A stretch of 36,135 nt of DNA from contig JABMNR010000065.1 in the NCBI GenBank assembly GCA_013203465.1, positions 1 to 36,135 on the forward strand, written 5' to 3'. This document shows positions 1-36,135 of the stretch, one piece after another. Under the pieces are notes generated by a model. It worked only from the letters and a program-made list of their open reading frames with translations. It made no database searches and had not been told where the DNA came from. Each line of letters begins with the position of its first letter. Within the stretch, counting starts at the first letter, position 1. The position numbers were made by a program, and so were the translations under genes. The stretch comes from Alphaproteobacteria bacterium. Its GTDB lineage: Bacteria > Pseudomonadota > Alphaproteobacteria > Thalassobaculales > Thalassobaculaceae.

Positions 1-980
1 GCAAGACCGTGCTGGTCACCGGCGGCACCGGCTCGTTCGGCAAGCAGTTCATCCGCACCGCACTGGACCGGTTCACGACCCGGCGCTGCATCGTGTTCTC
101 GCGCGACGAGCTGAAACAGTACGAGATGGCCCAGGCGCTGCCGGCCGAACAGCATGCCGAACTGCGCTATTTCATCGGCGACGTGCGCGATGTCGACCGG
201 CTGGAAATGGCGATGCGCGGGGTCGACTACGTGGTGCACGCCGCCGCCCTGAAACACGTGCCGACCGCCGAGTACAACCCGTTCGAATGCGTCATGACCA
301 ACGTCAACGGCGCCGAGAACGTGGTCAAGGCGGCGATCCGCAGCGGGGTGAAGCGGGTGATCGCGCTCTCCACCGACAAGGCGGCCAACCCGATCAATCT
401 GTACGGCGCCACCAAGCTGGCCTCGGACAAGATCTTCATCGCCGCCAACAATCTGTCGGGCGCCGGCGGCTGCGCGTTCTCGGTGGTGCGCTACGGCAAC
501 GTCATCGGCTCGCGCGGCAGCGTCATCCCGTTCTTCAAGCAGTTGGTGGCCGAGAACAAGGACCACCTGCCGATCACCGATCCGCGCATGACCCGGTTCT
601 GGATCACCCTGCAGCAGGGGGTGAATTTCGTGCTGTCCAGCCTGGGGATGATGCACGGCGGCGAGATCTTCGTGCCGAAGATCCCGTCGATGACCATGGT
701 CGACGTCGCCGCCTGCCTCGGCCCCGGCCTGCCGCACAAGGTGGTCGGCATCCGGCCGGGCGAGAAGCTGCACGAGGTCATGGTGCCGGAGGACGACAGC
801 CGCACCACGGTCGAGATCGACGACCGCTACATCGTGCTGCCGGCGTTCTCGGCCGGACCGAGCAAGGCATGGTTGGCCAGCGGCGCCAAACCGGTGGCGG
901 ATGATTTCCGCTACGCCAGCGACAGCAACGACGAATGGCTGCCGCCGGACGAGCTGGCCCGCTTGGTGGCCGATCTCTGA
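1..980 (+). CDS. pseB: UDP-N-acetylglucosamine 4,6-dehydratase (inverting), PseB type; 5' end cut by window edge
   Basis: Extended short-chain dehydrogenase/reductase. The PseB family removes C6 oxygen and inverts C5 of UDP-GlcNAc, the first step of CMP-pseudaminic acid synthesis used for flagellin or surface glycans. Visible: the Rossmann NAD(P) loop GGTGSFG at the very start, the catalytic stretch STDKA followed by YGATK (Thr-Asp-Lys and Tyr-x3-Lys), and the family signature MTRFWITL. The frame is open to the first base and reads Lys-Thr before the GTG at position 9. In relatives a few residues precede this point, so the true start lies just outside the window and GTG 9 is not a start. About 325 residues are seen, close to the normal family length. 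Other pse genes, if any, would be upstream. The inverting PseB assignment is favoured over CapD-like retaining enzymes by overall similarity remembered from Campylobacter PseB. Confidence 0.9.
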   Translation, partial: KTVLVTGGTGSFGKQFIRTALDRFTTRRCIVFSRDELKQYEMAQALPAEQHAELRYFIGDVRDVDRLEMAMRGVDYVVHAAALKHVPTAEYNPFECVMTNVNGAENVVKAAIRSGVKRVIALSTDKAANPINLYGATKLASDKIFIAANNLSGAGGCAFSVVRYGNVIGSRGSVIPFFKQLVAENKDHLPITDPRMTRFWITLQQGVNFVLSSLGMMHGGEIFVPKIPSMTMVDVAACLGPGLPHKVVGIRPGEKLHEVMVPEDDSRTTVEIDDRYIVLPAFSAGPSKAWLASGAKPVADDFRYASDSNDEWLPPDELARLVADL

Positions 981-1063
981 GCCGACCCCGCCTCCTCGGC
1001 TCTCTTTCCGCACCTCCGGCTCAGGGTCGGGGATGCGGGAATCAGCGGTCGATAGCCAAGCCC

Positions 1064-1261
1064 TTAACCGCCGTCGTCGCGTTTGGTCCAGCCGATCACC
1101 GCCACCGCCGGCGGAATCCACAGCAATCCGGCCGCCAGATAATACAGCGCCTCGACCAGCCCATTGTCGGGCAGCCCGTCGGCAAGCGTGACCGCCGCCG
1201 CCGCGTACCCGATCAAGCCGGCCAGCAGAATCAATCCGCCTATGGGAGTGCGCCACCGCAT
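1064..1261 (-). CDS. DUF2842-like small membrane protein
   Basis: A 65-residue protein with two hydrophobic segments (roughly residues 5-25 and 36-56) joined by a short polar loop, and a charged tail ending in KRDD. Size, two-helix layout and the leucine/tyrosine-rich second helix fit the alphaproteobacterial DUF2842 family, whose function is unknown. I chose the ATG at 1261 (MRWRTPIG). An in-frame ATG at 1321 would add a 20-residue proline/glycine-rich stretch that the family does not usually have. It points towards pseB and ends 83 bases after that gene's stop. The family call rests on recalled pattern only. Confidence 0.6.
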   Translation of the reverse strand: MRWRTPIGGLILLAGLIGYAAAAVTLADGLPDNGLVEALYYLAAGLLWIPPAVAVIGWTKRDDGG

Positions 1262-1359
1262 GGCCCGGACATACGGCGGTTTGCCGATCCCCGGCAAGGG
1301 GGGTTGCGGGACCGGCCCCATGCACCCTATATGCGCGGCAGTCCCACCGAAGGTCCACG

Positions 1360-1617
1360 ATGAACGAACGCGCCCCCCGCGAGGAAGCCATCGGCTACAT
1401 CACCTACGACGGTGACCGGCTGTCGATCATCAATATTTCCGACACCGGCGTGCTGATCTCCGACGACCTGAAGCGGCTCGAGGTCGGCGCCAGCTTCTCC
1501 ACCAAGGTGGAGCTGCGGCTGCGCGGCGAGAAGACCAGCTGGATCGCCAACGCCACCGTGGCGCGGGTCGACGGCGCCCGTGTCGGCCTGAAGCTCGACC
1601 CGCCGGAGGCGGACTGA
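1360..1617 (+). CDS. Short PilZ-like domain protein
   Basis: An 85-residue soluble protein made almost entirely of predicted beta strands. It carries NISDTG at about residues 26-31, matching the D/N-x-S-x-x-G half of the PilZ cyclic-di-GMP motif. The N-terminal RxxxR half is weak: only ER and PR lie near residues 3-7, so ligand binding is uncertain. It stands alone between the DUF2842 gene (opposite strand) and the MFS gene. A second and more typical PilZ protein lies at 17930-18271. Likely role, by inference: a cyclic-di-GMP-responsive adaptor or a degenerate, non-binding PilZ fold. Confidence 0.6.
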   Translation: MNERAPREEAIGYITYDGDRLSIINISDTGVLISDDLKRLEVGASFSTKVELRLRGEKTSWIANATVARVDGARVGLKLDPPEAD

Positions 1618-1736
1618 GCCTAGCGGTTCATGTGATCCGTCCAAACCCGTCCTCGGAGTCGTTTGCGGACGGATGATGGCGGGCGGTGTGTGCTAGCGCC
1701 AAGGTCGTCGAAGCCGAACCCGAACCCGAACCCGCC

Positions 1737-3020
1737 ATGCCGCAGACCCCCATGCGTAGCTTCAGCGCCGCCGTCGTCGCCCTGCTGCTCAGCGTCGTGC
1801 TGATGCAGACCGCCAACGGGCTGTTCGGCTCGCTGCTTGGCGTGCGGCTCGGCCAGGACGGCGCCGTCTCTTCCCAGGTCGCGGGACTGGTGATGTCCGG
1901 CTACTTCGTCGGCATGGTGCTCGGCAGTCTGACCTGTGGCCGGATCATCGAGCGGGTCGGCCACGTCCGGGCGTTCGCGGCCTTGATGTCGATCGTCTCG
2001 GCCACCGCCATCGCGCATTCGTTCTATGTCGAGCCGCTGTATTGGTTCGTGTTGCGGACGGTGTTCGGGTTCTGCATGGCCGGCGCCTACATGGTCGCCG
2101 AAAGCTGGCTAAACGGCGCCACCAGCAACGATCAGCGCGGCAGCCTGCTGTCGATCTACATGGTGTTGCAGTACTCGGCGCTCGGCGGCGGGCAGTTCCT
2201 GCTCAACCTGTCGCCGCCGAGCAGCTTCGTGCTGTACGGCTTTGTGTCGATCCTGTTCTCGTTGTCGCTGGTGCCGTTGACCTTGTCGCGGTCGGCCGGG
2301 TCGGGTGCGGTGTCGCCCTCGGCGCTGAGCTTTCGCGAGCTGTATCGCATCTCGCCGCTCGGCGTGATCGGCGGCTTCGCCAGCGGGGTGATCGCCGGGG
2401 CGATCTTCGGCACCGGCTCGGTGTTCGCGATCGCCATCGGCTTCGACGTGTCGGAGGTGGCGATTTTCGTGTCGGCCAGCATCATCGGCGGGTTGATCCT
2501 GCAATGGCCGATCGGCAAGGTCTCCGACGTGTTCGACCGGCGGACGGTGATCACCGTGGCGTTGTTCGTTACCGCGGTGCTGGGCGTGTTGCTGGCGTTG
2601 CTGCCGTTTCCCGGATTCTGGCCGTTCATTGCCCTCGCCACCGCCTATGGCGGCGTCGGCATGAGCCTGTACTCCCTGTCGGTGGCCCACGCCAACGATC
2701 ACATCGACCCGGCCGATCTGGTCCCGGCCAGCGCCGGTTTGCTGTTGGCCTTCGGCATTGGCGCGGTGATCGGGCCGATCGCCTCGACCACGGCGATGGA
2801 CACTCTTGGACACTGGAGCTTCTACGGGTTCGGCGCCTTGGTGTCGGCGCTGGTCGGATGTTTTGCGCTGTGGCGGATGACCCAGCGGGCGGCGGTGCCG
2901 ATGGACGAGCAGGGGCCGTGGGTCGCGGTCTCCCGCACCAGCCCGATGGCATCCGAGATTGATCCGCGCTGGGATCCGGAAGCCGAGGAGGAAGCGGAAC
3001 CGCAGCCGAGTGAGGCATGA
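1737..3020 (+). CDS. MFS transporter, YcaD-like
   Basis: A 427-residue integral membrane protein with about twelve hydrophobic helices. A major-facilitator loop follows helix 2 (GRIIERVGHVRAF) and a second-half loop reads GKVSDVFDRRTV. The Glu-Ser-Trp-Leu-Asn motif in helix 4 (AESWLN) is characteristic of the YcaD/UPF0226-type subgroup. Substrate unknown. The frame extends upstream to a GTG at 1686, but that adds a low-complexity Glu-Pro stretch encoded by a 6-base repeat, so I place the start at ATG 1737. Another ATG at 1752 is possible. The stop overlaps the next gene by four bases (ATGA), which implies translational coupling with the acetyltransferase. Confidence 0.85.
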   Translation: MPQTPMRSFSAAVVALLLSVVLMQTANGLFGSLLGVRLGQDGAVSSQVAGLVMSGYFVGMVLGSLTCGRIIERVGHVRAFAALMSIVSATAIAHSFYVEPLYWFVLRTVFGFCMAGAYMVAESWLNGATSNDQRGSLLSIYMVLQYSALGGGQFLLNLSPPSSFVLYGFVSILFSLSLVPLTLSRSAGSGAVSPSALSFRELYRISPLGVIGGFASGVIAGAIFGTGSVFAIAIGFDVSEVAIFVSASIIGGLILQWPIGKVSDVFDRRTVITVALFVTAVLGVLLALLPFPGFWPFIALATAYGGVGMSLYSLSVAHANDHIDPADLVPASAGLLLAFGIGAVIGPIASTTAMDTLGHWSFYGFGALVSALVGCFALWRMTQRAAVPMDEQGPWVAVSRTSPMASEIDPRWDPEAEEEAEPQPSEA

Positions 3021-3487
3021 CGGAGCCCCGGATCGCCTACCGCCCCGCCACGGCCGGGGATTTCGAGCCCGTGCTCGCCGTTCGCATCCGTGCCTTGCGC
3101 CCGCATCTGGAGCGCGTGGGCCGATTCGACCCGGACCGCGCCCGGCGCTACTTCGCCGACACCTTCGCGCCCGAGCATCTGCGGCTGATTGATGTCGACG
3201 GCGGCTTCGCCGGCTGCGTGTCGTTCCGGCGCGAGGACGGGTGGTTCACGCTGGAGCATTTCTATCTCGACGATGCGTTCCAGGGCCGGGGCATCGGTGG
3301 GCGGATCATGGCCGATCTGATCGCCGAGGCCGAGGGCGCCGGCCTGCCGATCCGCCTCGGTGTGCTCAAGGGTAGCCCGGCCGCCCGGTTCTATGCCCGG
3401 CACGGATTCGTCTGGATGTATGATGAGCCGTTCGACGACTATTACGAACGGCCGGCGGAGAGGGGTCAGGCCGCCTCGGCGCCGTAA
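3017..3487 (+). CDS. GNAT family N-acetyltransferase
   Basis: A 156-residue single-domain GNAT protein. The acetyl-CoA pyrophosphate-binding loop is GRGIGGRIM, following the usual FYLDDAFQ strand. The C-terminal motif ARFYARHGF (Phe-Tyr-x3-Gly-Phe) is the family's motif B. The substrate cannot be predicted. It starts inside the stop codon of the MFS gene (ATGA), so the two form an operon. Its last 22 bases overlap the 3' end of the convergent soeC-like gene (3466-3487). Confidence 0.88.
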   Translation: MTEPRIAYRPATAGDFEPVLAVRIRALRPHLERVGRFDPDRARRYFADTFAPEHLRLIDVDGGFAGCVSFRREDGWFTLEHFYLDDAFQGRGIGGRIMADLIAEAEGAGLPIRLGVLKGSPAARFYARHGFVWMYDEPFDDYYERPAERGQAASAP

Positions 3488-4413
3488 TAGGTCGTCACCA
3501 CATGGGTCGCCTCGGCGAAGAACAGCCAACGTTCGACCACCACGCCGGCCGAGCCGGACAGCGCCGCCAGGAACAGCGGAATCATCGTCCAACCACCGCT
3601 GCCCAACGTCACAAGCGGCAGCAGCGCCAGCGGCACGAGCACACCGAGAAGCCCGGCGATCAGCCGCAGTTTGGCCGCGTGCTTGCGGGCGACGCGGTAG
3701 CCCATCTCGCGCATGACGTAGTTGCGCGAGGTCGACGGTCCTTCCAGCAGCCGCACCCGGCCGAGATCGCCCAGCCCGGTGGCGGTACCCGAGGTTGTCT
3801 TGGCCACGGCCCGGTCGATCGAACGCCAGTAGGCGGTCTTCACCGCCGCCGCGAGCAACCCGGCGATGATGGCAAGGTCGAGGAACAGCTCGGCCTCACC
3901 CCCCAACGTGCTGGTCAGCACGGCCATCCACAGCGCGCCGTTGTACAACCCCAATACCAGATAGACCGGCACCACCATCGGATGGTGCCACTGCCGGATG
4001 GTTGGCAGCGAGGCGTAGATCATGCCGGTGCAGGCGATGGTCGCTACCGCGCCGAGGCTGGCCAGCAGGCCGAACACCCCCCAGACACCGCGGGTTTCAC
4101 CCAAAAACACCCAGCCGACGGCGAACAGCCCGGCCGGGATATAGGTGGCGATGGCGGCCAACCCCTCGCGCGACAGCCAGGACGAACGCCACTGCGACAG
4201 CGCCCGCCACGCCCGCTCCGGGTGGCCGAGGTGGAAGGTCGAGGCCATCAACCCGGCGGTGATCAACCCGAGCGACAGCGCGAAGCCGACCAGCCCAAGC
4301 GCCAGGCTCCCCGGCACCAGGCCGCCGGCGCCGGCGATGCCAAGCAGGAACAACAACCCGTAGCCGGCGCCCGAGGCCGAGGTGAAGAAGATGACGGAAG
4401 CGGCGGGATGCAT
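3466..4413 (-). CDS. soeC: Sulfite dehydrogenase membrane subunit SoeC (DmsC/NrfD-like quinone-binding anchor)
   Basis: A 315-residue polytopic membrane protein of the DmsC type with about eight helices. Family features include STFHLGHPERAWRAL near residues 60-73 and WLSREG after it. DmsC-type anchors hold the molybdenum and iron-sulfur subunits at the inner membrane and pass electrons to or from quinone. It begins 12 bases after the stop of soeB and is the last gene of the soeABC operon. Its 3' end overlaps the convergent GNAT gene by 22 bases. The sulfite specificity comes from the whole operon: SoeA lacks a Tat signal, and sulfite-related genes lie nearby. Without that, 'DMSO reductase-type anchor' would be the safe name. 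Confidence 0.75.
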   Translation of the reverse strand: MHPAASVIFFTSASGAGYGLLFLLGIAGAGGLVPGSLALGLVGFALSLGLITAGLMASTFHLGHPERAWRALSQWRSSWLSREGLAAIATYIPAGLFAVGWVFLGETRGVWGVFGLLASLGAVATIACTGMIYASLPTIRQWHHPMVVPVYLVLGLYNGALWMAVLTSTLGGEAELFLDLAIIAGLLAAAVKTAYWRSIDRAVAKTTSGTATGLGDLGRVRLLEGPSTSRNYVMREMGYRVARKHAAKLRLIAGLLGVLVPLALLPLVTLGSGGWTMIPLFLAALSGSAGVVVERWLFFAEATHVVTTYYGAEAA

Positions 4414-4425
4414 CTCGTCCCTCCG

Positions 4426-5226
4426 TCAGCGTGACAGCATGGCGTCGACCCAGGACAGCAGCTTGCTGCCCCCGGCGCCGGTCGGCACCGCGTCGGCGGC
4501 TTGCGCGGCCAAGGCCTCTAGCCGGGTCGGCGCGCCGGTGGCCCCGGCGGTATCCTTGCGCGGCCGTGGCGGCAGGTATTTGTTCACCGGCTTGTAGCCC
4601 ATCTCCGGCATCAGGTCGTAGCCGCCACGCTCGGCCACCAGCTTGGACACCGCGCTGTCCGCGTCGCCGAGGTCGCCGAAATGCCGCGCGCTCACCGGAC
4701 AGGTCGAGACACAGGCCGGCACCCGGTCGACTTCCTCCAGGTTCTCGTTGTAGATGCGGTCGATGCACATCGTGCATTTCTTCATCACACCGTCTTCGTG
4801 GTCGTATTCCCGCGCGCCATAGGGGCAGGCCCAGGAGCACAGTTTGCAGCCGATGCAGGTGTCCGGGTTGACCAGGACGATGCCGTCCTCCTCGCGCTTA
4901 TAGCTGGCGCCGGTCGGGCAGACGCTGACACAGGCCGGCTCCTCGCAATGCAGGCAGGAGCGCGGGAAGTGGACGGTGCGCGCCTCGGCGCCCTCACCGG
5001 CCTCGTAGGTGTGGATGCGGTTGAACCACACGCCCCAGGCGCCGGTGTCCTCGCCGTCCTCGGCCTCGGCGCCGGAATAGGCGTTCCAGTCGGTCAGCGG
5101 CGCCGAATGCCCGCCGGTATTCCACTCCTTGCAGTTCACCGCGCAGGCGTGGCAGCCGACGCAGATGTCCAGGTCGATGACCAGGCCGAGTTTCTTGGTT
5201 GGCGCCGGGTTGGGCAGGCTGGTCAT
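4426..5226 (-). CDS. soeB: Sulfite dehydrogenase iron-sulfur subunit SoeB (four [4Fe-4S] ferredoxin-like)
   Basis: A 266-residue electron-transfer subunit of the complex iron-sulfur molybdoenzyme family. Four cysteine clusters are visible: CVGCHACAVNC at residues 22-32, then CLHCEEPACVSVC, CIGCKLCSWAC and CTMC with a later CVSTC. Together they supply four [4Fe-4S] centres, as in DmsB/PsrB/SoeB. It would carry electrons between the Mo subunit and the membrane subunit on the cytoplasmic face. Its ATG overlaps the soeA stop by four bases (ATGA), so it is translationally coupled. The C-terminal 50 residues are a basic, proline-rich tail beyond the ferredoxin domain, of unknown role. Confidence 0.82.
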   Translation of the reverse strand: MTSLPNPAPTKKLGLVIDLDICVGCHACAVNCKEWNTGGHSAPLTDWNAYSGAEAEDGEDTGAWGVWFNRIHTYEAGEGAEARTVHFPRSCLHCEEPACVSVCPTGASYKREEDGIVLVNPDTCIGCKLCSWACPYGAREYDHEDGVMKKCTMCIDRIYNENLEEVDRVPACVSTCPVSARHFGDLGDADSAVSKLVAERGGYDLMPEMGYKPVNKYLPPRPRKDTAGATGAPTRLEALAAQAADAVPTGAGGSKLLSWVDAMLSR

Positions 5227-8105
5227 TCCGCCGCCTCCCGGCCGGTGTAGCGCACGGTGGCGGCCGGGGTTTTCGCGCCGGGCGGTGCGAGTATGGGATC
5301 GAGCCGGGGCTCGGCTTCAACCCCAGGTGCGTCGGCCTCGGCCCGTTCGATCCGGACCCGGAGGTCGTACCACGCCGCCTGCCCGGTCACCGGGTCGGCG
5401 TTGGCGTAGCGGTAGCCGTCGCCCTTCTGCGGCAGCAGCTCGGCGATCAGGTGGTTGAGCAGGAATCCCTTGGTCGCCTCGGGCGCCGATGTGTCGAGCC
5501 CCCACGTCCCCTTGCGTTTGCCGACCGCGTTCCAGGTCCACACCGTGTCGGGGTTGGTGCCTTCCATCAGCTTGGCCTGCGCCTTGATGCGGCCGTGGTG
5601 CGAGGTGACGTGGACCCAGTCGCCGTCGGCGATACCCAGGCTTTCGGCCCGGCCACGGTTGATGAAGAGCTTGTTCAACCCGTGGATTTGCCGCAGCCAG
5701 GCGTTCATCGACCCCCACGAATGATACATCGCGGCGGGCCGTTGGGTGACGGCGTGCATCGGGAAGCCATCCGCCTCGACGGCGGTCTCCTCGAACGGCG
5801 GGTACCAGAACGGCAACGGGTCGAAATAGGTCTCGATCCGCTCCCGGTGATGCTCGGGGGGCAGCACCGCGCCGTGGCCACGCGCCGCCAGCCGGAATTT
5901 CTGCAGCGGCTCGCTGTAGATCTGGTGGATGATCGGATCGGCATGGCCGATCAGGCCCAGGGTCACCGCTTTTTCCAGATACGCCTTGTTGGCGTGCTTG
6001 AAATACCGTTCCTCCGGCGCGAATTCGTGGCGCCAGAAGCACTGGTTCTCGACATAGCGGTCGAGCTGGTTGGGGTTCGGCTCGCCCTTGCCCTCCTTCG
6101 TGCCGTCGGCGCCGCGCCATCCGGCGAGCGGGCCGACACCGGGGGCTCGTTCGTGGTTAGCGAGGTAGTCGGGATAGCCGCCAGGGTATTTGGCGCTGCC
6201 GTCCTGGTTGGTCAGGCCGGGCAGGCCGATGCGGTGGCCGATATCGATCAGCACCTCCTGGAACGGCCGCACATCGCGGTCAGGCGCCACCACCGGCTGG
6301 CGGATGGCATCGGCGGCGCCGTCGGCGTCGCAGATCGGCCGGTCGAGCAGCGAGATGCAGTCCCAACGCTCCAGATAGGTGGTGTCCGGCAGCACCAGAT
6401 CGGCATAGGCCACCATCTCGGAGGCGTAGGCATCGGAGTAGATCAGCTTGGGGATTTTGTACTCGCCGGTCTCGGGATCGGTGTCGGTCAGCATGGCGAT
6501 GGTGCCCGACGTGTTCATCGTCGAGTTCCAACTCATGTTGGCCATGTACATGAACAACACGTCGATCGGGTACGGATCGCCGGCCCAGGCGTTGTGAATC
6601 GCCATGTGCATCATGCCGTGGGCGGCGATCGGCGCGTCCCAGGAATAGGCCTTGTCGATGCGTCGCGGCGTGCCGTCCGGCTCGACCAGCAGATCCTCGG
6701 GACCCATCGGAAAGCCGAGCGGCGGGCCGGCCATCGGCGTGCCCGGCATGATCTGATCGGCTCTGCCAACGGGTTTGACCGGCGGCGGCACCGGCTTGGG
6801 GAACGGCGGCTTGTAGCGGAAGCCGCCCGGCGCGTCGATCGAGCCGATCAGGATTTGCAACAGGTGCAGCGCCCGGCAGGTGTGAAAGCCGTTGGAGTGC
6901 GCCGAGATGCCGCGCATGGCGTGCATCGAGACCGGCCGGCCGATCATCGTCTCATGCCGGCGGCCGGCCCAGTCGGTCCAGGGCTGGTCGATCACCACCT
7001 CCTGCTCGAAGGCGGCGTGGGCGATCTCGGCGGCAAGCCGGCGGATGCGGTCGGCGTCGATGCCGCAGCGCTCGGCCACCGCATCGGGGCTGTAGCTGTC
7101 GTCGCTGTAGCGGTCCATCAGCAATTGGAACACCGGCACGGCGATACGGCCGTCGGCCAGGGTATGTTCGCCGACCAGCGCCGGGGTCACCTCGGCCTCC
7201 AGCGCGTTGGCCAGCGCGTTGGCCTTCTTGTCGAAGCACAGCGGCTTGCCGTCGGCGTCGCGGGCGAACAGCCCGTCATCGGCGGCACCTGGATCGCGGA
7301 TCACCAGCCACGGTGCGTTGGTGTAGCGCACCAGGTAGTCGAGATCGACGCGACGCGCCTTGATCAACTCGTGGATCAGCGCCATCACGAACAGGCCGTC
7401 GGTCCCCGGACGAATACCGACCCACTCGTCGGCGATGGCGGAATAGCCGGTCTTCACCGGGTTGACCGAGACGAACTTGGCCCCCCGCCCCTTGATCTTA
7501 CCCAACCCCATCTTGATCGGGTTGCTGTCGTGGTCCTCGGCGACGCCGAACATCACGAAATAGCGGGTGTGATCCCAGTCCGGCTCACCGAACTCCCAGA
7601 ACGACCCACCGATGGTGTACAGCCCGGCGGCCGCCATGTTGACCGAACAGAACCCGCCATGGGCGGCGTGGTTCGGGGTGCCGAACTGGCTGGCCCACCA
7701 GCCGGTCAGCGATTGCGACTGATCGCGGCCGGTGAAGAAGGCGAGCTTGCGCGGATCGCGCTCCCGCACCTCCTTGAGCCAGCCCGCCGCCGTCGACAGC
7801 GCTTCGTCCCACTCGATTTCCTGGAACTCCCCGGAACCGCGCGGGCCGACCCGCTTCAACGGCTTGGTCAGCCGGGCCGGGGAGTAATGTTGCATGATTC
7901 CGGCCGCGCCCTTGGCGCACAGCACGCCCTTGTTCACCGGATGGTTCTTGTTGCCCTCGATGTAACGGATGCGCCCGTCCTTCAGGTGCACTTTGATGCC
8001 GCACCGGCAGGCGCACATGTAGCAGGTGGTATAGGTCACCGCGTCGGAAACGGCGGGCGACGGGTCGACGGTTTCCCGTACGGTCTCGAAGGGATTGGGA
8101 AACAT
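5223..8105 (-). CDS. soeA: Sulfite dehydrogenase (quinone) molybdopterin subunit SoeA
   Basis: A 960-residue Mo-bisMGD oxidoreductase. The N-terminal [4Fe-4S] site is CYMCACRC (Cys28, 31, 35) with Cys63 in VLCAKG. A candidate Mo ligand is Cys153 in GGFCSVNM, as in the PsrA/PhsA/SoeA group, rather than the serine of DmsA. No twin-arginine signal precedes the cluster, so the enzyme should stay in the cytoplasm. This is what separates SoeA, known from Allochromatium vinosum, from exported polysulfide, thiosulfate and DMSO reductases. SoeA takes sulfite to sulfate and passes electrons to quinone. I chose ATG 8105; an upstream TTG at 8147 adds 14 non-conserved residues. The order soeA-soeB-soeC with a 4-base overlap and a 12-base gap marks one transcript. 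A sulfite exporter gene 2.4 kb away supports the substrate, but no assay-level signature can be read from sequence. Confidence 0.78.
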   Translation of the reverse strand: MFPNPFETVRETVDPSPAVSDAVTYTTCYMCACRCGIKVHLKDGRIRYIEGNKNHPVNKGVLCAKGAAGIMQHYSPARLTKPLKRVGPRGSGEFQEIEWDEALSTAAGWLKEVRERDPRKLAFFTGRDQSQSLTGWWASQFGTPNHAAHGGFCSVNMAAAGLYTIGGSFWEFGEPDWDHTRYFVMFGVAEDHDSNPIKMGLGKIKGRGAKFVSVNPVKTGYSAIADEWVGIRPGTDGLFVMALIHELIKARRVDLDYLVRYTNAPWLVIRDPGAADDGLFARDADGKPLCFDKKANALANALEAEVTPALVGEHTLADGRIAVPVFQLLMDRYSDDSYSPDAVAERCGIDADRIRRLAAEIAHAAFEQEVVIDQPWTDWAGRRHETMIGRPVSMHAMRGISAHSNGFHTCRALHLLQILIGSIDAPGGFRYKPPFPKPVPPPVKPVGRADQIMPGTPMAGPPLGFPMGPEDLLVEPDGTPRRIDKAYSWDAPIAAHGMMHMAIHNAWAGDPYPIDVLFMYMANMSWNSTMNTSGTIAMLTDTDPETGEYKIPKLIYSDAYASEMVAYADLVLPDTTYLERWDCISLLDRPICDADGAADAIRQPVVAPDRDVRPFQEVLIDIGHRIGLPGLTNQDGSAKYPGGYPDYLANHERAPGVGPLAGWRGADGTKEGKGEPNPNQLDRYVENQCFWRHEFAPEERYFKHANKAYLEKAVTLGLIGHADPIIHQIYSEPLQKFRLAARGHGAVLPPEHHRERIETYFDPLPFWYPPFEETAVEADGFPMHAVTQRPAAMYHSWGSMNAWLRQIHGLNKLFINRGRAESLGIADGDWVHVTSHHGRIKAQAKLMEGTNPDTVWTWNAVGKRKGTWGLDTSAPEATKGFLLNHLIAELLPQKGDGYRYANADPVTGQAAWYDLRVRIERAEADAPGVEAEPRLDPILAPPGAKTPAATVRYTGREAAE

Positions 8106-8137
8106 CAGCTTGTCCGGGTTTCTGGCGGTGGGAACCG

Positions 8138-8167
8138 AGCATCGCAAGCGGGGGCAGCGGCGGTCAA
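8138..8167 (-). promoter_or_regulatory. Weak candidate promoter for soeABC
   Basis: On the minus strand TTGACC (8162-8167) is followed after 18 bases by GATGCT (8138-8143). The -35 is good and the -10 matches only three of six positions. It would give a leader of about 25 bases before ATG 8105. This 190-base gap between divergent soeA and the oxaloacetate decarboxylase gene has no other obvious promoter and no FNR-type box. Confidence 0.25.
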
Positions 8168-8295
8168 GCGCGGTGCGGGCGGCCGTCGCCGAGCAACGAA
8201 GAATACAGCGTCCCTGGTGTCCGTTCTCCCCGGGCGCCGAAACCGCTAGGCTGCGAGTCGGCCATCACGGACGGTCCAAAATTCAGGAGACGGGT

Positions 8296-9153
8296 ATGCG
8301 GTTCAACGAGAGGCGGAAGCGGTTTCGGGAGGCGTTCGCGGCCGATCGGTGCGTCTTTCCCGGATCGGTGTACGATCCGATCTCGGCGCGAATCGCCGAG
8401 GATTTGGGCTTCGAGATCGGTATGTTCGCGGGTTCGATCGCCTCGATGACTGTGCTGGGCGCGCCCGATCTGATCGTGCTGACGCTGAGCGAGTTCGCCG
8501 ACCAAGCCCGGCGCATTGGCCGGGCGAGCGCGATCCCTTTGATGGTCGACGCCGATCACGGTTACGGCAATGCCTTGAACGTCAGACGCACCGTCGAGGA
8601 GTTGGAGATGGCGGGGGTGGCGGGGCTATCGATCGAGGACACCGCCCTGCCGCAACCCTTTGGCTCCGATGGCGCCACTATCCTGCTGTCGGTCGAGGAG
8701 GGGGTCGGCAAGATGAAGGCGGCCCTGGCCGGCCGCACCGATCCGGGCCTGACCATCGCCGGGCGCACCAGCGCGCTCTCCGTCACCGGGGTCGAGGATG
8801 CCATCGAACGGGTGCGAGCCTATGAGGCCGTGGGTGTGGATGCGGTGTTCCTGGTGGGCGCCAAGACCCGTGATCAGATCGACGCCGTGGCCGCGGCGGT
8901 CTCGGTGCCGATCATCCTCGGCGGCACCACACCGGAGATTCAGGACCTGGACTATCTGAGCGCCCGGGGCGTGCGGCTCTGCCTTCAGGGCCATCAACCC
9001 TTCGCCGCCGGTGTGCGGGCGGTGTACGAGACCCTGAAGGCGTTGCGCGAAGGCACCAAGCCGGCCGAACTCACCGGGATCGCCGACGCGGCGCTGATGG
9101 CGCGGGTGACGCGGAACGCGGCCTACAAGGCGCTGATCGAGGAGACGCTCTGA
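8296..9153 (+). CDS. Oxaloacetate decarboxylase, PEP mutase/isocitrate lyase superfamily
   Basis: A 285-residue TIM-barrel enzyme closely resembling the Pseudomonas aeruginosa PA4872 type, which decarboxylates oxaloacetate to pyruvate without biotin. Seen: SVYDPISARIAEDLGF near residue 24, the Mg-binding VDADHGYGN (Asp85, Asp87), SIEDT (Glu113) and the substrate arginine in AGRTSA (Arg157). The start is ATG 8296, fixed by a Shine-Dalgarno AGGAG at 8284-8288; the open frame upstream is spurious. It is a lone gene, divergent from soeA and convergent with the usp gene. The superfamily also contains methylisocitrate lyases and phosphonate enzymes, but the GHQP ending and the HGYGN loop favour this subgroup. 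Confidence 0.82.
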   Translation: MRFNERRKRFREAFAADRCVFPGSVYDPISARIAEDLGFEIGMFAGSIASMTVLGAPDLIVLTLSEFADQARRIGRASAIPLMVDADHGYGNALNVRRTVEELEMAGVAGLSIEDTALPQPFGSDGATILLSVEEGVGKMKAALAGRTDPGLTIAGRTSALSVTGVEDAIERVRAYEAVGVDAVFLVGAKTRDQIDAVAAAVSVPIILGGTTPEIQDLDYLSARGVRLCLQGHQPFAAGVRAVYETLKALREGTKPAELTGIADAALMARVTRNAAYKALIEETL

Positions 9154-9191
9154 GCGCGTGAGCCGGGGCTGTTGTCGATGACGGGCCGGCC

Positions 9192-9205
9192 TTGAGGCAG
9201 ATCAA
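9192..9205. promoter_or_regulatory. FNR/FixK/Dnr-type box in a convergent intergenic region
   Basis: TTGAGGCAGATCAA matches the TTGAT-N4-ATCAA consensus of FNR-family regulators at nine of ten defined positions. It lies 39 bases after the oxaloacetate decarboxylase stop and 35 bases before the 3' end of the convergent usp gene, so it does not precede any gene seen here. No convincing -10 follows at the usual distance in either direction. It may be a chance match, an antisense or sRNA promoter, or a leftover from a lost gene. Confidence 0.45.
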
Positions 9206-9213
9206 AGCGTTAT

Positions 9214-9228
9214 GACGGGTAGCCCGTC
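9214..9228. terminator. Short hairpin between convergent genes
   Basis: GACGGG-TAG-CCCGTC is a perfect 6-base-pair stem with a three-base loop, between the oxaloacetate decarboxylase and usp stops. There is no T-run on either side, so factor-independent termination is doubtful. It may serve as an mRNA 3'-end stabiliser for either gene. Confidence 0.3.
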
Positions 9229-9239
9229 GTCGGGGGCGA

Positions 9240-9722
9240 TCACGTCAGCCCGTCGATTTCTTTGTCGGTCAATGTTCCGGGCACAATGGTGATCGGGATG
9301 CGCAGGCGGGCCGCCCCCTTGGTCGATAGATACGACACCAGCGGGCCGGGGTTGTCGGCGTTGGTATCGGCGCCGAGCACCAGAATGGAAATCGTCGGTT
9401 CTTCGTCGATCAGCTTCATCAGCTCCTCGCGCACCGGCCCCTCGCGCAGGTAGAGTACCGGGATCGTCCCGGAGATTTCCACCACCATCTCGCTCATGCG
9501 CTCCATCAGCGCCTCCGCCTCGGCGCGGGCTTCCTCGCGCATCAACTCGCCCACACCCATCCAGTGCTGAAACTCCACCGGCTCGATGGCGCGGAACAAC
9601 GCCACCCGGCCGCCGGTGTGGCGCGCCCGCTGACAGGCGAAGCGCAAAGCGACTTTCATCTCCTCGCTGTCGTCGATGACGACGAGGAAGACGCGTTGCG
9701 GCTCGTGCGGACTATCGCTCAT
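9240..9722 (-). CDS. Universal stress protein (UspA family)
   Basis: A 160-residue single Usp domain. It opens with the typical first strand and acidic loop VFLVVIDDSEEMKVAL, where the Asp of the nucleotide site would sit. It then has VALFRAIEP and the late strand SILVLGADT. The G-x2-G-x9-G-S/T ATP loop is not clear: the stretch reads GADTNADNPGPLVSYLSTKG, so ATP binding is uncertain. It starts 29 bases after the stop of the TIGR02186 gene, so it probably ends the same transcript as the sulfite exporter. Likely a stress-linked regulator; the partner is unknown. Confidence 0.85.
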   Translation of the reverse strand: MSDSPHEPQRVFLVVIDDSEEMKVALRFACQRARHTGGRVALFRAIEPVEFQHWMGVGELMREEARAEAEALMERMSEMVVEISGTIPVLYLREGPVREELMKLIDEEPTISILVLGADTNADNPGPLVSYLSTKGAARLRIPITIVPGTLTDKEIDGLT

Positions 9723-9751
9723 ACTTGGTCCTGTATAGCCATTGCAGGAAC

Positions 9752-10513
9752 TCAGACCTTACGGAAGATCGCCGCCGCGAGCCAGCCCGCCGCCACGGCG
9801 ATAGCGATGGCGATCAGGCCATAGGCGGCGGAATTGGTGTGGGCGAACAAAAACACATCGGCGCCGATTCCGACCTTGGATATTTGCAGCGGCGTGGTCT
9901 GAGCGTGCACCGGGCTGCCGTCGCGGATGTAGTAGACCGAGACGGTGTAGATGCCGGTGGTCACGTTGGTGGGGAAGTGCACCCGGCTGCGGAACAGGCG
10001 GTCCGACAGCACGGTAATCGGCTGAACCTCGGCGCCATATAACCGCTGCCGCGTTTTGTTCCGGATCAGGGCCGAGCGGAAGGTGTCGATTTGCGACGGA
10101 GGAACCGCCGCGTCCACGCCGACGGGGCGCATATTGATGTTCTCGACGCCGATCTCCTGTCGGGCCCGAACGTCCTCCGGCGCTACCTCGCCCAGCGGTT
10201 TGGTGGTGGCGACGGCGTAGAATGCCGGCACGTTCTCAAAGGTCATGGAGTCGACATTGGCCCACACGCCGATGACACGGTCCTTGCGTCGCACGGTCAC
10301 CCGGTCACGCGGACCGGTTACCACCACCACGATTTCGCCCTCGCCCTCGATCGCGCCGAACAGCAGGACATCGGCACCGGTGAAGCCGGTGGTAATGGCC
10401 ACCAGATGGTCTGACAGATCAGCCACCAGTTCCTGTTGTGCCCGGGCTGAAGAGGTTGCGCCCAGAATGCCGAGAACGGCCAGGAAGGTGAGCGTGAAGG
10501 CGCGGATGAACAT
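9752..10513 (-). CDS. TIGR02186 family (Alph_Pro_TM) membrane-anchored protein
   Basis: A 253-residue protein with an N-terminal signal sequence (hydrophobic residues 5-20, likely cleavage after SARA). A large beta-rich periplasmic domain follows, then one C-terminal helix (about residues 228-248) ending in KV. This layout and the phrase DVLLFGAIEGEG identify the alphaproteobacterial TIGR02186 family, function unknown. It starts three bases after the stop of the TauE/SafE gene. The two families are habitually neighbours in Alphaproteobacteria, so it is probably a periplasmic accessory of the exporter (inference). Confidence 0.82.
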   Translation of the reverse strand: MFIRAFTLTFLAVLGILGATSSARAQQELVADLSDHLVAITTGFTGADVLLFGAIEGEGEIVVVVTGPRDRVTVRRKDRVIGVWANVDSMTFENVPAFYAVATTKPLGEVAPEDVRARQEIGVENINMRPVGVDAAVPPSQIDTFRSALIRNKTRQRLYGAEVQPITVLSDRLFRSRVHFPTNVTTGIYTVSVYYIRDGSPVHAQTTPLQISKVGIGADVFLFAHTNSAAYGLIAIAIAVAAGWLAAAIFRKV

Positions 10514-10516
10514 CGT

Positions 10517-11449
10517 TTAATGCCCTATCGCTGGAACGATGGAGAACACGTCCTGCGGCGTGACGACCAAGTCGAAGCCGAGCTTGATACACACTATCAT
10601 GACCATCAACGCCAACAGGCCGCGCAACTGCTCACCCTTCAAGCGGCCGCTGAACCGGGTGCCGATCTGCGCGCCGATCACGGCACCGATCAACAGCAGG
10701 ATCGCCAACACAACATCCACGGTTTGGGTGTTGATCGCTTGCAGCAAGGTGACGTTGGCGGTGACGAAAATGATCTGAAACAGCGAGGTGCCGACCACCA
10801 CACTGGTCGGCATGCCGAGGAGATAGATCATTGCCGGCACCATGATGAAACCGCCGCCAACGCCCATCAACGCCGCCAAAATGCCAACGAAGAAGCCGAT
10901 ACCCAGAGGCAGAAAAGCGCTGATGTAGAGTTTTGAGCGCCGAAACCGCATCTTCAACGGCAGACCGTGCAGCCATGTATGCTGATGCAGCTTGCCACGC
11001 GGCGGCAGCTTCCTGCGGGATCGAAGGATGGCGCGCAGGCTCTCGCTCAGCATCAGCGCGCCGATGGTGCCGAGGAACACGACGTAGAGCAGTTTGATCG
11101 CTAGATCGATCTGACCGTGGGTGCGCAACGCGGCGAAGGCCCACACGCCGATGGACGACCCCAGGAAACCGCCGACCAGCAGCACACCGCCCATCTTGAA
11201 ATCGACATTGCCGCGCCGCCAATGGGCGATCACGCCGGAAACCGAGGAGGCGACGATCTGGTTTGCCTCGGTGCCCACGGCGACCGCCGCCGGCACACCA
11301 ATGAAGATCAGCAGCGGCGTCATCAGAAATCCGCCGCCCACGCCGAACAACCCCGATAGAAATCCAATCATGCCGCCCATGCCCAGAATCAGCAGAACGT
11401 CCACTGACATTTCAGCTATGGGCAGGTAGATCGGAATCAAACTCGGCAT
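10517..11449 (-). CDS. TauE/SafE (TSUP) family exporter, probable sulfite/organosulfur anion export
   Basis: A 310-residue polytopic protein of the TSUP family. The internal duplication is plain: GLFGVGGGFLMTPLL in the first half and ALMGVGGGFIMVPAM in the second, each after a glycine-rich helix. A basic cytoplasmic loop (about residues 140-165) separates the halves. TSUP members move sulfite, sulfoacetate or related anions out of the cell. Here the context is unusually telling: a rhodanese and an ArsR regulator upstream, TIGR02186 three bases downstream, and a sulfite dehydrogenase operon 2.4 kb away. The start ATG 11449 reads MPSLIPIYL; an in-frame ATG 13 residues in (MSVDVLL) is also possible. 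Confidence 0.82.
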   Translation of the reverse strand: MPSLIPIYLPIAEMSVDVLLILGMGGMIGFLSGLFGVGGGFLMTPLLIFIGVPAAVAVGTEANQIVASSVSGVIAHWRRGNVDFKMGGVLLVGGFLGSSIGVWAFAALRTHGQIDLAIKLLYVVFLGTIGALMLSESLRAILRSRRKLPPRGKLHQHTWLHGLPLKMRFRRSKLYISAFLPLGIGFFVGILAALMGVGGGFIMVPAMIYLLGMPTSVVVGTSLFQIIFVTANVTLLQAINTQTVDVVLAILLLIGAVIGAQIGTRFSGRLKGEQLRGLLALMVMIVCIKLGFDLVVTPQDVFSIVPAIGH

Positions 11450-11474
11450 CGAGGAACCGTTGGCGAAACGAAAC

Positions 11475-11504
11475 CACGCCCCGCCGGGTGATCCGGGGGG
11501 CGTG
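11475..11504 (-). promoter_or_regulatory. Strong hairpin in the leader of the sulfite exporter gene
   Basis: CACGCCCC-GCCGG pairs with CCGG-GGGGCGTG around a five-base loop, one base bulged, giving a stem of about twelve pairs. It sits 26-55 bases before the exporter start. On the minus strand it is followed by GTTTCGTTTCG, which is partly U-rich. It could be a weak terminator of the arsR-rhodanese transcript or an attenuator for the exporter pair. Confidence 0.4.
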
Positions 11505-11541
11505 CCCTATGTCACTACACCTTGCGTGCCGCCCTGAAAAG

Positions 11542-11557
11542 CCCTTTGACTCAAGGG
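11542..11557. promoter_or_regulatory. Inverted repeat upstream of the exporter gene
   Basis: CCCTTTGACTCAAGGG has TTGA-C-TCAA at its core, flanked by CCC and GGG with one extra T. It lies in the 143-base gap between the rhodanese and exporter genes. It is a plausible operator (for example for the ArsR protein encoded upstream), but its centre spacing is too short for an FNR-type box. No regulator can be assigned from sequence. Confidence 0.3.
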
Positions 11558-11592
11558 ATTGTTAGAAATGTGCCGGGACGTGCCGGTTGCTT

Positions 11593-11925
11593 CTAGTCGC
11601 CGCGTTCGGTCGGTCGTCCGGCATGGATCCAGTTGATGATGCCGCCTTCTAGGCGCCACATCGGCTGGTCGAACCCGCTGGCAAGCAGACGTTCGGCGGC
11701 GGCACCGCAGCGCACCCCGCTGCGGCAGTGGATGACCAGTCGCGTTCCCGGCGCCGCCAAGATGTCGGCCGGGTCGAATTGGGACAGCGGCACGAGGGTT
11801 GAGCCGGCGATCCGGGCTTCGGCAAACTCATGCGGCTCGCGGACGTCAATCAGGGTGACCAGATTCGTCGCCATCCAACCGGCAAGGGTGCCCGGATCGA
11901 CGAATGAGGCGGCGGGTCCGGTCAT
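11593..11925 (-). CDS. Single-domain rhodanese (sulfurtransferase)
   Basis: A 110-residue rhodanese domain. The active loop HCRSGVR holds the persulfide-forming cysteine in the C-x-S-G-x-R form typical of GlpE-like single-domain enzymes. DVREPHEF near residue 27 is the conserved entry motif, and LEGGIINW closes the fold. It begins 10 bases after the stop of the ArsR gene. No signal peptide is present, so it acts in the cytoplasm. It could pass sulfane sulfur to a thiol acceptor or release sulfite-forming intermediates. In this setting a role in sulfide/persulfide detoxification is inferred. Confidence 0.88.
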   Translation of the reverse strand: MTGPAASFVDPGTLAGWMATNLVTLIDVREPHEFAEARIAGSTLVPLSQFDPADILAAPGTRLVIHCRSGVRCGAAAERLLASGFDQPMWRLEGGIINWIHAGRPTERGD

Positions 11926-11935
11926 GGGCGAGGCG

Positions 11936-12292
11936 TCACTCGCCGACCCGCCGCCGATGCGCCGCCGGTTCCTCGTGTGGTTTGCCGTACAATCGGCACA
12001 GCGTGTCGAGCAACGCCATCACGTCGGCCGAAGCGACCGAATAGAACACCGTCTGCGCGGACCGGCGCGTTTTGACGACACCGTGCTGACGCATCTTGGC
12101 GAGGTGCTGCGACAAGGCGGATTGGGAAATGCCGCACGCCCGTTCCAACTCGGAGACCGAGCGTTCGCCAGCCTGCACGAGTTCGCATAACACCATCAAC
12201 CGGCGGTCATTCGCGAGAACCCGCAAGATCGTCGCCGCTGTTGCCGCGTTCTGCCGCAGCAACTGAACCGATTGGTCTTTGTTCGCTTCCAC
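11936..12292 (-). CDS. ArsR family regulator, BigR/SqrR-like candidate persulfide sensor
   Basis: A 118-residue winged-helix repressor. The recognition region is ISQSALSQHLAKMRQHG, and the wing holds TRRSAQTVFYS, the form seen in BigR/SqrR proteins rather than metal-sensing ArsR or SmtB. Cysteines lie at 36, 53 and 99. Cys36 (LMVLC) aligns with the first redox cysteine of BigR. Cys99 lies on the last helix, but four residues before the position of BigR's second cysteine, where Gly103 occurs here. The metal motif CVC is absent. It directly precedes the rhodanese gene. Likely role: repress the sulfur genes until a persulfide joins the two cysteines. The family is firm; the ligand is inference. 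Confidence 0.82.
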   Translation of the reverse strand: MEANKDQSVQLLRQNAATAATILRVLANDRRLMVLCELVQAGERSVSELERACGISQSALSQHLAKMRQHGVVKTRRSAQTVFYSVASADVMALLDTLCRLYGKPHEEPAAHRRRVGE

Positions 12293-12323
12293 GCTGCGTG
12301 CCCCCCGCTCGTGCTATCCGGGA

Positions 12324-12353
12324 GTCATAGTGCACGTTACGCGCGTGATGCAA
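12324..12353 (-). promoter_or_regulatory. Candidate sigma-70 promoter of the arsR-rhodanese operon
   Basis: Minus-strand TTGCAT (12348-12353) and TATGAC (12324-12329) are 18 bases apart. A transcript start near 12317 would leave a leader of about 25 bases before ATG 12292. Between the two hexamers lies the perfect palindrome ACGCGCGT (12339-12346), a place where an autoregulating ArsR protein could bind. Neither hexamer is a perfect match. Confidence 0.35.
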
Positions 12354-12435
12354 GGCCGGCGAGGATCGTGGCGAGACCTATGGCGTGGGGATGTTTTCGC
12401 GCACCGGTTTATGCCGCCACGCGTGTCTCTAAGGG

Positions 12436-12458
12436 CACCGCCGGTCATGATGGCGGTG
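12436..12458. repeat. Inverted repeat downstream of the hutF fragment
   Basis: CACCGCC and GGCGGTG form a perfect 7-base-pair stem around a nine-base loop. It lies just past the hutF remnant in the gene-poor stretch before arsR. There is no T-run on either strand. Together with the remnant it fills the roughly 370 bases between arsR and the ABC ATPase gene; I see no intact gene there. Confidence 0.35.
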
Positions 12459-12480
12459 ACGCGGGTCCCGGACGGCGCGG

Positions 12481-12624
12481 TTCCTCCGCCGGGTTCACGC
12501 AAACGTGACTGTCGGGGCCGATGCCGATGGCCCCGCCCTCGGCAAGGTATTCCTCGGCCGGGAACAAACCATCGCCCAAACTAGCCTCGGTCGTCGGGCA
12601 TAAACCGGCCGCCGCGCCGGATCG
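12481..12624 (-). pseudogene. Internal fragment of formimidoylglutamate deiminase (hutF remnant)
   Basis: Forty-eight codons of the minus strand read as the conserved core of HutF: AGLCPTTEASLGDGLFPAEE, then AEGGAIGIGPDSHVCVNPAEE. Known HutF proteins carry the same blocks, with the catalytic Asp in G-x-DSHV, then continue with ELRWLEYGQRL. Here the match ends at that Glu-Glu, and no continuation is seen in any frame of the next 100 bases. Neither an N-terminal half nor a start is present. The fragment is about a tenth of a normal gene of roughly 450 codons. It lies between arsR and the ABC ATPase, next to hutU and hutH, so it is most likely the stump of a deletion in a former hut operon. Confidence 0.75.
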
Positions 12625-12664
12625 CGCGCAGGGAATGCGGCGCGATGCCGAGCCGCCTGTCCGG

Positions 12665-13438
12665 CTAGCCGTTGGTTCGGCCCATCGCGTCGGCCAAGGC
12701 GGCTTCGACGCGGGCGCGTAGGGCGATGAACGCCGGGTCGGTTCGCGCGGTTCCCGGACGCGACAGGGCGATGGCGATATCGGCGACGATCCGCCCCGGC
12801 CGAGGGGACAGCACCAGCACCCGATCGGCCAAATAGACCGCTTCCTCCACGTCGTGGGTGACCAGGATGACGGTGGCCGTGGTGCGGGTTCGCACGGCGG
12901 CCAGCAGCCCCTGCATCTCCTGCCGGGTGATCCGGTCCAGCGCGCCGAACGGTTCGTCCAGCAGCAGCAGGCGCGGTTCCGGCGCCAACGCCCGGGCCAG
13001 GGCCGCACGCTGTGCCATGCCGCCGGACAACGCGCGCGGTAGGCTTGCCGTGAAGCCGTCAAGCCCGACGGTGCTGATCCATTCGGCCACCCGGTCGCGC
13101 ACCACCTCACGAGGTAGCCCGGCTTCGACCAGGCCAAAGCCGATGTTGTCGGCCGCATCCAGCCACGGGAACAGCGCCGGCTGTTGGAACACCACACCGC
13201 GATCGGGGCTTGGGTGCGTCACCGGCTCGCCATGCGCCCAGACCGTTCCGGCGCTTGGCCTGTCCAGCCCGGCCATCAGCCGCAGCAGTGTCGACTTGCC
13301 ACAGCCCGACGGCCCGACCAGGGCGACGAAGCTCTGCGCCGCGACCGTAAGATCGAGCGGTGCGAGCACCCGCAGATCGGCGAAATCACGGGTAACACCA
13401 TCAAGCCGGATGGCCGGTGTCGGAGGCATCTCGTCCAT
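12665..13438 (-). CDS. ABC transporter ATP-binding protein, nitrate/sulfonate/taurine type
   Basis: A 257-residue ATPase. Walker A is GPSGCGKST (42-50), the Q-loop is [11 protein letters not shown], the signature is LSGGMAQR (137-144), Walker B is [12 protein letters not shown], and the switch histidine is in LVTHDVEEA. The ending [12 protein letters not shown] is the mark of the SsuB/TauB/NrtD/ThiZ-like group. No permease or binding protein gene lies beside it, so the partner genes are either elsewhere or lost; the hutF stump 40 bases downstream suggests loss. It diverges from hutU with 61 bases between. Substrate open: sulfonate, nitrate, thiamine precursor, or a histidine-related compound given the locus. 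Confidence 0.87.
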
Positions 13439-13499
13439 GGTCTGGGCTTATGCCATCCTCGGGGTGCCGGCGGAAGCCGAACAGACGAAGGAACTAGCC

Positions 13500-15185
13500 A
13501 TGACCCCGACCACCGATCCACGCCTCGACAACGCCCGGCACATCCGCGCGGCGCGCGGCACCACCTTGTCGGCGAAAAGCTGGCAGACCGAGGGGGCGCT
13601 GCGCATGCTGATGAACAACCTCGATCCGGAGGTCGCCGAGAAGCCGGAGGCGCTGGTGGTCTATGGCGGCATCGGCCGGGCGGCGCGGGACTGGGCCAGT
13701 TTCGACCGCATCGTCTCGGCGTTGAAGGATCTGGAGGACGACCAGACCCTGTTGGTGCAGTCGGGCAAGCCGGTCGGCGTGTTCCGTACCCACCCGGACG
13801 CCCCCCGGGTGTTGATCGCCAACTCCAATCTGGTCGGCAAATGGGCGAATTGGGAGCATTTCCACGCCCTCGATCGCCAGGGCCTGATGATGTACGGCCA
13901 GATGACCGCCGGGTCATGGATCTACATCGGCAGCCAGGGGATCGTGCAAGGCACCTACGAGACCTTCGTCGAGGTTGGCCGGCAACACTACGGCGGCAAT
14001 CTCAAAGGGCGCTGGATCCTGACCGCCGGCCTCGGCGGGATGGGTGGCGCGCAACCGCTGGCGGCGACCATGGCGGGGGCGTCGATGCTGGCGGTCGAGT
14101 GTCAGCCGAGCCGGATCGAGCGGCGGCTGGAAACCGGCTATCTCGACCGCAAGGCCGACAATCTGGACGACGCGTTGGCGATTATCCAAGAGGCGTGCGC
14201 CAATGGTGAGGCGGTGTCGGTCGGCCTGTTGGGCAACGCGGCCGAGGTTTATCCGGAACTGGTCCGGCGCGGGGTGCGGCCGGACGTCGTGACCGACCAG
14301 ACCAGCGCCCATGACCCGTTGAACGGCTACCTGCCCGCCGGGTGGAGCCTCGACGAAGCCGAACGCCAGCGCGAGCGTGAACCGGCAGCGGTGACCAAGG
14401 CCGCGATGGCGTCGATGGCCGAGCATGTGAAAGCGATGCTGGCGTTCTGGCGCGAGGGGGTGCCGACGCTGGATTACGGCAACAATCTTCGGCAGATGGC
14501 GTTCGACGTCGGGGTGGAGGACGCGTTCGATTTTCCCGGCTTCGTGCCCGCCTATATCCGACCGCTGTTCTGTCGCGGGATCGGGCCGTTCCGCTGGGCG
14601 GCGCTGTCCGGCGATCCCGAGGACATCTACAAGACCGACGCCAAGGTGAAGGAGGTGATCCCGGACGACCCGCATCTGCACAACTGGCTCGACATGGCCA
14701 AGGAGCGCATTCACTTCCAAGGTCTGCCGAGTCGTATCTGCTGGGTCGGGCTGGGCGATCGGCACCGGCTTGGGTTGGCGTTCAACGAGATGGTCGCCCA
14801 GGGCGAGATTGGGCCGGTGGTGATCGGCCGCGACCATCTGGATTCCGGCTCGGTCGCCAGCCCCAACCGCGAGACCGAGGCGATGAAGGACGGCTCCGAC
14901 GCGGTGGCCGATTGGCCGTTGCTGAACGCGCTGCTGAACTGCGCATCGGGCGCCACCTGGGTGTCGATCCATCACGGCGGCGGCGTCGGTATCGGCTATT
15001 CGCAACATGCCGGCATGGTGGTGGTCTGCGACGGCACCGAGGAGGCGGCGCGGCGGGTCGAGCGGGTGCTGTGGAACGACCCGGCGACCGGCGTCATGCG
15101 CCACGCCGACGCCGGCTACGACATCGCCATCGACTGCGCCCGCGAGCAGGGACTGAACTTGCCATTCCTGGAGGGCGGGCGATGA
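13500..15185 (+). CDS. hutU: Urocanate hydratase
   Basis: A 561-residue enzyme of the usual length. It adds water to urocanate to give imidazolonepropionate, step two of histidine breakdown, using bound NAD+ as electrophile. Visible: the NAD-binding [11 protein letters not shown] (177-187), the catalytic cysteine in RICWVGLGD (Cys414, matching Cys410 of Pseudomonas putida) and the late [15 protein letters not shown]. The start ATG 13500 is fixed by AAGGA at 13488-13492; the longer open frame upstream is antisense to the ABC ATPase and is not used. The stop overlaps the hutH start (ATGA). No hutI or hutG is present in the window. Confidence 0.97.
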
Positions 15186-16717
15186 TCGAGACCCTGACCC
15201 TGACGCCCGGCACGCTGACGTTGGAGGACTGCCGCCGACTGTATCGCGAGCGGCTGGCGCTTGCGCTGAACCCCGACGCGCGCGAGGCAATCGCCGACGC
15301 GGCCGCCACGGTGGCGCGGGTGATCGCCTCGGGGGCGGTGGTCTATGGCGTGAACACCGGCTTCGGCAAGCTCGCCAGCACGACGATCCCGGCCGACCGG
15401 CTGGAGGAGCTGCAGAAGGCGCTGGTCCGCAGCCACGCCGCCGGGGTGGGCGAGCCGCTGGATGACGCGGTGGTGCACCTGATCCTCGCGCTCAAGGCCA
15501 ACGGCTTGGGCCGTGGGCATTCCGGGGTGCGCGGCGAGGTGATCGACGCGCTGATCGCGCTGACCAACACCGGGGTGATGCCGGTGATCCCGTCCCAGGG
15601 CTCGGTCGGTGCGTCGGGCGATCTGGCACCGCTGGCGCACATGTCGGCTGTGCTGATCGGCGAGGGTGAGGCGCGCCGGGGTGGGGAACGCCTATCAGGA
15701 CCGGCGGCGCTTCAAGCCGCGGGGATCGAGGCGCTGATCCTGGCTCCGAAAGAAGGCCTGGCGCTGCTCAACGGCACCCAGGTGTCGACGGCACTGGCGC
15801 TGGCCGGGCTGTTCGAGATCGACCAAGTGTTCCGCGCCGCCCTGGTGGCGGGGGCGTTGTCGGTCGACGCGGCGATGGGCGCCGACACGCCGTTTGACGC
15901 CCGCATCCATGCGCTACGCGCCCATCCGGGCCAGGCGGCGGTGGCCGCGAGCATCCGGGCGTTGCTGCGCGGCTCGGTGATTCGCGCCTCGCATCTGGAT
16001 TGCGACCGGGTGCAGGATCCGTACTCGCTGCGCTGCCAGCCCCAGGTCATGGGGGCGGTGCTGGATCATCTGCGGTTCGCCGCCGGCCGTCTGGTGGCCG
16101 AGGCCAACGCGGTGTCCGACAACCCGCTGGTGTTCCCCGCCGAGGGCGAGGTGATTTCGGGCGGCAATTTCCATGCCGAGCCGGTGGCCTTGGCGGCCGA
16201 TCAGATCGCCATCGCCGCCGCCGAGATCGGCGCCTTGTCGGAGCGGCGGACCGCGCTGCTGATGGATGCCAACATCTCCACGCTGCCGCCGTTTCTGGTG
16301 GCCGAGCCAGGGATTAATTCCGGCTTCATGATCGCCCATGTGACGGCGGCGGCACTGGCGTCCGAGAACAAACAGCTCGCCGCGCCCACCAGCATCGACA
16401 GTCTGCCGACCTCGGCCAACCAGGAGGATCACGTCTCGATGGCGACCCACGGGGCGCGGCGGCTGCTGCCGTTGGCGGCCAATCTCCGGCGGATCGTGGC
16501 GATCGAGCTGTTGGCGGCGGCGCAGGGGGTGGAGTTGCGCCGGCCGCTCGCCACCTCGGCGGTGTTGGGCGAGGCGATCGCCGAGGTGCGCGCGGTCGCC
16601 GATTTCTACGATCGCGACCGTCTCATGGCGCCGGACATCGAGGCGGTGGCGGCGCGGATCGCCGAGGGCGCGTTCGACCGCTTCGTCGATCTGCCGCTGG
16701 ACGAGCCGGGCGGTTAG
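15182..16717 (+). CDS. hutH: Histidine ammonia-lyase
   Basis: A 511-residue histidase, step one of histidine breakdown (histidine to urocanate plus ammonia). The self-processing tripeptide Ala144-Ser145-Gly146 lies in [12 protein letters not shown] and forms the MIO cofactor. The N-terminal YGVNTGFG and later DNPLVF and [16 protein letters not shown] are family marks. The ATG overlaps the hutU stop by four bases, so hutU and hutH are translationally coupled. It ends nine bases from the stop of the convergent hypothetical gene. Nothing looks damaged, in contrast to the nearby hutF fragment. Confidence 0.97.
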
Positions 16718-16726
16718 AGCGAGGTA

Positions 16727-17761
16727 TCAATGCAGGTTCGGCGCGTGTTTCTGCAGCGCGCGGATTTTATCAAGCCCCGGCACCATCTCGGCCACAAGCC
16801 AGTCAGAGCGTTTGTTCGGGCTGCCGCCGCCATTGGGGAAGTCTTGATTCCAGCGATCGATCTTGACCGACAAACCGCACAACACCCCGCCCACGGTGTG
16901 GTGTTGGCTCTGGATGAGCTGGCGTAGCTCAGCGTACCGGTCCTTCGACAGATCGACCCAGAACTCTCGAGACGCCTCATCGAATGCCTTGAAGCGTTGG
17001 GCGGTAAAGGCGAGGGCGTTGTCCAACTCGGTCTTCACCAACTCGCAGGCTTTCATCGCGTCCTTGTTATGGCGCAGATGGGTGTCGACAATGCCTTCGC
17101 GAACCCAGGCCGCCAGTTCGTCGCAGGCCGGCCGGATCGTGTCGAGATAACGTTTGAAGTAGCTGAGCGACAGGAAGATATCGCCATAATCCTCCAGGAA
17201 TCCGGGAATCTGGTCGATGTCCAGACCAAGCGCGTCGGAAATCGCCTTGATCCGACGTAGCGCCTCGTCACGATCGACCTCGCGGAACATCGCGAAGATC
17301 TCGGTAGCGGAAGATACCTCCCGCGTGTCCTGACCGAACACCTTCTGCACCAAGGGACGAGTGAACACCTGCATGTAGTCGGTCAGCTTTTCCTGCATCT
17401 TGGGGGACAGGCGCAGATGCTCGGCCTCTTCGATCTTGATGTTGTGCGAACGCAGGGTCAGCCGCAGGGAATAGACATCGAAGCTTGGCGACGCAGCCAA
17501 GGCCTCGATGATGGTTCGGTCGGCGATGAAGGTCGGTGCCGAGGAGTCGAAGAAATCGGACAGGCCGGCGACATCGATCTGACCGGAGCCGGAGCGGGAA
17601 TCCTTGAACAACTCGACGACGGTATCGAAGCGAGAGTTCTTAATCAGCCTTGGCCGTCGCATTCCCGGCGTTTGCAAAGGAATGATCGACAGCGGAAGGA
17701 TGTGCAACGCATCCTTATCGTCGTCCGAATAATTCTCGGACTCTATGGCTTCCGCCGACAT
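16727..17761 (-). CDS. Unrecognised soluble, mostly helical protein
   Basis: A 344-residue protein I cannot assign to a named family. It has no signal peptide or membrane helix. The first 35 residues are acidic and Ser-rich, then a basic proline patch (GMRRPRLIKN) precedes a largely alpha-helical body. Notable stretches are LSPKMQEKLTDYMQVFTRP and LSLSYFKRYLDTIRPACDEL. Four cysteines at most, no catalytic-looking motif. ATG 17761 is chosen because AAGGGG lies seven bases before it; a TTG at 17788 is the alternative. It is divergent from the PilZ gene at 17930 across an AT-richer gap, suggesting shared control and perhaps a link to cyclic-di-GMP, surface or motility functions. That is only a guess from position. 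Confidence 0.6.
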   Translation of the reverse strand: MSAEAIESENYSDDDKDALHILPLSIIPLQTPGMRRPRLIKNSRFDTVVELFKDSRSGSGQIDVAGLSDFFDSSAPTFIADRTIIEALAASPSFDVYSLRLTLRSHNIKIEEAEHLRLSPKMQEKLTDYMQVFTRPLVQKVFGQDTREVSSATEIFAMFREVDRDEALRRIKAISDALGLDIDQIPGFLEDYGDIFLSLSYFKRYLDTIRPACDELAAWVREGIVDTHLRHNKDAMKACELVKTELDNALAFTAQRFKAFDEASREFWVDLSKDRYAELRQLIQSQHHTVGGVLCGLSVKIDRWNQDFPNGGGSPNKRSDWLVAEMVPGLDKIRALQKHAPNLH

Positions 17762-17929
17762 CGGCTTTCCCCTTACGGCCGCCGGCAATATGCGGACGGT
17801 CGTGCAGCGTTCGTCATCCTTAGCAGACCGAATTGGTTAAAAACAAGGACACTGCCTCGTCAGCGTTGTGCGATATACGTACAATACACGCAAATTGCGT
17901 TCCGAATGAAAATAGCTGAGGCGGAATTG

Positions 17930-18271
17930 ATGCGCTGGTTGAAGGAGCTGTTTCTGGGTGCCCGGCAGCCGGCGGAGCGGCGGCGCCATCCCCGCTATCA
18001 GGTGTCGGCACCGCTACGGGTCACGGTCGGCGACACGGTTGTGGAATGCCGACTGGAGGATGTTTCGGTTGGCGGCGTGCGCCTGGTTCCGCCGATAGCG
18101 GCGGAACCAGGCACGTCCATCGTTGTGCACGACCCGAATTCCGGACTCGAATTGGCCGGCGTCATCGTTGCTCACGACCCGGGCGGAACCCGGGCGCGGT
18201 TTGATTCCGAGAACGCCGGAATCGTCATCTCGACCTGGTTGCGCACGGCGAACGAAACCGACGGGAGATGA
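17930..18271 (+). CDS. PilZ domain protein (cyclic-di-GMP binding)
   Basis: A 113-residue protein with both halves of the PilZ ligand motif: RRRHPRY at residues 18-24 (R-x3-R type) and DVSVGG (D-x-S-x-x-G) about 25 residues later. It should bind cyclic di-GMP and act as a receptor through a partner. The start ATG 17930 (MRWLKELF) has GAGGCGGA just upstream; ATG 17906 lies in the same frame but has no ribosome site. The frame stays open far upstream only because it runs antisense to the neighbour. The N-terminal amphipathic stretch MRWLKELFLG could bind membrane or partner. Confidence 0.83.
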   Translation: MRWLKELFLGARQPAERRRHPRYQVSAPLRVTVGDTVVECRLEDVSVGGVRLVPPIAAEPGTSIVVHDPNSGLELAGVIVAHDPGGTRARFDSENAGIVISTWLRTANETDGR

Positions 18272-18322
18272 CGCCCGGCGGTTTCGCCATTCGATCCGCC
18301 CCGCTCAAGAGACAGCAACGCG

Positions 18323-19021
18323 TTACGGCACGTCGACGAGAACAATCTCGGCGGTGTCCGTGGCGACGATCGTTATCGTCTCTTGGTCGGCGACGGCCAC
18401 CCCGTCGCGCGCCGCCACCGGCACCCCGTCGACCGTGATGGCGCCGGTCGCCGCCACCAGATAAACCTTGCGGCCGGCACCGATCGGGTGGGTCACGGAC
18501 TGGCCGGCCTGCAACGTGGCGCCGAATACGGCCGCGTCCTGGTTGATCCGCAGGGCATCCTTGTCCTGCGGTCGTCCCGAGGCGAGCACGATCAACTCGC
18601 CGGCGCGGTCACCCTTGGGGAAGGAGCGGCTGTCCCAACGCGGCTCGAACCCGGGGGCCGAGGGCTCGATCCAGATCTGGAAAATCTGGGTGATGTCCGG
18701 CTCCAGGTTGTACTCGGCGTGGACAATGCCGGTGCCGGCGGACATCACCTGCACGTCGCCGGCTTCGGTCCGACCCTCGTTGCCGAGGCGGTCGCGATGG
18801 GTGATGGCGCCGCGCCGGACATAGGTGATGATTTCCATGTCGCGGTGCGGGTGCGGGTCGAACCCGGTGTCCGGTTGGATGGTGTCGTCGTTCCAGACAC
18901 GCAGGGCGCCGAAGCCCATACGGTTGCGATCCATGTAGTGACCGAAGCTGAAATGATGACGCGCCTTCAGCCAGTCGATATCGAATTGGCCGAGGCTGTC
19001 GAACGGGCGAACATCGATCAT
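18323..19021 (-). CDS. Pirin family protein
   Basis: A 232-residue bicupin of the pirin/YhaK type. Metal ligands are visible: HPHRDME (two His about residue 57-59) and GIVHAEYN (His and Glu about 101-103), matching the four ligands of human pirin. The N-terminal HHFSFGHYMD is the family signature. Bacterial pirins bind Fe or another metal, and some act as quercetin 2,3-dioxygenases; the substrate here is unknown. A clear AAGGAG precedes ATG 19021. It lies 26 bases after the stop of a 27-codon wrbA-like frame, and WrbA-type quinone reductases are frequent neighbours of pirins. Confidence 0.92.
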   Translation of the reverse strand: MIDVRPFDSLGQFDIDWLKARHHFSFGHYMDRNRMGFGALRVWNDDTIQPDTGFDPHPHRDMEIITYVRRGAITHRDRLGNEGRTEAGDVQVMSAGTGIVHAEYNLEPDITQIFQIWIEPSAPGFEPRWDSRSFPKGDRAGELIVLASGRPQDKDALRINQDAAVFGATLQAGQSVTHPIGAGRKVYLVAATGAITVDGVPVAARDGVAVADQETITIVATDTAEIVLVDVP

Positions 19022-19047
19022 CGTCGTCTCCTTGTCGGGCTCGCCGA

Positions 19048-19131
19048 TCAGGCCGCGAGCTTGGCGGCTATGCGCGCCATGGTGTCGATATGGCCATGGC
19101 TTGAATAAGAAAAAGCCAGAACCCTGCTCAT
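19048..19131 (-). pseudogene. WrbA-like mini-frame: internally deleted NAD(P)H:quinone oxidoreductase
   Basis: An ATG-to-TGA frame of 27 codons on the minus strand reads MSRVLAFSYSSHGHIDTMAR then IAAKLAA and stop. The first part matches the WrbA N-terminus, including the FMN phosphate loop (E. coli: YSMYGHIETMA). The last part resembles the WrbA C-terminal helix, which commonly ends V-A-x-I-A-A-K-L and stop. An intact gene has about 200 codons. The simplest reading is one in-frame deletion that joined residues near 20 to the last eight. It is the first frame of the pirin transcript and may now act as a leader peptide. No good ribosome site precedes it. A simple N-terminal stump ending at a chance stop is the alternative. 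Confidence 0.62.
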
Positions 19132-19303
19132 GACGACCCGGCGCACGGCCACGCTGTCAACGCAACAGGTAATCGTCTATTGTTTCGTTATAAAGGTATG
19201 GTTTTTGGATAAATTGTTTACGAAGAAAAGACAATACAGTAAGCTGGTCAACCGCCTTCATCGATCACGCGGTTCGCGTGGTTGCCGGTCCGTCGTCTTG
19301 GAG
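19132..19303. promoter_or_regulatory. AT-rich promoter region upstream of the wrbA-like frame and pirin
   Basis: This stretch is clearly richer in A and T than its surroundings between 19170 and 19245. It holds ATTGTTT twice in direct orientation (19179-19185 and 19213-19219), 34 bases apart, and on the minus strand a good -10 hexamer TATAAC (19187-19192). No convincing -35 lies at the right distance, which would fit an activated promoter. No gene is visible in it. Confidence 0.4.
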
Positions 19304-21388
19304 CTAATCGCCCTCGCGCCGCCACGCCAGCAGCAACGAGCCCATGACCAGAACCAGGGCGAGCGCCGCCGGCAGCGCCGGCACGCTCAACACGCCCGTG
19401 ACAACGTAGTCGCCGTTCGCGCGCAAGCCGATCCAACCACGGCCGGAGGCCGCGCGGTCGGGTGAGACACGGCGGATCGCCGGCACACCCTCCTCGTCGG
19501 CCCACACGATCCGACCACCGGTCGCCTCGGCGAGCGGCGCCAGTTCCCGGTCGGTGCCCGCCACGTCGGCCAGCTCCTTCGGGTTGAGCGCGCCGACCGC
19601 CACCAGAGTGGTGCGTGTGCCGTCGGTCAGCCGGTACAGACCCGGCCGATCGACGCCCAATGTCGCCGTGCCTCGGCCGATCCGGTCGGTGGACAGCTCG
19701 ACCACCGTTTCCTCACCCTCGGGATTGGTGACCCGCACCGGGTCCACGACCGGGTCGAGGGAGCGGCGTTCGATCTCGATTACGCGCCCTTGGGCCGTGG
19801 CGCGCAGATCGTCCTCCTCCAGCTCCGGCTCCCGCATCAGCCAGTGGGCGATCCGGCGCAAAAGCTCGGCCTGCGGCCCGCCGCCCTCGAAGCCCCGGCT
19901 CCACAGCCACAGATGATCGGACAGCAGATGCGCGACGCGCCCCTCGCCAACCCGGTCGAGGATCAACAGCGGGCGGGCGTTGACGCCGGTCATCACCACG
20001 TTGCCATGTTCTTCGAGCGCTTCGATTTGTCGGAACCAACGGCCCCATGTCGGTTGTGTGCCGGGTCCGTCGCCGGCACCCGCGAGGCCGGCCGTGACGG
20101 GGTGCCGGTCGCCGAGCTCGGTCACCAAGGGCCGGAACCCGACTTCGATCACCCCACCGGTCGGGCGGGCCGGCAGCACGTCGCCCAACGGCGTACGCGC
20201 CAAGCTTAGTCGGCCGGCGAAGGTCGGCCCCGAGGCTTCCAGTAACGCCCCGCCGTTGCGCACATAGTCGGCGATGTTCCGCAGATACAGTCGAGGCAGC
20301 ACGCCGCGGCGGCGGTAGCGGTCAAAGATGATCAGGTCGAATTCGGCCAGTTTCAGTTCGAACAACTCACGGACCGGGAAGGCGATCAACGACAGCTCGC
20401 GGATCGGCGTGCCGTCCTGCTTTTCCGGCGGGCGCAGGATGGTGAAATGCACCAAGTCGACCGACGGGTCGGATTTCAACATGTCACGCCAGGTGCGCTC
20501 CCCCGCGTGCGGCGCGCCCGACACCAGCAGCACGCGCAACCGGTCCCGGACGCCACTGATCGCGATCACCGCGCTGTTGTTTTCCAGCGTCAGTTCGGCC
20601 GGACCGGCCTCGGCGGTCAGCTCGACGATGGTCTGTCCGCCGTGCTCGATCGGCACGGCGATGGCATGCGGGCGGTTCGCGGGGACCGGCACCGGGGTCG
20701 GCTCGCCGCCGTCGATCGACAGCGCCACCGTCACGGTTTCGCCCGGCGGGGTGGCCGGATCGATGATGTCGAGCGTGATCGTCACGGTCTTGCCGACCAT
20801 GCCGAAACTGGGCGCTTGATCGACCCGCAGGCGTCGGTCCTTACGGTCGCGCTCGCCGGTCAGCACGGCGTGGAACGGCGCCGGCACGCGGTCCGCTTGC
20901 AACGCCGCCGCGGCGTCGTGCACCTGGCCGTCGGTGATGGCGATCACCCCGGCGACGCGGCTCGCGGGCACGTCGACCAACGCCTCCCGCACCGCCGACA
21001 GCAAACGGGTGCCGGTATCGCCCTCGCTTAGGTCACCGTCGGCCACCGTGACCCGCTCGACCCGCAGGCCGTTGAGGCGGGCCAGCCGTTCCTCGATGGC
21101 GGCGAGGGCGGCGTCCGTCCGCTCCGGCCGGCCGGCGATGCGTTGGCTGGCCGTCCGATCGACCGCCAGGATCACCACATCCTCGCGCGGGTCGCGCCGT
21201 TCGGCGATCAGCGTCGGATTGGCTAGCGCCAGGGCCAGCAGCGCTAGCGCCGCCGTGCGCCAGACCGCGCCGCGTGCCTGCCGCGCCAGGGTCAGTCCGG
21301 CGACCAGCGCGGTGACCGTACCAAGAACCGCCACCACCGCCCACGGCACCAGCGGGTCGAACGCCAGATCGATCGCGTCGGGGATCAT
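19304..21388 (-). CDS. Membrane-anchored VWA/glutamine-amidotransferase-like protein of the MoxR cluster
   Basis: A 694-residue protein. Two N-terminal helices (about 13-35 and 44-58) are followed by a von Willebrand A-like region (DVVILAVDRTAS, then VAGVIAITDGQ). A beta-rich segment comes next, then a class I amidotransferase-like domain (LRVLLVSGAPHAGERTW, IIFDRYRRRG, NGGALLEASGP). A final helix near residue 670 precedes a basic tail. No clear Cys-His-Glu triad is present, since the nucleophile elbow lacks Cys, so it is probably not an active amidotransferase. It overlaps the DUF4159 gene by four bases and is the last gene of the moxR-DUF58-DUF4159 operon. The large middle domain should be in the periplasm (inference). 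Confidence 0.72.
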   Translation of the reverse strand: MIPDAIDLAFDPLVPWAVVAVLGTVTALVAGLTLARQARGAVWRTAALALLALALANPTLIAERRDPREDVVILAVDRTASQRIAGRPERTDAALAAIEERLARLNGLRVERVTVADGDLSEGDTGTRLLSAVREALVDVPASRVAGVIAITDGQVHDAAAALQADRVPAPFHAVLTGERDRKDRRLRVDQAPSFGMVGKTVTITLDIIDPATPPGETVTVALSIDGGEPTPVPVPANRPHAIAVPIEHGGQTIVELTAEAGPAELTLENNSAVIAISGVRDRLRVLLVSGAPHAGERTWRDMLKSDPSVDLVHFTILRPPEKQDGTPIRELSLIAFPVRELFELKLAEFDLIIFDRYRRRGVLPRLYLRNIADYVRNGGALLEASGPTFAGRLSLARTPLGDVLPARPTGGVIEVGFRPLVTELGDRHPVTAGLAGAGDGPGTQPTWGRWFRQIEALEEHGNVVMTGVNARPLLILDRVGEGRVAHLLSDHLWLWSRGFEGGGPQAELLRRIAHWLMREPELEEDDLRATAQGRVIEIERRSLDPVVDPVRVTNPEGEETVVELSTDRIGRGTATLGVDRPGLYRLTDGTRTTLVAVGALNPKELADVAGTDRELAPLAEATGGRIVWADEEGVPAIRRVSPDRAASGRGWIGLRANGDYVVTGVLSVPALPAALALVLVMGSLLLAWRREGD

Positions 21389-24180
21389 TGACCCAGCCTT
21401 TCGAGGATCGAGGGGACGTGGACTTGATCGGCCTTGTAGTTACCGGTCAGCGCGTACATCACCAGGTTGATGCCGAACCGATAGGCGATCTCGCGCTGCA
21501 CCTCGCCGCCGGGCACCACCGGGAACCGCGGCCGTCCGTCGCGATCGACCGCCCAGGCCGCCGCCCAGTCATGGCTGCCGAGCAGGATCGGGCTGACCTC
21601 GCTCTCCGGGTTGCCCCCGCCGTCCTCGATCCAGACCTGTCCTCCCGCGTACCGTCCCGGATAGTCCTGCAACAGATAGAAGCTGCGGGTCAGCACATGG
21701 GTCGCCGGCACCGGCGCCAGGGGTGGAATCTCCAGATCGCGGCTCAGCGCGATCAACCGACGCAGCCCCGAGCCACCTGGGGCACCGGGGACGGTGACCT
21801 CGTAACGGTCGCGGGTGTCGAACACCACGATCCCGCCATTGCGCATGTAGGTGTTCACCCGATCGACCGCGACCTCGGACAGCGACGGCTGGTCACGGGT
21901 GATCGGCCAGTACAGCAGTGGGAAGAACGCCAGCTCGTCGCGTTCCAGATCCAGGCCGAAGGGCTGGGCCGGTTCGACGGCCGTGCGGCGGGTCAACACA
22001 TCGGTCAGACCGACCAAACCATCGCGGCTGATGCCGTCGAGCCAAGGATCGCCGGTCAATACATAGGCGAGCCGGGTCTGCGACGCGGCCTCCAGCGCGA
22101 ACACCTCGGGGTCGAGCGGGGTGAACTCTTCTTGGAAGGGTAGGGCGCTCTGCGCAATCGCGTCGCCGCCACCGAGGGCCACCACCAGCACGATCACGGC
22201 CGCTCGCGCGCCGCTCCGAGCCCACCTGCCGAGCGGCAGCAGACCCCGCAGGGCGAGCCCGACAAGTGTGTCGATCGCCGCCAATGCCAGCGCCAGTGCC
22301 AGCATCCAGCCCTGCAACGGTTGATCGCGACCGGCGTCCAGGGCTTGGGTCACCGTGCCCGACGGCACCGGGTCACGAGGCGCGGCATCGGTCAGGCTTG
22401 GCCCCATGTTGACGGCTTCACGCGCGGTGTCGTCGCCGTAATAGCCCGGCGGTCGGCGCGGGCCGATCAGGAGCGGTGCGTCGGATGCGCGCTCCGCCGC
22501 CGGGGGCAGGGGATCGGCGCCGGTCGCGGTGGCCCGAGGCCGTCCAAACCCGTCCAACAAGCTCAGCGGCGGCAGTGGCCGCTCGGCCGCGCCGCCCACC
22601 CCGTGGGACAGCGCCACAAGGCGCCGTAACATCCGCACGAACAGACCCGACAGCGGCAGGTCGGTCCAATCGGCGTTGGCGGTGGTGTGGATCAGCACCA
22701 ACCAGCCGTCGTCCCGTCGTTCGGCGGTGACGATCGGTGTTCCGTCCTGCAGCCGTGCCCAGGTCTTCTCGCCCAGATCGATGGCCGGTTCCGCCAGCAC
22801 CTGCCGCGACACGGTGGCGTCCGCGGAGACCGGCAGCCCGGCGAACGGGCCGTTGTCCGGGAACGGCGCCAGGGAGGCCGGCTTGGTCCAGGACAACGCC
22901 CCGCCCAGCGTCCGGTCGCCGCGCCGCAGCCGGACCGGCACCAGATCCTCGGGATCGAGGCCGCCCTGTTCCAAGCCAGCGGCGGCGAGACGCGGCCCGC
23001 CGAAGCGCACGGCCACACCGCCCTTGCGGATCCAAGCATCCAGATGCTCGCGTTGACCAAAGGGAATGGCGCCGATATCGGCCAGCACCATCACCGCGAG
23101 ATCGCGTTCAAGCAGGGTCTCGATCCCGCCTCGGCGGATCTCGGTGAACGGCGCCAGCGCGCGGTCGAGATAATACAGCTCGTCGAGCAGCGGCTGCGCC
23201 CCTTCGAACTCGCGGGCCGACACCAAACCAACCGGGCGGCGCTTAAACCGCTCATCCAGCAGGAACACCCCGGCCGCCGTCGTTTCGCCCTCGATCTCCA
23301 GGCGGCCAACCTCATTGCGCAGCTCGGTCGGTAACTCGACGGTCAGGGTCAGCTGCCGGGCGTCATCCTCGAAACTACCCGTGACGCGGGTCAGCACCCG
23401 GCCGTCATCGCCGACGGCACGGACCGCGACCGGGCGGGCGCCGGTGGTGTCCAACCGCCGCAACTCAGCGGTGAGCTCAAGGGGTTCGGAGCCGGGCTCG
23501 GTAAGCCAGACCGGCCCCGCGTCGTTCCCGGCGATCACCACCAGCGTGCCCAGCCGCTGCAGGACCCGCGCGAGGGCACCGGCACCGGGCGCCGCCACCG
23601 CGTCACGGATCCACACCGCGGTCGCCGGTCCGTCGAGGGAAAGACCGGCGACCGCCGCGACCACGGTATCCGGATCATTGGCCCAAGGCTTCGGCATCAG
23701 CGCGCCAACCGTCTCCTTGGCCCGCGTGGCGGGGGTGAAACTGGCTTCCTTGACCTCGCCCGGTGCTGGTGCGGCGGTGGTCAGCAGCGCCACCGGCCGG
23801 GCCTCGCGCTCGGCTTGGTCCAGCACGCGCAGCGCGCGGGTGCGCCGGGCCTCGAAATCTCGCGCCGAGGCCCAGCCATCGTCGATCACCAGCACGATCG
23901 GTCCCCCCGGGGGGATCGTGGTGCCCGACGGGATCAATGGCCGGGCGACCGCCAGGATCACCAGAGCCGCGATCAGCAGACGCAGCAGCAGCAACCACCA
24001 CGGTGTCGCGTGGGGCGTGTCCTCGCGCGGGCGCAGCCCCTCCAGCAGCCGGATCGCCGGGAACGTCACCCGTTGCGGCGCCGGCGGGATCACCCGCAGC
24101 AGCCACCAGATCACCGGCAGCGCGGCCAATGCCGCAAGCACCCAGGGGGTGGCGAAGGCGAGGGGTCCAAGGGTCAGCAT
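21385..24180 (-). CDS. BatA-N / DUF4159 domain membrane protein
   Basis: A 931-residue protein. The N-terminal BatA-like double helix (about 9-27 and 60-80) carries PAIRLLEGLRPRED between the helices. A VWA-like stretch (IVLVIDDGWAS) and long beta-rich and GATase-like regions follow. Helices near 635-690 lead to DUF4159 over about 705-925 (LAYVLTGDPWLDG, ELAFFPLLYWPI, YMRNGGIVVFDTRD). It is encoded seven bases after DUF58 and overlaps the next gene by four, so the operon is translationally tight. Function is unknown. Related Bat/MoxR systems are linked to envelope stress or protein maturation in other bacteria. Confidence 0.82.
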   Translation of the reverse strand: MLTLGPLAFATPWVLAALAALPVIWWLLRVIPPAPQRVTFPAIRLLEGLRPREDTPHATPWWLLLLRLLIAALVILAVARPLIPSGTTIPPGGPIVLVIDDGWASARDFEARRTRALRVLDQAEREARPVALLTTAAPAPGEVKEASFTPATRAKETVGALMPKPWANDPDTVVAAVAGLSLDGPATAVWIRDAVAAPGAGALARVLQRLGTLVVIAGNDAGPVWLTEPGSEPLELTAELRRLDTTGARPVAVRAVGDDGRVLTRVTGSFEDDARQLTLTVELPTELRNEVGRLEIEGETTAAGVFLLDERFKRRPVGLVSAREFEGAQPLLDELYYLDRALAPFTEIRRGGIETLLERDLAVMVLADIGAIPFGQREHLDAWIRKGGVAVRFGGPRLAAAGLEQGGLDPEDLVPVRLRRGDRTLGGALSWTKPASLAPFPDNGPFAGLPVSADATVSRQVLAEPAIDLGEKTWARLQDGTPIVTAERRDDGWLVLIHTTANADWTDLPLSGLFVRMLRRLVALSHGVGGAAERPLPPLSLLDGFGRPRATATGADPLPPAAERASDAPLLIGPRRPPGYYGDDTAREAVNMGPSLTDAAPRDPVPSGTVTQALDAGRDQPLQGWMLALALALAAIDTLVGLALRGLLPLGRWARSGARAAVIVLVVALGGGDAIAQSALPFQEEFTPLDPEVFALEAASQTRLAYVLTGDPWLDGISRDGLVGLTDVLTRRTAVEPAQPFGLDLERDELAFFPLLYWPITRDQPSLSEVAVDRVNTYMRNGGIVVFDTRDRYEVTVPGAPGGSGLRRLIALSRDLEIPPLAPVPATHVLTRSFYLLQDYPGRYAGGQVWIEDGGGNPESEVSPILLGSHDWAAAWAVDRDGRPRFPVVPGGEVQREIAYRFGINLVMYALTGNYKADQVHVPSILERLGQ

Positions 24181-24187
24181 CGGCGCG

Positions 24188-25045
24188 TCATTCGAACCGT
24201 CCGCCGATCGCGGCGTAGAGCGCCAGCAAGGCGGTCTCCGGCGGGCGATCGGTGACGTGATGGGCGAAGGTCCAGCCGGCGCGGCGAGCGAGGGTCACCA
24301 GCCCGTCACGATGCCGCGCGAGCCGATCGACATAGGCCTCGGCCACCTGCTCGGCCCGGCCGAGCAGGGTCTCGGGCTCGGCCTCCAATCCCTCGAACCG
24401 GACCCGGCCGCGATAGGGGAAGCTTTCCTCGGCCGGATCGGTCACCTGGATCAGATGGCCGTGCACGCCCTCGGCGGCCCAGTGGCGGACCAGACCGTCG
24501 ATGTCGGCCAACGGATCCAACAGGTCACCGACGATGACGGCCGTGGCGTGCCGAGGCAGCGGTTCGTGGTTGGGCAGCGATCCGGCGCCATCGGCGGTCG
24601 CGGTCAGCAGATCGGCCATCGGTTCAAGCGCCGAGCGGCCAGTACGGGGGCGTAACGCCTCGCCCAGCAGCGCGACCCGCTCACCCGCTTCGACCAACAG
24701 CACCGCCAAGGCCATGGTCAGCAGGGCGGCGCGCTCCCGCTTCTCCGGTAGGGCTCGATCGGAATGCCAGCGCATCGACGGTGAGGCATCGCGCCAGAGA
24801 TAGACGGTCTGAGCGTTTTCGATTTCGCGCTCGCGCACGAACGGGGTATCGCCCCGCGCGGAGCGTCGCCAATCGATCAGTCGGGCGGAATCGAAATGCT
24901 GATAGGGGCGAAATTGCCAGAAATCATCGCCCGGACCGGCGCGCCGCCGGCCGTGCGCGCCGGGCACGACCGTGTGCGCCACCCGCTGTGCCGCGACCAG
25001 CAATGGCGGCAGGGTCGCGGCGAGATCCTGGGCGGCTTGGCGCAT
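24188..25045 (-). CDS. DUF58 domain protein
   Basis: A 285-residue protein with the DUF58 signature: HFDSARLIDWRRSAR (arginine/tryptophan motif) and a VWA-like start VYLWRDASPSMRW (D-x-S-x-S metal site). It probably works with the MoxR ATPase encoded 20 bases upstream. No membrane helix, unlike many DUF58 proteins. Start uncertain: ATG 25045 (MRQAAQ) has GGGGGAG about 12 bases upstream. GTG 25069 would overlap the moxR stop as GTGA and add eight residues. The frame runs open far upstream through moxR, which is not coding in that frame. Confidence 0.85.
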   Translation of the reverse strand: MRQAAQDLAATLPPLLVAAQRVAHTVVPGAHGRRRAGPGDDFWQFRPYQHFDSARLIDWRRSARGDTPFVREREIENAQTVYLWRDASPSMRWHSDRALPEKRERAALLTMALAVLLVEAGERVALLGEALRPRTGRSALEPMADLLTATADGAGSLPNHEPLPRHATAVIVGDLLDPLADIDGLVRHWAAEGVHGHLIQVTDPAEESFPYRGRVRFEGLEAEPETLLGRAEQVAEAYVDRLARHRDGLVTLARRAGWTFAHHVTDRPPETALLALYAAIGGRFE

Positions 25046-25065
25046 CGCGGGTCGAGGCTCCCCCG

Positions 25066-26088
25066 TCACCGGTACGGCGCGCAAAGCCGGTCGATGACGG
25101 CATCGAGCGACACCCCCTCGGCCCGGGCCGCGAAGTTCAGAGCCATGCGGTGACGCAGCACCGGATGGGCGAGGGCCAACACGTCGTCGATCGACGGCGC
25201 CAAGCGGCCATCCAGCACCGCGCGGGCCCGTGTGGCCAGCATCAACGCCTGGCTGGCGCGCGGGCCGGGACCCCAAGCCACGTGCCGGCGCACCTCCTCG
25301 ATCTCGTTGCTGTCGGGGCGGCCGCTGCGCACGATGGCCAGGATTGCGTCGACCACACTGTCGCCGACCGGAATCCGCCGCAGCAGACGCTGGGCGGCGA
25401 TCAACTCGCCACCGGTCAGCACCCGCTCGGCTTCGATCTCCTCGGCGCCGGTGGTGGCCAGAAGCATCATGCGCTCGGCGTCTTGATCGGGATAGCCGAC
25501 GCTGACCTGCAACAGAAAGCGGTCGAGCTGCGCTTCCGGCAGCGGATAGGTGCCTTCCTGCTCCAGCGGATTCTGCGTCGCCAGCACATGGAACGGTTCG
25601 GGCAAGGACATGGTTTGCCCGGCGATGGTCACCGTGTGTTCCTGCATCGCCTGAAGCAGCGCCGATTGGGTCCGCGGGCTGGCGCGGTTGATCTCGTCGG
25701 CCATCAGCAATTGGGCGAACACCGGTCCCTTGATGAAACGGAAACCGCGTTTGCCGTCGGGGCCTTCCTCCAGGACCTCGCTGCCCAGGATGTCGGATGG
25801 CATCAGGTCCGGGGTGCACTGAATGCGGTTGTCGTCGAGGCCGAGAATGGTGCCGAGGGTCTCGACCAGTCGGGTCTTGGCCAGGCCGGGCACGCCGATC
25901 AACAAAGCGTGACCACCGGCCAGGACCGTCACCAGGGTTTGATCCACGACCTCTTTTTGGCCAAAAATGATGCGGCCAACGCCTTCACGAACGTGGTTGA
26001 GCCGGCGGCCGAGCTGTTCGACCTCCTTGACGAAGGCGATCCCATCGGCTGGGACGGTGTTGGTGTCCAGGGTGTTCGAGTCGGTCAT
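25066..26088 (-). CDS. moxR: MoxR family AAA+ ATPase
   Basis: A 340-residue AAA+ protein. Walker A is GVPGLAKT (65-72, with the Ala-Lys-Thr form usual for MoxR), Walker B is LLMADEINRA (Asp131-Glu132), sensor 1 is in LATQNP (Asn173) and the arginine finger region is PEAQLDRFL. MoxR proteins act as chaperone-like ATPases with VWA partners, here the DUF58, DUF4159 and GATase-like products of the same operon. The gene is divergent from the DUF1285 gene across 119 bases. GAGGAAAG lies upstream of ATG 26088. Confidence 0.93.
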   Translation of the reverse strand: MTDSNTLDTNTVPADGIAFVKEVEQLGRRLNHVREGVGRIIFGQKEVVDQTLVTVLAGGHALLIGVPGLAKTRLVETLGTILGLDDNRIQCTPDLMPSDILGSEVLEEGPDGKRGFRFIKGPVFAQLLMADEINRASPRTQSALLQAMQEHTVTIAGQTMSLPEPFHVLATQNPLEQEGTYPLPEAQLDRFLLQVSVGYPDQDAERMMLLATTGAEEIEAERVLTGGELIAAQRLLRRIPVGDSVVDAILAIVRSGRPDSNEIEEVRRHVAWGPGPRASQALMLATRARAVLDGRLAPSIDDVLALAHPVLRHRMALNFAARAEGVSLDAVIDRLCAPYR

Positions 26089-26207
26089 GGCGGTTATACT
26101 TTCCTCGGCTGGTCGCCCGTCGGACGCAGGTTCGCCTGGGTAGCCGCGCCGCCCTGTCCGGGGGATCCGGTTGGAGCGAATTCTTTCACGAAAGTCATCA
26201 GCACGAC

Positions 26208-26894
26208 ATGGGCGAAGACACCGTCCGCTCCCTTCAAGACCTAGAGCGTATCGCAGCTTCGGCCAGCGGCAATAGCCAGCTTGATGCGCGGCGACAAGAT
26301 CGCGTGAACACGGATGCTTATTCCGGGCTCGACACCACGGCCGAATCCGAGGCCAAAGCGGCGTATGGCGGCCAGGACGGCGACTTTCACATCCGAATCG
26401 GCCGGGACGGGACCTGGTACTATCAAGGATCGCCCATACATCGGCTTGCCCTCGTCAAGTTGTTCGCAACGGTTCTGCGGCGTGAGGACGATGGTTCGTA
26501 CTGGCTCGTCACCCCGGTCGAGCGAGGCACCATTGTGGTCGAGGACGCGCCCTTCGTCGCCGTCGAGGTTGATCGCGAGACGGCGGCGTCCGGTGCGCCG
26601 GAAGACGCACGGGTGATCTTCCGGACCAATCTTGACGATATCGTGGCCGCCGGACCGGATCATCCGATTCGGGTGGCGATTGCCCCTGACACCGGCGAGC
26701 CTAGTCCCTATGTGTTGGTGCGCCATGGGTTGGAAGCCTTGATCAGCCGATCAATGTACTACCGTTTGGTCGAGATGGCGGAGGAACGCGTCGGCGTGAC
26801 CGGTGAAACTGAGCTTGGCGTATGGAGCGAACGACATTTTTTCCCCCTGGGACCTCCCTTGGAGACGGCCCGCGACGGGACGGTGACCGGGTGA
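26208..26894 (+). CDS. DUF1285 domain protein
   Basis: A 228-residue soluble protein. The first 45 residues are Ser/Ala-rich and unlikely to be folded. The DUF1285 domain begins near FHIRIGRDGTWYYQGSPIHR and continues with SYWLVTPVERG, both typical of this uncharacterised, nearly all-beta family of Proteobacteria. ATG 26208 was used; no strong ribosome site is visible. Its stop overlaps the GTG start of the NUDIX gene (GTGA). It is the first gene of a four-gene operon and shares its upstream region with moxR, an arrangement I recall from other Alphaproteobacteria. Confidence 0.83.
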   Translation: MGEDTVRSLQDLERIAASASGNSQLDARRQDRVNTDAYSGLDTTAESEAKAAYGGQDGDFHIRIGRDGTWYYQGSPIHRLALVKLFATVLRREDDGSYWLVTPVERGTIVVEDAPFVAVEVDRETAASGAPEDARVIFRTNLDDIVAAGPDHPIRVAIAPDTGEPSPYVLVRHGLEALISRSMYYRLVEMAEERVGVTGETELGVWSERHFFPLGPPLETARDGTVTG

Positions 26895-27526
26895 CCGCGC
26901 CCCGCACGCTTGACGAGATGCGCGCCCTGTTCGCCACCGCCACCGGCGGGCGAACGCTGAACGGGGTGCCGCACGCACGGGCGCGGCGCGGCGATCATGA
27001 CTTGAACCCGGGCATGGCGGTGCCAGCCGACCCGCTGGCCGCCGCCGTGCTGGTACCGATCGTCGAGCGCGAGGACCGCTTGACCATCCTGCTGACCCGG
27101 CGGTCGGACACGCTGCCGGTGCATACGGGCCAGGTCAGCTTTCCGGGCGGCCGGGTGGAGCAGGAGGACCCGGATCACATCGTCACCGCCTTGCGCGAGA
27201 CCGAGGAGGAGATCGGGTTGGACCGGTCCCTGGTCGAGGTGATTGGTCGGCTCGATACCTACGTTACCCGCACCGGTTTCGAGGTCACGCCGGTGGTTGG
27301 GCTCGTGCGTCCGCCGTTCGAGCTGATCCCCGACCCGGTGGAGGTGGCCGAGGTGTTCGAGGTGCCCCTGGCCTTCATCCTGGATTCAGCCAATCACGAA
27401 CGGCATAGCCGTGAATGGCAGAAGATGACCCGGCATTTCTACGTTCTGCCCTACGACGGCTATTACATCTGGGGCGCCACCGCCGGGATGCTGGTGAACC
27501 TGGCCGACGTGCTGCGCGCGGACTGA
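26891..27526 (+). CDS. CoA pyrophosphatase (NUDIX, NudL-like)
   Basis: A 211-residue NUDIX hydrolase that should split coenzyme A into phosphopantetheine and 3',5'-ADP. The NudL-type motif is visible: VSFPGGRVEQEDPD, then TALRETEEEIGL with the catalytic R-E-x2-E-E. TRTGFEVTPVVGLV, the CoA-specific stretch, follows. I start at GTG 26891, which overlaps the DUF1285 stop by four bases; ATG 26822 would need a long overlap with that gene in another frame. It ends eight bases before the cca gene. Confidence 0.87.
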   Translation: MTAPRTLDEMRALFATATGGRTLNGVPHARARRGDHDLNPGMAVPADPLAAAVLVPIVEREDRLTILLTRRSDTLPVHTGQVSFPGGRVEQEDPDHIVTALRETEEEIGLDRSLVEVIGRLDTYVTRTGFEVTPVVGLVRPPFELIPDPVEVAEVFEVPLAFILDSANHERHSREWQKMTRHFYVLPYDGYYIWGATAGMLVNLADVLRAD

Positions 27527-27534
27527 CGCCAGCC

Positions 27535-28776
27535 ATGCAGCCTGTCGAAACCGTGACCCCGCGCGACTGGATGACCGCTCCGGCGCCGACGGCGGTGTTC
27601 GCCGCCCTGGCCGCCGGAGGGGCGACCGGTCGCTTTGTCGGCGGGTGCGTGCGCAATCTGGTGATCGACCGCCCGGCGACCGATTTCGACGTGGCGACCG
27701 ACGCCACTCCCGAACGGGTGATCGAGCTGGCGACGGCGGCCGGGTTGAAAACGGTGCCGACCGGGATCGCCCATGGCACCGTGACCGTGGTGGTCGGCGG
27801 CGCGCCGGTCGAGGTCACCACCCTACGCCGTGACGTCGAGACCGACGGGCGGCGGGCCGTCGTCGCCTTCACCGACGACTGGGCCGAGGACGCGGCCCGT
27901 CGCGATTTCACCCTGAACGCGCTGTATCTGGACGCCGACGGCGCGTTGTACGACCCGACGGGGTTGGGCCTCGCCGACGCGCGCGCTGGACGCATCCGCT
28001 TCGTTGGCGATGCCGAGACCCGGATTCGCGAGGATGTGCTGCGCATCCTCCGGTTCTTCCGGTTCTTCGCCGCCTACGGCCGGGATGAGCTGGACGCGGT
28101 TGGCCTTGCCGCTTGCGCCGCTCTGGCCGAGCGGATGCCGGAGCTGTCGGGTGAGCGGGTGTGGAGCGAGTTGGCCAAATTGCTCATGGCATCCCGCGCC
28201 GCCGAAACCCTGCTCGCCATGGCCGAGGTCGGGGTGGCCCGGTACTTGTGGGACGGGCCGGTCGATGCCGGGCGGGCGGCGGCCCTGATCGAGTTGGAGA
28301 CGGGATTGAGCGTCACGGTCGAGCCGGTGCGCCGTCTGACGGCGTTGATCGGCGAGCCGGACGCGGCGAGCGCGGTGGCGGGACGCCTGCGGCTGTCGCG
28401 GGCCGAGAAACACCGTGTTGCGTGGGCTTTGGCGACATCGAGCGATCCGTTGCCGGACGCGGCGGCACGCCGGGCGGCGATCTATCGGCACGGCGCCGAC
28501 GCCTGGATCGACGCCCGCCTGATTGGCGCGGCGGAGACCGGGGAGGATGGCGCCGCCGTCGCGGCCGACCTTGCCCTCGCGCGGGAGTGGACACCGCCGG
28601 TGTTTCCGCTGGGCGGCGGCGACGTGATGGCGCTTGGGGTGCCGCCGGGACCGGCGACCGGCCGGCTGCTGCGAGCGGTTGAGGATTGGTGGGTCGATGG
28701 CGATTTCACCGCCGATGCCAAGGCCTGCCGTGCCAGACTGGCGCTGTTGATCGATGACGGAGGGACCGCGCGATGA
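27535..28776 (+). CDS. cca: tRNA nucleotidyltransferase (CCA-adding enzyme)
   Basis: A 413-residue class II nucleotidyltransferase that builds or repairs the CCA end of tRNA. Seen in order: GGCVRN (36-41), the metal-binding DFD (50-52) in ATDFDVATDA, motif RRDFTLNALY and EDVLRILRFFRFF (the Arg-rich motif that selects CTP and ATP). The C-terminal body is helical. ATG 27535 is the start; the frame is open further upstream inside the NUDIX gene but is not used. The stop overlaps the next gene's ATG by four bases. Confidence 0.92.
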   Translation: MQPVETVTPRDWMTAPAPTAVFAALAAGGATGRFVGGCVRNLVIDRPATDFDVATDATPERVIELATAAGLKTVPTGIAHGTVTVVVGGAPVEVTTLRRDVETDGRRAVVAFTDDWAEDAARRDFTLNALYLDADGALYDPTGLGLADARAGRIRFVGDAETRIREDVLRILRFFRFFAAYGRDELDAVGLAACAALAERMPELSGERVWSELAKLLMASRAAETLLAMAEVGVARYLWDGPVDAGRAAALIELETGLSVTVEPVRRLTALIGEPDAASAVAGRLRLSRAEKHRVAWALATSSDPLPDAAARRAAIYRHGADAWIDARLIGAAETGEDGAAVAADLALAREWTPPVFPLGGGDVMALGVPPGPATGRLLRAVEDWWVDGDFTADAKACRARLALLIDDGGTAR

Positions 28777-29537
28777 CCGACACCTTCACCACGGCTCTTG
28801 TTGCTGCCCGCCGGCGTCGCGTGCGGGTGCCGGTGCCGGCGGACGTGCCGCACAGCCGGGAGGGCGCCTTCGCCGCGCAGATGGCGACATTGGATGCGCT
28901 CGGTCTCGGGGTCGCGGGCTTTAAGGTGGGGGCATCCGGCCGGGACGGTCTGCCGACGGCGGCGCCGCTGGCGGCCGGCACGGTGGCCGAGGCGCGGACG
29001 GTGATCACCACGACAGCCGATCAGCCGCTGTGGTTGGAGGCGGAGTTGGCGTTTCGGGTTGGCCGTGACCTGCCGAGCCGCGACGCGCCCTACACATCCG
29101 AAGAGGTGCTGGACGCCATGGCGGGGTTGGCGGCGGCGATGGAGATTGTGCAACCGCGCCTGCTCGCCTGGCCGGAGGTGCCGCCGCTGGCGGCCCTGGC
29201 GGATTTCTCGGCCAATGGCGGTACGGTGGTCTCGCCGGTCGGCGCCTCGGCCACGGGCCTGCGTGTCGAGGATCTGACGGTCGAGTTCCGCATGGGGGAG
29301 GTCGCGATGACGGTGCCGGGCACTCAGTACCCTGGCCAGGATGCGACCCGGCTGGCGGTTTGGCTGGCCGACAATTTGGATCTCTGGGGTGAGGCGATGC
29401 GCGCACGCGGTCTGTGTGCCGGCGATGTGCTGATCACCGGCTCATGGAACGGGGTGGTTCAGGTCGTGCCGGGCGCGACGGCGCGCACGACGATCCCGGG
29501 AATCGGGTCGGTCGAGGTCGAGATCGCCGCGGGCTGA
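28773..29537 (+). CDS. 2-keto-4-pentenoate hydratase / FAH family protein
   Basis: A 254-residue protein of the MhpD/XylJ hydratase group. GFKVGAS near residue 50, WLEAELAFRVGRDLP (Glu-x-Glu metal site about residues 88-90) and the closing GDVLITGSWNG match the family. Members add water to 2-hydroxypenta-2,4-dienoate in aromatic breakdown, but no aromatic pathway genes are present here. The gene is the tail of the DUF1285-NUDIX-cca operon, overlapping cca by four bases. The physiological substrate is therefore open. Confidence 0.83.
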   Translation: MTDTFTTALVAARRRRVRVPVPADVPHSREGAFAAQMATLDALGLGVAGFKVGASGRDGLPTAAPLAAGTVAEARTVITTTADQPLWLEAELAFRVGRDLPSRDAPYTSEEVLDAMAGLAAAMEIVQPRLLAWPEVPPLAALADFSANGGTVVSPVGASATGLRVEDLTVEFRMGEVAMTVPGTQYPGQDATRLAVWLADNLDLWGEAMRARGLCAGDVLITGSWNGVVQVVPGATARTTIPGIGSVEVEIAAG

Positions 29538-29591
29538 CGCTGATGGGCCGCTCGGGCGATCTCCATGGGTCTCTATCCAGGCACCTCGGTA

Positions 29592-30128
29592 TTACTTCGC
29601 AGTCTTGACCAGCAATCCCTTGACCGACCGCCGCGCGTCACCCGAGGCGGTGCGGGTGAAGGTTAGCTCCATGCCCCGTCCGCTCAGGGTGCGGGCGTAG
29701 CGCTGCAGCTGGTAGCCGCCGTTGTCGTCGATCGTCAGGATGTAGACGTTCAAGGTCTGGGCCTCGATCCCGGCCCAGGCCAAGCCGCCGGCCGTCATGG
29801 CGTCGCGGCGGGAGGGGGCCGTGAAGCGGTTGGGGCCAGCCCGATCGAACCCCAGGGTCTCGGTCTTGCGCGTGGCCTTGCCGTTCGGGTCACGCACCAC
29901 CGTGGTCCAGGTCACCTCGAACCCGTCACCGGCAACACGGATCACCACGTCCATGTCGCGCGCGGTCTCGGGCGCGTAGATCGGATCGCTCCCCTCGGCG
30001 ATACCGGAGCCGGAGAAGGTGCCGACGAAGCTGCCAATCGACAGGTTTTCCTGCGCCGATATAGGCTGGGGCAGGAACAGCAGCAGGGCGAGCGCCGCCA
30101 GCAGCGGTCGCAACACAATCGGCGTCAT
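29592..30128 (-). CDS. Secreted or periplasmic protein of unknown function
   Basis: A 178-residue protein with a clear signal peptide: hydrophobic residues 5-21 and a probable cleavage after PISA before QENL. The mature part is beta-rich, with strands such as [20 protein letters not shown] and [20 protein letters not shown], which looks like a small beta-barrel or lipocalin-like fold. I do not recognise the family. ATG 30128 overlaps the hemF stop (ATGA) and has GAGGTGA eight bases upstream; ATG 30134 is too close to that site. It is translationally coupled to hemF and could be functionally linked to haem (inference). Confidence 0.7.
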
Positions 30129-30973
30129 GGCCATTTCACCTCGGGCGGAAGGCTCATCAGGATGGCCTCGACATTGCCACCGGTCTTCAACCCAAACAAG
30201 GTGCCGCGGTCGTACAACAGGTTGAACTCGACGTAACGGCCGCGGCGGATCAGTTGATGCTCGCGCTGTTCGGCGGTCCAGCTCTCGTTCATCCGGCGCC
30301 GGGCGATCACGGGATAGGTGTTCAGGAACGCCTCGCCGACCGAGCGGGTGAAGGCGAAATCGGCGTCGAAATCGGCCTCGAGGTAGTCGTAGAAGATGCC
30401 GCCGATGCCGCGCGGTTCGTCCCGGTGCTTGAGATAAAAGTACTCGTCGCACCATGCCTTGAAGCGCGGATAATACGCCGGATCGTGGGCGTCGCAGGCG
30501 GCCTTCAGTCCGGCGTGGAACGCCTCGGTATCGATCGGATCGGGCACCATCGGGGTCAGGTCGGCGCCGCCGCCGAACCAACTCTTCGAGGTGGCGATGT
30601 GGCGGGTGTTCATGTGCACCGCCGGCACCAGCGGTGACTGCATGTGGGCAACCAGGGAAATGCCGGTGGCGAAGAACCGGGGATCCTGCTCGGCACCGGG
30701 GATCTGTTTGCGGAATTCCTCGGAGAACTCGCCATGGACGGTGGAGACGTTGACGCCGACCTTCTCGAACACCCGGCCGTGCATCACCGACATCACCCCG
30801 CCACCGCCGCCGGGACGGTCCCACGCCTTGCGCTCAAACCGCCCAGCCGGCCGGGCGGCGAGGGGGCCGGTGTAGTCGTCCTCCATCGCCTCGAACGCGG
30901 CGCAGATGCGGTCGCGCAACGCTCCGAACCAGGAATGCGCCTGGGTGCGTTGATCGTCGGTGGACAGATACAT
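30125..30973 (-). CDS. hemF: Oxygen-dependent coproporphyrinogen III oxidase
   Basis: A 282-residue HemF, which uses O2 to decarboxylate two propionates of coproporphyrinogen III to give protoporphyrinogen IX in haem synthesis. Signature blocks: VHMNTRH (the conserved His-x-Asn-x-Arg region), [11 protein letters not shown] and [14 protein letters not shown]. The start ATG 30973 (MYLSTDD) is set by AGGAG eight bases upstream; an earlier ATG at 31006 would add 11 basic residues that the family does not need. An FNR/FixK-type box at 31041-31054 is placed to control it. Confidence 0.95.
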
Positions 30974-31002
30974 GCCTCGGCTCCTCGGTCGCGACCGGCT
31001 CG

Positions 31003-31019
31003 TCATGCCTCAAGCATGA
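31003..31019. repeat. Inverted repeat in the hemF leader
   Basis: TCATGC-CTCAA-GCATGA, six-base arms around five bases. It overlaps the place where the -10 region and start of a hemF transcript would fall. It could be an operator or a leader hairpin. Nothing ties it to a known regulator. Confidence 0.3.
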
Positions 31020-31040
31020 TGGCTTGGCAAATCTCCCGCG

Positions 31041-31054
31041 TTGACGTCGATCAA
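31041..31054. promoter_or_regulatory. FNR/FixK/Dnr-type box upstream of hemF
   Basis: TTGACGTCGATCAA fits TTGAT-N4-ATCAA at nine of ten defined positions. Its centre (31047.5) lies 74 bases before the hemF ATG at 30973. If activation is of the usual class with the box at -41.5, transcription would begin near 31006. A -10-like CATCAT (minus strand, 31016-31021) is close to the right place. Relative to the divergent gst the box is too near the start codon for activation but could repress. hemF of Pseudomonas aeruginosa is known to respond to Anr/Dnr, so such control is plausible. Confidence 0.55.
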
Positions 31055-31073
31055 CAAGCCCCCAATCTTGTTG
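31052..31073. repeat. Inverted repeat between the FNR-type box and gst
   Basis: CAACAAG and CTTGTTG form a perfect 7-base-pair stem with an eight-base loop. The left arm shares three bases with the FNR-type box. On the plus strand it would lie near the 5' end of the gst message, just before the ribosome site. Confidence 0.4.
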
Positions 31074-31097
31074 GCGAATTGATGGAGGAGGACCTAC

Positions 31098-31739
31098 GTG
31101 CCTGACATCACCATCTACGGCATACCGCGATCGAACTACGTGCGGGCCTGTTGCATGACGGCGCTGGAAAAGGGGGCGACCTTCGATCGGGCGCATGTCA
31201 GCTTCCGGCATCTGTTCACCGACAAGCACCGCGCGGTTCACCCGTTCCTCAAGGTACCGTCCATGCGCCACGGCGACGTGCTGGTTTGGGAGTCGACGGC
31301 GATCATGCGCTATCTCGACGGCACCTTCGGTGAGCCGGGCGTGCTGGAGCCGTCGGGTTTCGCTGAACGGATCGAGCACGAGCAGTGGCTGAGTGCCGTC
31401 AACCACTCAATCGATCTGGATTTCGTGCGTAAATACGCTCTGGAATACACCTTCCCGAAAGGCCCGGACGGCACCCCGGACAAGGCGCGGATCGACAAGG
31501 CGCTGCCGAACATGCGCCGCGACCTTGGGATTCTGGATGGACGGTTGAGCGGCGGCGTTTACCTGGTCGGCGGGCAGCTCACCCTGGCGGACATCCTGTT
31601 GCACAACACTCTCGACGTGCTGAACCGAACGGACGAAGGAGCGGGGTTGTTGGCGGAGGCACCGAACGTCGCCCGGGCCATGACGACAATCGCCGCGCGT
31701 CCGAGTTTTCAGGGCGCGGCGGCGGCGGCGCCTGGGTGA
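31098..31739 (+). CDS. Glutathione S-transferase family protein
   Basis: A 213-residue GST with thioredoxin-like N-terminal domain (ITIYGIPRSNYVRACCMTALEK, with Ser12 or Tyr14 as candidate glutathione-activating residues). The cis-proline motif is KVPSM, then WESTAIMRYLD (Glu-Ser of the glutathione site). The helical C-terminal domain has LTLADILLHN (the conserved Asp of the N-capping box). The start is GTG 31098, with GGAGGAGG six bases before it. Class and substrate cannot be told. It is divergent from hemF and convergent with the repeat protein gene, seven bases apart. Confidence 0.87.
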   Translation: MPDITIYGIPRSNYVRACCMTALEKGATFDRAHVSFRHLFTDKHRAVHPFLKVPSMRHGDVLVWESTAIMRYLDGTFGEPGVLEPSGFAERIEHEQWLSAVNHSIDLDFVRKYALEYTFPKGPDGTPDKARIDKALPNMRRDLGILDGRLSGGVYLVGGQLTLADILLHNTLDVLNRTDEGAGLLAEAPNVARAMTTIAARPSFQGAAAAAPG

Positions 31740-31746
31740 TCGGGGA

Positions 31747-32463
31747 TCAGCCGCGCGCCATGCTGCGTGCCTTGGCACGGGCATCGTCGGACTTCGCGGC
31801 GCCGGGGGTTTTGTTCGCGGCTTTTGCGGCCTCCTTCTCGGCCGCGGCGGCTCTCTCCGCGGCGGCCTTCTCGGCGGCGGCTTTCTCGGCGGCGGCCTTC
31901 TCTGCCGCGGCTTTCTCGGCGGCGGCTTCCGCCGCGGCCATCTTGGCGAAATCCTCGTTGCTGATTTTCGCCTGGTTCGTCGCTTTCGGCGCCGTGTCCA
32001 ATGGTTTCGCCTTGGTTGGCCCCGTGGCCTTGACGCCGCCGGACATCAGGGCGACCTCCAGCAGCCGCTCGCACTGCTTCTTGAACTCAGCCGGTGCCTT
32101 GTGCTTCATGGCGCCGGCGAGCTTCTCGCGCGCCTCGCCGATCTTCTTCGAGCGCAGCTCGATGTCGTCGGCTTTTCCGGCCTCGATCGCCGCCTTGGAG
32201 GCAAGCGCCGTCGCCTTCATGTAGCAGTGCAGCAACAGGGCATCCAACGTGCCACGCGCTTGCTTGCTGTAGTCGGCGGGCAGTTTGGGATTCTTGAGCG
32301 ACTCCGTGATCCGTTTCGCCGCCGCCTCGCACCGGTCGGTATTGCCGGCCTCGGCGTGACCCTTGAGATGTTCGAGCGAGGAGGTCACCGAGGCTTTCAT
32401 CGCCTCGATCCGCCGGGCTTCCGCCTCGTCCTTGGGATCAGGAGCCTTCGCATTCCCAAACAT
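31747..32463 (-). CDS. Unrecognised helical protein with Ala-Lys-Glu repeats
   Basis: A 238-residue soluble protein with no signal or membrane segment. Residues 10-140 are helical, charged and contain three conserved-looking cysteines (DRCEAAAKR, LLLHCYMKA, KKQCERLL). A linker rich in Lys and Pro leads to a coiled-coil-like tail made of five AAAEK/R units. The tail ends in basic SMARG. The ATG has GGAGG seven bases upstream. Such tails often form single alpha helices or spacers; I cannot name a function. It is convergent with gst. Confidence 0.6.
   Translation of the reverse strand: MFGNAKAPDPKDEAEARRIEAMKASVTSSLEHLKGHAEAGNTDRCEAAAKRITESLKNPKLPADYSKQARGTLDALLLHCYMKATALASKAAIEAGKADDIELRSKKIGEAREKLAGAMKHKAPAEFKKQCERLLEVALMSGGVKATGPTKAKPLDTAPKATNQAKISNEDFAKMAAAEAAAEKAAAEKAAAEKAAAEKAAAERAAAAEKEAAKAANKTPGAAKSDDARAKARSMARG
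31843..31932. repeat. 15-base tandem repeat (about five to six units)
   Basis: Units of the form GGCGGCGGC-CTT/TTT-CTC follow one another in frame, encoding Ala-Ala-Ala-Glu-Lys on the minus strand. Unit starts: 31843 (variant), 31858, 31873, 31888, 31903 and 31918 (degenerate). Third-base changes between units show it is not brand new, but copy number could still vary by slippage. Confidence 0.8.
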
Positions 32464-32776
32464 GACAGTGCCTCCAAAATATCTCGGACGATTGTGGCCC
32501 TCAGTTCATTAAGATGTGGTTAACGGCCCGCAGAGTAAAGCTTTAAGAATAGAAGGGAGTTAATTCGTGTAATAATTTTCTAAAATATTTTGTAATTACC
32601 TCGACTTTCATGATCTGGTTTGACCGGCGGTCTTCAAAAAAGAGTGGTCACTTCGCCGTGTTGCGAGGGCCGGAAGCGGCAGATGACAGTCGTTGCCATC
32701 GAGGACGCCTCTAAAACCTCGTCAAATCGCCTGTGATCTGATTCATTTCCGTCATCGGTTTGATGTAGGGTACCAT
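32464..32776. other. Long intergenic stretch with an AT-rich core
   Basis: About 310 bases with no coding frame I can support. The part 32515-32640 is strikingly AT-rich for this genome (runs such as TAATAATTTTCTAAAATATTTT). It is the likely promoter zone for the repeat-protein gene, though no clean -35/-10 pair stands out. TTTGA and TCAAA (32619-32638) form an inverted repeat around GACCG-G-CGGTC. A small RNA cannot be excluded. Confidence 0.5.
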
Positions 32777-32809
32777 GAAAAACGGCCCGGCGGGTTGGGC
32801 CGGGCCGTT
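32777..32809 (-). terminator. Intrinsic terminator of nrdJ
   Basis: AACGGCCCGGC pairs perfectly with GCCGGGCCGTT over eleven base pairs around a seven-base loop. On the minus strand it is followed directly by a run of five T (opposite 32778-32782). It lies 32 bases after the nrdJ stop, in the right orientation. Confidence 0.88.
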
Positions 32810-32840
32810 CGAGTAGGGCGGTGACTGCGCGGCGGTGTTC

Positions 32841-36135
<3,295 letters not shown>

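Follow-up and report, generated by a model that had tools for sequence, protein, structure and literature searches.

The short open reading frame directly upstream of the pirin gene is very probably the scar of an in-frame deletion within wrbA, at a locus where wrbA has been lost, the neighbouring LysR-type regulator gene has been lost but for traces, and pirin has been kept. This locus lies in a stretch of 36,135 nucleotides (the window), a single contig from a draft assembly of 4.48 Mb (238 contigs, rated 100% complete). The ancestral unit would have been headed by wrbA in a wrbA–pirin pair, with a divergent LysR-type regulator gene alongside. In-frame loss of ~516 bases (172 codons) within wrbA would have left the 27-codon scar, the regulator gene would have been deleted apart from traces at most, and pirin would be the sole survivor of the unit. 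The remnant, seen in one draft genome, is best read as a product of ordinary pseudogenisation whose scar is unusually legible.

The remnant frame and its probable deletion junction

19131 (ATG) to 19048 (stop), minus strand: 27-codon wrbA remnant, recognized from its translation, model matches, C-terminal and two-piece fits
19073 to 19079, minus strand: interval of the deletion junction, at about codons 18–20, from the best-fit junctions against the wrbA genes of G022, G013 and G002
18323 to 19021, minus strand: intact pirin gene, 232 amino acids (Pfam Pirin, E 1.9e-34, and Pirin_C_2)

The remnant frame translates as MSRVLAFSYSSHGHIDTMARIAAKLAA, ending in TGA, and lies directly upstream of pirin as originally predicted, with 26 bases (19022–19047) between its stop and the pirin ATG at 19021. 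It is made up of approximately codons 1–19 of wrbA, followed by approximately the last eight codons and the natural stop. The proposed WrbA-like start, around the FMN phosphate loop, is recovered by two WrbA models, residues 1–24 fitting the N-terminus of NF002999 (E 0.004) and of TIGR01755 (E 0.028), E values close to the best that a fragment of this length allows. The full-length cut-offs of these models are missed (17 bits versus 141 for NF002999, 14.4 versus 132.5 for TIGR01755), and a Pfam-A search with this very short query returned no match.

At the other end, the final nine residues (ARIAAKLAA) are identical to the WrbA C-terminus of one relative, G022 (9/9). As a control, the C-termini of 4163 other open reading frames from the loci compared were scored in the same way: 9/9 was reached by none of them and 8/9 by three. 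The last 30 bases of the remnant agree with the wrbA C-terminal codons at 25 positions in G022, 26 in G013 and 25 in G002. The C-terminal match to WrbA exceeds chance, and the last codons do resemble WrbA C-termini up to and including the natural stop, as the original prediction held. Both ends of an intact gene are thus recognizable in the frame by homology, and it occupies the syntenic position, as expected of a gene remnant (pseudogene). A chance reading frame was also considered, and is ruled out by synteny together with the match to both WrbA ends.

When the remnant is fitted in two pieces to the wrbA genes of these three relatives, which all belong to genus g3, 61–64 of the 84 bases are matched, against 53–55 of 84 without a deletion. 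These fits always give 516 missing bases (172 codons), in frame. Alignment with related loci, which had been suggested for finding the end points, thus places them at about codons 18–20; the junction falls at offset 52–59 of the 84-base frame, and its position inside this interval cannot be refined further. A deletion of ~516 bases in frame is supported because the C-terminus is identical and because a full wrbA occupies the same spot in nine of nine relatives sharing the gene order (see below). Since the deletion kept the frame, and since the frame is short, it is still open, with its own ATG and no internal stop. A direct repeat of seven bases, TGGCGCG, is clear at the junction in G002 only, no repeat of at least five bases being found at the G022 and G013 junctions; a repeat-driven deletion is therefore possible, not demonstrated.

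Ancestral gene order and the divergent regulator gene

The comparison set comprised 61 genomes (the genome under study, the only one of its genus, and 60 relatives). Forty of the 61 have a pirin match and 23 a WrbA match, 17 of the latter above the model cut-off. From these 17 above-cut-off loci 15 were extracted, those of G047 and G049 (without the search motif) being left out; the region taken from G049 contains no pirin. Twelve same-family relatives have a pirin of ~64% identity or more, and in 11 of them a complete wrbA lies directly upstream of pirin on the same strand, G015 having none. Nine of these 11 (G026, G013, G022, G034, G030, G035, G002, G004 and G014) have a larger neighbourhood in common with the window, in the order 353-codon gene, PilZ gene, pirin, wrbA and 694-codon gene, then a DUF4159/BatA gene where the stretch reaches. 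A histidine ammonia-lyase gene is also within the stretch in the three g3 genomes. The other two relatives, G001 and G027, share the wrbA–pirin pair alone within the stretch compared. In all nine gene-order relatives a full wrbA (~200 codons) sits between pirin and the next gene, which is precisely the place of the remnant; together with the two-piece fit, this synteny bears out the in-frame wrbA deletion. A phylogeny built on three neighbouring proteins in nine genomes groups the window, with a local support of 0.90, beside genus g3, which includes Thalassobaculum fulvum (L057/G013).

Some features of this neighbourhood deserve mention in their own right. The 694-codon gene has no Pfam match, and neither has the 353-codon gene on the minus strand (16727–17788), which is kept beside pirin in nine relatives. 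The pirin of G014 (L147) is split into two overlapping frames, by a frameshift or an assembly error. In G015 (L148), pirin is accompanied by a divergent LysR-like frame, read by eye, with no wrbA, a state which corresponds either to an independent loss or to an ancestral absence of wrbA.

A search for a second full wrbA, as had been advised, gave no match in the 4.48 Mb genome with two models, the same search being positive in E. coli and others. The FMN_red family has a single match in this genome, under the cut-off, and there is therefore no obvious replacement for WrbA.

A broader set of 99 pirin loci was then considered (98 distinct, L057 and G013 being the same record, and the window's own excluded). 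The two genes tend to occur together: wrbA lies just upstream of pirin in 16 of these loci and elsewhere in the stretch in 21, and is absent from the stretch in 62. As counted by eye, 19 of the 21 have wrbA downstream of pirin and two have it ~1 kb upstream; many records, of Sphingomonas and Caulobacter among others, have wrbA just downstream of pirin (including L058, L059, L072 and L153). A short frame like the remnant, whose presence in relatives devoid of wrbA would have argued against a deletion, occurs in none of the 99 upstream regions. The P-loop matches in these regions are confined to those 16 loci in which a full wrbA lies next to pirin, and the search patterns do pick up the remnant.

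The upstream side of the locus is also altered, as the following features indicate.

19132 to 19303, no strand: shortened region, corresponding to the wrbA upstream region and the divergent LysR-type gene of relatives, from the synteny comparison
19254 to 19289, plus strand: possible C-terminal LysR trace, from the profile score and 25/36 bases shared with G034
19208 to 19279, plus strand: weak possible N-terminal (HTH) LysR trace, from the profile score
19180 to 19186, plus strand: TTGTTTC, possible left half of a palindrome, from pattern comparison with relatives

In the nine syntenic relatives (9/9), a divergent LysR-type gene of ~300 codons lies 132–159 bases from the wrbA start; its LysR identity was confirmed by Pfam for G022, the one tested. 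In the window, this gene is absent between the wrbA remnant and the next gene, and it is absent from the assembly, where the best LysR homologue at any other locus is only 46% identical. The wrbA start and the end of the next gene are ~1.07–1.59 kb apart in relatives versus 172 bases in the window. Within these 172 bases, only the C-terminal piece (AFIDHAVRVVAG in the window, AFIDFAVEVFGD in G034) is suggestive of a LysR trace: among 400 shuffles and 593 contig windows, only one and three, respectively, attained the score of AFIDHAVRV, from 19254. Its N-terminal counterpart, which overlaps it in a different frame, is weak alone, with 10/400 shuffles and 23/593 contig windows scoring as high. 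The summed score of the two traces was reached by none of the 400 shuffles and by two of the 593 contig windows. Searching the region by tblastn with nine LysR proteins gave E 0.1 or worse at best and matched unrelated places too, and intergenic blastn returned only words of 7–13 bases, mostly due to chance. Since wrbA retains both of its ends, at least two events would be needed to account for the wrbA and LysR losses.

A palindrome-like motif, T(T/C)GTTTC...AAACA (GGACA in G026), was recognized by pattern between lysR and wrbA in six of the nine relatives (loci L137–L140, L144 and L147). It is a candidate operator, and the window shows the left half only. The LysR protein would presumably have controlled the wrbA–pirin unit, and pirin would now be expressed from a different signal. 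A sigma-70 promoter scan of positions 18200–19420 found none, which is uninformative, the expected number being only 0.1.

Constraint, translation and alternative readings

Across 15 relatives, 12 columns of the N-terminal WrbA segment LVLYYS...GH.ET show no variation. Four of these are altered in the remnant (V6A, L7F, Y8S and E16D) and the other eight are kept. When each of the 15 relatives is left out in turn, no invariant column is altered in 14 of them, and one in the remaining one. As judged from the four altered columns, the retained codons appear to be under relaxed constraint. For codons 1–19 of the remnant, the median pN/pS is 0.39, which is within the range of the relatives (median 0.18, maximum 0.49), and pN/pS alone is therefore not decisive on constraint. 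The pirin gene has a median pN/pS of 0.27 versus relatives, compared with 0.26 among relatives (G014, with its pirin in two frames, being left out), which points to retention under purifying selection, as in relatives. Its good initiation, as predicted, is confirmed by an AAGGAG ribosome site, with an anti-SD energy of -8.3.

A role of the scar as leader peptide or translational-coupling frame for pirin has in its favour that the ATG, the stop and the 26-base gap to pirin are all intact, and that the distance from wrbA to the pirin ATG is similar in several relatives. However, the ribosome site of the remnant is weak: the anti-SD pairing before its ATG (-3.7) is equalled or bettered at 42% of the 893 ATGs of the contig, and that of the relatives' wrbA genes ranges from -4.3 to -9.3. 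Moreover, pirin has a strong site of its own, WrbA-invariant positions are altered, the upstream region is shortened, and the frame is seen in one genome only (the one of its genus compared), with none in the 99 pirin upstream regions. We thus consider such a role very unlikely. A more elaborate version, in which the deletion product was co-opted after loss of the regulator, a 27-residue peptide from both WrbA ends coupling or tuning pirin translation, appears very improbable too. The original prediction had left the fate of the frame open between a leader or coupling function and a deletion scar; it is the latter which is favoured, and the weak ribosome site, the altered residues and pirin's own site weigh against the former. 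The scar is most likely translated to no use, and probably has no function.

Two other readings concern the origin of the frame. It might derive from a plain truncation, the first 27 wrbA codons being closed by a chance stop and the rest deleted up to pirin. Codons 18–27 of wrbA do partly resemble the C-terminal codons, agreeing with the last 30 bases of the remnant at 17 positions in G022, 17 in G013 and 19 in G002, and a one-piece fit is equally good for some relatives with other C-termini. The far better fit of the true C-terminal codons in these three nearest relatives, the nine identical residues of G022, and a stop and pirin spacing that resemble the natural wrbA end leave very little room for this origin. 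It is likewise hardly probable that the strain carries complete wrbA and lysR genes which were collapsed or joined into a chimera during assembly. The genome is indeed a draft, a mixture of strains is conceivable, and at least one relative has similar sequence at the two ends of the deletion. Nevertheless, no WrbA is found elsewhere in this genome despite its rated completeness, the closest LysR homologue is a distant one, two separate losses would be required, and a fresh mis-join would not explain changes at residues kept by every relative. The losses of wrbA and of the LysR-type gene are thus presumably real in the living strain.

Significance and comparison with known systems

Under the deletion-scar reading, the locus offers a legible case of stepwise operon decay, in which the regulator and one enzyme are gone and the partner remains under normal selection. 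This hints that the pirin of the window is independent of WrbA, in agreement with other genomes that have pirin without WrbA. For annotators, it is also a caution that a short frame may be a scar even when its start, stop and spacing all look neat. As to the ancestral unit, the Rhodopseudomonas palustris genes rpa0909 (wrbA) and rpa0910 (pirin family), which bear neighbouring numbers, are listed with log2 values of 6.80 and 9.70 on syringic acid (PMC6974649). Both being strongly raised on this substrate, a role of the ancestral wrbA–pirin unit in the handling of aromatics or quinones is plausible, and would extend by inference to the genome of the window.

Deletions between short repeats are described as leaving gene remnants in prokaryotes, for example in Haloquadratum walsbyi (PMC3119063). 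The remnant resembles those described there in its internal deletion, with the gene ends staying in place, and differs from them in that a junction repeat is visible in one relative only. Compared with WrbA itself (NAD(P)H:quinone oxidoreductase type IV), it has the N-terminal strand and the FMN phosphate loop region, and it keeps the C-terminal end, the stop and the place ahead of pirin. It differs by the absence of ~172 of 199 codons and by several altered invariant residues; with so many codons gone, a flavodoxin-like fold would be impossible. The closest counterparts are the wrbA–pirin pairs of the relatives with their divergent LysR-type gene, for example that of Thalassobaculum fulvum, set in the same surrounding gene order; in genus g3 the pirin orthologues are 79–81% identical to that of the window. 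Compared with these pairs, the window has a scar in place of wrbA and no LysR gene.
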